Shown piece after piece: positions 1 to 49,349 of a stretch of 49,349 nucleotides of DNA. The DNA is from an uncultured Prevotellaceae bacterium (GTDB lineage Bacteria; Bacteroidota; Bacteroidia; Bacteroidales; Muribaculaceae). The position numbers and the translations under genes were made by a program. Every line of letters starts with the position of its first letter. Positions within the stretch are counted from its first letter, which is position 1. The notes under the pieces are model-generated. The model saw only the letters and a program-made list of their open reading frames with translations. It was not told the DNA's origin and made no database searches. The stretch lies in contig ONGE01000023.1 of NCBI GenBank assembly GCA_900317325.1, positions 1 through 49,349 on the forward strand, written 5' to 3'.

Positions 1-141
1 GAGCTGATGAGTGGCAAGACCGTTGCCGGCGTACGCTACTTCAACATGGCTGGCCAGGAGATGCAGCAGGCCGAGGGTCTGACCATCGTGGTTACCACCT
101 ACACCGACGGAACCACCAACGCCGTTAAGGTTGTGAAGTAA
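1..141 (+). CDS. C-terminal fragment of a secreted protein with a sorting-like tail (5' end outside window)
   Basis: Only the last 46 codons are present, open from base 1 to the TAA at 139-141. The residues run RYFNMAGQEM, then a short beta-rich stretch, then YTDGTTNAVKVVK. This matches the pattern at the end of the 541-aa secreted protein at 44082-45707 (RYFDLTGREL ... YSDGTTTATKVVK). Tails of this form (Y-x-x-x-G-x-x ... K-V-V-K) are typical of C-terminal sorting domains of exported Bacteroidota proteins, related to type IX secretion signals. The body of the protein and its function cannot be seen. It is followed by a terminator at 223-252. Confidence 0.6.
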   Translation, partial: ELMSGKTVAGVRYFNMAGQEMQQAEGLTIVVTTYTDGTTNAVKVVK

Positions 142-222
142 GCCATTAGCTGTAAGTTGTTAGCCATTAGCCATCAACTGTTAACTGCCAAAGGCTTCAG
201 GCTGACAATGAAAGAGATTGAA
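142..222. repeat. Short degenerate TTAGCCAT-type repeats
   Basis: The spacer after the first stop codon contains repeated TTAGCCATTAGC-like and TTGTTAGC/CAACTGTTAAC words. These resemble the low-complexity heptads seen around 28976-29413 in style but not in sequence. No gene or clear hairpin is visible here. They may be a remnant of an intergenic repeat family. Confidence 0.3.
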
Positions 223-252
223 GAGGTGCAACTTGGTTGCGCCTCTTTTTTT
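223..252 (+). terminator. Rho-independent terminator
   Basis: Stem GAGGTGCAAC, 3-nt loop TTG, then GTTGCGCCTC (one G-U pair), followed directly by seven T residues. It ends the transcript of the partial gene at 1-141. Confidence 0.85.
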
Positions 253-327
253 GCATCAGTAACTAAGGCTATGGGTTTTGCAAACGATTGCATTTGATTT
301 TTTTAGCAGATATTTTCACATGAAAAG

Positions 328-356
328 TTGGAATTGCCGATAATTTGCTATATTTG
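328..356 (+). promoter_or_regulatory. Bacteroidota-type promoter of the amylase-galactanase operon
   Basis: A perfect -7 box TATATTTG lies at 349-356, with a TTG at 328-330 as a partial -33 element (18-nt spacer, slightly short). A start about 7 nt downstream would give a leader of roughly 40 nt before the ATG at 405. Confidence 0.55.
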
Positions 357-404
357 CATATTTACATTCAACAGATTATAACTTAACCCAAAATACAAGA
401 GACT

Positions 405-2471
405 ATGAAAAAGATTTTTACTACAGCACTGGTTATGTTGTTGCCCTTGCTGACATTGGCACAGGGCTGGCCCGCCAACTACGACGGCGTGATGTTACAG
501 GGCTTCTATTGGGACTCTTTCAACGAGACCCGCTGGCCCAAACTCGAGTCACAGGCCGATGAGTTGTCTGAATTCTTCAAGCTCGTGTGGATTCCGCAGA
601 GCGCTAACTGCGGCGGCACGTCGATGGGCTATGACGACTTGTACTGGTTCACCAACTACAACAGCTCGTTCGGTAGCGAGTCGCAGTTGCGCTCGATGAT
701 CAACACCTTCAAGAGCAAGGGCATCGGCACCATTGCCGACGTTGTCATCAATCACCGTAAAACCATCAACGACTGGGTGACTTTCCCGAGCGAGACCTAT
801 AAAGGCGTGACCTACAATATGCTGTCGACCGACATCTGCCGCAACGATGACGGTGGCGCGACCCTCAACTGGGCTAACCAGAACGGCAAGTCACTGAGTC
901 CCAACAACGACACCGGTGAAGACTGGGGCGGCATGCGCGACCTGGATCACCGCAGCACCAACGTGCAGGACATCGTCAAGGCCTATGTGAAGATGCTGCT
1001 CGATGACCTGGGCTACGCGGGCTTCCGTTACGATATGGTCAAGGGCTACTCGGCTTACTACACGGGAATGTACAACTCATCGTGCGACGTGCAGTTCTCG
1101 GTGGGCGAGTACTGGGACGGTAACGAGGGCGTTGTCAAGGGTTGGATCGATGGTACCAAGGTGAACGGTGTGGTACAGAGCGCCGCTTTTGACTTCCCCT
1201 TCCGCTACGTCATTCGTGACGCCGTCAACAACAACCGTTGGACCAGCCTTGCTTCCTCGAGCAGCAAGGGTCTGAACATGGCCTCCAACTACAAGCGCTA
1301 CTCGGTGACCTTTGTCGAGAATCACGACACTCAGTACCGTGATGCCAACAACCAGAATGATCCTATCCGCAACAACATCGAGGCTGCCAATGCCTTCATG
1401 CTCGCGATGCCCGGCACTCCCTGTGTCTTCCTCAAGCACTGGATGGACTACAAGGAGAGCATCAAGCAGATGATTTATGCTCGCCAGCTTGCAGGCATCA
1501 CCAACACCAGCACATCCTTTAATCAGGCTAACAGCCCCACGGTGAATTACTACGTGCAGCGCACCATAGGTACCCGTGGCTCTTTGATGGCAGCCATGGG
1601 CAGCGAGTCCTATGCGATTCCCGCCACCTATGTAATCGTTGCCAGTGGCACCAACTACCGTCTGGCCCTGAGCAAGGATACCGAGACCGCATGGGTGAGC
1701 AAGCCCAGCGGAGACTATGAGGGAGCCATCACCGTGAAGCTCACCGCAGTGAGCCAGACCGACGGTGCCCAACTCGTCTATACCCTCGACGGCAGTGAGC
1801 CCACCGCCAGCAACGGCACGCGTGTGGCCGACGGCAGCACAATCACCATCAACAAGGCCACGACGCTTAAGGTGGGTCTGTTGATCGGTGGCGCAGTGAG
1901 CGGTGTCATCACCCGTCATTATGAGATTGACAACGCATCGTTTGAGCCCTATGAAATCACCGTCTATCTGAAGGATCCCACTGCAGCTCCCAACAATTGG
2001 CCCCGCGTGAACTACTATACTTGGGACAGCAGCGACAGGCAGTTCAACGGCAACTGGCCCGGCCAGACCATCACCGAGACCAAGGTTGTGGGCGGCGTCA
2101 AGTTCTACTGCCATACCTATCAGATCACTGGCAAGGACTATTACATGAACTTTGTGTTCAACCAGGGCGGCACCACTGCCGGTGAGCACCAGACCGAGGA
2201 TGTGACCTATATCAACAAGACCTCCTTCTTTGAGGTAACGACTCAGACCAACAAGTATCAGGTGAAGAACATCACCGCCGAGTTCCTGCCTTATCTGGAG
2301 AAGGTGACTGGCGACGTGAACGGTGACGGTGAGGTGAGCATCAGCGACATCAACGCGATCATCGACATGATTCTCTCGGGTAACCCCAGCGATGCCGGTG
2401 ACGTGAACGGTGACGGCGAGGTTGGCATCAGCGACGTGAATGCGGTTATCGACATGATTTTGAAGGCATAA
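405..2471 (+). CDS. Secreted GH13 alpha-amylase with starch-binding module and C-terminal dockerin-like repeats
   Basis: This enzyme should cut internal alpha-1,4 bonds of starch outside the cell. Residues 1-20 are a signal peptide. The GH13 barrel spans about 24-420 with the expected catalytic residues: nucleophile D210 (GFRYDMV), acid/base E235 (VGEYWDG) and D308 (VENHDTQ). About 431-510 is a chitobiase C-terminal-like beta domain (YTLDGSEPT motif). About 514-620 resembles a CBM26 starch-binding module (aromatic-rich, NNWPRVNYYTWD, NGNWPGQ). Residues 636-688 hold two dockerin type I half-repeats (DVNGDGEVSISDIN, DVNGDGEVGISDVN). The next gene starts 4 nt after the stop, so the two form an operon. 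The assignment to GH13 is firm; the CBM family is from pattern only. Confidence 0.92.
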   Translation: MKKIFTTALVMLLPLLTLAQGWPANYDGVMLQGFYWDSFNETRWPKLESQADELSEFFKLVWIPQSANCGGTSMGYDDLYWFTNYNSSFGSESQLRSMINTFKSKGIGTIADVVINHRKTINDWVTFPSETYKGVTYNMLSTDICRNDDGGATLNWANQNGKSLSPNNDTGEDWGGMRDLDHRSTNVQDIVKAYVKMLLDDLGYAGFRYDMVKGYSAYYTGMYNSSCDVQFSVGEYWDGNEGVVKGWIDGTKVNGVVQSAAFDFPFRYVIRDAVNNNRWTSLASSSSKGLNMASNYKRYSVTFVENHDTQYRDANNQNDPIRNNIEAANAFMLAMPGTPCVFLKHWMDYKESIKQMIYARQLAGITNTSTSFNQANSPTVNYYVQRTIGTRGSLMAAMGSESYAIPATYVIVASGTNYRLALSKDTETAWVSKPSGDYEGAITVKLTAVSQTDGAQLVYTLDGSEPTASNGTRVADGSTITINKATTLKVGLLIGGAVSGVITRHYEIDNASFEPYEITVYLKDPTAAPNNWPRVNYYTWDSSDRQFNGNWPGQTITETKVVGGVKFYCHTYQITGKDYYMNFVFNQGGTTAGEHQTEDVTYINKTSFFEVTTQTNKYQVKNITAEFLPYLEKVTGDVNGDGEVSISDINAIIDMILSGNPSDAGDVNGDGEVGISDVNAVIDMILKA

Positions 2472-2703
2472 CGATATGGCAAGGCTATATACAATCCTTT
2501 TAATGGCAATGGCGCTGACATCGTTCGGCGCCAATGCCGTTGTTATGGGCGATGTGAACGGTGACGGTGAGGTCACCATCGCCGATGTGAACGCTGTCAT
2601 CGACATGATATTGGCCGGTGACGTGGACAGTGAGGGCGACGTGAACAATGACGGCGAGGTGGGCATTGCCGACGTGAATGCTGTCATTGACATCATTCTA
2701 GGT
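2310..2703 (+). repeat. Four dockerin half-repeats lying across a gene junction
   Basis: Two near-identical coding repeats end the amylase (2310-2468) and two more begin the next gene just after its signal peptide (2548-2703). All encode D-V-N-x-D-G-E-V-x-I-x-D-V/I-N-A-V/I-I-D. They share long identical DNA stretches in the same orientation, only about 80 bp apart across the stop/start junction, so recombination could fuse or shorten the two genes. Confidence 0.8.
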
Positions 2704-3831
2704 GGCGGTGTTGAACCCGACAATGGGTATGTCGTGGGCGGTGACATCTCGATGCTCACCAAGTATGAGGCCCACCAGCTGATGGCTTTGCAACGCTATA
2801 ACATACGCACGGCACATTACTACGACGTGAACGGCCAGATCATCGACGACGTCATCCCCTGGCTCAAGCAGCAGGGCTGGAATGCCGCCCGTGTTCGCTT
2901 GTTCGTCAACCCTGAGAACGCATCTGCTGCCGATAAGGGCCAGGGCGTGATTCAGAACCTCGACACCGTCAAGGTGTTGGGTGCCCGCATCAAGGCTGCC
3001 GGCATGAAGTTCATGCTCGATTTCCACTACAGCGACAGCTGGGCCGACCCCGTGAAGCAGTTCACCCCTGCCGCATGGGCCGACCTGGATGACGAGGCAT
3101 TGACGCAGAAGGTCTATGAATACACCCGTGACTGCCTGCGTGCCCTCAAGGCCGCCGGCGCCACGCCTGACTATATCCAAACGGGCAACGAGATCAGCTA
3201 CGGCATGCTGTGGGGCCCCGTGGGAACACCGACGGCCAACCTCAAGAAGTGTTACGTAGATGACGAGACCAACTGGGCACGTTTCACCAATCTGCTCAAG
3301 GCCGCCGGCCGTGCCTGCCGTGAGGAGTGCCCCAAAGCTAAAATCATCTTGCACACCGAGCGTGTTGCCCGCATCAATATCTTGCTCTACTTCTATAACC
3401 AGATGCGCAGCAAACAGGTGGATTATGACATTATCGGCCTGAGCTATTATCCTTATTATCACGGCAACCTGACGACGCTCACCAACGCTCTCAACAACGT
3501 GAGCAACTCGTTCCAGGACAAGGAAATCATGATTGTCGAGACGGGCTACAGCTACAAGTATAAGGTGGGTGATCAGGACTTCTCGTCAATCTGGCCGCTG
3601 ACCTATGCTGGACAGAAGCAGTTTACCACCGACCTGATTGCAAAACTCGGCCAGTATGCCCGCATCAAGGGCCTCTTCTGGTGGTTCCCCGAGGCCAACG
3701 AGTATGGCCTGGGCGGCAGCTACTGGACCCAGTTGCACGTCAACGATGCCTGGTACAATGCCGGTCTGTGGGACCACGAGACAGGACGCGCGACCCCTGC
3801 CCTCTACGAACTCAAGAAATTCGCTGAGTAA
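2476..3831 (+). CDS. Secreted GH53 endo-beta-1,4-galactanase with N-terminal dockerin-like repeats
   Basis: The predicted reaction is internal cleavage of beta-1,4-galactan side chains of pectin (arabinogalactan type I). Residues 1-21 form a signal peptide. Residues 25-77 are two dockerin half-repeats placed at the N-terminus. The GH53 (beta/alpha)8 barrel follows from about 90 to 451. Family landmarks are W-N-A-A-R-V-R-L-F near the start, D-F-H-Y-S-D-S-W-A-D, acid/base E239 in TGNEISYG and nucleophile E355 in IVETGYSY. The enzyme is co-transcribed with the upstream amylase although the substrates differ (starch versus galactan). A strong hairpin follows at 3853-3886. Confidence 0.92.
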   Translation: MARLYTILLMAMALTSFGANAVVMGDVNGDGEVTIADVNAVIDMILAGDVDSEGDVNNDGEVGIADVNAVIDIILGGGVEPDNGYVVGGDISMLTKYEAHQLMALQRYNIRTAHYYDVNGQIIDDVIPWLKQQGWNAARVRLFVNPENASAADKGQGVIQNLDTVKVLGARIKAAGMKFMLDFHYSDSWADPVKQFTPAAWADLDDEALTQKVYEYTRDCLRALKAAGATPDYIQTGNEISYGMLWGPVGTPTANLKKCYVDDETNWARFTNLLKAAGRACREECPKAKIILHTERVARINILLYFYNQMRSKQVDYDIIGLSYYPYYHGNLTTLTNALNNVSNSFQDKEIMIVETGYSYKYKVGDQDFSSIWPLTYAGQKQFTTDLIAKLGQYARIKGLFWWFPEANEYGLGGSYWTQLHVNDAWYNAGLWDHETGRATPALYELKKFAE

Positions 3832-3852
3832 ACCTTATTTCAAATATATAAA

Positions 3853-3886
3853 AGTGTGCCATCAGGAATGTCCCTGATGGCACACT
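3853..3886. terminator. Strong intergenic hairpin, probable terminator
   Basis: A perfect 14-bp stem AGTGTGCCATCAGG / CCTGATGGCACACT closes a 6-nt loop, 21 nt after the galactanase stop. There is no T-run on the plus strand. On the minus strand the stem is followed by TTTATATATTTG. It may end transcription in either direction or protect the 3' end of the mRNA. Confidence 0.6.
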
Positions 3887-3910
3887 GTGTTGATGATGTG
3901 AATGTAAAAG

Positions 3911-4045
3911 TTAACGTGAGTTCGACGAAATCTATTCTATATCTCAGTGGGTTAGTGGCCAAATGGCCAGTAGAGACGCAAAATTTTGCGTCTCTACATA
4001 GCGAATGAATTCAATATCAAAGATTTATTATTGAACTCACGTTAA
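3911..4045. mobile_element. 135-bp MITE-like element with 13-bp terminal inverted repeats
   Basis: The ends TTAACGTGAGTTC (3911-3923) and GAACTCACGTTAA (4033-4045) are perfect inverted repeats. Just inside are AAATCT (3928-3933) and AGATTT (4021-4026), also inverted. The centre holds a perfect 28-bp loopless palindrome at 3970-3997 (half-site GTAGAGACGCAAAA). It contains no ORF of note. This is the architecture of a non-autonomous transposon-like or palindromic repeat. No clear target duplication is seen. The right end lies 3 bp from the stop codon of the minus-strand neopullulanase gene. Confidence 0.6.
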
Positions 4046-4048
4046 GGG

Positions 4049-5914
4049 TTAGAACTCGAGAATGAGGGTGGCGCGCGGCGGCAGGGTGATAGCACCGTCG
4101 GCAAGGCTGACGAGTTGTCCTGTCGTCACGTCGTGAGCAACGGCAGCTTGGCCAAACACCTCGCTGTAGCGGTCGAGTTTCATCTGGCGCTGTTGAGTGG
4201 TGCCGTTGATGATGGTCACGGCATGGCGGCCCTTGTAGGAGCGGGCAACGACATAGATGCCGTTATAGGGGATGAACTGGGTCATCTTTCCCTTGATGAT
4301 GATATCGTTGCCTTGACGCCAGTGCAGCAGGGCACTCAGCCAGTTGAACATGTCGTTCTGGGCTGGCGTGCGGCCCTCGGCAGTGAACGCGTTGTGCGGG
4401 TCACCGGGGAAGCCGCCGGGGAAGTCCTTGCGCACGTTGCCGTCGGTCACCTCCTTGGTGCCGTTCATCAATATCTCGGTGCCGTAATACAGCTGCGGGA
4501 TGCGCTTGATGGTGAGCAGCAGGGCGAGCGCTTGTTTGAGGGCGGGGACATCCTGCCCGTTGCGCAGGAAACGGTCGGTGTCATGGTTCTCGATGAAGGC
4601 CATCACACTCGAGGGGTTGGGGTAGAGGTAGTCGTGGCACAGGCTGTTGTACACGCGGTTGTAGCCACGCCACCAGCCGTCGGTTTCCTCGTGCTTGGCG
4701 CTGTCGATTTTCTCATAGAAGGAGAAATCCATCACCGTGGGCAGGTAGCTCTCGGGCTTGCCCATTTTGTTGTTTTTCTGCCAGGCAGCAGTATAGGCCG
4801 GATTCTCGACCCATGTCTCTCCCACGACGTTGAAGTTGGGGTACTCGGTGTTGAGCACCTTCATCCATCGTGCCATGGCGTCGGCGTAGGCATAGGGGTA
4901 GGTGTCCATGCGGATACCGTCGATGCCCACGGTCTCTATCCACCAGATGCTGTTCTGGATCAGGTAATTCATCACGTGGATGTTGTGATGGTTCAGGTCG
5001 GGCATCGAGGGGACGAACCAGCCCTCGACGGTCTCCTTGAGGTCGATCTCGCTGGCATAGGGGTCCATCACGGGCGTGAGTTTGTAGCTCGTCTGCAGGT
5101 AATTGTTCTTATAATCAGGCTGGTTGAACCAGTCATGGGTGGGCATGTCTTTCAACCAGGGATGGTGGGCACCGCAGTGGTTGAAAATCATGTCCATCAC
5201 CACCTTGAGACCACGGCTGTGGGCCTCGTCACACAGCAGGCGATATTCCTCGTTGGTGCCGAAGCGCGGATCCACGCGGTAGTAATTGGTCGTGGCATAT
5301 CCGTGGTAGGTCGAGTGGCCGTGGCCATCGGGTGAGTTGTTCTCCAGCACGGGCGTGAACCACAGGGCGGTCACACCGAGTTGGGTGAAATAGTCCATGT
5401 GCTGGCGGATGCCCTCGATGTCGCCGCCGTGGCGCAGGCTGGGCTGAGTGCGATCGTTCTTGTAGGCTTCCATGCCGGGCAGCTGATTGTTGCCGGGATT
5501 GCCGTCGGCAAAGCGGTCGGGCATCAGCATGTAGAGCACATCGGCATTAGTGAAGCCCTTGCGCTCGCTGCCGCGCATTTCGCGGGCCTTGAGCTGATAT
5601 TTCACAGTCTTTTTGCTCTTGCCCTGCTGGAACTTGAGTTCCATCGTACCGGGCTGGGCGCTGCGGGTGTCCATGTACACAAGCAGGTAGTTGGGCGAGT
5701 CCACCCTCACCACGCTGTCGATGGTCACTCCGGGATAGGTGGTGCTCACCTCGGCACTGCCGATGCCGTTGCCGTACACCATGAGTTGCACACTGGGCAC
5801 GCTGTTGAGGCCCACATACCAGTCGGTGGGCTCGATGCGGTCAACGTTGACCTTGGCTGCTTGGGCAGTGAGTATTCCCATTGCCACTGCAAGCATCAAT
5901 AATAGCTTCTTCAT
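4049..5914 (-). CDS. susA: SusA-like neopullulanase/cyclomaltodextrinase (GH13)
   Basis: This periplasmic enzyme is expected to cut maltodextrins, cyclodextrins and pullulan to smaller sugars. The start at 5914 (MKKLLLML...) is chosen because it opens a signal peptide and because the promoter at 5950-5981 lies between it and an in-frame ATG at 5980. This gives 621 aa, close to the roughly 617 aa of Bacteroides SusA. The N-terminal beta-sandwich (about 20-110) is of the cyclomaltodextrinase-N type. The barrel carries nucleophile D337 (GIRMDTY), acid/base E366 (VGETWVEN) and D445 (ENHDTDRF). A cyclomaltodextrinase-C-like domain ends the protein. It is monocistronic. No susB, susC or susD gene is adjacent. 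Confidence 0.9.
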   Translation of the reverse strand: MKKLLLMLAVAMGILTAQAAKVNVDRIEPTDWYVGLNSVPSVQLMVYGNGIGSAEVSTTYPGVTIDSVVRVDSPNYLLVYMDTRSAQPGTMELKFQQGKSKKTVKYQLKAREMRGSERKGFTNADVLYMLMPDRFADGNPGNNQLPGMEAYKNDRTQPSLRHGGDIEGIRQHMDYFTQLGVTALWFTPVLENNSPDGHGHSTYHGYATTNYYRVDPRFGTNEEYRLLCDEAHSRGLKVVMDMIFNHCGAHHPWLKDMPTHDWFNQPDYKNNYLQTSYKLTPVMDPYASEIDLKETVEGWFVPSMPDLNHHNIHVMNYLIQNSIWWIETVGIDGIRMDTYPYAYADAMARWMKVLNTEYPNFNVVGETWVENPAYTAAWQKNNKMGKPESYLPTVMDFSFYEKIDSAKHEETDGWWRGYNRVYNSLCHDYLYPNPSSVMAFIENHDTDRFLRNGQDVPALKQALALLLTIKRIPQLYYGTEILMNGTKEVTDGNVRKDFPGGFPGDPHNAFTAEGRTPAQNDMFNWLSALLHWRQGNDIIIKGKMTQFIPYNGIYVVARSYKGRHAVTIINGTTQQRQMKLDRYSEVFGQAAVAHDVTTGQLVSLADGAITLPPRATLILEF

Positions 5915-5949
5915 TTTGGTTACAAGATTGATTTTTTCATTTGTTTCTG

Positions 5950-5981
5950 CAAAAATATAACTATTTCCTGTAACCACCAAA
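5950..5981 (-). promoter_or_regulatory. Promoter of the neopullulanase gene
   Basis: Reading the minus strand, TTTG (5981-5978), a 20-nt spacer, then TATTTTTG (5957-5950) match the Bacteroidota consensus. The predicted start near 5943 supports translation from 5914. Confidence 0.75.
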
Positions 5982-6024
5982 TCAATGTCATAGCTTGGGT
6001 AAAGGCATCGATGAATGTTGATTA

Positions 6025-6057
6025 TTTGGCATTATTCAAAATATTTATTTATCTTTG
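6025..6057 (+). promoter_or_regulatory. Promoter of the C10 peptidase gene
   Basis: TTTG at 6025-6028, a 21-nt spacer and TATCTTTG at 6050-6057 fit the Bacteroidota consensus exactly. The predicted transcript starts near 6064, which excludes the in-frame ATG at 6015 as a start. Confidence 0.75.
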
Positions 6058-6092
6058 CAGGTATAGTAATAACTGATAACATGTTTTGCAAG

Positions 6093-8447
6093 ATGAAAGT
6101 ATCACGAACCCTTACATTTTTACTATGTTTGATGGCGTTCAGCTCGGCATGGGCCGATGCAGTCAATGAGAACGGAGCCCGGGCGATAGCCCAGAGTTTT
6201 ATGTCGGCTAACGTCAGGCCCGCGACTGCTGTGCGATTGGCCCATAGGGCTCCATCGCAGGATGCCGGCGGCACGTCGGCCTACTATGTGTTCAATGCCG
6301 ATCGTGCCGACGGTGGATATGTCATTGTAGCCGGTGACGACAGGGTGCCCGCAGTGCTGGGCTACAGCGATAACGGTACCTTTGACTGGAATGACATTCC
6401 CGAGGCACTTCAGGACTGGCTCGATGGCTATGCAGACCAGATTGCCGCCCTCGACCAGGACACTGAAATCGCTACCCACATCGGCGCTTCACGTCCGATT
6501 GCGCCGCTGATGCGAGCTCAATGGTCACAGAATTCCCCATATAACATCTTGTTCCCCACGTTGTCCGACGGCAACAAAGCCGTGGTGGGTTGTGTGGGAA
6601 CGGCAATGGCTCAGGTGATGTACTACTGGAAGTGGCCTGCACGCCCCAGTATGGATATTCCCGCCTATGTGACCGAGACCTCGAGCCTCAGTATGCCGTC
6701 CTTGCCTGTAGTGGACTTCAACTGGAGTGCCATGCGTGATACTTATCTCACCGATGACAACAGCAGCGTTGGGGCCCGAGCTGCCTCACAGCTGTCGTTG
6801 TATTGTGCTCAGTCGGTCGAAATGGATTATGATAAGAATTCTTCATCGGCATCAACCTTCGATGTTCCGATGGCGATGAAGCGCTTTTTTGATTATTCTC
6901 CCAAGGTCAAGAGCCTTCAGCGTCGTTTCTACACCAGCGAGCAATGGGAGAATGTGATTCTGGAAGAACTGAATGCGCGTCGTCCGGTCATCTACCGTGG
7001 CCGTAAGGCTAAGGGAGGCCATGCCTTTGTGTGCGATGGTTTCGACGGTAACGGCAGGTTCCACATCAACTGGGGATGGAACGGAAGAGGTAACGGCTAT
7101 TTCCTGCTCAGTGTGCTTAATCCTGATCTGCAAGGAACAGGCAGTGCCAGCGGCGCCTATGGTTACATCTGTGACCAGGCCATCATCGTGGGCATTCAGC
7201 CTCGCCCGCAATCGTCGAGCAATCCCGAGCTTGAGGTCTTCAACAAGTACGTTGAAGTGAAGGAATATACCGGTACCCGCACGTCGTCCAGTCAAGACTT
7301 CACGGTAACTCAAGAGAGCCACTTCCTGAACTGCAGCGATGGTGTAATCGCCTTTGACTACGCTTGGGGCTTGTATCGTGGAAACACCTTGGTCAAGGTC
7401 ATGGAATCAGGGAATAAGGAGAGCTTGGACAGTTGGTATTACTTCCGCCCCACGAGGACCTTGTCGTTCGGCAGCGGCATCACCAGCGGCACGTTCCGCA
7501 TCATTCCCATCTACAGTCGCTCCTATGCCAATGATTGGAAACAATGCATCGGTGCCGATGTCAATTACATCGAGCTCGCAATCAATGACAACAATTGCAC
7601 GGTAGTCGGCCATGGCGTTTCGACCACTCCCGTCTATCAGCTCAACAGCATCCATTCCGATGGCACGATGCACAAGGGCAGGCCAGTGGATATCACCCTT
7701 AACTTGACCAACAAGGGCAATACGCACAACGATGTCATCTATGCGTACGAAGGCACTGAACTCGTGTCGATGGGATTCATCGATGTGGGTCAGAATGAAC
7801 AAGGGCTGGTTACGATGCGCTATGTGCCCAGCACAATAGGAACGAAGACGATCAAGTTCACGCTTGACGAGGAAGGCACCAATGTCCTGGGTACTGAAAC
7901 GATGTTTATCTCCAATATGCCTTCAGCCAATGTGAAGGGTTCAGCTCTGGTGATTAATCTCAGCGATTTTGGTAATCGTATCATTAATGACAAGGAGTTT
8001 GTCGTTCAAGTCAGGGTGACCAATGCTGGAACGGCGACCTACGACGAGGACATCTCGGTCAAGCTCTACAAGAGTATTTATGGCAATACGGGCACTATGG
8101 TGCAGGCTTTCGATCAGCGTGTGACGCTGGCGCCTAATGCATCAACCAATCTGGTGTTCCATTTCGATAATGTGATGGACGGCTGGAAATACTTCTGCAA
8201 TGCCTTCTACTATAGCAATGGCGACCAGATAGATTTTGCCGGTGTCGGCACCTGTACCGTCGTGTTCCCCAACACCGTTGTGCGTGGCGACGTGAACAAG
8301 GATGGCGAGGTGTCAATCGCCGATGTCAATGCCGTTATTGACTTCATACAGAGAGGTATTCAAAATCCTGATGGCGACGTCAACGGTGACGGCGAGGTTT
8401 CTATCGCCGACATCAACACTGTCATTGATTTGATTCTGGGCTCTTAA
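6093..8447 (+). CDS. Secreted C10 family cysteine peptidase (streptopain-like) with C-terminal dockerin-like repeats
   Basis: This is a papain-fold extracellular protease of the SpeB/interpain family, made as a zymogen. The start at 6093 gives a clean signal peptide (MKVSRTLTFLLCLMAFSSAWA). The in-frame ATGs at 6015 and 6081 are less likely. A Spi/I69-like propeptide covers about 22-150. The catalytic Cys is C167 (VVGCVGTAMAQVMYYWKWP) and the catalytic His is H310 (GGHAFVCDGF). The HINWGW motif follows, as usual in this family. Residues from about 390 to 725 are beta-rich adhesion-like domains of unknown ligand. Residues 732-784 are two dockerin half-repeats. It is transcribed convergently with the CotH-like gene. 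Bacteroidales homologues often degrade host or dietary protein; the target here is not known. Confidence 0.9.
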   Translation: MKVSRTLTFLLCLMAFSSAWADAVNENGARAIAQSFMSANVRPATAVRLAHRAPSQDAGGTSAYYVFNADRADGGYVIVAGDDRVPAVLGYSDNGTFDWNDIPEALQDWLDGYADQIAALDQDTEIATHIGASRPIAPLMRAQWSQNSPYNILFPTLSDGNKAVVGCVGTAMAQVMYYWKWPARPSMDIPAYVTETSSLSMPSLPVVDFNWSAMRDTYLTDDNSSVGARAASQLSLYCAQSVEMDYDKNSSSASTFDVPMAMKRFFDYSPKVKSLQRRFYTSEQWENVILEELNARRPVIYRGRKAKGGHAFVCDGFDGNGRFHINWGWNGRGNGYFLLSVLNPDLQGTGSASGAYGYICDQAIIVGIQPRPQSSSNPELEVFNKYVEVKEYTGTRTSSSQDFTVTQESHFLNCSDGVIAFDYAWGLYRGNTLVKVMESGNKESLDSWYYFRPTRTLSFGSGITSGTFRIIPIYSRSYANDWKQCIGADVNYIELAINDNNCTVVGHGVSTTPVYQLNSIHSDGTMHKGRPVDITLNLTNKGNTHNDVIYAYEGTELVSMGFIDVGQNEQGLVTMRYVPSTIGTKTIKFTLDEEGTNVLGTETMFISNMPSANVKGSALVINLSDFGNRIINDKEFVVQVRVTNAGTATYDEDISVKLYKSIYGNTGTMVQAFDQRVTLAPNASTNLVFHFDNVMDGWKYFCNAFYYSNGDQIDFAGVGTCTVVFPNTVVRGDVNKDGEVSIADVNAVIDFIQRGIQNPDGDVNGDGEVSIADINTVIDLILGS

Positions 8448-8521
8448 GGGACGTCACGCTTGTGATGAACGAGTGGTCAGGACTCGGCGTGTTTACTGAG
8501 GACGCAACGTCAGTACAATGA

Positions 8522-10027
8522 TCAGTTGATGGAATCATTCTCCTGGTTATTGTTATTCCATTGTGTGTTGAGCCAGTCGATTTTAGCGTGGATGTATCGC
8601 GAGAAATCGCGTTTCTGATTATCAATGCCATTGTCTGGCCAGCGTACAACGTCGGCTTCGTATGCCGGCCTGATGCGCTCCACGAACTCGTCAATAAAGG
8701 TGTCGATATCCAAGCCGTTGAACCCCGAGTCGTAAAATTCGGTCCACCGTTCCCTAAGCTTCTCCTGGAAATGGGTGAACTTGGCCATTTCCTGAATCCA
8801 GTGTGACCTGATGAACGACGGTTGCTCATAGATGAAATGCCCCACCGAATCGGGTCCGTAATGAGCCTCGCGCGTGAACGCGTTGCCGAAGTCCCACACT
8901 GGGCCGAATATCAGGCGTGCCGAGTCTCCGCGGTGCTTGTGCATGTAGCAGCTGCCCGCAAAGTGCTCGATGTCGTCCATGATTTCGCCCACGATGTAGT
9001 AATTGATCAGCGAGTCAAGGTCGATGTATTTCTCCCATTCGGTGCTGGACAGGTCATCGGTCTGGATGGCGACATTGGCGTCGGTGAGGAATTTCTGGAT
9101 GTATTTTTTTTGGGCATTGGACAGATTCTCGGGGCTTAGCGACAGGAAACAGAGCATGTCATCCCAATCCCAGCCGTCCATATAGTGTTCCTGCACATAG
9201 ATGACCGTGCCGTCAAAGTCGTTCAGTTCAAGCAACCACCCTCCGGTAATCACGGCAGGGTTGGTCTCCATGTCGGGCTGTTCCTCGATGTTGACGCGGT
9301 GTTTGCCCACGCGTATTTTATCGGCGAGGAAATACAGGCCGATGTACTGGCCGTTGAGCACCACCTCGACGGGTTCCTGTTCGGGGGTGTAGGCGAGCCC
9401 TAGGCGTCGACTCAACTCAAACCCCATGGTGTTCTTGAGCTTGGCCAAGTGGTCGTCGGCATGGGCAAGAAGGCAGAAGTGGCGGTTTTCCTTCATTCCC
9501 AACGGTGACTGCTTGGTATCGAACTTGATGCGGAAGGATTTCTTGTCAAAGTTATTCCAGGTGTAGTTGCCACGGCCCTTGATGACCATGCCCAGAGGCG
9601 CTTCGGGCGAGCCGATGGAGTTGTATCCCTCAATGCCCATGGCATCCAGCCACCAGTCGGCGTGCAGATAGCCGTCACTCTCCTTACTGTCGATGTTGCG
9701 GTGCCCCTCGGTATTGATATACAGGACAGGCATTGTGCCCGAGAAGGAAGGCATGGGCGGCAGTTCGTGACCCATGATAGCATCGATGATCATGTTGATG
9801 TCGGCGATGTTGATTTCGCGGTCGCCGTTGACGTCGGTGGCGTAGCTGTAGAGCCCATGATACTTTGCACCACCGACGATGGAGTCGATAATCGCGTTGA
9901 AATCGGCGATGGTTACCTCCCAATCACAATTCACGTCACCGCGAGGCCTCAACCCGCTTTGAGCGTTGGCTGTCAGCCCTCCCAGGACTAACGTCAGAAC
10001 TAATAATATGATATTAGAAAGTTTCAT
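8522..10027 (-). CDS. Secreted CotH-like protein with N-terminal dockerin-like repeats
   Basis: CotH family proteins have an atypical protein-kinase fold; the Bacillus member phosphorylates spore-coat proteins. Residues 1-22 are a signal peptide. About 30-94 are two dockerin-like half-repeats, the first degenerate (DVNCDWEV instead of DVNGDGEV). The CotH domain covers about 105-490 with family landmarks: GRGNYTWNNFDKKSFRIKF, LGMKENRHFCLLAHADD, NTMGFELSRRLGL, EVVLNGQYIGLYFLADKIRVGKHRVNI, and GPVWDFGNAF at the putative metal-binding site. A dockerin-CotH pairing is known from cellulosomal and gut bacteria, where it may help anchor or cross-link surface complexes. The substrate here is unknown. 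Confidence 0.87.
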   Translation of the reverse strand: MKLSNIILLVLTLVLGGLTANAQSGLRPRGDVNCDWEVTIADFNAIIDSIVGGAKYHGLYSYATDVNGDREINIADINMIIDAIMGHELPPMPSFSGTMPVLYINTEGHRNIDSKESDGYLHADWWLDAMGIEGYNSIGSPEAPLGMVIKGRGNYTWNNFDKKSFRIKFDTKQSPLGMKENRHFCLLAHADDHLAKLKNTMGFELSRRLGLAYTPEQEPVEVVLNGQYIGLYFLADKIRVGKHRVNIEEQPDMETNPAVITGGWLLELNDFDGTVIYVQEHYMDGWDWDDMLCFLSLSPENLSNAQKKYIQKFLTDANVAIQTDDLSSTEWEKYIDLDSLINYYIVGEIMDDIEHFAGSCYMHKHRGDSARLIFGPVWDFGNAFTREAHYGPDSVGHFIYEQPSFIRSHWIQEMAKFTHFQEKLRERWTEFYDSGFNGLDIDTFIDEFVERIRPAYEADVVRWPDNGIDNQKRDFSRYIHAKIDWLNTQWNNNNQENDSIN

Positions 10028-10104
10028 GATGTGATCAAGTCTCTTGATTAAGAAACGGATAGACGTGTTAATTATTACTTCAAAACGTGTAAATCAAGCG
10101 ATAG

Positions 10105-11199
10105 TTAATCGAGGACATGGATCATCTTGCGGGCACAGGCCACATTGGTCAGTTCCTTGCCCGCAGCGACGCACGCGTCGTGCATCCGGTCATAGCTTGA
10201 GATGACCTGAATGAGGTCGTTCTCGTCCCAGCCGTCGCGCACGATACCCAATCCGTTCTCCCGGATGAACCGCGCTGTCGAGGGCTTGGTGTTGGTAACC
10301 ACGGGAGTGCCGCTGGTGATGGCCTCGGCAATAGTCACCATGTTCAGGTCGCTGCTCGTGTCCACCAGCAGGGCCAACGCGCGTCGCAGTCTGTCGGCCA
10401 ATCGGGCATGAGAGAGGAAACCATGGAAAGTGACATTGTTCTCGATGCCCAGCGTGGAGACCTGCCGTTCCAGTTCGCCGGCCTGGTCGCCGTCGCCGAT
10501 GATGTCCAGGCGGTAATCTTTATATTCCTCGCGGGTCACGAGGCGGGCAAACTTGGCGATGATGCTGTCCACGTTCTTGCGCTTGACCAGTTGGGAAACG
10601 ACGATGAAGGCCTTGTCGTGCTCCTCGCCGGGATGGAGGACACGGGCATCGGTGCCGTGGTCGACGGTCACATCGCTCACTCGACGGCTGTAGCGGCTGA
10701 TGAACTCCCTGGCGGGCTCACTGCGGGGCACGACGGTCACATCCCGCATGAGCAGGCGCACCACGGTGTTGTGCCACAGTCGCGACGGCAGTTTGAATAA
10801 CAGACGCTGGTGACGGTCCATCTCTTGCCAGATGATCAGGCGAGAGGGACACACCCGTGAGGCGATGAGTGAAGGAATCTGGAAGGCTTCGCTGGTGATG
10901 ACCAGGTCATAACCTCCTGCATGTTGCTTGAGCCACTGGCGCATCCCGCGAGGCCACGGCAGCAGCGATGGCTTGAACACCCGGGGCAGCTGTGAAGGGA
11001 AAAAAATGACGTCAAACGGCAACTGCTCGTCTTTGCCGGTGGGCATGAACTCGGCCGACGCCAGCAGGGTCACCTGGTGCCCCAACTCGATGAAACCGCG
11101 CGCAAAGTTACTGATCATGCAATCGCTGATGGACTCCTTGCGCTTGATGATGCCATGCTCGGCTGTCGAGAGAATGCAGTTGATAATCAGTATCTTCAT
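10105..11199 (-). CDS. GT4-family glycosyltransferase of the exopolysaccharide cluster
   Basis: This cytoplasmic GT-B enzyme is expected to add one sugar to the lipid-linked repeat unit. The N-terminal half starts with the usual beta-strand (MKILIINCIL) and acceptor domain. The C-terminal half has the donor-binding GT1/GT4 pattern: FIVVSQLVKRKNVDSII, LDIIGDGDQ, VTFHGFLSHARLADRLRRA and SGTPVVTNTKPS. At 364 aa the length is normal. It is the last gene of the minus-strand cluster and lies 123 bp downstream of the beta-helix gene, with a possible -7 box of its own (TAACTTTG, 11229-11222). Donor and acceptor sugars cannot be told. Confidence 0.85.
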   Translation of the reverse strand: MKILIINCILSTAEHGIIKRKESISDCMISNFARGFIELGHQVTLLASAEFMPTGKDEQLPFDVIFFPSQLPRVFKPSLLPWPRGMRQWLKQHAGGYDLVITSEAFQIPSLIASRVCPSRLIIWQEMDRHQRLLFKLPSRLWHNTVVRLLMRDVTVVPRSEPAREFISRYSRRVSDVTVDHGTDARVLHPGEEHDKAFIVVSQLVKRKNVDSIIAKFARLVTREEYKDYRLDIIGDGDQAGELERQVSTLGIENNVTFHGFLSHARLADRLRRALALLVDTSSDLNMVTIAEAITSGTPVVTNTKPSTARFIRENGLGIVRDGWDENDLIQVISSYDRMHDACVAAGKELTNVACARKMIHVLD

Positions 11200-11221
11200 G
11201 CTTGTTGCGGTTGATTGTGCG

Positions 11222-11229
11222 CAAAGTTA
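11222..11229 (-). promoter_or_regulatory. Possible -7 box upstream of the GT4 gene
   Basis: TAACTTTG on the minus strand lies 23-30 nt upstream of the ATG at 11199 in the 123-bp gap after the beta-helix gene. No convincing -33 TTTG is present at the right distance, so this may be a weak internal promoter. Confidence 0.35.
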
Positions 11230-11322
11230 CAAAAAAATAGCATGAGATACCGTTTAAGGCGCATTAAAATCGGTTTTCGGTCAAAATCGGGACCTGTAAT
11301 GATTGTTGCTCAGGTTGCGGCC

Positions 11323-13008
11323 TCACCTCGAGATGGCGTTGTGGCTAACCCTGCGCTTGTTGACTCGATTGACGTTGCGGAACAGGTCCTGCTCGCCTTT
11401 CACGCCGCGGAAGACGTTGTTCTGGATTTCCAGTTTGTCAAACTTGGCCTTGTCGCTGGAACCCGTGATGAACTGCCCGTTGCCCGACTTGATGGTCACA
11501 TCGTTGTTGTTGAACGTCACCGACCCCTTTGAAGCGAAGTTGTTGAGGAAGAAATTGACGCTGTTGCTGACAAATGTGTTGCCGGTAAAGTCAATGTCGA
11601 GCGACTTGATGTTGTCGCAATAGATGCGTGTCTCGCCGGCAAAGTAGTTGTTCCTGGCATTGAGGGTGAATCGGTCAATACCCTTGCTGGTGCTGAAGTG
11701 GGCGAGGCGGCCGATGCCCTTAAATACATTGTCCCTCATCGTTACCGAGCCGTCGTTGGAGCCGCAGTAGACGAGCCGTATGCCCGCATACTTGCCCGTG
11801 TGGGGATTGACGGTCACCTCGTCGGTGACTTTGTTGCCCACCAACGACACGTTGCCGCGGTAGAGATGCAGGAAGATGTAGGCGTTGTCACCGTCGTTGT
11901 TGATGACCAGGTTCTTGTTTTTGACGGTGTTGCCGATCAGGTGGATGGTGTCGCCGGCTGCGCTCTCGTCCTGAATCGTGAAGTCGTCATGATAGTACCG
12001 CCTGTTGCGGTCGACGCTGTTGTTGACGATCTGGTTGTTTTCAACATAGATGTCGTTGTGGACATCCTTGGGCGAGAATCCGATGAAGATGCAACGCGTG
12101 CAGACATCGCTGACGTAGAATTTGTTGTTCCTCAGGTGGAAATTGCTCGTGGTGCAGCGGTCGCTGTCCTTCAGGTCGTTGGTGAAGAGCGAGAATATCA
12201 TGCCGCAGTTGGCCTTGGAATCCTTGTCGCGGCGGTCGTATCCGCCATAGTAGAATTCATTGTTCTCGACGATGATATCTGTGCGGCTGGCGATACCGCG
12301 GACATAATCGCGCGTGTTATCGACCACGTTGTCAAAGAAGGCCAACGTCTCATCCTTGCCGTACTTGTAGAACTTGTTGTCGCTCACCCTGACATTGTGC
12401 ATCTCTCCCCTGATCCAGAGGCAACCACCGGTCTCGCAGTTGTTGTAGTTGGTGATGACGTTGTCGGTGAAGGAGACGTTGGAGCACACGTGCAAGTCAA
12501 AGTTGGTGATATAAGCGTTCTCGAGGTAGCTGTCCACGTGGTGGACATTAACCCCGTCGGCATGGTAAATCTTGACGGCATAGCGCTCGCCGTCTTTCCA
12601 CCAGATGCCGTCATGGCGCTTGATGTCGAAGGAGATGTCGCTGATGGACACGCTGATGGGGTGGTTGGGTGTGCCGTGGAACTTGAAGAAAGCGTCGGAG
12701 ATGTAAGCCTTCTGGCCGTTGCGGCTATGTCCCTGGTTGAAGACAATCTTGGACTGCTTGCTGCTCTTGCCCTTGATGATCACGTGGCCGCGGCACTCGA
12801 TGGTGGCGTCGATGGTGTAGGTGCCCTTGCCGAAGTTGAGGATGACCGTGTCGTTGTATGTCGCCTGGGCACACATCTTGCGCAACTGCATGGGCAGGTC
12901 GCCCTTGACTTTGCTCACGTTGATGTCGATGGTTCTTGCCTGTCCCGTGAACATTGTCACGCACATGACCATCACGGCTGCGATATATTTCAACATTGTT
13001 TTCATCAC
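11323..13008 (-). CDS. Secreted right-handed beta-helix protein in the exopolysaccharide cluster
   Basis: The protein has a signal peptide (about 1-25) and then a long parallel beta-helix of pectate-lyase type. It is rich in N-N/N-K-F turns that recur about every 20-25 residues (DNVITNYNN, SDNKFYKYG, VENNEFYYGG, RNNKFYVSD, VENNQIVNN, RNNYFAGE, NNNDVTIKSG). Early residues (ILNFGKGTYTI, ECRGHVIIKGKSSKQSKI) match the start of pectate-lyase superfamily helices. Proteins of this fold in EPS clusters can be polymer lyases, hydrolases or epimerases. No catalytic residues can be assigned by eye. It sits between two glycosyltransferase genes. Confidence 0.75.
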   Translation of the reverse strand: MMKTMLKYIAAVMVMCVTMFTGQARTIDINVSKVKGDLPMQLRKMCAQATYNDTVILNFGKGTYTIDATIECRGHVIIKGKSSKQSKIVFNQGHSRNGQKAYISDAFFKFHGTPNHPISVSISDISFDIKRHDGIWWKDGERYAVKIYHADGVNVHHVDSYLENAYITNFDLHVCSNVSFTDNVITNYNNCETGGCLWIRGEMHNVRVSDNKFYKYGKDETLAFFDNVVDNTRDYVRGIASRTDIIVENNEFYYGGYDRRDKDSKANCGMIFSLFTNDLKDSDRCTTSNFHLRNNKFYVSDVCTRCIFIGFSPKDVHNDIYVENNQIVNNSVDRNRRYYHDDFTIQDESAAGDTIHLIGNTVKNKNLVINNDGDNAYIFLHLYRGNVSLVGNKVTDEVTVNPHTGKYAGIRLVYCGSNDGSVTMRDNVFKGIGRLAHFSTSKGIDRFTLNARNNYFAGETRIYCDNIKSLDIDFTGNTFVSNSVNFFLNNFASKGSVTFNNNDVTIKSGNGQFITGSSDKAKFDKLEIQNNVFRGVKGEQDLFRNVNRVNKRRVSHNAISR

Positions 13009-13052
13009 TATAGCGGTTTTTTATCGGTTAGACCGATGATTGACATTTTGGT

Positions 13053-14183
13053 TTATTCTGGAGCACCGCAGGCAGCCTGGATGACCTCTTCGAGGGCAGC
13101 GAGCATGGCTTCGGGGGCATATAGGCGCTCATACAGGAGGCGGGTGGAGTCGGCACTCATCAGAGCGCGGTCGATGGCGGAAATGAGCTCGAGGGAATCG
13201 CCACTTGGGAAAAATTCCACGCCCTTAATGCCTTCACATGCCTGTTTGAAGAAAGGCAGGTCGGAAAGCACCATCGGTTTGTCAAAGTAGGAAGCGATGC
13301 TCGTCACACCACTCTGGGTTGCCGAGATATAAGGATAGACGACAACGGCTGCGCGGGAGAAGAGATCTTTGAGCTCGCTATCATCGATGTATCGGTTGAC
13401 AAAGGTAACGCCTTTCTCGTCGGCCTGCCGCTTGAAGTAGATGTGTCCGGCGCCGGCAATGACCAGGTGACGCATCTGCAACCCCGGGTGCTTCATGTAG
13501 GCGTCATAGAGCAGATGGACACCCTTGTAAAGCTGCAGATTGCCAAAGAACAGGATATAGCCGTCGGCGATATGGCTGGTTTCGGGCACGGTGTCGGCGC
13601 CGTTAGCGATGTCGTCGGTGACAAGCGTGGGGAAGGGAGCGTAGTACACCTTGTGGTAAGGGTGACGTTCCTTGATGAGGCATTGCTGGTCGTAGCTGTT
13701 GGTGATTTGGCAGTTGGTGTTCCTGATAAGCCGCTGCCTTGGACCATCAATCAGGATCTTGTGCTTGAGCCATGTGCCCCATCCGTCAAACTTGGAGTCG
13801 TGCCCCACGGCATCATGGACGGTATAGAGCATGGGCGCCAGCTGCTGCAGGCGCTTGATGTGATTGACCAGGATAAGTTCTCCGGTCAGGCAATAGATGA
13901 GCCGGATGCCGCGTTCGACGACCAATTGCTCGATGAGCTTCACCAGACGCGTGGGGCGGAACCTGAAGGCGAGTTTGTGCAGCTTGGTGACAGGATAATC
14001 CACCCAGGTGACGCTATCGCCATCCAGGTCATCGAAGTCGTGCTTCACGTTGTCGTCCTTGGCGACGATGACGGCATGGTCACCCGCTTGCCACAAGGTG
14101 TGGATGATGGCGCTGGCATAGGGCCTCATTCCTGCCGCATATTCGGTGGCGATGAACAATATGTGCTGCTCAGGGTCTCTCAT
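13053..14183 (-). CDS. GT4-family glycosyltransferase of the exopolysaccharide cluster
   Basis: This is a second GT-B glycosyltransferase of 376 aa. The N-terminal acceptor domain begins ILFIATEYAAGMRPYASAI. The donor half shows YILFFGNLQLYKGVHLLYDAY, HLVIAGAGH, VTFVNRYIDDSELKDLFSRAAVVVYPY and SGVTSIASYFDKPMVLSD, the usual GT4 series ending before the nucleotide-sugar site. Its ATG overlaps the stop of the polymerase gene upstream by 4 bp (14180-14183), so the two are translationally coupled. The sugar specificity is unknown. Confidence 0.86.
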   Translation of the reverse strand: MRDPEQHILFIATEYAAGMRPYASAIIHTLWQAGDHAVIVAKDDNVKHDFDDLDGDSVTWVDYPVTKLHKLAFRFRPTRLVKLIEQLVVERGIRLIYCLTGELILVNHIKRLQQLAPMLYTVHDAVGHDSKFDGWGTWLKHKILIDGPRQRLIRNTNCQITNSYDQQCLIKERHPYHKVYYAPFPTLVTDDIANGADTVPETSHIADGYILFFGNLQLYKGVHLLYDAYMKHPGLQMRHLVIAGAGHIYFKRQADEKGVTFVNRYIDDSELKDLFSRAAVVVYPYISATQSGVTSIASYFDKPMVLSDLPFFKQACEGIKGVEFFPSGDSLELISAIDRALMSADSTRLLYERLYAPEAMLAALEEVIQAACGAPE

Positions 14184-15655
14184 GAGGGTTGAGTGGATAA
14201 GGCCTCCTCGTCTTCGGGTTGGGCGGTAGCCAATGAATGGCGTTTCTCAGCCTCAACGGTCTCAAACTCGGTGTGTATCTCGGCGGCATAGTGCTTGTTG
14301 AGCGAGAGGGCGATGAACATGAGCGACAGATTGAGCATCTGAGGCGTGAGCGGAGCCCAGTCGCTATTTCCTTGTACCAATAAGCAGAAGGCTATACCCA
14401 ATCCAGTGATGTTTAAGATGTTGTAGTATCGATTCTGGGAGTGCCGGATTCTTCGCTTGAAGGTGCCGATATACCAGAAGATGAATGCCAGGATGGGCAA
14501 GAAACCGATAAGCCCCAGTTCATCAATCAGGATAATCCAGATGTTGTGGATGGGGTTGGAGAACATGAATTCCTCGGGCTGGAAGATGTCGGCAGCATCA
14601 AATATCTGCTCGAACATCATCGCCGAGCCGTTCTCGACAAGGTAGCTCAGGTGGTCGTTCAGGCCCACGCCCACCAACGGGTGATCCTCAAAAATCTCGT
14701 ATCCGCAGTAGTAGTGCATCAGTCGCGAGGTGGTCATCTCGTCGAGGTTGTCCACGTCGCTGAACAAGAAGTTCAAGGGACCCATGAGCAACAGGGCTAT
14801 GGCGATACCCAACGGGATGATGCCCTTGAAGATGCTTTGCAGACTGAGCAACTTGTAGCGACGGTACACGTAATAGACCACGATGGCTACAAGTGCTACT
14901 CCCGTAGCCAGCAGGGCGCTGCGGCTGGCGCTCAGCACGATGACGAGAAACGACAGGGCGGCATAGATACCGCTGGCCCGCCGCTTGTAGGCCGTGATGA
15001 AGCAAGCTGCAAAGAAGGTGAAATAATAGGAAGCATAGGTTCCCAATCCGTTGGGGTGACCCATGGTGCCGACGGCACCCACTCGGTCGTCGTTACGTGT
15101 GGCGGCTTCCTTATCGAACAATTTCATGACCGGCTCCATATCCAGCACGGGATAGCAGAATGCCAGGAACGCGTGCAAGATGACGGTGATCGCGAGTCCC
15201 ATGAAGATGCCGTTAATGACATTCTTGACCGAGAAACTGTTGGCAAACAGATACATGAATACGGCGAATGCCAGCAGATAGAACACGGCAAATACCGTCT
15301 GCATGCGCGACACGTCATAGGGATTGAGCAACGTGTAGGCCGCATAAGCCGAGAAGATGAAGAACAGCCAGATATTGGGCCGGCGGATGCGCCACTGCTT
15401 TTCACGGGCGACAATCCAGATGAGCAGCAGCGACAAGGCATAGAATGGCCAAATGGCCAGGCTGGCACCAAAGGATCCCTCGGTTTCGGTCGATACCTTG
15501 AGAACGGGAAGATACAGGCGGGTGAAACAGCACGAGAACGTGTAGATGGCGATGATGATTTCATAGAGCCGAGCCTTGGTCAAACGTGCCCCCTCCCGCA
15601 TGACGAAGAACATCAATGCGAAACCCAAGGTCACGAATATAAGGACTCTATCCAT
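14180..15655 (-). CDS. Wzy/O-antigen ligase family membrane protein (polysaccharide polymerase)
   Basis: This inner-membrane protein of 491 aa has about ten to twelve hydrophobic segments and one large periplasmic loop before the final helices. The Wzy_C/O-antigen-ligase signature is visible: GTMGHPNGLGTYASYY and LSASRSALLATG in the middle, and the loop motif FEDHPLVGVGLNDHLSYLVE. In this cluster, with a flippase and Wza/Wzc proteins, polymerisation of repeat units is more likely than ligation to lipid A. The last 40 residues are charged and cytoplasmic. It overlaps the next gene by 4 bp and lies 38 bp after the kinase gene. Confidence 0.85.
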   Translation of the reverse strand: MDRVLIFVTLGFALMFFVMREGARLTKARLYEIIIAIYTFSCCFTRLYLPVLKVSTETEGSFGASLAIWPFYALSLLLIWIVAREKQWRIRRPNIWLFFIFSAYAAYTLLNPYDVSRMQTVFAVFYLLAFAVFMYLFANSFSVKNVINGIFMGLAITVILHAFLAFCYPVLDMEPVMKLFDKEAATRNDDRVGAVGTMGHPNGLGTYASYYFTFFAACFITAYKRRASGIYAALSFLVIVLSASRSALLATGVALVAIVVYYVYRRYKLLSLQSIFKGIIPLGIAIALLLMGPLNFLFSDVDNLDEMTTSRLMHYYCGYEIFEDHPLVGVGLNDHLSYLVENGSAMMFEQIFDAADIFQPEEFMFSNPIHNIWIILIDELGLIGFLPILAFIFWYIGTFKRRIRHSQNRYYNILNITGLGIAFCLLVQGNSDWAPLTPQMLNLSLMFIALSLNKHYAAEIHTEFETVEAEKRHSLATAQPEDEEALSTQPS

Positions 15656-15693
15656 CTATCTGCTTGTTGTGGCGACGTCAGGGGGTGTGCTGA

Positions 15694-18021
15694 TTACTCC
15701 TCGTCCTGGGTCTTGCCGTAGCCGTATCCGTAGGTGTTGTCGTTGCTCGGCTTGGTGTCGTTGAGCACGATGCACATGTTCTTGAGCTGCTTGTTGGCGG
15801 CGATGCGGTTCATGAACTTGATGAGGTTGCGCTTGGTGTAGTTGGCACGTGTCACATAGACTGTGGCGTTGCTGTACTTGTCAAGCGCGAAGCTGTCGCT
15901 CACCATGGCGACGGGTGCCGAGTCCACGATGATGACATCATAGCGCTCACGCAGGTCACGGAACATATCTTTCACACGGTCGCTGAGCAACAGTTCCGAC
16001 GGGTTGGGCGGGATAGCACCGCCGACAAACACGTCGAGGCCCTTCACTTCCTTGCACGGCTGGGCAATCTGGTCGAGCGAAACATCGCTGCGTGACAGAT
16101 AGGACGTTACGCCGGGCATCTCGTTGAGGTCGAGCATCTGAGCCAGCTTGGGTGAGCGGATGTCCATGCCCACCAGGGCGACGCGCTTGCCCAGCAGAGC
16201 GAACGACGAGGCAATATTGGTGCTGATGAACGACTTGCCCTCGCCGCTGACCGAACTGGTGACCAGGATGACCTTGTCGTCCTCCTTGTTGAGCATGAAC
16301 TGCAGGTTGTTGCGCACGTAGCGGAACAGCTCGACGATGGCCGAGGTCTTGCCGTCCTTGACGACAAGTTGGGTGTTGTGGCGGTTGTGGTGAATGTGGC
16401 CGATAAAGGGCACTTGGGAAATCTCCTCCAGTTCTTCCTGATTAGAGAACTTGGTGGTGAACAGATCCTTCAAGTAAACCAGCAGTAACGGCAACAACAG
16501 ACTGGCGAGCAATGCCATGACCAGCACGACCATGCGGTTGGGACTGATGGGAGTGCTCTGGGCATAGGCGTGATCGACAATCTTGCCCTTGGGCGTGGTC
16601 GCTGCCAGCACGAGCGCGTTCTCCTCGCGCTTCTCGAGCAGGAAGGTGTAGAGCGTATTCTGGATGCCCTGCTGGCGCAGTAACTCGCGGGCCTCGCGCT
16701 CCTCGGTGGGCACTTGGCCCATCTCGCTGGCCGTCTGGTTGAACTGGCTGCGCATCTTGTTCAATTGTATGTCAACACCCTTAATCGAACTGTTGATGCC
16801 CTGGACGACGTTGCCGTGCATGGCGTCGATCTGCTCGTCGAGTTGTTTGAGCGCCAAGTTGTCCCCCTTGGCCGATTGTGCCAGTTCCTGTCGCTTGGCG
16901 AGCAGGTTGTTGTAGGCCCTGATGGAACCTGAGGCGGCGCTGGAGTCCACCTCGAAGGGGATATAGCTGTGCTTGTTGGCTGGATTGCTCACGAAGTCAC
17001 GCACCATTCCCAGCAATTGCTTGTTGGTCTCGAGTTTGATGATGGCGCGGTCGCTGAGCTCCTGCTTGGCGACCGCCGACTTGATCTGGAGCTCGGGGTC
17101 AACAATCTTGTGGGCCTTCTTGTAGGACTCGATATCGGCCTCGCTGCTGGTGAGGCCCTTGTAGATGAGCGCCAGACGTTCGTCAATGAACTTGGCTGTG
17201 TTGATGGCCTGCTCGTCCTTCTCACGCTGCCCACGGTCGTTATAGAGGTCCATGAGCGTGTTGAGGATGTCCATGCCGCGTGACTTGTTGTTCTCGGCAA
17301 TAGACAGGTTGATGCCGTTGGATTTCTTGCTGGCGAGTTTGACCTTGATGCGTTTGTTCAGGCGCTCTCCCAGTATCTGGTTGCCTGTGAGGCGGGCGGT
17401 GATGTGACATTCCTTGCCCTGCTTGAACTTCTTGGTGGTATTGATGGCAAACCTGCCGTAGACGGTCTTCAGCGTGGTGGGCAGCGTTACTCCCTTGACG
17501 TCAGCGAGTTTATGTTTTCCGCTGGTGGCCTTGATGTTGGCCAGTCCGGCCTTGTCCACGTCGATCTTGAACTTCACCGACGAGAGCGTGTCAAACATTT
17601 CCTCGGGGGCAATGACCTCGATGGGTGATGAGTTGTAATGGTCGCGCTCAGGTTTGAACCACCCCTTGTCCTCGATATAGGAATGGTTGAGCTTGAGTTG
17701 ATTGACGACCTGGGTGCACAGTTCCTGTGACGAGAACACAACCATCTCGTCATCGACCTTGCTGCCCTGTCCCATGAGTTTCATGCTCTTGAGCAGGCTG
17801 GCACCCGCTCCGGCCCCGTTATCGTCCTGGGCCACCAGCACGACGGCCTTGACGTTGTACACGCGCTTGGCTATTTTGAGATAGACAAACGCGATTGAAA
17901 TACATGCGATCAAGGACAACAGGAAGAGCCACCAGTAGCGCTTGTACTTGCGCACAAAGGCGCTGAAGTCGATGATCTGCTCCTCTTGTTGAGCTGTGGG
18001 AGGTGTATTGAATTTTGCCAT
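15694..18021 (-). CDS. wzc: Wzc-like chain-length determinant and tyrosine autokinase
   Basis: This inner-membrane co-polymerase sets the chain length of exported polysaccharide and drives export through Wza. The N-terminal Wzz domain is flanked by membrane segments at about 32-52 and 490-515, with a long periplasmic coiled-coil region between them. A PNR motif precedes the second helix. The cytoplasmic BY-kinase domain has Walker A around K596 (SGEGKSF), Walker A' (VALVGMDIRSP) and Walker B (VIIVDSAPV). The C-terminus carries a tyrosine cluster (TYGYGYGK), the usual autophosphorylation site. At 775 aa it has the fused kinase form typical of Bacteroidota and Proteobacteria. Confidence 0.93.
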   Translation of the reverse strand: MAKFNTPPTAQQEEQIIDFSAFVRKYKRYWWLFLLSLIACISIAFVYLKIAKRVYNVKAVVLVAQDDNGAGAGASLLKSMKLMGQGSKVDDEMVVFSSQELCTQVVNQLKLNHSYIEDKGWFKPERDHYNSSPIEVIAPEEMFDTLSSVKFKIDVDKAGLANIKATSGKHKLADVKGVTLPTTLKTVYGRFAINTTKKFKQGKECHITARLTGNQILGERLNKRIKVKLASKKSNGINLSIAENNKSRGMDILNTLMDLYNDRGQREKDEQAINTAKFIDERLALIYKGLTSSEADIESYKKAHKIVDPELQIKSAVAKQELSDRAIIKLETNKQLLGMVRDFVSNPANKHSYIPFEVDSSAASGSIRAYNNLLAKRQELAQSAKGDNLALKQLDEQIDAMHGNVVQGINSSIKGVDIQLNKMRSQFNQTASEMGQVPTEEREARELLRQQGIQNTLYTFLLEKREENALVLAATTPKGKIVDHAYAQSTPISPNRMVVLVMALLASLLLPLLLVYLKDLFTTKFSNQEELEEISQVPFIGHIHHNRHNTQLVVKDGKTSAIVELFRYVRNNLQFMLNKEDDKVILVTSSVSGEGKSFISTNIASSFALLGKRVALVGMDIRSPKLAQMLDLNEMPGVTSYLSRSDVSLDQIAQPCKEVKGLDVFVGGAIPPNPSELLLSDRVKDMFRDLRERYDVIIVDSAPVAMVSDSFALDKYSNATVYVTRANYTKRNLIKFMNRIAANKQLKNMCIVLNDTKPSNDNTYGYGYGKTQDEE

Positions 18022-18096
18022 GTTTATTTCGGTTTTCAGTTTTCGGTTGCCGGGTCAATGCGATGCCGCCGGCGACTGATAAGTAGCAACTTTTTA

Positions 18097-18903
18097 TTAT
18101 CGGGTGAGGGCGATGATGAGCGAAGCGATTACCGACACGCTGCTGACTACGGTCGAGATGACCGAGAGCTTGAAGGCGTTATTCTGGTTATACTTGGAGT
18201 TGTCGGTGCGGATCTTGTTGGGCTCCACATACACCACATCGTTCTGGCGCAGATAGAAGTAGGGCGAGTTGAACACGTCGCTGCTGTTGAGATCCAGGCG
18301 CTGATAGTTGCGCTTGCCGTCCTCGGTGCGGATGACATAGACCTTGTCGCGCTGGCCGAACTCGGTCAAGTCGCCGCACTGCGACAGGGCGTCGAGCACT
18401 GTAAAGTACTGACGGCCGGAATACACGCGCTGCGGTGCGCGCACTTCGCCCATCACATCGACCGTGAAGTTGACGATATCGACACGCACATAGGGGTCAT
18501 GAACATCCTGTGCCACCAATGTCTTGATTTCTTTGGCAATCTCGGTCAGCGTCTTGCCTTTTACCGACATGCGGCCCAGGATGGGCAACATGATGCAGCC
18601 ATCCTCGTCAACGACGTAGGTTTGGCTGCGGGGCTGTGTGGTCTGCCGCATATTGCCGCGTGTGGCAGGATTGTCCATGGGCAGGTTGTAAACGGCTGTA
18701 GCCTCGGGGACAGCCGATGTGATGGAAATGACCAACTCGTCATCGGACTGGATGCGGATAGGATAGTCGCCTTGAGGATTAGGCAGGGTACCGCTGGGTG
18801 CCGATGAGAGGTCCTTGAAATAGGCCAAGCCATTATCCTTGGTAGAATTGCATGACAACAGCGTAGCCGCTGCAATCATCACGATCAATAATCTTGATTT
18901 CAT
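18097..18903 (-). CDS. wza: Wza-like polysaccharide export outer-membrane lipoprotein
   Basis: This protein should form the outer-membrane pore for the polymer. The N-terminus is a lipoprotein signal (AAATLLSC, lipidated Cys about residue 18). A polysaccharide-export (PES) domain starts near residue 48 (DYPIRIQSDDELVISI), followed by an SLBB domain (VMGEVRAPQRVYSGRQYFTVLDALSQCGDLTEFG). The last about 30 residues are a hydrophobic helix (VISTVVSSVSVIASLIIAL) ending in R, as in Bacteroides homologues. At 268 aa it is shorter than E. coli Wza, which is normal for this phylum. It lies directly upstream of wzc. Confidence 0.93.
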   Translation of the reverse strand: MKSRLLIVMIAAATLLSCNSTKDNGLAYFKDLSSAPSGTLPNPQGDYPIRIQSDDELVISITSAVPEATAVYNLPMDNPATRGNMRQTTQPRSQTYVVDEDGCIMLPILGRMSVKGKTLTEIAKEIKTLVAQDVHDPYVRVDIVNFTVDVMGEVRAPQRVYSGRQYFTVLDALSQCGDLTEFGQRDKVYVIRTEDGKRNYQRLDLNSSDVFNSPYFYLRQNDVVYVEPNKIRTDNSKYNQNNAFKLSVISTVVSSVSVIASLIIALTR

Positions 18904-18957
18904 ACCGGTTGTAACAATTGTTTCTTATTTACTACTATAAACGAAGATAGTGCCGAT

Positions 18958-20406
18958 TTATTTTGTGGAACCGTGTGTTTTGGTGAATTTTGATATGATC
19001 AGGTCTCGTGTGTCCTTGCCGCAACTCCACAAAATCAATGCCAGCGCAGCCGCAGCAAAGGCGATGTCGGCCCATGCGCCGGGGCTGAAATAGAAGGGTA
19101 TAGCGCTCAGCATCACCATGGTAATAGGTACCAGGACTCGTTTGTTGATTTTGAGGATGAAATACCGTTTCATGTCATACCAACGATAGATCACTAGCAC
19201 GGCATAGGTAACAAGCTGGGTGGCAATGACGCCATACACGCCTAGCGGCTTGATAAGGATGAAGTTCAATATCACATTTATAAAGGCCACAAGCACGATG
19301 GCAGGCAGGGTGCGAGGTGTGTCCTTGGCGCACTGGTAGCCCATGTCGAAGAATGCCGCAATGGCAAAAATCACAGCCGAGACGCCCAGCGGATAGATGT
19401 AATTGAGGCTTGCACGATAACCTCCGTGGGCCAGGAGGGGATAGAACACCTTGAGCAGGAACACATAGCCGATCAGAATGGCCGACAACAGGAAGATGTA
19501 ACCGTTGAACATCTTGGAAAAGAAGCGGTTGCGGTCGGCACTGTGATATTGCAGAATGGCGGTCTCCTGCCAGGCCTGATAGAAAATGACGGCCAGGGTC
19601 ATGATGACGCCCGTGTAACGGATGGCGACGGCATACACGCCATTGGCGTCAAGGCCGATGAAATACTTGATGAACATGCGGTCGCTGCTGCCCGTGATCC
19701 ACCAGCACAACGAGCCCGGCAACAGGGGCAAGGTGAAACGCAGCAGGTCGAGTCCCACTTCACGGGAACTGAGAGACCACTTCGTGTAGCGGGTAATCAG
19801 ACGCACCCGGGCTTCAACTACCAGCAGGGCCAGCAGTCGCGCAACGATATTTGCCAAGAAAATGCCCTTGATGCCCCAACCGAAACCTGCCACAAAGATG
19901 AGGCTGAAAAGACCGATGCAGAATGCCGATATGATGCCTACCATGACAAACGACCGGTTATTGCCCAAGCCACGGAAGACTTGGGAATAAACCTCTTGCA
20001 GGGACATGGCGACCAGTAGGGCGAAGGAATAGCCCAGATAGCCGATATTGGTCGTCAACGACATCACAAAGGCGGCCACCGCCGATAGCGACAAGGTCGT
20101 CAACATCGAGCGGCCCACAAAGGTCACGATGCGCTGACGCCGTGTTTCATCATCGCAGTCGAGCAGGAACCTGAAGGCGCCATCGCGCATCTGCAAGGTG
20201 ACGAACGGAATGAGCAGGAAGCACATCGACAGGCACACGTCATAGTATCCGAAATCGGACTTGTTGGGCACAAAATAGGTGTACAAAGGCACCATCAGGA
20301 ACGTGATGAGTTTCGACCCGATATTGCCAATGGCGTACACCCCGATGTCCTTCAAGAACTTAGAACTCCGGTCGGTGGATATATTCTTGTTTTCGTTATT
20401 CGTCAT
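18958..20406 (-). CDS. wzx: Wzx-type polysaccharide flippase
   Basis: This MATE/MVF-superfamily inner-membrane protein of about 482 aa should flip the lipid-linked repeat unit to the periplasm. The start at 20406 (MTNNENKN...) is set by the promoter at 20425-20456, which lies downstream of an in-frame ATG at 20505. Family signs are the N-terminal SSKFLKDIGVYAIGNIGSKLITFLMVPLYTYF and about twelve to fourteen membrane segments. The middle motif SDRMFIKYFIGLDANGVYAVA is typical of polysaccharide synthesis proteins. It is the first gene of the minus-strand export operon. Confidence 0.9.
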   Translation of the reverse strand: MTNNENKNISTDRSSKFLKDIGVYAIGNIGSKLITFLMVPLYTYFVPNKSDFGYYDVCLSMCFLLIPFVTLQMRDGAFRFLLDCDDETRRQRIVTFVGRSMLTTLSLSAVAAFVMSLTTNIGYLGYSFALLVAMSLQEVYSQVFRGLGNNRSFVMVGIISAFCIGLFSLIFVAGFGWGIKGIFLANIVARLLALLVVEARVRLITRYTKWSLSSREVGLDLLRFTLPLLPGSLCWWITGSSDRMFIKYFIGLDANGVYAVAIRYTGVIMTLAVIFYQAWQETAILQYHSADRNRFFSKMFNGYIFLLSAILIGYVFLLKVFYPLLAHGGYRASLNYIYPLGVSAVIFAIAAFFDMGYQCAKDTPRTLPAIVLVAFINVILNFILIKPLGVYGVIATQLVTYAVLVIYRWYDMKRYFILKINKRVLVPITMVMLSAIPFYFSPGAWADIAFAAAALALILWSCGKDTRDLIISKFTKTHGSTK

Positions 20407-20661
20407 TAATACGTTTAGCGGGTGCAAAGATAGTGCAAGCCGAACACAATGCCAAAAAATATTTGAGCATTGTTGAGGCGCACACGCTCTTCCACCCGAA
20501 GGCAAAAGTACAACATTTGCGCAAAACGGGCGCTATAAAGCGGGGATTAAAGTTGAGACGTTATCAAATTTGTCTAAAAGTTGGTGTTTTTTGACGTTCT
20601 TTGAACAATTGTTTGTAATTTCGCATCACAATCGTGTGATAACAATGGCTGACCTCTAGTT
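20407..20661. promoter_or_regulatory. Divergent control region between wzx and the acyltransferase pair
   Basis: Besides the wzx promoter, the plus strand has a near-consensus -7 box TAATTTCG at 20616-20623 with TTTG at 20590-20593 (22-nt spacer). This could drive the acyltransferase pair. No other gene or strong hairpin is seen in this 255-bp region. Confidence 0.4.
20425..20456 (-). promoter_or_regulatory. Promoter of the exopolysaccharide operon
   Basis: On the minus strand, TTTG (20456-20453), a 20-nt spacer and TATCTTTG (20432-20425) are an exact Bacteroidota match. It probably drives wzx, wza, wzc, the polymerase and the genes beyond. No antiterminator gene (UpxY/UpxZ type) lies upstream. 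Confidence 0.75.
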
Positions 20662-21717
20662 ATGATCAAGACAATCAACTCTTGGCGTGGACTCATGGCT
20701 GTCGCGGTGGTGTTGTTCCACTGCGGGGTGGGGTGGATTTATAATGTCGCCGTTTCGGGTGTGACATTTTTTTTCATCTCGAGCACTTTCCTGCTGGCCA
20801 TGAGGCACCCGTTCGAGCGCTTGACGGCCAGGGAGTATGGCCGTTTTGTCGTGACGCATGCCTCACGCATCTACCCCCTGCACTGGTTGGGGTTGGCTTT
20901 GCTGATCGCGGTCGCCTGGCTCTTCACGGGCGAATCTGTTGACTGGGGTGCGGCGGCCTTGAGCGCAATGTTGTTGCACTCGTGGTCGCCGGTGCACGAT
21001 GTCCACTATGGGCTCAATCCCGTGGCTTGGTACTTGTGTGCCCTGTTGTTTTGTTATCTCATCTACCCGTTCATGTCGCGGTGGCTTGGCCGTTGGCGCT
21101 TGTGGCACAAGGTGTTGCTCGCTCTTGTGCTGGCCCTTGTGCTGGGGTGGATACTGTGGCCGTTGAACATTCCGCAACGCGAAGCGGTGTTCGTCAATCC
21201 GCTGTCTCATGTGCTTGATGTCACGGTGGGATTGTCGCTTGTCCACCTGTACCATATCCTCAAGAAGCGCTTCAAGCGGGTAGGTTTTCTCGCAGCGACG
21301 CTTATCGAGGTTCTTGCCCTGCTCTCGCTCGCGCTGGTCATCGCCGTCAACGTGTGCACCACATGGATCAGGCCCTGGGAGGACGTGATCATCTGGTTGC
21401 TGCCCCAGGGTGCCGTCATGGTCGCATTGGCGCTGCTCAACGGTCAGGAAGGGGCCATCGGGCGCTTGTTGCTGTGGAAGCCGTTGCAATGGCTGGGCAG
21501 CATCAGTTTCGAGGTGTATGTGCTGCAGTTTGTGGTATTTCATCTGTTCGGCTACGTGGTGTCGCCTTTGGCAGCCCACTTCGGGTGGAACATCTACGGA
21601 GGACTGGCGTGGTTCGCCTTGCCGTTGCTGTTACCGTTGGCATGGGTGGTGAACAAGTGGTTCACCCGCCCCGTGAATGCATTTTTCCGTCATCAACTAG
21701 AAACTAAAACGATATGA
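20662..21717 (+). CDS. Acyltransferase 3 family membrane protein (first of tandem pair)
   Basis: This integral membrane O-acyltransferase of the OafA/NodX family has 351 aa and about ten hydrophobic segments. The family's N-terminal R-x(9-11)-H signature is present (SWRGLMAVAVVLFHCG), followed by GVTFFFISSTFLLAMRHPF. It likely transfers acetyl or another acyl group to sugars of the nearby polysaccharide. It overlaps the next gene by 4 bp (ATGA at 21714-21717). The two proteins share the opening MIKTIN-x-WR and most of the first 80 residues, which points to tandem duplication and divergence. The substrate is unknown. Confidence 0.85.
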   Translation: MIKTINSWRGLMAVAVVLFHCGVGWIYNVAVSGVTFFFISSTFLLAMRHPFERLTAREYGRFVVTHASRIYPLHWLGLALLIAVAWLFTGESVDWGAAALSAMLLHSWSPVHDVHYGLNPVAWYLCALLFCYLIYPFMSRWLGRWRLWHKVLLALVLALVLGWILWPLNIPQREAVFVNPLSHVLDVTVGLSLVHLYHILKKRFKRVGFLAATLIEVLALLSLALVIAVNVCTTWIRPWEDVIIWLLPQGAVMVALALLNGQEGAIGRLLLWKPLQWLGSISFEVYVLQFVVFHLFGYVVSPLAAHFGWNIYGGLAWFALPLLLPLAWVVNKWFTRPVNAFFRHQLETKTI

Positions 21718-22793
21718 TCAAGACAATAAACGGGTGGCGCGCCCTGTTTGCGCTGATGATAGTGGTCTTTCATGTGGGAGCAACCTCGTTCGAGGAGATG
21801 ACTTGGGCCGGCGTGACCTTCTTCTTCATGGCTAGCGGTTTCCTGCTGGCGATGAAGCACCCGTTCAAGCAACTTGATGGGGCTTCATGGCGCCGCTTCG
21901 CCTGGAACCATGCCGTCAAGCTGTTCCCGCTGCATTGGCTCACGTTGGCGTTGTGGCTTGTAGCCATGGCCCTGTTGGGCTTGCTGGTCATCAAGCCCGT
22001 CGCGTTGACGCTGAATGCCACCTTGCTGCACAGCTGGTCGCTCACTCATAGTATCTATTTCTCCTACAACAAGTTCTCGTGGTTCCTGAGCACGCTGCTG
22101 TTCTGCTATCTGTGCTATCCCTTGTTGGCCAGATGGTTCGCGCCATTGCGCTTGCGTCACAAGGGTATCATCCTCATCGTGCTCGCCATCATCGATTTCA
22201 TCGTGCTTGCCGGTACCGATGACTATGGCCGCACAGCCCTCTATGTCTTCCCGCCCGTGCGTCTCATCGACTTTGCCATCGGCATCACTTTAGCCCATGT
22301 GTGTCAGTGGCTTAAGGGCTCCCGTGTGCTGGGCAAGAGCGCAAACGGCACCGATGCCGAACTTGTCGCTGTGGCACTGCTCTCGGTGATGGTGATGACT
22401 TGTCAATCCTATGACTCGTTGCTGCCCTGGACCGATGCTATCCTGTGGTGGCTCCCCATCGCTGCGATACTGGTGGCGTGCCGCCTCTATGACCGCCGTG
22501 AAGGCTTTATCGGTAAGATATTGGCATCCAAACCGTTGCAGTGGCTTGGTGACATCAGTTTTGAGATTTTTATGCTGCAAGGAATTGCCGCACTGGTCTA
22601 TAATTATTGGATTGCTCCTGTGATGGCCCACTTGGGTGTTCAGTACGTCTATAACGAGGTCGCAGCCGATCTGTTAGGGACTTCGGCGCCTGGACTTATC
22701 GTGTGGTTGATTCTTCCTGTCGACATCTTGCTGGCGTGGGCAGTCAACCGCCTGTTCACCAGGCCTGTAACTCGTCTGCTGCGCCGCGATTGA
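21714..22793 (+). CDS. Acyltransferase 3 family membrane protein (second of tandem pair)
   Basis: This 359-aa paralogue of the preceding gene is translationally coupled to it. It has the same R-x-H signature (GWRALFALMIVVFHVG) and GVTFFFMASGFLLAMKHPF motif, about ten membrane helices, and a C-terminal LQWLGDISFEIFMLQ segment matching LQWLGSISFEVYVLQ in its partner. The two may acylate different positions or sugars of the exopolysaccharide made by the divergent cluster. This is inferred from position only. Confidence 0.85.
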   Translation: MIKTINGWRALFALMIVVFHVGATSFEEMTWAGVTFFFMASGFLLAMKHPFKQLDGASWRRFAWNHAVKLFPLHWLTLALWLVAMALLGLLVIKPVALTLNATLLHSWSLTHSIYFSYNKFSWFLSTLLFCYLCYPLLARWFAPLRLRHKGIILIVLAIIDFIVLAGTDDYGRTALYVFPPVRLIDFAIGITLAHVCQWLKGSRVLGKSANGTDAELVAVALLSVMVMTCQSYDSLLPWTDAILWWLPIAAILVACRLYDRREGFIGKILASKPLQWLGDISFEIFMLQGIAALVYNYWIAPVMAHLGVQYVYNEVAADLLGTSAPGLIVWLILPVDILLAWAVNRLFTRPVTRLLRRD

Positions 22794-22905
22794 CTCCAAC
22801 TTGATTTTGGTCATAACAACGATGCGACCGGTTTAATGCAATCGGTTGCATTGAATTTTTGGATTTGTTGCACATTATTTATAATAATTTTGAGCAATAA
22901 AGTGT

Positions 22906-22913
22906 TATTTTTG
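22906..22913 (+). promoter_or_regulatory. -7 box of the MFS-malQ-pulA operon
   Basis: TATTTTTG lies 56 nt upstream of the MFS start. The nearest TTTG (22889-22892) is only 13 nt away, so the -33 element is weak or an activator is needed. The 175-bp gap holds no gene. Confidence 0.5.
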
Positions 22914-22968
22914 TAGGTGCATAACCCAAATAGATGGAAATTATCAATTAAACACTAAAAATAACACT

Positions 22969-24309
22969 ATGATGAAAACAAAACCGGATTTGAAATTCAA
23001 TCAACTGTGGAACATCAGTTTTGGATTCTTTGGGGTCCAGATTGCCTATGCTTTGCAGAGCGCTAACATCAGCCGCATCTTTGCAACCCTGGGTGCCGAC
23101 CCCCACAACTTGAGTTACTTTTGGATTCTGCCTCCCTTGATGGGTATGGTAGTACAACCGTTGGTAGGCTACTTCAGTGACAAGACGTGGATGGGCCGCT
23201 GGGGCCGTCGCATCCCTTATCTGCTCATCGGAGCCCTTGCCGCAGTCATTGTGATGTGCTTGTTGCCCAATGCCGGCTCGTTCGGACTGACTATTGCAGG
23301 CGCCATGATTTTTGGCCTGATTGCCCTGATGTTCCTTGACACGAGCATCAACATGGCTATGCAGCCCTTCAAGATGATGGTGGGCGACATGGTCAACGAG
23401 AAACAGAAAGCCAAGGCCTACAGCATCCAGAGTTTCCTTTGCAACGCAGGTTCACTGGTGGGCTATATCTTCCCGTTCCTGTTCACTGCCTTGCTGGGAA
23501 AAGCCATCAATGAGGCTCCCGAGGGTGTTGTGCCCATGAGCGTGAAGTTGTCGTTCTATGTGGGCGCTGGCATTCTCATCCTGTGCGTCCTTTACACCAT
23601 AAGCCATGTTAAAGAGTACACGCCTGCCGAGATGGCTGAGTTCAACGCTGCGGCCAATTCCGAGGGCAAGAGCGAACAAGCCTCTGCCGAGATGACCCCC
23701 GCCCAGAAGAAGCACGCTTACAAGGTGTTCCTCGAGGTGGGTCTGGTACAGTTCTTCTGCTGGGCAGCATTCATGTACATGTGGACTTATACCAACGGCA
23801 CCATTGCCGACACCGTCTGGAATACAACCGATGCCTCAAGTGCAGGCTACCAAGAGGCTGGCAACTGGGTAGGCATCCTCTTTGCTGTACAGGCCATCGG
23901 CAGTGTGCTGTGGGCAATGGCATTGCCGCAGTTCAAGAACATCAAGGTGGCCTATGCCTTGAGTCTTGTCATCGGTGGCATCGGCTTCGCCATGGTCCCC
24001 TACATCCACAACCAGTACTTGCTGTTTGTGCCCTACTTCCTCATCGGCTTCGCTTGGGCAGCCATGCTGGCCATGCCGTTCACGCTGGTGACCAACGCCT
24101 TTGAGGGCAGCAACCGCATGGGTACCGCGCTGGGACTGTTCAACTGCACCATCTGCCTGCCGCAGATTTTCGCCGCCGCACTGGGTGGTGTGCTGCTGAA
24201 GTATGTCATGGACAGCGTTCAGGGCAATATGCTCCTGCTTGCCGGCATCCTGCTCGTGGTGGGTGCGGCATGCGTGTTCATCATAGAGGACAAGAAACGC
24301 AAGGAATAA
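22969..24309 (+). CDS. MFS sugar transporter, SLC45/GPH-like (probable maltose or maltodextrin uptake)
   Basis: This inner-membrane transporter of 446 aa has twelve predicted helices. The N-terminus (WNISFGFFGVQIAYALQSANISRIFATLG) and the loop motif GYFSDKTWMGRWGRRIPYLLIGA are typical of the sucrose/maltose-type major facilitators found next to malQ or maltose phosphorylase genes in Bacteroidota. A charged cytoplasmic loop at about 215-245 separates the two halves. A second ATG follows the first at once, so the start is uncertain by one codon. Its place before malQ and pulA supports a role in bringing maltose or short maltodextrins into the cytoplasm. Confidence 0.85.
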   Translation: MMKTKPDLKFNQLWNISFGFFGVQIAYALQSANISRIFATLGADPHNLSYFWILPPLMGMVVQPLVGYFSDKTWMGRWGRRIPYLLIGALAAVIVMCLLPNAGSFGLTIAGAMIFGLIALMFLDTSINMAMQPFKMMVGDMVNEKQKAKAYSIQSFLCNAGSLVGYIFPFLFTALLGKAINEAPEGVVPMSVKLSFYVGAGILILCVLYTISHVKEYTPAEMAEFNAAANSEGKSEQASAEMTPAQKKHAYKVFLEVGLVQFFCWAAFMYMWTYTNGTIADTVWNTTDASSAGYQEAGNWVGILFAVQAIGSVLWAMALPQFKNIKVAYALSLVIGGIGFAMVPYIHNQYLLFVPYFLIGFAWAAMLAMPFTLVTNAFEGSNRMGTALGLFNCTICLPQIFAAALGGVLLKYVMDSVQGNMLLLAGILLVVGAACVFIIEDKKRKE

Positions 24310-24359
24310 GGACTATTTATTGTGCATAGATTAACGACTATCGACTAAAAACTATAATC

Positions 24360-27044
24360 ATGAAAGTAAGATTCAACATCGAGTACGGCACCGTTTACGG
24401 TGAGAATCTGGTACTCAATATTGTGGACAATGCCAATGACGAGAAAGTGGCAAGCCATGTCATGAAGCCACTTAACGACAAGACATGGAAATGTGACATT
24501 GACGTCCCGGCCAAGTCGGGTCAGATCGATTATTACTACAGTGTGGAACGCGAGGGCAAGCAGGTGCGACACGAGTGGATGGTGATTCCTCACCGTTTGG
24601 ACCTGAACGCATCAAGGGCAACTCGCTACATCACCTACGATCACTGGAACGACCTGCCTGATGACAGCTACCTCTACAGTTCGGCGTTCACCGATTGTGT
24701 GGCCCTGCGCAAGCAACAGCCTGTTGCCAAGTGCAAATACCCCACCATCATTCAACTCAAGGTGCGTGCACCGCAGTTGCGTTCGGGCGAGGTGCTGGGC
24801 GTGGTCGGCAATGAGCCCACATTGGGTGATTGGAACGAGAGCAAGGCCCTCAAGATGACCGAACACAACCACAACGAGTGGGTCATCGCACTGGACGGCG
24901 CCGCCTTCAAGAAGGCGTTCGTGGAATTCAAGTTCGTCATCATGGGCGCTAAGGGTAAGAGTGTCATCTGGGAGACCGGTGACAACCGCACCGTGCTGCT
25001 GCCCGTGCTCAAGGAGGGTGAACACATCGTGTATGAGTTGCAGCAGGCCTATTTCCCGCTGTATCCCGCCAAGCTGGCCGGTACCGTGGTGCCCATCTTC
25101 TCGCTTCGCAGCGAGGGCAGCTTCGGCGTGGGTGACTTCGGCGACCTCAAGTTGATGGTGGACTGGGTAGCCAGCACGGGACAGCGTGCCCTGCAGGTGT
25201 TGCCCATCAACGACACCACCATCACCCACACCTGGAGCGACAGCTATCCCTACAACAGCATCAGCATCTATGCTTTGCATCCTCAGTATCTTGATTTGAG
25301 GCAACTGCCCAAACTCGAGGACAAGAAGCGCATGGCCGAGTTCGAGAAACTGCGCAAGGAGCTCAATGTCCTGCCTCAGATTGACTATGAGCGCGTGAAC
25401 AAGGCCAAGCTGGATTACATGAAACTTCTGTTCGCTCAGGAAGGAGCTCAAGTCCTCAAGACCGACGAGTTCAAGGCCTTCTTCGAGGCCAATGAGGATT
25501 GGCTGGTGCCCTATGCTGCATTCTGCCATTTCCGCGACATGTACGGCACGGCGACCTTCTCCAAGTGGCCCAGCCATCACGTCTTCACCGACGAGGAGCG
25601 CGTCGCCATGTCCAACCCCCGCACCAAGGTTTACAAGGAAGTGAGCCTGTGGTACTTCATCCAGTACTACCTCGACAAGCAGATGCGTGCCGCCCACAAA
25701 CATGCCCAGAGCAAGCATGTCATCCTCAAGGGTGATATCCCCATCGGCATCAGCCGCGACAGTGTGGAGGCATGGGTTGAGCCCAAGTACTTCAACCTCA
25801 ACGGCCAGGCCGGTGCGCCGCCCGATGCATTCTCGACCAACGGTCAGAACTGGGGCTTCCCGACCTACAATTGGGACGTGATGCTCGCCGACGGTTGCAA
25901 GTGGTGGGTGAAGCGTTTCCGCAAGATGTCACAATACTTCGACGCTTACCGCATCGACCACGTGCTGGGATTCTTCCGCATTTGGGAAATTCCCATCAAT
26001 GCCGTTCACGGTCTGTTGGGACAGTTCTCGCCCTCGCTGGGCATGAGTGCTCAGGAAATCCGTGGCTACGGCCTCAATTTCCAGGAGCAGTTGATGACCG
26101 AGCCGTTCATTGCCGATTGGGTACTGGACCGTGTGTTCGGCAGATTGGCCGATACCGTTCGTGAGAAATACGTTGAGCGCGTGCATGACGACATCTATCG
26201 CATGAGGCCCGAGTATGACACTCAGCGCAAGGTCGAGGCTGCCTTCCAGGGCAAGACCAGCGAGGAGGACATCTGGCTGCGCGACGGCCTGTATGCCCTC
26301 ATCAGCGACGTGCTGTTTGTGCGCGACCGCAAGAATCCCGCTCTGTTCCATCCGCGCATCTCGGTGCAGTTCGACTTCATCTACGAAGCGCTCTACGACA
26401 ACGACAAGGCGGCTTTCAACAAGCTGTATAACGAGTACTTCTATCACCGTAACAATGACTTCTGGTACCACGAGGCGATGAAGAAGCTGCCCAAGCTGGT
26501 GCAGGCTACCCGTATGCTCGTGTGTGCCGAAGACCTGGGTATGGTGCCCGATTGCGTGGCATGGGTGATGAACGAGTTGCGCATCCTGAGCCTCGAAATC
26601 CAGTCGATGCCCAAGGACAACCACATCAAGTTCGGCAACCTCAACACCAACCCCTATCGCAGCGTGGCCACTATCGCCACCCACGACATGCCCACGATGA
26701 GGCAGTGGTGGGACGAAGACTGGGACCGCACTCAGGAGTACTTCAACACAGCCCTGTGGCACAACGATGCTGCACCGCATCCGCTTCCCGGATGGCTTGC
26801 CGGCGACATCGTGCGTGCCCACCTGGCTTGCCCGTCGATGCTGTGCCTGATTTCGCTGCAGGATTGGCTCGCCATGGACGATCAGTTGCGCCTCGCCGAT
26901 GCCGATGCCGAGCGCATCAACATCCCGGCCAATCCCCGTCACTACTGGCGTTACCGCATGCACATGACCATTGAGCAACTGATGAAGTCCAATGACTTCA
27001 ACAACCGTTTGAAGGAACTTATTTCACAAAGCGGACGCCAATGA
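24360..27044 (+). CDS. malQ: 4-alpha-glucanotransferase (GH77) with two N-terminal CBM20 domains
   Basis: This cytoplasmic amylomaltase moves glucan units between maltodextrins and releases glucose. At 894 aa it is the long form with two starch-binding CBM20 modules (about 1-100 and 125-230; the second shows VLGVVGNEPTLGDWNESKAL). The GH77 domain runs from about 255. It opens with GTVVPIFSLRSEGSFGVGDFGDL. Catalytic residues are D533 (AYRIDHVLGFFRIWEIP), E724 (VCAEDLGMVP) and D776 (ATHDMPTMRQWW). No signal peptide is present. It ends with a 4-bp overlap with pulA. Confidence 0.95.
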   Translation: MKVRFNIEYGTVYGENLVLNIVDNANDEKVASHVMKPLNDKTWKCDIDVPAKSGQIDYYYSVEREGKQVRHEWMVIPHRLDLNASRATRYITYDHWNDLPDDSYLYSSAFTDCVALRKQQPVAKCKYPTIIQLKVRAPQLRSGEVLGVVGNEPTLGDWNESKALKMTEHNHNEWVIALDGAAFKKAFVEFKFVIMGAKGKSVIWETGDNRTVLLPVLKEGEHIVYELQQAYFPLYPAKLAGTVVPIFSLRSEGSFGVGDFGDLKLMVDWVASTGQRALQVLPINDTTITHTWSDSYPYNSISIYALHPQYLDLRQLPKLEDKKRMAEFEKLRKELNVLPQIDYERVNKAKLDYMKLLFAQEGAQVLKTDEFKAFFEANEDWLVPYAAFCHFRDMYGTATFSKWPSHHVFTDEERVAMSNPRTKVYKEVSLWYFIQYYLDKQMRAAHKHAQSKHVILKGDIPIGISRDSVEAWVEPKYFNLNGQAGAPPDAFSTNGQNWGFPTYNWDVMLADGCKWWVKRFRKMSQYFDAYRIDHVLGFFRIWEIPINAVHGLLGQFSPSLGMSAQEIRGYGLNFQEQLMTEPFIADWVLDRVFGRLADTVREKYVERVHDDIYRMRPEYDTQRKVEAAFQGKTSEEDIWLRDGLYALISDVLFVRDRKNPALFHPRISVQFDFIYEALYDNDKAAFNKLYNEYFYHRNNDFWYHEAMKKLPKLVQATRMLVCAEDLGMVPDCVAWVMNELRILSLEIQSMPKDNHIKFGNLNTNPYRSVATIATHDMPTMRQWWDEDWDRTQEYFNTALWHNDAAPHPLPGWLAGDIVRAHLACPSMLCLISLQDWLAMDDQLRLADADAERINIPANPRHYWRYRMHMTIEQLMKSNDFNNRLKELISQSGRQ

Positions 27045-28963
27045 AACGCCTTTCTCTACTGGTAACGATAATCATGGCATTACTCTTACCGCAACTTCTT
27101 AACGCGCGCACCGGGGTCGTTTATGGCCCTGGCGCGAGCGCTTTTTCTGTAGAGACCAATAAGGATGCCCAGCAGGTGAAGCTGCGCATTTATAATGCCG
27201 GACTGGGCGGGAAACCTGTCAAGACTGTCGATATGAAGCGCGCTAAAGGCGACGGCACGACGTGGCAGACTACCGTCAAGGGTGACTTGAAGGGAAAGTT
27301 CTACACCTTCGACGTGAAATATGGCGGCAAGTTCCGTGGCGAGTGCCCGGGCATCTGGGCCACCGCCGTGGGTGTGAACGGCAAGCGTGGTGCTGTCGTT
27401 GACATGGGCGAGACCAATCCCCAAGGCTGGAACGCCGACAAGCGTCCCAACATAGCCGCCAAGGATCTCATCCTTTATGAGATGCACCACCGTGACTTCT
27501 CCATCGACGAGTCGGGCGGCTTTGCCAACAAGGGCAAATTCCTTGCCCTGACCGAGCCGCGCGCTATCATGCACCTGAAGGAACTGGGTGTGAACGCGGT
27601 GCATATCTTGCCGTCGTTTGACTATGCGTCGGTCGATGAGACCCGCCTCGACGAACCGCAGTACAACTGGGGCTATGATCCCGTGAACTACAACGTGCCC
27701 GAGGGAGGCTACTCCACCGACCCCTACAAGCCCGAAGTGCGCATCCGCGAGTTCAAGCAGATGGTGCAAGCCTTGCACAAGGCCGGTATCAAGGTGATTC
27801 TGGACGTGGTGTATAACCACACCTGGAACATTGACGGCAGCAACTTCCAGCGCACCCGTCCCGATTACTTCTACCGCAAGAATGCCGATGGCTCCTACAG
27901 CAACGGCAGCGGTTGCGGCAACGAAACGGCGAGCGAGCGCGAAGCGATGCGCCAGTACATGATCGAGAGCGTGAAATATTGGGTCGAGGAGTACCACATC
28001 GACGGTTTCCGTTTCGACCTGATGGGCGTGCACGACGTTGAGACGATGAACGCCATCCGTGCCGCTGTGCCTCAGGACATTTTCATCTATGGTGAAGGCT
28101 GGAGTGCCGGCAGCTGCGCTTTCTCGGGTGATTTGGCCATGAAGGCCAACATCAACAAGATGCCGGGCATCGCCGCCTTCAGCGACGAGATGCGTGACGC
28201 GTTGCGCGGCCCGTGGGACAGTAATAGCAAGGCTGCCTTCCTGGGCGGTGTAAAGGGCAATGAGGAGAGCATCAAGTTCGGTATTGTGGGTGCCATCCAG
28301 CATCCCGGTATTGACTATAGCAAGGTGAACTACAGCCAGGTGCCCTACGCCATCGAGCCGACGCAGATGATTGCCTATGTGAGTTGCCACGACGACATGT
28401 GCCTCGTGGACCGCCTCAAAGCCAGCGTCAAGGGCATTACCACTGATGAACTCATCCGCCTCGACCTGCTTGCACAGACCGTGGTGATGACGTCACAGGG
28501 TGTGCCGTTCATGCTCAGCGGCGAGGAGATGCTGCGCGACAAGAAGGGGGTCCACAACAGCTACGAGAGCCCCGACAGCATCAACCACCTGGATTGGGAC
28601 AACCTGGAACGCTATCCGCAGGTGATGGAGTACTACAAGAACCTCATCGCCCTGCGCAAGGCTCATCCTGCCTTCCACATGGGCAGTGCCGACATGGTGC
28701 GCAAGAATCTCGACTTCCTGCCCACCGAAAGCTGCCTTGTGGCCTATCACATCAACGGCCGTAATGTTCCCGGCGAGACTTGGGGTGACATCTACGTCGC
28801 CTTCAACGCCCACAAGCGCGCCCGCACCATCGAAATTCCCGCCGGCACTTACACCGTGGTCTGCCGCAACATCAAGTGCAACCCCGCCGGCCTCACTACC
28901 GTCACTACCAAAGGCGGCAAGGTAACCATCCCCGCCCAGAGTGCGTTAATCCTCCACAACTAG
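27041..28963 (+). CDS. pulA: Type I pullulanase (GH13), exported
   Basis: This enzyme debranches alpha-1,6 links in pullulan, amylopectin and branched dextrins. Residues 1-22 look like a signal peptide, so it should act in the periplasm. About 24-120 is a CBM48-like domain. The type I pullulanase motif YNWGYDP is at residues 208-214. Catalytic residues are nucleophile D326 (GFRFDLMG), acid/base E352 (YGEGW) and D451 (SCHDDM). At 640 aa its size is normal for Bacteroidales. It is translationally coupled to malQ through a 4-bp overlap. The stop codon lies inside a 22-bp perfect palindrome (28951-28972). Confidence 0.94.
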   Translation: MKRLSLLVTIIMALLLPQLLNARTGVVYGPGASAFSVETNKDAQQVKLRIYNAGLGGKPVKTVDMKRAKGDGTTWQTTVKGDLKGKFYTFDVKYGGKFRGECPGIWATAVGVNGKRGAVVDMGETNPQGWNADKRPNIAAKDLILYEMHHRDFSIDESGGFANKGKFLALTEPRAIMHLKELGVNAVHILPSFDYASVDETRLDEPQYNWGYDPVNYNVPEGGYSTDPYKPEVRIREFKQMVQALHKAGIKVILDVVYNHTWNIDGSNFQRTRPDYFYRKNADGSYSNGSGCGNETASEREAMRQYMIESVKYWVEEYHIDGFRFDLMGVHDVETMNAIRAAVPQDIFIYGEGWSAGSCAFSGDLAMKANINKMPGIAAFSDEMRDALRGPWDSNSKAAFLGGVKGNEESIKFGIVGAIQHPGIDYSKVNYSQVPYAIEPTQMIAYVSCHDDMCLVDRLKASVKGITTDELIRLDLLAQTVVMTSQGVPFMLSGEEMLRDKKGVHNSYESPDSINHLDWDNLERYPQVMEYYKNLIALRKAHPAFHMGSADMVRKNLDFLPTESCLVAYHINGRNVPGETWGDIYVAFNAHKRARTIEIPAGTYTVVCRNIKCNPAGLTTVTTKGGKVTIPAQSALILHN

Positions 28964-28972
28964 TTGTGGAGG
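28951..28972. repeat. 22-bp perfect palindrome spanning the pulA stop codon
   Basis: CCTCCACAACT and its exact reverse complement AGTTGTGGAGG meet at the TAG stop (28961-28963). It could form a hairpin at the 3' end of the mRNA. It lies 4 bp before the 29-bp inverted repeat of the adjacent four-helix-bundle element. Confidence 0.8.
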
Positions 28973-28975
28973 ATA

Positions 28976-29413
28976 GATTAGTGATTAGAGATTAGTGATT
29001 AGTGGAATTATACTTTTTTAGATGGAATATCAATTTGAGAAATTAAACGCTTGGCAAGAGTCTCGCAAGATGGTTCTTGCAGTTTATCAATTGCTCAAGA
29101 AGTTTCCCAGTGAGGAACGATTTGCTCTTTGTGACCAATTGCGTCGTGCCGCGATTTCAGTGCCCTCCAACATTGCGGAAGGCAATGGCAGGATGGCAGT
29201 GAAAGAACAGATTCATTTCCTTGAAATAGCGTTTGGTTCTGTGATGGAGATTTATAGCCAGCTGCAGTTGGCAGTTGATTTAGGCTACATTTCAGATGAA
29301 GATTTCAAACAAGTCAAGCCGCTCATTTATAATACTTCAAAGTTGATTAGCGGTTTGCGTTCAAGCAAAGTTACATCATAACTTCACTAATCACTAATCT
29401 CTAATCACTAATC
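28976..29413. mobile_element. Four-helix-bundle gene cassette bounded by a perfect 29-bp inverted repeat
   Basis: The left arm 28976-29004 and right arm 29385-29413 are exact reverse complements. Each arm is built from heptads ATTAGTG and ATTAGAG (order ATTAGTG-ATTAGAG-ATTAGTG-ATTAGTG on the left). The only gene inside is the S23/four-helix-bundle ORF at 29022-29381. The symmetry and the AT-rich content, unlike the neighbours, suggest a small inserted unit. No transposase is present. Confidence 0.65.
29022..29381 (+). CDS. Four-helix-bundle protein (23S rRNA intervening-sequence/S23 family)
   Basis: This protein of 119 aa belongs to the S23 family first seen in 23S rRNA intervening sequences and structurally related to Avd of diversity-generating retroelements. 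Family landmarks are LNAWQESRKMVLAVYQLLKKFP, then FALCDQLRRAAISVPSNIAEGNGR, and a final helix ending LISGLRSSK. No rRNA or retroelement is nearby. The biochemical role of free-standing copies is not known. Its codons are more AT-rich than those of the flanking genes. It sits inside the inverted-repeat cassette at 28976-29413. Confidence 0.85.
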   Translation: MEYQFEKLNAWQESRKMVLAVYQLLKKFPSEERFALCDQLRRAAISVPSNIAEGNGRMAVKEQIHFLEIAFGSVMEIYSQLQLAVDLGYISDEDFKQVKPLIYNTSKLISGLRSSKVTS

Positions 29414-29447
29414 AACAAAAAAGGAGGGCAAACCCTCCTTTTTTGTT
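29414..29447. terminator. Bidirectional terminator between the four-helix-bundle gene and ddl
   Basis: A perfect 15-bp stem AACAAAAAAGGAGGG / CCCTCCTTTTTTGTT closes a CAAA loop, with a T-run in both directions. It serves the plus-strand gene and ddl, whose stop is immediately next to it. Confidence 0.9.
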
Positions 29448-30449
29448 CTAGAACTGGTTCTCGACGATGTCGGTGAGGACGTCGGTGAGGCTGAGGCCGG
29501 CGGCGCGGACTTGCTGGGGGATGAAACTGGTGGCGGTCATGCCGGGGGTGGTGTTGATTTCCAGCAGGTTGATGTGGTCGGTGCCGTCGGGGTTCTTGGT
29601 GATGATGAAGTCGATGCGGATGATGCCGTTGCAGTGCAGGATGTCGTAGATGCGTGACGTCTCGGCCTGGAGGGCGGCGGTCAGCTCATCGCTGATGCGG
29701 GCAGGCGTAATTTCTTCGACCTGACCGTTGTACTTGGCATCGTAATCAAAGAACTCGTTGTCGGTAACGACCTCGGTCACGGGGAAGACAACCGATTTGT
29801 TCTTGGTCTTGTAGCAGCCCACGGTGACCTCGGTTCCGTCGAGGAAACGCTCGATCATCACGTTATCGCACTGCTTGAAGGCAAATTCCATGGCGTCGTC
29901 CAGCTGGTCGCAGCTTTTCACCTTGGTCACGCCGAAACTGGAACCGTCGGCAGTGGGTTTGACAAAGCAAGGCATTCCCAGATAATCCTTGACCTTCTCG
30001 GCATTCCAGCCGTGAGGCACACCGCGGCGCACCTGGATGCTGTCGGGCACCGAGCAGCCGAAGGCCTTCAGGTAGTTGTTCAAGGCGAATTTGTGGAACG
30101 TGAGCGCCTCGACGAGCACGTTGCAGGTCGAGTAGGGCAGGTCAATCATGTCGAAGTAGCCTTGCAGCACACCGTTCTCGCCGGGAGTGCCGTGGATGGT
30201 GATATAGGCATAGTCGAAACGGATCTTCTCGCCATCCTTGACGAACGAGAAGTCGTTCTTGTCGATAACCGGTTGCTGGCCGTCGGGCAGGTTCACATGC
30301 CAGTCGTTCTTCCTGATCATGACGATATAGACGTTGTAACGCTCGTGGTCAAACGCCGAATTGATTCCCTCGGCCGAACGCAGGGAAACCTCGTATTCCG
30401 AGGAGTCGCCACCGCATACGATGGCTATAGTTCTTTTGGTGTAGTTCAT
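29448..30449 (-). CDS. ddl: D-alanine--D-alanine ligase
   Basis: This cytoplasmic ATP-grasp enzyme joins two D-Ala residues for peptidoglycan precursors. The start at 30449 (MNYTKRTIAIVCGG) is chosen because a -7 box at 30477-30484 lies upstream of it and because the family begins at this beta-strand. This gives 333 aa, a normal length. Motifs seen are CGGDSSEYEVSLRSA (N-terminal glycine loop with the catalytic E), IHGTPGENGVLQGYFDM, CFVKPTADGSSFGVTKV (ATP-grasp) and the metal-binding LLEINTTPGMT. It is divergent from murF, which uses its product. Confidence 0.95.
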   Translation of the reverse strand: MNYTKRTIAIVCGGDSSEYEVSLRSAEGINSAFDHERYNVYIVMIRKNDWHVNLPDGQQPVIDKNDFSFVKDGEKIRFDYAYITIHGTPGENGVLQGYFDMIDLPYSTCNVLVEALTFHKFALNNYLKAFGCSVPDSIQVRRGVPHGWNAEKVKDYLGMPCFVKPTADGSSFGVTKVKSCDQLDDAMEFAFKQCDNVMIERFLDGTEVTVGCYKTKNKSVVFPVTEVVTDNEFFDYDAKYNGQVEEITPARISDELTAALQAETSRIYDILHCNGIIRIDFIITKNPDGTDHINLLEINTTPGMTATSFIPQQVRAAGLSLTDVLTDIVENQF

Positions 30450-30476
30450 TTTTTGTGCGCACATTAAAAATCGGTG

Positions 30477-30515
30477 CAAAATTATATAAAATAATCCGCT
30501 TTTTAAGTAATTTTG
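30477..30515. promoter_or_regulatory. Divergent promoters of ddl and murF
   Basis: Two exact -7 boxes face away from each other: TAATTTTG on the minus strand (30484-30477) for ddl and TAATTTTG on the plus strand (30508-30515) for murF. Each would have its -33 region inside the other's -7 area, and neither has a good -33 TTTG. The murF leader would be only about 16 nt. Confidence 0.6.
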
Positions 30516-30537
30516 CGGTAAATATATTGAACAGAAT

Positions 30538-31851
30538 ATGGATATCAAAGAACTTTACGCGCTTTATCAGCAGCATCCCGTTATCACCACCGATAGCCGT
30601 GACTGTCCCGAGGACAGCATTTTCATCGCCTTGAAGGGCGAATCGTTTGACGGAAACCAGTTTGCGGTCCAGGCCCTGGAGAAAGGCTGTGCTGTCGCAA
30701 TCGTCAGCGATGAGCAGGTCTATAACGACTATAAGGGTGATAAGCAGATGATACTCGTGCCTGATACCTTGCAGACCTACAAGGACATGGCACGTGAGCA
30801 TCGCCGCCGCTTCGACATTCCCGTCATTGCCATCACGGGAACCAACGGCAAGACGACGACCAAGGAGCTTGTCCGTGCCGTCATCGGTGAGCGTTACGAC
30901 GAGATGGCGACCGAGGGCAACTACAACAACGACATAGGCGTTCCCAAGACGCTGTTCCGCCTCAGTGTCATGCACGAAGTTGCCATCATCGAGATGGGCG
31001 CCAGTCATCCCGGTGACATCAAGACGCTGGTCGAGACAGCCGAGCCCACTTGCGGCCTGATCACCAATGTGGGCAAGGCCCATTTGCAGGGTTTCGGCTC
31101 GCTCGAGGGTGTCATCCGCACCAAGGGCGAACTGTATGATTACCTGGCGAAGGATTCGGACAGTGTCATCTTTGTCAACGCCGACAATGAGCATCTGATG
31201 AAGATTCTGCCCAAGAATGTCAAGGCCAAGTGCTACACGCGCGATGAGCGTAAGACCGGGGCACGTGTTTTTGGCCAGATCATTGCCTGTGACCCGTTCC
31301 TGCGCCTGAAGTGGCGACAGACCGACGGCGAATGGCACGAGGTGGCCACTCATCTCATCGGCAGCTACAACCTCGATAATGTGTTGGCAGCTGTCACTGT
31401 AGGCTTGCACTTCGGCATTACACCCGAGCAGATTTGTCACGCGCTCGAGAACTATGTTCCCTCCAATAACCGTTCGCAACTCACCGAGACCGAGCACAAC
31501 CACCTCATCGTGGATGCCTACAACGCTAATCCCACCTCGATGGCTGCGGCACTCGACAACTTCAGCCTGATGGAGGTGAGCCCCAAGATGGCCATCCTGG
31601 GCGAGATGCGCGAGCTTGGAGATAGCAGTGCCGAGGAACACCGCCGCGTCGTGGAGCGCCTGGCAACCTGCCACTTCGACGAAGTGTGGCTCGTGGGCCA
31701 GGAGTTCAAGGATATTGAATGTCCCTATCGCAAGTTTGACGACGTGGAGCAGGTCAAGGCCGCTATCGCCGCCAACCGCCCCGAGGGCTGCTACATCCTC
31801 ATCAAGGGTTCCCACGGCACCCGTTTGTTCCAGCTCCCTGAGTTGCTGTAA
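30538..31851 (+). CDS. murF: UDP-MurNAc-tripeptide--D-alanyl-D-alanine ligase
   Basis: This cytoplasmic Mur ligase adds D-Ala-D-Ala to the UDP-MurNAc tripeptide. The N-terminal MurF domain has TTDSRDCPEDSIFIALKGESFDG. The ATP loop GTNGKTT is at residues 101-107, followed by TEGNYNNDIGVP and IIEMGASHPGDI. The C-terminal domain shows VDAYNANPTSM and ILGEMRELGD. At 437 aa it is a normal length. It starts three consecutive plus-strand genes (murF, thioesterase, dprA). Confidence 0.95.
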   Translation: MDIKELYALYQQHPVITTDSRDCPEDSIFIALKGESFDGNQFAVQALEKGCAVAIVSDEQVYNDYKGDKQMILVPDTLQTYKDMAREHRRRFDIPVIAITGTNGKTTTKELVRAVIGERYDEMATEGNYNNDIGVPKTLFRLSVMHEVAIIEMGASHPGDIKTLVETAEPTCGLITNVGKAHLQGFGSLEGVIRTKGELYDYLAKDSDSVIFVNADNEHLMKILPKNVKAKCYTRDERKTGARVFGQIIACDPFLRLKWRQTDGEWHEVATHLIGSYNLDNVLAAVTVGLHFGITPEQICHALENYVPSNNRSQLTETEHNHLIVDAYNANPTSMAAALDNFSLMEVSPKMAILGEMRELGDSSAEEHRRVVERLATCHFDEVWLVGQEFKDIECPYRKFDDVEQVKAAIAANRPEGCYILIKGSHGTRLFQLPELL

Positions 31852-31878
31852 TCCCACGTTAAAGGTATCGTCGTTTCT

Positions 31879-32304
31879 ATGGAAAAGAACCTGGACAAGT
31901 ATTTTTTCACGCTCGAAATTGCGGTGCGTGACTATGAACTTGACAGCGAGGGCATCGTCAACAATGCCGTCTATCTGCATTATCTTGAGCACACGCGTCA
32001 CGCCTTTGTCAAGCAAGAGGGCATCCCCTTCGGCAGCATGACTAGCGAGGGCCTTATTCCGGTGGTCAGGCGCATGACTATCGATTATTTCACCCCGTTG
32101 CGCAGTGGGGATGTGATGCTGAGTTGCTTGTGGATTGAGCGAGAGGGTGCCCGTTTCATCTTCCATCAGGACATCTTCAAGAAAGAGGGTGGGGAACCGG
32201 TGGTCAGTGCAACGGTTACCATCGTGTGTATGGAAAGAAATGGCCGCATCAATCGCGGCGATGATCTTGTCGCACGCCTGTCCAAATATTTTGACCAGCC
32301 ATGA
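31879..32304 (+). CDS. Hotdog-fold acyl-CoA thioesterase (YbgC/4-hydroxybenzoyl-CoA thioesterase family)
   Basis: This small cytoplasmic protein of 141 aa likely hydrolyses acyl-CoA or acyl-ACP thioesters. The family pattern is visible: RDYELDSEGIVNNAVYLHYLEHTRHAFV. The usual catalytic Asp position is shifted to the D-S-E-G-I-V-N-N motif. A long central helix and the RMTIDYFTPLRSGD strand pair follow. The gene lies 27 bp after murF and overlaps dprA by 4 bp (ATGA). The natural substrate is unknown. Confidence 0.85.
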   Translation: MEKNLDKYFFTLEIAVRDYELDSEGIVNNAVYLHYLEHTRHAFVKQEGIPFGSMTSEGLIPVVRRMTIDYFTPLRSGDVMLSCLWIEREGARFIFHQDIFKKEGGEPVVSATVTIVCMERNGRINRGDDLVARLSKYFDQP

Positions 32305-33419
32305 ATGACAACTGCGGGTACACGGCTTTGACCTATCGCATCGCCTTTGCAAGTCTGCAAGGGATGGGCGTGGACCTGGCGCGCAAGCTGCTTGATGTCG
32401 TGGGCAGTGAAGAGCAGTTCTTTGCCATGAACGAGAAGGACTTGCGTCAACTCACCCATGGCCGCAGCAAGATTTACAGCGACAGCTACCGTCGCGGCTG
32501 CTTGCAACGAGCCCTGAAAGAGGAGGCCTTCGTGCGTGAACACGGCATAGCCGTCACCTATTTCACCGACGACAACTATCCGCACCGGCTGATTGAGGCA
32601 CCTGATGCTCCGGCGATGATCTATACCCTGGGCAAATGCGACTTGGAGAGTCGGCACGTGATCAGCGTGGTGGGTACACGCCACGCGACTCAATACGGCA
32701 TCCGGTTTTGCGAAACGCTTATCGGCGAGTTGTCACAACGACTGCCCGACCTGATAGTGGTGAGTGGTCTGGCTTATGGCATCGACATTGCGGCTCACCG
32801 TGCCGCGCTCAAACATGGTGTGCCCACCGTGGCCGTGCTTCCCCGTGGCCTTAACCACATCTACCCATCAATGCATCGCCCCGACGCTGTCGCCATCGCC
32901 AAGCACGGAGGCATGCTCTTGACCGATTACACCAGTCAAGACGAGGTGCAGAAGAGCAATTTCCTCGCCCGCAACCGCATTGTGGCTGCGTTGAGCGACT
33001 GCACCGTCGTTGTGGAGTCGGCTGGTTCTGGTGGTGCATTGGTCACTGCATCGCTGGCCATGAGTTACAACCGCGACGTGATGGCACTTCCCGGCCGCTG
33101 CGGCGACGAGTACTCGGCTGGATGCAACAAACTCATTGCCACCAACAAGGCCGCCCTCATCACCGGAGCCGATGACTTGATGGCCGCCATGCGCTGGGAA
33201 AGTGCCCGACAGGAGCCCCAGCCACTTGCCCTCTTCCCCGATTTGTCCAAGGAGGAACAGGCTGTGGTCGATGTCATCCGTGACCGCGGCGAGATTCACA
33301 TCAACGCCTTGGCCGACGCACTCCATCTCCCTGTCTATAAGCTCATGAGCGTCCTGGTAGAACTTGATTGCAAGAACGTCATCGCCACTCTGCCTGGATG
33401 CCGCTATACTGTTGTTTAG
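32301..33419 (+). CDS. dprA: DNA-processing protein DprA
   Basis: DprA protects incoming single-stranded DNA and loads RecA during transformation. An N-terminal helical (SAM/HhH-like) region is followed by the Rossmann core: ISVVGTRHATQYG, VVSGLAYGIDIAAHRAAL, TVAVLPRGLNHIYP, FLARNRIVAALSDCTVVVESAGSGGALVTASLA and LPGRCGDEYSAGCNKLI. A C-terminal winged-helix domain covers about the last 60 residues. At 372 aa the size is normal. It is coupled to the thioesterase gene by a 4-bp overlap. Confidence 0.95.
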   Translation: MNDNCGYTALTYRIAFASLQGMGVDLARKLLDVVGSEEQFFAMNEKDLRQLTHGRSKIYSDSYRRGCLQRALKEEAFVREHGIAVTYFTDDNYPHRLIEAPDAPAMIYTLGKCDLESRHVISVVGTRHATQYGIRFCETLIGELSQRLPDLIVVSGLAYGIDIAAHRAALKHGVPTVAVLPRGLNHIYPSMHRPDAVAIAKHGGMLLTDYTSQDEVQKSNFLARNRIVAALSDCTVVVESAGSGGALVTASLAMSYNRDVMALPGRCGDEYSAGCNKLIATNKAALITGADDLMAAMRWESARQEPQPLALFPDLSKEEQAVVDVIRDRGEIHINALADALHLPVYKLMSVLVELDCKNVIATLPGCRYTVV

Positions 33420-33515
33420 ACTTTTTAACATTTCATTGCGCGGATAGATGAAGGAAAAGCTGTACCTTTACATTTTCATTTTTAATCAAAAGCGGACTTT
33501 TAATTACACAACGAT

Positions 33516-34397
33516 ATGAATACTGACAGAATTCCCGATTCAGAGTTCATCATCAATGATGATGGCTCGGCATTTCACATCCATGTGAAGCCCGAACAGT
33601 TGGCCGACAACATCATCGTGTGCGGTGACCCCGGCCGCGTGACCATGATTGCATCCTATTTCGACACACGTGACTGGGAGACCTCCAGCCGCGAATTCCA
33701 CGGCATCGGTGGCACCTATCACGGCAAGCCCATCATGGCTCTGTCTCACGGTATCGGCCCCGACAACATCGACATCGTGATGACCGAGCTCGACGGCCTC
33801 GCCAATATCGATTTCGAGACTCGTACCCCCAAAACCGAGCACCGCACCCTGAACATTGTGCGCATCGGCACATCGGGCGGCTTGCAGCCTTATGTACCCG
33901 TTGGCACTCCGGTGATTGCCTCCAAGGCTATCGGCTTTGACGGCGTCATCAACTACTATGCTGACCGCAACAAGGTCGCTGACCTTGACTTTGAGAAGAA
34001 ATTCTGTGAGTTCGTGAAATGGAATCCCTTGCTTGCCAAACCCTATGTGGTGGATGCTGACCCGTGGCTGGTGGAGAAAATCGGCCGTGACGACATGGTG
34101 CGTGGCTATACCATCTCGGCAGTAGGTTTCTATGGTCCCCAGGGCCGCAGGGTGCGTCTTGACCTGGCCGAGCCCGAGCTCAACAGCCGCATTGAGAAAT
34201 TTGAGTACAACGGCGGCCACATCACCAACTATGAGATGGAGAGCAGTGCCTTGCAGGGAATGGCAGCCATGCTGGGACACCGTGCAATGACCGTTTGCTC
34301 GATCATCGCCAATCGCGTGGCTACCAATGTCAATCCCAACTACAAGACCGCTGTCGAGGATCTGGTGCGCACCGTGCTGGATCGCTTGACCGACTAA
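33516..34397 (+). CDS. udp: Nucleoside phosphorylase, uridine phosphorylase-like
   Basis: This cytoplasmic NP-I family enzyme of 293 aa splits a nucleoside with phosphate into base and ribose-1-phosphate. Visible motifs are IIVCGDPGRVTMIASYFD (phosphate loop), GIGPDNIDIVMTEL, VRIGTSGGLQPYVPVGTPVIA and NYEMESSALQGMAAMLGHRA (ribose binding). The overall pattern is nearer to uridine than to purine nucleoside phosphorylase, but base specificity is not certain. It is monocistronic, with a terminator at 34420-34458. Confidence 0.87.
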   Translation: MNTDRIPDSEFIINDDGSAFHIHVKPEQLADNIIVCGDPGRVTMIASYFDTRDWETSSREFHGIGGTYHGKPIMALSHGIGPDNIDIVMTELDGLANIDFETRTPKTEHRTLNIVRIGTSGGLQPYVPVGTPVIASKAIGFDGVINYYADRNKVADLDFEKKFCEFVKWNPLLAKPYVVDADPWLVEKIGRDDMVRGYTISAVGFYGPQGRRVRLDLAEPELNSRIEKFEYNGGHITNYEMESSALQGMAAMLGHRAMTVCSIIANRVATNVNPNYKTAVEDLVRTVLDRLTD

Positions 34398-34419
34398 GCT
34401 GGTGATAATAAATGACATA

Positions 34420-34458
34420 AAGAGTCTGTCGCTTATCGTTAAAGCGACAGGCTCTTTT
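34420..34458 (+). terminator. Rho-independent terminator of the nucleoside phosphorylase gene
   Basis: Stem AAGAGTCTGTCGCTT / AAGCGACAGGCTCTT (one G-U pair) with a 7-nt loop, ending in TTTTC. Confidence 0.85.
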
Positions 34459-34578
34459 CTTGTGATAACGTCAAGAAATGGTCCAAAACAAAAAAAATCT
34501 TAAAACGTACAATTTTTATAATAATTGACAACATTATCGCGTTATGATGTTGTAAGATTTAATAAAACGAGTTTGCCT

Positions 34579-34737
34579 ATGCACAGAACGACTACTTCAA
34601 CTAACAATGAAAAGGACGTTATTACAGCAGTGAAAGGCCCCAAGAAGGGCACCATCGAGTTGCTCAAACAATTTGCCCGAGCCTACGAGTATAACGTCGA
34701 GTTACCAAGAGGGTTGGAGTCGATGATTTTGAATTGA
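34579..34737 (+). CDS. Conserved small Bacteroidales protein of unknown function (52 aa)
   Basis: The start at 34579 (MHRTTTSTNNEKD) is preferred to an in-frame ATG at 34525 because the conserved part begins later and the upstream codons look non-coding. The core reads KGPKKGTIELLKQFARAYEYN, followed by L-P-R-G-L-E-S-M-I-L-N at the C-terminus. Short proteins with a P-K-K-x-T-I-x-x-L-x-Q-F-A-R-A-Y core recur in Bacteroides and Prevotella genomes as uncharacterised basic proteins (recalled family, not searched). A hairpin terminator follows at 34770-34800. Confidence 0.7.
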   Translation: MHRTTTSTNNEKDVITAVKGPKKGTIELLKQFARAYEYNVELPRGLESMILN

Positions 34738-34769
34738 AATAATCATCCCCTCTCCCCTAAAGGAATCAA

Positions 34770-34821
34770 GAAGCCTTCCCGCCATGAACGGGGAGGCTTC
34801 ATCATTCTTGCTGGTTTTTTT
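34770..34821 (+). terminator. Terminator after the 52-aa gene
   Basis: Stem GAAGCCTTCCCG / CGGGGAGGCTTC (one G-U pair) around a 7-nt loop at 34770-34800. A T-run (34815-34821) follows only after a gap of about 14 nt, so termination may be imperfect. Confidence 0.6.
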
Positions 34822-34842
34822 GCCTCTTCGGCAGCTTTCTTG

Positions 34843-34873
34843 TTGTCTATGTCGCGATAAAACTGTAAATTTG
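34843..34873 (+). promoter_or_regulatory. Promoter of cdsA
   Basis: TTG at 34843-34845, a 20-nt spacer and TAAATTTG at 34866-34873. The transcript would begin near 34880, so translation starts at 34892 and not at the in-frame ATG at 34784. Confidence 0.7.
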
Positions 34874-34891
34874 CACCCAAAACAAACTGTT

Positions 34892-35737
34892 ATGAAGAAT
34901 CTGATCAAACGCATACTATCGGGAGTTATCTATATAGCGCTGATTGTGGCGGCTATCCTGCTGCTGGACAATTCCCCGGTCATGTATCTGCTGGTGTTCT
35001 CGTTGCTGATCGTGCTGGGCATCGGTGAGATGATTACCATGGCCAAGGACGATGCGACCCAGTCTTGGCTGGTCAATGTCATTGACATGCTGGGAGGTGT
35101 GGGGGTCTTCGTGGCATTTTATCTCCACTATGAGGTGGGCTGGATGCAGCGGGCCTGGTGGGTGATGCCCATTGCCGTGTATCTGCTCCTGCGCACCATT
35201 GTGCAGCTTTACCGTCCGCGGCAGAATGCCCTCCACAGCTTTGAACGCTCGTTCTTTGCGCTCGGTTATGTGGCTTTCCCGTTGGCGTTGCTCAACCTCA
35301 TCATGAGTATTACAGCACCGCGGCTGTTGCTGGGAGTGTTCCTGTTTATATGGCTTTATGATACCGGAGCTTTCTGTGTGGGCATGCTGTTGGGGCGTCA
35401 CCGCCTGTTCGAGCGCATCTCACCCAAGAAGTCGTGGGAAGGTGTCATCGGTGGCATCGCTTTTTGTGTGGCTGGAGCCTATATCACCCATTACTGGTTT
35501 GATGAACTCTTCCAGGTTCCTGATTTGGCGACTTGGGTGGGTCTGAGCGTTGTAGTGGCTGTGTTCTCGACGTTCGGTGACTTGGTGGAATCGCTCATCA
35601 AGCGCACTGTCGGTGTCAAAGACTCAGGCCATATCATGCCCGGCCATGGTGGTATCCTTGACCGTATCGACAGCCTGCTGCTGGTAGCACCTGCAGTGCT
35701 CATCTACCTGTTGCTTATCGCTCCCAAGGTCTATTAA
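34892..35737 (+). CDS. cdsA: Phosphatidate cytidylyltransferase
   Basis: This inner-membrane enzyme makes CDP-diacylglycerol from phosphatidate and CTP for phospholipid synthesis. With the start at 34892 (MKNLIKRILSG) it has 281 aa and about eight membrane helices. The CDP-DAG synthase signature at the C-terminus is complete: SLIKRTVGVKDSGHIMPGHG followed by GILDRIDSLL. KKSWEGVIGGI is also typical. It is followed after 12 bp by the lytic transglycosylase gene. Confidence 0.95.
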   Translation: MKNLIKRILSGVIYIALIVAAILLLDNSPVMYLLVFSLLIVLGIGEMITMAKDDATQSWLVNVIDMLGGVGVFVAFYLHYEVGWMQRAWWVMPIAVYLLLRTIVQLYRPRQNALHSFERSFFALGYVAFPLALLNLIMSITAPRLLLGVFLFIWLYDTGAFCVGMLLGRHRLFERISPKKSWEGVIGGIAFCVAGAYITHYWFDELFQVPDLATWVGLSVVVAVFSTFGDLVESLIKRTVGVKDSGHIMPGHGGILDRIDSLLLVAPAVLIYLLLIAPKVY

Positions 35738-35749
35738 TTCCTTTTCTTT

Positions 35750-37129
35750 ATGCGTCTGCTTTTACCCTTGTTGGTGCTGGCTTGGCTGCTGTTGGGCACG
35801 CTCTCCTGTGGTCGTGGCGACAACGCGTCCGAAGAGCAACACCGGTTGCCCGACACGTTGAACGTGGGCACGCTCTACAGCCCCACGGGTTTCTTCATCC
35901 TCAAGGGCGACACCATGGGCTATGACTATGACCGCATCTGTGACTTCGCTCGCTCGCATGGCATTGCTTTGCGGTTCAAGGTGGCGCGCAGCATGCCGGC
36001 CCTGATCGATATGCTCAAGAAACGCAAGGTTGACGTGCTGGCCTGTGAGATTCCCGTCACAGCCGAATATAAGTCTCGCGTGCTGCACTGTGGCGCCGTC
36101 AACGAGACCTATCAGGTGCTGGTACAGCACAGTGGCAAGGGCATGATATATGATGTGACGCAGCTCATCGGCCGTGAGGTGTATGTCGAGAAGGGCTCCA
36201 AATATGAGTCACGGTTGCGCAACCTCGACAACGAGGTGGGCGGTGGCATCACCATCCACACCGTCGAGGGAGAGCAGGCCCTGCCCACCGAACTGATACA
36301 GCGTGTCTCGCGCCGCGAGATCGGTTATACCATCGTGGACAGTGATATCGCGCAGATGAATCTTGCCTACTATGACAGCATCAACATCGGCTTGAGGGTG
36401 GGCTTTGCCCAACATTCATCGTGGGCTGTCGATCCTCGCGACCAATGGTTGGCCGACAGTATCAACGTCTGGGCGGCCAGTGTCAATGCTCAGGAGTATT
36501 CCAAGCAGGCCTTGAAGCATTACTTCGAGATGAATCGCGGTCCCAAGCCCGATTCGGTCAAGGTCGACACCCCGGCAGTGACCCCGCCGGGAGCGATTTC
36601 GCCCTATGACCACGTCTTCAAGCAGTATGCCCAGGAGATGGGATGGGACTGGCGCCTGTTGGCGGCCATCGCCTTCTCGGAGTCGGGCTTTGACCCGAAC
36701 GCCACCTCGTGGATGGGTGCTCGTGGACTGATGCAGGTGATGCCCAAGACGGCACGTTCGTTCGGCGTCAAGGAGGAGGACTTGAGCAATCCCGAGGTCA
36801 GCATTCGTGTGGCTTCCAAGATTCTCAAGGAGCTGGATGGCATCATGCGCAGCCGCACCGGGGCCGGAGACCGCATCAAGTTCGTCCTGGCGGCCTATAA
36901 TGCCGGTTCGGGCCATGTGACCGATGCGATAGCCTTGGCTCGCAAGTATGAACTGAATCCGCGTGTGTGGAGCGAGAACGTCGAGCAGGCCATGCTCTGG
37001 AAGATGGATCCCGAGTACTATAACGACTCGGTGTGCTCCAACGGCTATTGTCGCGGCACCGAGCCGGTGGACTACGTGGTCAAGGTGCTCAACTGCTACG
37101 ATAACTACAAAAAGAATTACAAGAAATAA
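35750..37129 (+). CDS. mltF: MltF-like membrane-bound lytic transglycosylase
   Basis: This periplasmic lipoprotein cleaves peptidoglycan glycan strands with formation of 1,6-anhydro ends. The N-terminus is a lipoprotein signal (LLLGTLSC). About 35-260 is a solute-binding (SBP_bac_3) domain (TLNVGTLYSPTGFFILKGD). The C-terminal SLT domain has catalytic E311 (AFSESGFDPNATS), MGARGLMQVMPKTA and LAAYNAGSGHV. This two-domain order defines MltF. At 459 aa the length is as expected. It is closely linked to cdsA upstream and the DUF3332 gene downstream. Confidence 0.93.
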   Translation: MRLLLPLLVLAWLLLGTLSCGRGDNASEEQHRLPDTLNVGTLYSPTGFFILKGDTMGYDYDRICDFARSHGIALRFKVARSMPALIDMLKKRKVDVLACEIPVTAEYKSRVLHCGAVNETYQVLVQHSGKGMIYDVTQLIGREVYVEKGSKYESRLRNLDNEVGGGITIHTVEGEQALPTELIQRVSRREIGYTIVDSDIAQMNLAYYDSINIGLRVGFAQHSSWAVDPRDQWLADSINVWAASVNAQEYSKQALKHYFEMNRGPKPDSVKVDTPAVTPPGAISPYDHVFKQYAQEMGWDWRLLAAIAFSESGFDPNATSWMGARGLMQVMPKTARSFGVKEEDLSNPEVSIRVASKILKELDGIMRSRTGAGDRIKFVLAAYNAGSGHVTDAIALARKYELNPRVWSENVEQAMLWKMDPEYYNDSVCSNGYCRGTEPVDYVVKVLNCYDNYKKNYKK

Positions 37130-37154
37130 TCGTAACCAATTAATACAAAGAATC

Positions 37155-37709
37155 ATGAGAAAGAAACAATTGATCGTGGCCACCGTGGTGGCTCTCTCTG
37201 CTTCAATGATGATGCAGTCCTGCATCGGTAGTTTTGCCCTGTTCAACAAGGTGAAAACCTGGAATGAGCATGTGGGTGATAAGTTTGTGAACGAACTCGT
37301 CTTTGTGGCGATGTGGATTCTGCCCGTTTATGAGTTGTGCTTTACTGCCGACTTGTTTATTCTCAACAGCATTGAGTTCTGGTCAGGAGAGAATCCTGCC
37401 TTGAGTGCCGAGGCTAAGGTGATCGACGGCAAGGATGCTCAGTATCTGGTTGCCCGTAACGAGGCCGGCTACACCATCACCAACATGACCACCAAGAAGG
37501 TGACCCGCTTCAACTTCAACGCCGACGAGAACGCTTGGTATCTCGAGAACAACGGCGAGGAGGTGAAACTCTTCACCTTTGTTGACGACACCCATGTTGA
37601 TATCATCAACCGCGATGGCGGCTTCACCCGCGTGGAACTGTCACAACCCGGTGTGATGGCCTATCAGGAGCTTATCGGCATTGGCGGCACCGCCTTTGCG
37701 TTGAAGTAA
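37155..37709 (+). CDS. DUF3332-type lipoprotein of unknown function
   Basis: The start at 37155 (MRKKQLIVATVVALSASMMM) is chosen because the frame upstream overlaps mltF and because this start gives a lipoprotein signal with QSC (Cys about 22). The 184-aa product continues IGSFALFNKVKTWNEHVGDKFVNELVFVAMWILPVYELCFTAD, a hydrophobic pattern typical of DUF3332, then a small beta-rich domain. It probably lies in the cell envelope. No function is established. It follows mltF by 25 bp and may be co-transcribed. Confidence 0.8.
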   Translation: MRKKQLIVATVVALSASMMMQSCIGSFALFNKVKTWNEHVGDKFVNELVFVAMWILPVYELCFTADLFILNSIEFWSGENPALSAEAKVIDGKDAQYLVARNEAGYTITNMTTKKVTRFNFNADENAWYLENNGEEVKLFTFVDDTHVDIINRDGGFTRVELSQPGVMAYQELIGIGGTAFALK

Positions 37710-37838
37710 CGGATAAAACGGATGTAACGGACAAAACGGAAATTACGGAAAAAACGGATAAACGGGCAAGACGGAAAACCGTCCTGCCCGTTTTCTTTTC
37801 TTCTTTTGTGAATCCGTTATCTCCGTTATTTCCGTTTC
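37707..37838. repeat. Degenerate ACGGA arrays flanking a terminator hairpin
   Basis: The left arm (37707-37762) contains seven ACGGA words about 8-10 bp apart. The right arm (37812-37838) contains three inverted copies (TCCGTTAT, TCCGTTAT, TCCGTTT). Between them lies the hairpin at 37760-37793. The symmetry is like that of the heptad repeats around the four-helix-bundle gene, but no gene is enclosed here. Confidence 0.6.
37760..37808. terminator. Terminator between convergent DUF3332 and radical SAM genes
   Basis: Stem AAACGGGCAAGACGG / CCGTCCTGCCCGTTT with one A-C mismatch (a G-U pair when read on the minus strand), loop AAAA, followed by a T/C-rich tract on the plus strand. The minus-strand reading is also followed by T-rich sequence, so it can serve both genes. 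Confidence 0.8.
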
Positions 37839-37853
37839 CCTCCTTGGTTGCAA

Positions 37854-39140
37854 TTACAGGAGGTTGCGTGAGTAGATTTTGACAATTCCGTCGAGGAACG
37901 CATTCAGCTCGTAGTCGCAGAAGTCACCCGTGGCGTTGATATCGCCTGTCTCGTAGTAACCGCGGGCACGGCACGCACCGCCGCAGATGTAGCGGATGGC
38001 GCAGTCGCGGCATTTGATCATCGTGTCAACATCCAGTTTGGCACATCGCTGCAAGGCTGGGGAATCCCTGTAGATGTCCTTGATGCTGCGCTCGTGCACG
38101 TTGCCTGCCAAGAACTCGTCAATGTGCAGCAGTTGACACGGATAAACGTCCCCTGTTGGTGAGATGCTGATCTCGTTGTCACCTATAGCACATTTGTGAG
38201 ACTGGATGCACTTGGAAATGTCGAGAGAACTCTCGCAGTAACTCAGGGGATTGACACCGAAGGCGCCAGCCAGGGCATCATAGTATTGCTGGCCTGTAAT
38301 GGACAGTTCATCTTCGGCCAAGTCCGACACTGGAAACAACGGGGCAAAATTCAGCCTGCCGCCAAATCGTTGCGCCATCGCCTCTACCTGGTCGATGTTC
38401 AGTCGGGTGACGGTCATTGACAAGGTGTAGTCAATGCCGTGACGCTCAAAAATGTCCACTGCCCTCAAGACCTGGTCATAGTTGTCGCCGCGTGTCAGGC
38501 GGTGGGTCTCGCGCGTGGGTCCGTCGATGCTCAGGGTGACCAGGTCAAAGGTCTCCTTGATGAACGGTGCGTTGTCCTCGGTGATCAAGGTACCGTTGGT
38601 CAGCAGCATCATGGTGCAGCCTTTTTCCTTGCAGTAGCCCGAGACGGGCTGCCACAACGGGTTAAGTAGCGGTTCGCCACCGGTAATGGTGATGGTGAGT
38701 TCAAGGGAAAGGTCGCACAGGTCGTCAATGACCTGCTTGTAATCATCCAGCGTGAGCTGCGGGTAGCGGCTTTCGACGCGTTCGGCGGCATAGCAGTACT
38801 TGCAACGCAGGTTGCAGGCACTCGATAGCGACAGGTGCACGCAGCGCAGTCGCTTGTCGCGGGGGTGCTGTGGATGGGGTTTTGTTTCAAAGATGGACGA
38901 ATCAACAGCGTGCTGGCAGAAGGCTGCGACTTCATCACGTTTCTCTTCTCCCAGAATCTCGCAGGTTGCATCCACAATGCTGTCGATGGTATTGCTGCCA
39001 TCGAATTGTGACATGAGCAAGGCGCCCAATTGGTTGGTGACAATCCATGCGGGCAGCAGGGGATTGATGTAGATGTATTTGTCCGCCCGTTGGAAAACCT
39101 GTACCTCGTCAGGGAGTCGGTATTTTGTGGTATCGTTCAT
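37854..39140 (-). CDS. Radical SAM/SPASM peptide maturase with N-terminal RRE (PqqD-like) domain
   Basis: This cytoplasmic iron-sulfur enzyme of 428 aa is likely to modify the Cys-repeat protein encoded just upstream. The start at 39140 (MNDTTKYRLP) is chosen because the frame further upstream overlaps the Cys-repeat gene and reads low-complexity sequence. Residues about 4-90 look like a PqqD-type peptide-recognition domain. The radical SAM cluster motif C109-x3-C113-x2-C116 (CNLRCKYC) is intact, with TITGGEPLL after it. The C-terminal SPASM region has many Cys residues (CAIGDNEISISPTGDVYPCQ, IKCRDCAIRYICGGACRARG and a final GDFC), enough for two auxiliary clusters. The gap to the upstream gene is 7 bp. 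The chemistry (thioether or other cross-link) is not predictable from sequence alone. Confidence 0.88.
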   Translation of the reverse strand: MNDTTKYRLPDEVQVFQRADKYIYINPLLPAWIVTNQLGALLMSQFDGSNTIDSIVDATCEILGEEKRDEVAAFCQHAVDSSIFETKPHPQHPRDKRLRCVHLSLSSACNLRCKYCYAAERVESRYPQLTLDDYKQVIDDLCDLSLELTITITGGEPLLNPLWQPVSGYCKEKGCTMMLLTNGTLITEDNAPFIKETFDLVTLSIDGPTRETHRLTRGDNYDQVLRAVDIFERHGIDYTLSMTVTRLNIDQVEAMAQRFGGRLNFAPLFPVSDLAEDELSITGQQYYDALAGAFGVNPLSYCESSLDISKCIQSHKCAIGDNEISISPTGDVYPCQLLHIDEFLAGNVHERSIKDIYRDSPALQRCAKLDVDTMIKCRDCAIRYICGGACRARGYYETGDINATGDFCDYELNAFLDGIVKIYSRNLL

Positions 39141-39147
39141 TGATGGC

Positions 39148-39810
39148 TTATCGGGACTGGCCTCCGCATTGATAGGCTGAGCCACACTTGCCGCCACCGC
39201 CCGCACACTCATAGGAGGAGCCGCACTTGCCCTGGCCGTTGGCCCCTTGCCCGGCGCAACTGTACGAGGAACCGCACTTGCCACCGCCGCCGGCGCACTC
39301 ATAGGAGGAACCGCACTTGCCTTGTCCGTTGGCCCCTTGTCCGGTGCACTCATAGGCTGACCCACATTTGCCACCGCCACCAGCACACTCATAGGAAGAG
39401 CCGCACTTGCCCTGGCCCTCGGCGCCCTGGCCGCTGCAACTGTAGGATGAGCCACACTTGCCGCCACCGCCGGCGCACTCATAGGAGGAACCGCACTTGC
39501 CCTTGCCCTCGGCACCCTGGCCGCTGCAACTGTAGGCTGAGCCACACTTGCCGCCACCGCCGGCGCACTCATAGGAGGAACCGCATTTGCCCTGGCCGTT
39601 GGTTCCCTGACCGCTGCAACTGTAGGACGAGCCGCACTTGCCGTTGCCGCCCGCGCACTCATAGGAAGATGAGCAGTTGCCCGAACCCGACGGGTTGCTG
39701 TTGGGGTTCTCGTTGGCTTTCGCTCCAAAGAACACCGAAGGCGCAACTACACCAGTCGCTACCAGAGCGGCCAGTTTCTTGATGAATTCCCTGCGTGATT
39801 GATTATCCAT
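39148..39810 (-). CDS. Tat-exported Cys-rich tandem-repeat protein, probable radical SAM substrate
   Basis: The 220-aa product starts at 39810 with a twin-arginine signal (S5-R6-R7-E-F-I-K-K then a hydrophobic stretch ending APSVFFGAKA). From C46 to the end it consists of five complete 30-residue repeats and one shorter copy of 25. Each complete unit is C-G-S-S-Y-x-C, six residues (AGGGGK), C-G-S-A/S-Y-x-C, then ten residues (SGQGAEGQGK type). This gives 12 C-x5-C motifs and 24 Cys, with a Tyr in every motif. No enzyme domain is visible. Such Gly/Cys repeats beside an RRE-radical SAM gene are typical of ribosomal peptides modified after translation. The gene lies 11 bp after corA and 7 bp before the radical SAM gene. 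Confidence 0.85.
   Translation of the reverse strand: MDNQSRREFIKKLAALVATGVVAPSVFFGAKANENPNSNPSGSGNCSSSYECAGGNGKCGSSYSCSGQGTNGQGKCGSSYECAGGGGKCGSAYSCSGQGAEGKGKCGSSYECAGGGGKCGSSYSCSGQGAEGQGKCGSSYECAGGGGKCGSAYECTGQGANGQGKCGSSYECAGGGGKCGSSYSCAGQGANGQGKCGSSYECAGGGGKCGSAYQCGGQSR
39151..39675 (-). repeat. 90-bp coding tandem repeats of the Cys-rich protein
   Basis: The DNA encoding residues 46-220 is a tandem array with a 90-bp period: five full copies plus a 75-bp copy. Successive copies are nearly identical, so copy number may vary between strains by slippage or recombination without changing frame. Confidence 0.85.
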
Positions 39811-39821
39811 GGTAGTAATTG

Positions 39822-40751
39822 TTACTTGAAAAATTTGCTGTGACGAATAAAAAAGTAGACCAGTGCCATCAGGACCACCGAGAGGATTATGGCCAACGGG
39901 AAGCCGAGCCAATGGCTTTCCATGCCGTTAGGCACGTTCATGCCGTAGTAACCGGCTATCACGGTGGGAATCATCAGCAGGATGGTCACAACAGTGAGGG
40001 TCTTCATGATGCGGTTCAGGTTATTGCCGATAATCGATGAATAGGTCTCCTGTTGCCGTTCAAGAATGTCGTTGTAGATACTGGCGGTGTCAAGTGCCTG
40101 CTGGGTCTCGATCTCGACATCCTCGAGCAGGTCCTCGTCGTGAGGCAAGTTGCGAAGCCGTTTCTTGAGGCGTGCCAGCACCGTCATGTTGCCCTTGAGC
40201 GATGTGATGAAGTAAATCAGGAATTTGCCGATTCCCATCGTGCGCATCAGCTCATCGTTGTCCATTTTCTGTTCAAGACGCTCCTCGGCAACATTCAGCA
40301 TACTGTTCATCTGCTTGAGGTACTTGAGGTACCACACCGATGTCGAGAGCATCAGCGACAGCAACAGGTCATAACCCTTGCACGAGTAGATGCGGCGTTG
40401 GTTACTCCAGCGGATGAAATCGTCAAGTACCTCGGTGTCGTAGTAGTTGACCGTGATAAACACGTCGTCCCGTATCAGAACGGCCAAAGGTGCTGTCGTG
40501 AACACGGTGTCACCGTCCTCGTCGATGCCCTTGGACGGGATGCGAACGAACACCAGCGTCCAGTTATCTTCATGATCCACACGAGGGCGCTCCTCGATAT
40601 CCTTGGCATCGTGAGTGAAGTCGGGAACAGCAAAGCGCTCCTTGAGCAACGCCAAGTCATCGGCAGTCGGCTTGCTCACCTTAATCCAGCACCCCGACTT
40701 CCACTGATGAATCTCGCTGAATCCATCCTTGCATTTCCAATAACTGATCAT
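39822..40751 (-). CDS. corA: CorA-family divalent cation channel
   Basis: This inner-membrane protein of 309 aa should carry Mg2+ or a related metal. It has the large N-terminal cytoplasmic domain, a long stalk helix and two C-terminal membrane helices. The signature YGMN is present after the first membrane helix (IPTVIAGYYGMNVP). The C-terminus is basic (FFIRHSKFFK). It is the first gene of the minus-strand operon with the Cys-repeat and radical SAM genes, 11 bp upstream of the former. Whether its metal is linked to that system is unknown. A -7 box lies at 40778-40785. Confidence 0.93.
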   Translation of the reverse strand: MISYWKCKDGFSEIHQWKSGCWIKVSKPTADDLALLKERFAVPDFTHDAKDIEERPRVDHEDNWTLVFVRIPSKGIDEDGDTVFTTAPLAVLIRDDVFITVNYYDTEVLDDFIRWSNQRRIYSCKGYDLLLSLMLSTSVWYLKYLKQMNSMLNVAEERLEQKMDNDELMRTMGIGKFLIYFITSLKGNMTVLARLKKRLRNLPHDEDLLEDVEIETQQALDTASIYNDILERQQETYSSIIGNNLNRIMKTLTVVTILLMIPTVIAGYYGMNVPNGMESHWLGFPLAIILSVVLMALVYFFIRHSKFFK

Positions 40752-40777
40752 ATTTGCGGCCTTGTTGTTAGATAATG

Positions 40778-40785
40778 CAAAGTTA
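40778..40785 (-). promoter_or_regulatory. -7 box of the corA/Cys-repeat/radical SAM operon
   Basis: TAACTTTG on the minus strand, 27 nt upstream of the corA ATG. No clear -33 TTTG is found at the right distance. Confidence 0.5.
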
Positions 40786-40829
40786 CAGCATTTTCTTGAA
40801 AAAGATACTTTTATTGTGGGCTATTCTTG

Positions 40830-43790
40830 TTAATTGTCATCAGGATAGCATTTGTCTTCTAATTCTTTGATATGTCGTTCAAGATAGAGAATCTCGGGAT
40901 CCGGTGTGATTGCTGTTTCTGAAAGATAATCTATCGGATGACTATAAACGATAGATCCATTCTTATAGACATGATTGATGGAATAGGCCTTAATCCTATA
41001 TACTTCGTCATAGCATGTCAAAGCCTTCTCATACTCGCCGAATTGTTCATATAACTTACCGACACAAAGCCAGCATTCGGCAATTTCAGGGCTTCTTTTG
41101 ACGCTGTAATACTGGCTCCTTGTGTGATAGGCCTCCCTGAAAAGTTCTAATGCTTTTGTTGAATCGTTTTGACAGGCGTAGAGTTTACCCATACAGATGT
41201 CGCTCTGTGTGAGGGCCAGTGTGCGGTCTGTCTCGTCATCAAAATATGCTTTTTTTCGTATCTTTTGTGCCTTTTTTAGCACTTTCTCGGCTTCGGTATA
41301 TTCACCTAATAGGCAATGCATCATACCGATGTTGTCATAACAATCAGCAATCAAGTGGTGTTTATTGCCCAATGAGTCGGTCATCATATCCAATACTTTA
41401 TTGTAACACTCCTGGGAATGGGTTTTATCGCCAGCCATTGCATAGAGATAGCCTGACTTGTTGTAGCTTTCAATTAACTCACGGTATTCTAGGGCTAATA
41501 CCTCTTCATAAACCTCAGCAGGATTGAATAAAAAGAGAGTACTGTTTTTATTACGGTTGGAGTAGTACTCCTTTTCTCTGAGGTCAAGAGCCCGTTTCCA
41601 CCACTCTGCTGCTTGATGATAATCACCGCTGCGCTCACAGATATTCCCCATTCGCTCGTATAGTACATCACGGGGATTATTATTGGATTGATCAGTTTCA
41701 ATCATTTTTTTACAGTACAGCGCAGCCTTTTCTAGTTCGTTTTGGGAGTCGTATAAATTGGAAAGCTCATCGTAAGCTAAGCCAGGGAAGTCGGTTGCTA
41801 ATGCCTTATCGAACCATTCTTGTGCATGAGTCGTATCTCTCATCGCATAATACACTTTGCCGATGTCTAAATAATCAGCAGCCAGTTTATATTGTCCTGG
41901 TTCATAGGGCCATGAGCTTTTGGACTTTAGTGCATCAAGAAGATATGCCAATGAATTCTCGTATTGGCCGCAGTCATATAGTGACCCCGCAAGTACCTTG
42001 TAGCATAAAGTAATGTTTTCCAGTCCATGCTCGTTATCGTTTATCGAAGCCTGATGCATCGATTGGACTTCTTCAAATAATTCCTGAGTGTCGGTACTTT
42101 GCGCTGGCAAAAAGCCATGCTTGCTCTCATAGTTGTTGTAGATATCTAAGGTGGCGTTCAGTTCGTTGATTGCCACTTCAAGGCACCCGTCTGCAAGTGC
42201 CACCGAGCCAGAGTTTTTGTGGTTCTCGGCCAGATGTTTGAATTCTTGTCCAATTAACCTATGTAGCTCAGCGACAGTCAAGTGTTCCTTGCCATATGTT
42301 TTTTCATAAATGCGCAAGGCGTTCGAGAAGTAGGATATGGCGCAAGCACAGTCGACCCACCAATGTGACATGGGGTAGTAAGATTGTCTCTGATAGAGTT
42401 TCCCGATGTTGGTGAAAGCTTCGGCTGTTGAGATGCTTTCGTCTCCATAGGCTTTCTTTTTGATAGCTAAAGCTGGCAAAAGATAGTTTTCCATTGCCTG
42501 TTGCCAATAGCCAGACGGTAAAAGACTCGTTATTGCAAAGTTTTCATAGTATGTGGCGAGGCTGGGGTTATTCTCTTCATCCAGTTCTTTAAGTATATTG
42601 ATAGCCTTTGTGATAAGCGAATGATCGGTAAGAATACCCAGATTATTGTATGCTTCGGCCGTTAGAGCATGCTTTTCTCCCAATAATCGCTCTCGGATCG
42701 ATAATGCTTTTTCGCTCAGTTCTATCGCTTTCTCACTGTCAATGCTTTCATCATAATAACTTCCTATGTAGTAAGTTTGTCCTAGTTCGTCGTAGGTTTC
42801 GGCCAACATGAGTTCGTCGGTTGTTTCCTCTGACAGAAGAGCATCGATGCTACGTTGAAAAAACTTTTCAGCTTCTTGAAATTTCGATAAATAATCTCTA
42901 TAGAATATGCCGGCATCATTCAGCCATTGAGCTTGTGGTGGCTTAAGGTCGGCTCGCAGGGCAATATAGTGTGCGGCGGAGTCAAATTGGAGTTTTAACT
43001 TAAACATGTCAAACTTGCTGTAACAGTCGTTGGCCACGTCTTCACGGTTGTACTGTTCCAATGACTCGCTCTGTTCTAATTGTTCTCTATCTTTGATATT
43101 TGCTTCGTGATGTTGATTCAATTGGGCAATGCGGACGTGTATATCACCCTTGGTCCGTAACAGCGAGTCTGCCTTGGTGAGCTCTCCTTCCAAAATCCAT
43201 TGGCTTATTTTGCGATTGATGCTGTCTAACTGGTCAAAGTCCATTTGTGTGAAACGTATGGCCATGTCGCGGATCAGTTTTTCATTGCTAGCCTCGTAGT
43301 CATATAATTCCAGCATGGCCTTCTGCAGCTGTTCTTGGGTGATTTTGTTTTGCTGGCGGAGCTTTTCCAATTCTTTTTCACGTTCATTGATGGTTCGTTG
43401 TAGGGATTGACGAATGCTTCGCTCTGCTGCGAGCTGATCTGCCAGCAGATGGTCAGCAGTTTCCATCAAGAAAACGATGGGTGTGGAGGAGTAACGGTAA
43501 GTTTTTGGCGCTGCTTCGGAGTCGATTAATTTATAGTTCTTCAGCTCCACCGATTTAACAGCAAACTGCTTACTTGCCAACGGGAATGAGAATGATCCAT
43601 TGGAATTCTCCACAAGAATATCATTACGACCATATACTTTTACCACAGCTCCTTTTAACCCGGTTCCGTGCTTTCCTGGGCGTCCAGGAGTTTTTACCAC
43701 TCCATACTGAACTTGTGCATCAGTAAATGAGACTGAGGAAAGAATGATAATCAACGATATCAATAATCTATTTAAATGAATCATATCCAT
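40830..43790 (-). CDS. Large secreted TPR-repeat protein with coiled coil
   Basis: This 986-aa protein has a signal peptide (about 1-25), a short beta domain (about 26-110, perhaps a carboxypeptidase-regulatory-like fold) and a charged coiled coil (about 115-240, AERSIRQSLQRTINEREKEL). From about 270 to the end it consists of tetratricopeptide repeats (AETYDELGQTYYIGSYYDES, AEAYNNLGILTD, ADCYDNIGMMHCLLGEYTEA, AECWLCVGKLYEQFGEYEKA). TPR arrays bind other proteins; the partner is unknown. There is no histidine kinase or DNA-binding domain at the C-terminus. The DNA is clearly more AT-rich than that of neighbouring genes, so acquisition by transfer is possible. It is probably a periplasmic scaffold. 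Confidence 0.75.
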   Translation of the reverse strand: MDMIHLNRLLISLIIILSSVSFTDAQVQYGVVKTPGRPGKHGTGLKGAVVKVYGRNDILVENSNGSFSFPLASKQFAVKSVELKNYKLIDSEAAPKTYRYSSTPIVFLMETADHLLADQLAAERSIRQSLQRTINEREKELEKLRQQNKITQEQLQKAMLELYDYEASNEKLIRDMAIRFTQMDFDQLDSINRKISQWILEGELTKADSLLRTKGDIHVRIAQLNQHHEANIKDREQLEQSESLEQYNREDVANDCYSKFDMFKLKLQFDSAAHYIALRADLKPPQAQWLNDAGIFYRDYLSKFQEAEKFFQRSIDALLSEETTDELMLAETYDELGQTYYIGSYYDESIDSEKAIELSEKALSIRERLLGEKHALTAEAYNNLGILTDHSLITKAINILKELDEENNPSLATYYENFAITSLLPSGYWQQAMENYLLPALAIKKKAYGDESISTAEAFTNIGKLYQRQSYYPMSHWWVDCACAISYFSNALRIYEKTYGKEHLTVAELHRLIGQEFKHLAENHKNSGSVALADGCLEVAINELNATLDIYNNYESKHGFLPAQSTDTQELFEEVQSMHQASINDNEHGLENITLCYKVLAGSLYDCGQYENSLAYLLDALKSKSSWPYEPGQYKLAADYLDIGKVYYAMRDTTHAQEWFDKALATDFPGLAYDELSNLYDSQNELEKAALYCKKMIETDQSNNNPRDVLYERMGNICERSGDYHQAAEWWKRALDLREKEYYSNRNKNSTLFLFNPAEVYEEVLALEYRELIESYNKSGYLYAMAGDKTHSQECYNKVLDMMTDSLGNKHHLIADCYDNIGMMHCLLGEYTEAEKVLKKAQKIRKKAYFDDETDRTLALTQSDICMGKLYACQNDSTKALELFREAYHTRSQYYSVKRSPEIAECWLCVGKLYEQFGEYEKALTCYDEVYRIKAYSINHVYKNGSIVYSHPIDYLSETAITPDPEILYLERHIKELEDKCYPDDN

Positions 43791-43892
43791 AAGGTAAGTT
43801 GTATTGTATTTTGAAAAAAGAGATTGCTGTAGCTTTAGTGAGTAGTTGGTCAGAAGCTAAACCATCTAACATTCATAGAGGCCACCATTCTG

Positions 43893-43900
43893 CAAATATA
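43893..43900 (-). promoter_or_regulatory. -7 box upstream of the TPR gene
   Basis: TATATTTG on the minus strand about 105 nt before the ATG. A good -33 element is not evident. Confidence 0.4.
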
Positions 43901-43982
43901 CGACAATCTATTGAGAAAAAAACATCCAGTATCTTTTTTATTGCAAGAGGAGCAGGCTGGAGCGAGATGATGGGCAGTTCAT

Positions 43983-44064
43983 GTATTACGGGCTCCCAGC
44001 CCGTAATACCAAGACAGCACTAACCATAGAGGGCTGTGGCAACTAGTGCCGCAGCCCTCTTTAT
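43983..44064. repeat. Double-hairpin intergenic repeat, copy A (includes terminator of the 541-aa gene)
   Basis: Hairpin 1 at 43983-44009 is a perfect 12-bp stem GTATTACGGGCT / AGCCCGTAATAC with a 3-nt loop. Hairpin 2 at 44028-44060 has stem AGAGGGCTGTGGCA / TGCCGCAGCCCTCT with one G-U pair, then T-rich sequence. The same two hairpins in the same order recur at 45884-45960. It lies just 3' of the minus-strand gene at 44082-45707. Confidence 0.75.
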
Positions 44065-44081
44065 TGATTCTTAGCGGGATT

Positions 44082-45707
44082 TTACTTCACGACCTTGGTA
44101 GCGGTGGTTGTGCCGTCGCTGTAGGTGGCGAGTTGCAGATAGAGGCCCGTTGCAGGAGCCGTGGGCAACTCGCGACCCGTGAGGTCGAAGTAGCGGGTCT
44201 CAATTACCTGTGCACCAGTTGCAAGCTCGTTGATACCCGACGGGGTGATGGGCATGGTGACATAGGCGATTTCAGAACGGTTCACTTCATCACCGGCAGT
44301 GTAGATGCTTTGTACTCCCACGTTGGCAAAATCGGTGGTGTAGAGATAAACCGTGTGGCGACCGTTGTTGATGTAGATGTCAAAGTTAACGTTGTCCTCG
44401 AACTTGTAGGGAATGTCGGTCATCGCGCTCGAGAAGCCGATATAGGTTTCGGGATCAAAGGTGAACACCTGGTCATCAAGGAGGATGTTGTAGTACAACT
44501 TGTTCTCGTTAATTCTGTATCCGTTAACATCGACAGTGGGAATGGTGAAGTGCAGCACTACCCAACCGGCCGACTGGTTGACAGTGACGTCGTCATCGGT
44601 GAAGATGGGCGTGGCGGGCGTGGCAGGGAATTCGTCGAAAGCGACGAGGCCGGGAGCCACATAGTCGTTGAGAATCGAGAGCGTGTTGGGACCAACATTG
44701 GTAACCATGGCGGCAGGCCACTCGGCTACGATGTTCTTGGCATCCTCATCAACTGTGAAGACAATCTCGTCGTTGAGGTTGTAATTGAACACGGGACTGC
44801 CGTAGGTCTCGGTGTCAACAAAGGCCTCGCCGGTGAGCACATAGATGTGACCGTTGTAGTAGGGATCAACACCCAGATACTGACGGGTGGGGAAGGTCGC
44901 TTTACCGTCAACGAGGGTGCCCTTGATGAACGAGTCGTAGTTATTGTCGTTCAGGTTGCCCATGTAGATGTCCTCGCCATCGATGACAACGTCCACGATG
45001 CAATTCTTGGTCTTTGTCAGGTCGGTGGGATCCGACAGATAGGTCATCGTGTAGCTCTGCATGTAATACTCATCGTCGTGCATAATGATGGGCTCATCGG
45101 TTTGCGGAGCATAGACGATGTGCTGGTCGGCCATGTAGAACCAGTCGGCGGTGGCGTCACACAGGCCGATGAACTTGTCGCCCAGCTGGGTGAGCACACC
45201 ATTCTCCCAAGTGAATTCGATTTCACCTTCTTCCTCGACAACGGGCATACCCTCGTCCTCGTCATAGTGCATGCAGTAGGCATAGTAAGGGTCGCCAACG
45301 TCAATGATGTAGAGTTGCGGCAATTTCACGACAAACTTGCCGTCGCCTGCAGGCTCGGCCTTGATCCAGGGCAGGATGGAGAACCAGATGTAGCCCTGTG
45401 AGATGGGATTGTAGATGTACAGGTTGCCGTCAATGCCCTCGACCACCTTGCCGATGCCACCATCAACATCCTGGATGTAGATGTCGCCCCATCCCAAGCC
45501 ATAGGCAAACGATGTGGCATACATGTTGTCATAGAGAGTTCCCTCAGGAGTGTCCATGATGGGTTCCTCTTCACTACCACGTACTTGTGCCGGTGCCTTG
45601 AACTGTGACAGTCTCATGCCTGTCCTGGCAGGCGCGTGTTGTGCCGTAGCGACATTGGGAATGAGCAATGCAGCCGCTAGTGTGATAAGAGTAATAAATC
45701 GTTTCAT
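44082..45707 (-). CDS. Secreted beta-rich protein of unknown function with C-terminal sorting-like tail
   Basis: The 541-aa product begins with a signal peptide (MKRFITLITLAAALLIPNVATAQ). The body is acidic and beta-rich with repeated Y/W/G/D strands (GLGWGDIYIQDVDGGIGKVVEGIDGNLYIYNP, ENGVLTQLGDKFIG, DGEDIYMGNLND). This suggests a beta-propeller or sandwich, but no known enzyme motif was found. The last about 40 residues (TRYFDLTGRELP ... ATYSDGTTTATKVVK) match the tail of the partial gene at 1-141. It is probably exported to the cell surface. A promoter lies at 45754-45784 and double-hairpin repeats flank the gene. Confidence 0.75.
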   Translation of the reverse strand: MKRFITLITLAAALLIPNVATAQHAPARTGMRLSQFKAPAQVRGSEEEPIMDTPEGTLYDNMYATSFAYGLGWGDIYIQDVDGGIGKVVEGIDGNLYIYNPISQGYIWFSILPWIKAEPAGDGKFVVKLPQLYIIDVGDPYYAYCMHYDEDEGMPVVEEEGEIEFTWENGVLTQLGDKFIGLCDATADWFYMADQHIVYAPQTDEPIIMHDDEYYMQSYTMTYLSDPTDLTKTKNCIVDVVIDGEDIYMGNLNDNNYDSFIKGTLVDGKATFPTRQYLGVDPYYNGHIYVLTGEAFVDTETYGSPVFNYNLNDEIVFTVDEDAKNIVAEWPAAMVTNVGPNTLSILNDYVAPGLVAFDEFPATPATPIFTDDDVTVNQSAGWVVLHFTIPTVDVNGYRINENKLYYNILLDDQVFTFDPETYIGFSSAMTDIPYKFEDNVNFDIYINNGRHTVYLYTTDFANVGVQSIYTAGDEVNRSEIAYVTMPITPSGINELATGAQVIETRYFDLTGRELPTAPATGLYLQLATYSDGTTTATKVVK

Positions 45708-45753
45708 AACTTGAATACTGTTGATTGGTTAATACTAAGAGGTTATTTATTGG

Positions 45754-45784
45754 CAAATGTAGAGATAATTATTAACAACAGCAA
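45754..45784 (-). promoter_or_regulatory. Promoter of the 541-aa secreted protein gene
   Basis: On the minus strand, TTG (45784-45782), a 20-nt spacer and TACATTTG (45761-45754) agree with the Bacteroidota consensus. The leader is about 40 nt. Confidence 0.65.
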
Positions 45785-45820
45785 CACAAAGCGTGCAGTT
45801 TTTCCCTGTTCAACCCTTCC

Positions 45821-45960
45821 ATTAATACGAGCTACCAGTTCGTAATACTCTGGGAAATCCCTGGGGCAAGGGTTGTCTAGAGTATTACGGGCTGGTGGCC
45901 CGTAATGGAGGGGCGGGAAGTAATCAACTGAGGGCTGTGGCAACTGGTGCCACAGCCCTC
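45821..45960. repeat. Double-hairpin intergenic repeat, copy B
   Basis: Hairpin 1 is ATTACGGGC / GCCCGTAAT (45884-45906). Hairpin 2 is GAGGGCTGTGGCA / TGCCACAGCCCTC (45930-45960, perfect 13-bp stem), as in copy A at 43983-44064 and in the same direction. Upstream, CGTAATACTCT (45841-45851) and AGAGTATTACG (45879-45889) form a further inverted repeat, so competing structures are possible. It lies 3' of the icd gene. The rest of the 282-bp gap before the promoter at 45754-45784 shows no gene. Confidence 0.7.
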
Positions 45961-45989
45961 GTTAGGTTGCTGGAAAAGCGGGACGGGGA

Positions 45990-47182
45990 TTAGCCGAGGC
46001 GCTTCTCGAGGTTGGTGCGGATGGTCTTGATGAACTCGGCGCTGTTGACGGCCTTAGCCTCAACACCTTCCATGAGGTTCACGAGGTCCTTGGTAACGAT
46101 ACCCGAATTGAGGGTGTCGAAGCAAGCAGCCTCGAGCTGGTCACCAAAGTTCATGAGGTCCTTGAGACCGTCCTTCTCACCGCGCTTGCGCAGGGCGCCG
46201 CTCCATGCAAAGATGGTAGCCATGGGGTTGGTGGAAGTCTCCTCGCCCTCGAGATACTTGTAGTAGTGGCGGGTTACGGTACCGTGGGCAGCCTCATACT
46301 CGTAGTTGCCGTCGGGGCTAACGAGTACGCTGGTCATCATAGCCAGTGAACCGAAGGCGGTGCTGACCATGTCGCTCATCACGTCGCCGTCGTAGTTCTT
46401 GCAAGCCCAGATGTAACCACCCTTGCTGCGGATTTGCTGCGGATCACGCGAGCAACAGCGTCGTCGATCAGGGTGTAGAAGTACTCCAGACCCAGCTTCT
46501 CGAACTCAGCCTTGTACTCCTTCTCATAAACCTCCTCAAAGATGATGCGGAACTGAGCGTCATACTGCTTGCTGATGGTGTCCTTGGTCGAGAACCACAG
46601 ATCCTGCTTGGTATCGATAGCATACTTGAAGCAGCTGTGGGCAAACGAACGGATGGACTTGTCCAGGTTGTGCATACCTTGGAGGACGCCAGCGCCCTTG
46701 AACTCATGGATAACGACCTCTTCGTGCTTGCCGCTCTCACCGTCGAAGACGAGCTTGGCAACACCGGGTTCGTCGGCGCGCAGCTCAACACTCTTGTAAA
46801 CGTCGCCATAGGCATGACGAGCGATGGTGATGGGCTTCTCCCAATTCTTAACGACGGGCTTGATGCTGTCGAGGGTGATGGGAGCGCGGAACACGGTACC
46901 GTCGAGAATCGAACGGATGGTGCCGTTGGGGCTCTTCCACATCTTGTGCAGCTTGTACTCGTCCATACGTTTCAGGTTGGGGGTGATGGTAGCGCACTTC
47001 ACGCCAACACCGTACTTCTTGCAAGCCTCGGCAGCGTCGATGGTGATTTGGTCACCAGTCTCGTCGCGCTTTACAAGACCCAGGTCGTAGTACTCACTCT
47101 TGAGGTCAACAAACGGAAGAATCAGTTCGTCCTTGATCATCTTCCACAGGATGCGGGTCATCTCGTCACCGTCCATCTCCAC
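45990..47182 (-). pseudogene. icd: NADP-dependent isocitrate dehydrogenase, frameshifted by an 11-bp tandem duplication
   Basis: The intact enzyme oxidises isocitrate to 2-oxoglutarate in the TCA cycle. Here the reading frame is split. The first part (47182 to 46379) holds VEMDGDEMTRILWKMIKDE, WKSPNGTIRSILDGTVFRAP and KDLW/KQYDAQF-type sequence, and ends [16 protein letters not shown] before running into 17 foreign residues and a stop. The second part continues in another frame as [19 protein letters not shown] and then [20 protein letters not shown] to a normal C-terminus. Removing one of two adjacent copies of an 11-bp word (46423-46433 and 46434-46444) restores a single frame of about 393 codons. 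The first codon is GTG, and about ten residues usual at the N-terminus are missing. This may be a real mutation or a sequencing or assembly error. Confidence 0.85.
46423..46444 (-). repeat. 11-bp tandem duplication disrupting icd
   Basis: The plus strand reads TTGCTGCGGAT twice in direct succession. On the coding strand this is ATCCGCAGCAA repeated, where homologues need it once (V-I-R-S-K-G-G). The insertion shifts the frame by +2. Confidence 0.9.
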
Positions 47183-47254
47183 GATGAAAATTGTTGTTTA
47201 GTGTTTTGTTGTCCAGTAGACAGGTCTCTAAACCCTAATCACTGAACTCTAAAC

Positions 47255-47286
47255 TTCCAGTCATGGGCCCAGGCCCATGACTGGAA
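47255..47286. terminator. Hairpin between aconitase and icd
   Basis: A perfect 15-bp stem TTCCAGTCATGGGCC / GGCCCATGACTGGAA with a 2-nt loop lies 7 bp downstream of the aconitase stop. No T-run follows on the minus strand, so it may attenuate or process the acn-icd transcript rather than end it. Confidence 0.55.
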
Positions 47287-47293
47287 TAATGAA

Positions 47294-49349
47294 TTACTTG
47301 TTCTGTGAAGCGTAGAAGTTCATCAGGCAGCCCTCGGCGAGGATGGTGCGCTCGTCGGGAGTCAGGTTCTGGAAGAACAGGTGCAGGTCATGCACGCCGT
47401 CGGCAGCGATAACCTTGGCATCGATTTCCTCCTTGCCGTTGATGATGGCCTCGCGGATACCGGGAACGAATACCATGTCACCAGGGTTGTAGTTGAACTC
47501 AACATCGGGAGCGATGGTGAAGGGAACGATACCCCAGTTGATGCAGTTGCTGCGATAGCGCTTGGTGGCGTACTCGTAGCAGATGTTGGCGTCGCCGCCG
47601 AGCACCTTCTGGCACGATGCGGCCTGCTCACGGGCAGAACCGTCACCGGGCTTGTGAGCGAATACGCATGAGCCGAACGAGGTGTTCTCGGGCTTAGCAC
47701 CTACCTTAGCGAGAGCGTCGAGCACGTTCTGCGGGCACTTGCCGTCGCGGCGCTCGTGATCCTGCTCCTGGATGCGCTTGCTCAGGCCTACGTACTCAGG
47801 CACGCGGCGTGAGAGGGCGAACTCGGAGAGCTTCAGCGGGTTCGAACGGTAGCTCGAGGTCTCACCGCTGGGGATCAACTCGTCGGTAGTGGTCACGCTG
47901 TCGTGGATAACGGCTGCGAGTTCGAGCAGCATGTTGTCCTCCATAGCGTACATCTTGGGCCAATCCTTGATGTTGGGACCATAGCGCAGAGCAACGTCGG
48001 TATTAGCCTTGCCGAAGCCGTAATAAACGCGGCGCTCATAGATGCTGGCATCGTACTGATAAGGTTTGTGGTCGTCGGTGTAGTCAACGTCGGTGGCAGC
48101 GGTGATAACGCCTCCGTTAGCTGCGGTTGCAGCGATTGAGCGGGCGTCCATCAGGGCAACCAGCGAGATCTGACCCTGACCGGGCTTGGAACCCTCGCGG
48201 TTGGGGAAGTTGCGGGTGGTGTGGCGGATCGACAGACCGTTGTTGCTGGGAACGTCACCGGCACCGAAGCAAGGACCGCAGAATGCGGGCTTGATGATAA
48301 CACCAGTCTCGAGGAGCTCCTCAACGATGTGCTCACGAACGGTTGCCATGTAAACAGGAACCGACTGGGGATAAGCGCTCATGGTGAAGTAGTCGTTACC
48401 GATGCTCTTGCCGCGCATGATGCTGGCAGCAGCGCTCAGGTTGTCATAGGTACCGCCCGAGCAACCAGCGATGATACCCTGGTCGGCCTGTACCTTACCG
48501 TCCTTCATCACCTTGTCAACGAGGTCGCACTGTACCTTGTCGCCGAAGCGCTTCTTGGTGTCCTCCTCGACCTTGCGCAGGATCTCGACGGGATTAGCCT
48601 GCAACTCGTGAATGGTGAAAGCGTTGCTGGGGTGGTAAGGCAGAGCGATCATACACTCCTGAGTGCTCAGGTCGATCTTGATCATGCTGTCATAGTAAGC
48701 CACCTCACCGGGCTGGAGCACCTTGAAGTCCTCGGGGCGCTTGTGAATCTCGTAGTGGTGCTTAACCTCGTCATCAGTAACCCAGATCGAGCTCAAGCAG
48801 GTGGTCTCGGTGGTCATGATGTCGATACCATTACGGAAGTCGATGGGCAGGTTCTTCACGCCGGGGCCAGCGAACTCGAGCACCTTGTTCTTAACAAAGC
48901 CGCTCTCGAAGGTAGCCTTTACCAGCGAGATAGCAACGTCGTGGGGACCTACACCCTTCTTGGGTGCGCCTTCCAACCAAACGAGAACAACCTCGGGAGC
49001 ATTGATGTCCCAAGTGTTGCGCAGCAGCTGCTTCACGAGCTCACCACCACCTTCGCCGACGCCCATGTTACCGAGCGAACCGTAGCGGGTGTGGCTGTCG
49101 CTACCCAGAATCATGTTACCGCACTTCACCATGGCCTCGCGGGCGAACTGGTGGATAACGGCCTGGTTAGCGGGCACGTAGATACCGCCGTACTTCTTGG
49201 CAGCCGAGAGACCGAACACGTGGTCATCCTCGTTGATGGTGCCGCCGACAGCGCACAGCGAGTTGTGGCAGTTGGTCATTGCGTAGGGCAGGGGGAACTT
49301 CTCGAGACCACTGGCGCGGGCGGTTTGGATAATGCCCACGTAGGTGATG
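47294..49349 (-). CDS. acn: Aconitate hydratase (5' end outside window)
   Basis: This iron-sulfur enzyme interconverts citrate and isocitrate in the TCA cycle. The 684 codons seen are the C-terminal part; the frame stays open through 49349, and typical Bacteroidota proteins have about 750 aa. Visible motifs are NCHNSLCAVGG, MILGSDSHTRYGSLGNMGVGEGGGE, IIAGCSGGTYDN and the cluster-binding FCGPCFGAGDVPSNN. Substrate-binding sequences follow (TTRNFPNREGS). The swivel domain near the C-terminus contains ATKRYRSNCINWGIVPF. It precedes icd in the same direction, so the two likely form a citrate-to-oxoglutarate operon. Confidence 0.93.
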   Translation of the reverse strand, partial: ITYVGIIQTARASGLEKFPLPYAMTNCHNSLCAVGGTINEDDHVFGLSAAKKYGGIYVPANQAVIHQFAREAMVKCGNMILGSDSHTRYGSLGNMGVGEGGGELVKQLLRNTWDINAPEVVLVWLEGAPKKGVGPHDVAISLVKATFESGFVKNKVLEFAGPGVKNLPIDFRNGIDIMTTETTCLSSIWVTDDEVKHHYEIHKRPEDFKVLQPGEVAYYDSMIKIDLSTQECMIALPYHPSNAFTIHELQANPVEILRKVEEDTKKRFGDKVQCDLVDKVMKDGKVQADQGIIAGCSGGTYDNLSAAASIMRGKSIGNDYFTMSAYPQSVPVYMATVREHIVEELLETGVIIKPAFCGPCFGAGDVPSNNGLSIRHTTRNFPNREGSKPGQGQISLVALMDARSIAATAANGGVITAATDVDYTDDHKPYQYDASIYERRVYYGFGKANTDVALRYGPNIKDWPKMYAMEDNMLLELAAVIHDSVTTTDELIPSGETSSYRSNPLKLSEFALSRRVPEYVGLSKRIQEQDHERRDGKCPQNVLDALAKVGAKPENTSFGSCVFAHKPGDGSAREQAASCQKVLGGDANICYEYATKRYRSNCINWGIVPFTIAPDVEFNYNPGDMVFVPGIREAIINGKEEIDAKVIAADGVHDLHLFFQNLTPDERTILAEGCLMNFYASQNK

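Follow-up and report, generated by a model that had tools for sequence, protein, structure and literature searches.

Repeated cysteines encoded beside a radical SAM enzyme were reportedly described in Bacteroidales by Haft and Basu in 2011, as CXXX-repeat peptides. The ranthipeptide maturases CteB/SCIFF and PapB act on short peptides that are not known to carry export signals. The streptosactin pair GggA/GggB is placed in the StsB family (NF045574), GggB presumably being the same enzyme as StsB. As described in PMC8172795, GggB makes streptosactin, a 14-mer with rings joining Cys25 to Ser28 and Cys31 to Gly34, which is accompanied by a protease and regulators. In bufferins, which are RiPPs modified by an MNIO enzyme, a general export signal of the Sec type takes the place of the typical leader, and the product bears Cys. 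Sec signals beside RREs are mentioned in PMC12710340, and a review (PMC11048544) reports that the Tat route was engineered to display nisin on phage. In the openly licensed literature, and within that limit, we found no description of a natural Tat-signal precursor accompanied by a radical SAM enzyme. The locus presented here is best seen as a radical SAM RiPP-like system that is new in having two genes, a Tat signal as its putative leader, and a protein-sized substrate with a fixed number of motifs.

The window, that is, the whole stretch of 49,349 nucleotides that was analyzed (contig ONGE01000023.1 of an uncultured Prevotellaceae bacterium), contains three minus-strand genes in tandem, namely corA, a Cys-repeat gene, and a radical SAM gene, separated by gaps of 11 and 7 nt. 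The features of the locus are listed below.

40778..40785, minus strand: TAACTTTG, Bacteroidota-type −7 element 5' of corA
39822..40751, minus strand: corA-family transporter gene (Pfam)
39148..39810, minus strand: Cys-repeat precursor gene (220 aa, 24 Cys, 12 C-x5-C motifs), upstream of the enzyme gene
39715..39810, minus strand: Tat signal, residues 1-32, SRREFIKKLAALVATG...AKA (TIGR01409; AKA site at residue 32)
39166..39675, minus strand: 12-motif array C-[GS]-S-[SA]-Y-x-C, residues 46-215, spacing 13/17
37854..39140, minus strand: radical SAM/SPASM maturase gene, 428 aa (Pfam Radical_SAM and SPASM)
38886..39128, minus strand: RRE-like (PqqD-like) N-terminal domain, enzyme residues 5-85
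38370..38831, minus strand: radical SAM core, enzyme residues 104-257, with CNLRCKYC at 109-116
37917..38192, minus strand: SPASM region with seven Cys (317, 335, 377, 380, 386, 390, and 408)
37760..37793, minus strand: terminator-like hairpin with a 15-bp stem, 3' of the enzyme gene

The gene order and both gaps, as well as the 12 C-x5-C motifs of the middle protein, had been proposed in a sequence-only reading of the window and were confirmed; the 24 Cys include none that is unpaired. The ATG at 39810, and not the longer ORF starting with TTG, agrees with the precursor starts of relatives. Seven hairpin-type sites were seen in the stretch scanned versus 2.9 expected, the stem at 37760..37793 being the longest.

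In the window precursor, Cys-to-Cys steps of 6, 7, 6, and 11 residues are strictly repeated, and the spacing of the C-x5-C motifs alternates between 13 and 17 with no Cys left over. Fourteen complete distinct precursors, 12 from the family and two from green sulfur bacteria, yielded 154 motifs with the query C-[GS]-x4-C, which fixes both motif Cys by definition; G179 (96.6% DNA identity to G172, and containing N) and G1103 (precursor cut by the contig end) were left out. Independently of this definition, none of the 14 precursors has an unpaired Cys, and all 12 complete distinct family precursors contain exactly 24 Cys, or 12 pairs, even when the spacing is altered. Spacings of 13, 17, and 19 occur in L158, the last ones being 13, 13, and 13, and a single spacing of 22 is found in each of L006, L009, and L156. 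The green sulfur precursors have shorter arrays of 4 and 6 motifs. Gly9 is present in 154/154 motifs, position 4 is occupied by S (117), A (32), or G (5), and position 5 by Y (137), F (7), W (6), or A (4), the four Ala being those of the four motifs of the green sulfur precursor L025. Cys apart, no side chain is conserved across all motifs.

The window and L003 precursors, both with 24 Cys at identical spacing, differ by 50 synonymous and 12 non-synonymous changes over 220 codons. The recurrence of the array in other assemblies and its conservation in this comparison speak against a chance origin. Synonymous differences outnumbered non-synonymous ones in the three between-genome comparisons and, when repeats were compared with each other, in nine of 11 arrays; L003 was near parity (120 non-synonymous versus 124 synonymous) and L005 had 105 non-synonymous versus 89 synonymous differences. 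A constant motif count combined with purifying selection would suit a protein that folds more than a peptide that diversifies. The structure model of the substrate, of low confidence (pLDDT 50.8), places a short strand at each motif. Foldseek returned no match for this model at E ≤ 0.001 (best E 0.47), and no solved structure matched the substrate profile at E ≤ 0.1; the model and its Foldseek rows are no evidence for a fold, and the fibre-like product suggested in the sequence-only reading is a conjecture. Left-handed beta-helix enzymes are found among the top weak Foldseek rows.

The enzyme scored 95.5 bits against Pfam Radical_SAM (cut-off 29.5) and 38.0 bits against SPASM (cut-off 21.5). 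Its N-terminus adopts an RRE-like fold but fell below the cut-off for Pfam PqqD (14.6 versus 23.4 bits, E 0.041). An RRE-like N-terminus and a SPASM domain had both been predicted from the sequence, and both assignments stood. The seven SPASM Cys are invariant in the 10 members aligned, including the two green sulfur bacteria. The model of the full enzyme was too weak beyond the N-terminus; by sequence and by Foldseek, CteB was the best match among solved structures.

The sactipeptide maturase family StsB (NF045574) was the top NCBIfam match for each of the eight enzymes ranked, with scores of 168.8 for the window enzyme and 147.8 to 175.8 for seven relatives, far below the curated cut-off of 625. 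The enzyme has the architecture of this type, with an N-terminal RRE (sub-threshold for Pfam PqqD), a radical SAM core, and a SPASM domain with auxiliary-cluster Cys, and the substrate, like that of GggB, has Cys with a Ser or Gly at +3. Unlike streptosactin, the substrate is a Tat protein of 220 aa with 12 motifs, and the cassette contains no protease. The domain order is also that of CteB/SCIFF and PapB, but the window enzyme remained far below their curated cut-offs (94.1 versus 425 for TIGR03974; 102.5 versus 340 for NF047865). In comparison with bufferins, Tat replaces Sec and a radical SAM enzyme replaces the MNIO enzyme, none of which was detected by Pfam among six window proteins. CXXX-repeat families gave no precursor match at E ≤ 1 (NCBIfam) and were not among the best 25 of the 94 matches of the enzyme; the precursor has C-x5-C motifs, Gly-rich linkers, and a Tat signal, by which it may differ from them.

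Full-length close homologues of the enzyme were found in 17 genomes, each counted once: 11 of the genus, G001, G083, G172, and G179 of the family, and two green sulfur bacteria. Duplicates were merged (L003 with G222, L006 with G247, L004 with G1077, and L005 with G1081). In 16 of them, the gene immediately 5' of the enzyme gene encodes a Cys-repeat protein, and in the 17th, G1110, the enzyme starts 62 bp from the contig end, leaving the upstream region unreadable. A search of 297 family genomes detected the enzyme (E ≤ 1e-40) in nine, at full length in eight, and the Cys-repeat protein was present in the same eight. The distribution in the genus is patchy, with the enzyme in 12 of the 101 genomes searched (full length in 11). 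A single-sequence search of the order draw retrieved the source genome only (1/393), and the phylum draw gave five matches out of 395, of which one was the source, two were green sulfur bacteria, and two were neither. Both green sulfur bacteria contain the gene pair, with an enzyme identity of 39-40%; G848 and G892 carry the FMO family PF02327, absent from 14 control genomes, and the enzyme was found in two of the 86 genomes of the family of these green sulfur carriers. The more distant homologues of G722 and G940 occur without a Cys-repeat protein. Outside the 17, G203 retains enzyme residues 284-427, a fragment of 144 residues, without a substrate gene. This fragment adjoins an esterase that is 70-75% identical to the pair-flanking esterase of G247 and G268, which looks like a deletion that removed the substrate gene and most of the enzyme gene.

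Substrate and enzyme form a genuine two-gene cassette, and their pairing is, with high confidence, real, conserved, and specific. Enzyme homologues mostly devoid of a Cys-repeat neighbour would have spoken against the pairing put forward in the sequence-only reading, and the opposite was observed (16/17 paired). The locus thus has what is expected of a RiPP, a precursor gene that adjoins and is co-conserved with the gene of an RRE-bearing tailoring enzyme. Spread by plasmids was rejected, as the plasmid collection contained no match at E ≤ 1e-30. Viral spread was also rejected: of 202 loci confirmed in viral contigs, 80 were kept, and among these only L029 comes close (51%). The L029 enzyme begins at the very edge of its contig, with an unreadable upstream neighbour.

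The pairing also bears on another explanation, in which the array would be a plain disulfide-bonded or metal-binding Cys-rich periplasmic protein, such as a metal buffer or a small solenoid, and the enzyme would act elsewhere or at the N-terminus only. Evenly spaced Cys pairs suit disulfides or metal ligands, and the strand per motif of the low-confidence model and the weak left-handed beta-helix rows (best E 0.47) are in line with such a protein. However, two distant lineages of the phylum show the strict association of the array with a radical SAM enzyme that bears an RRE, and G203, which retains no more than a fragment of the enzyme, has no substrate gene; this explanation is therefore decidedly improbable.

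The sequence-only reading had also included corA in one operon-like system with the pair, a proposal that did not hold, since the adjacency varies. The corA gene lies 5' of the pair in the window and in L003, L004, and L005, whereas the upstream gene is a divergent esterase gene in L006 and L113, a Mur-ligase-type (FolC-like) gene in L114, a ROK-family gene in L116, and a Sel1-repeat gene in the green sulfur loci L117 and L118; in G001, the contig ends upstream of the pair. The esterase flanks the pair in L006 and L113 only, and in L006 the pair is followed by an IclR-type HTH protein. Thirty DUF3332 loci were read, out of 41 matches among 61 genomes of the genus: five contain the enzyme, 12 contain corA within ~1.5 kb but not the enzyme (a whole corA in eight of them), and 13 contain neither. 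The corA gene is found at the DUF3332 junction with or without the cassette and is only a neighbour; being present without the cassette in relatives and not adjacent to it in other carriers, it was rejected as a member of the system.

The position of putative promoters was also analyzed. The sequence TAnnTTTG, which we take to be the Bacteroidota-type −7 consensus, precedes corA in the window as well as in L004 and L005. In L006, L009, L011, and L012, it lies immediately 5' of the substrate gene, where no such element was detected in L010 (33 nt only), L025, or L026. In the window, corA may supply the promoter for the pair. The tight spacing in the window and the presence of corA in L003, L004, and L005 would suit a single metal-related system made of corA and the pair, but the 12 of 30 genus loci with corA near DUF3332 and no cassette (eight with a whole corA), the other upstream genes of six loci (L006, L113, L114, L116, L117, and L118), and the promoter-like elements directly 5' of four substrate genes largely refute this idea, which is scarcely credible.

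In the neighbourhoods read, whose flanks were partly scanned with Pfam (six proteins of the window and 18 of relatives), no protease, exporter, immunity gene, or regulator recurs beside the pair. The two-gene cassette contains no protease or exporter gene, in agreement with the sequence-only reading, and the dedicated protease and regulators of a streptosactin-type cluster were not found beside the pair. The sactipeptide maturases being the nearest named family and the patchy distribution in the genus (12/101) could suggest a secreted antimicrobial of the sactibiotic type. Such a role is very unlikely in view of the lack of a recurrent protease, exporter, and immunity gene, the 12 motifs fixed in 12/12 complete family members, the precursor size of 220 aa, and the excess of synonymous differences in 3/3 between-genome comparisons.

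The precursor N-terminus scored above the NCBIfam cut-off for TIGR01409 (22.2 versus 16.7 bits), and TatC and TatA genes were found in the source genome; a twin-arginine signal and the Tat genes are thus both present, in agreement with the Tat export initially proposed for the Cys-repeat protein. TatC was detected in eight of the 10 carrier relatives examined, including all seven good-quality genomes, and neither TatC nor TatA was found in G001 and G179, both incomplete genomes. Of the 11 precursors examined, 10 have an AxA site ahead of the array, and L012 lacks one. The Tat signal may double as the leader peptide, and its cleavage may then also remove the leader.

We consider it fairly probable, though far from assured, that the pair makes up a minimal RiPP-like system of two genes, with the Tat signal serving as leader, thioether rings formed in the cytoplasm, and the folded product exported by Tat. 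The N-terminal Tat signal of the 220-aa precursor would be bound by the RRE-like domain of the enzyme, which would then work along the array in the cytoplasm and install thioether rings at the paired Cys. We have moderate confidence in the cross-linking of the array by the enzyme, but little in the exact bond or in the role of the product. The likeliest single bond would run from the first Cys of a motif to position 4, at the alpha carbon of the small residue found there (C-x2-S/A/G); this alpha-thioether is the first candidate because, by analogy, the streptosactin rings described in PMC8172795 share the C-x2-[small] spacing. Such a bond would not account for the second Cys of a pair.

Alternatively, the enzyme could modify the array in another way, for example by epimerisation, by formylglycine formation, or by cross-linking the aromatic residue through a carbon-carbon or aryl linkage. 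Enzymes of the SPASM class catalyse a wide range of reactions, the matches of the enzyme also include anSME, PqqE, and the mycofactocin maturase, WgkB is the second-ranked family for the L025 enzyme, and position 5 is Y, F, or W in 150/154 motifs. However, the Ala at this position in all four L025 motifs disfavours the Tyr as an obligatory cross-link partner, an earlier assumption that is weakened accordingly, and a Tyr cross-link was rejected as a universal chemistry. As Cys is the only side chain conserved throughout and the top named peptide-modifying relatives form Cys thioethers, another chemistry is rather unlikely.

In the two-gene thioether reading, the cross-linked and pre-folded protein would then be exported by the general Tat translocon of the host. 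Tat is described as moving folded proteins (PMC10924467), so that Tat export would be coherent with an array cross-linked in the cytoplasm. Signal peptidase would remove the leader in the periplasm and, with the general translocon, would make a dedicated protease or transporter unnecessary. The mature product may be rigid, periplasmic, and constant in size, with 12 motifs, and not a diversifying toxin. A bolder proposal, possible but doubtful, is a class of protein-sized RiPPs in which the Tat signal would be recognized as leader by the RRE and would also admit the protein to export. The demand of Tat for folded cargo would act as a checkpoint, and only the fully cross-linked 12-motif protein, a solenoid held together by as many as 12-24 thioether rings, would be exported.

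How RiPP precursors with an export signal avoid export before modification is raised as an open question in PMC12452194, where it is stated for Sec-type signals. Since Tat carries folded cargo, a precursor with a Tat signal would be a simple two-gene answer to premature export, and nature may already use the route that engineers used for nisin display. Provided that the rings are formed, this would be a natural protein of unusual size and with many cross-links, useful as a rigid scaffold. The occurrence of the pair in rumen Muribaculaceae and in green sulfur bacteria suggests that its role may be tied to anoxic life.

Upstream of corA, the neighbouring gene judged to lie outside the two-gene system, the window and its relatives carry the following proteins:

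Window 40830-43790, minus strand, 986-aa TPR protein
L004:1239-2252, plus strand, protein with a sub-threshold match to an IS200-like transposase (19.9 bits vs 23)

The TPR protein was also found in L003, one of the related loci in which corA precedes the pair, and was not present upstream of corA in L004 or L005. The L004 protein is located just upstream of corA, and a similar start was observed in L005 and, farther upstream, in L003.

Two distant homologous enzymes, from genomes G940 and G722, are each accompanied by a small ORF located between the enzyme gene and an ABC-exporter-like gene, the latter being named by reading:

L027:2994-3122, minus strand, 42-aa ORF
L028:3041-3169, minus strand, 42-aa ORF

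Both ORFs share the leader MFNPLGFASLSxLEA and a Cys cluster, and it is likely that they represent a separate, conventional RiPP precursor family.

On an IMG/VR contig (L029), the first 596 bases cover the C-terminal half of a 51% identical enzyme, and the upstream part lies beyond the contig edge. In genome G203 (L014/L119), the enzyme is reduced to its C-terminal 144 residues, adjoining an esterase gene, and the substrate gene is absent, an apparent natural joint loss of both.

In the two green sulfur bacteria, precursor and enzyme genes are separated by 79 nt (L025:2753-2831 and L026:2767-2845). Inspection by eye revealed within both gaps an inverted repeat, which differs in sequence between the two loci (CTATTCACGGAG/CTCCGTGAATAG; TATGGCA/TGCCATA) and is possibly an attenuator holding the precursor above the enzyme. 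A Sel1-repeat gene was observed upstream of the precursor, on the same strand, in both cassettes (L117 and L118).

Finally, in the precursor of genome G001 (L010), Trp replaces Tyr in alternate motifs and the remaining motifs retain Tyr; odd and even motifs of this protein may therefore have different roles.
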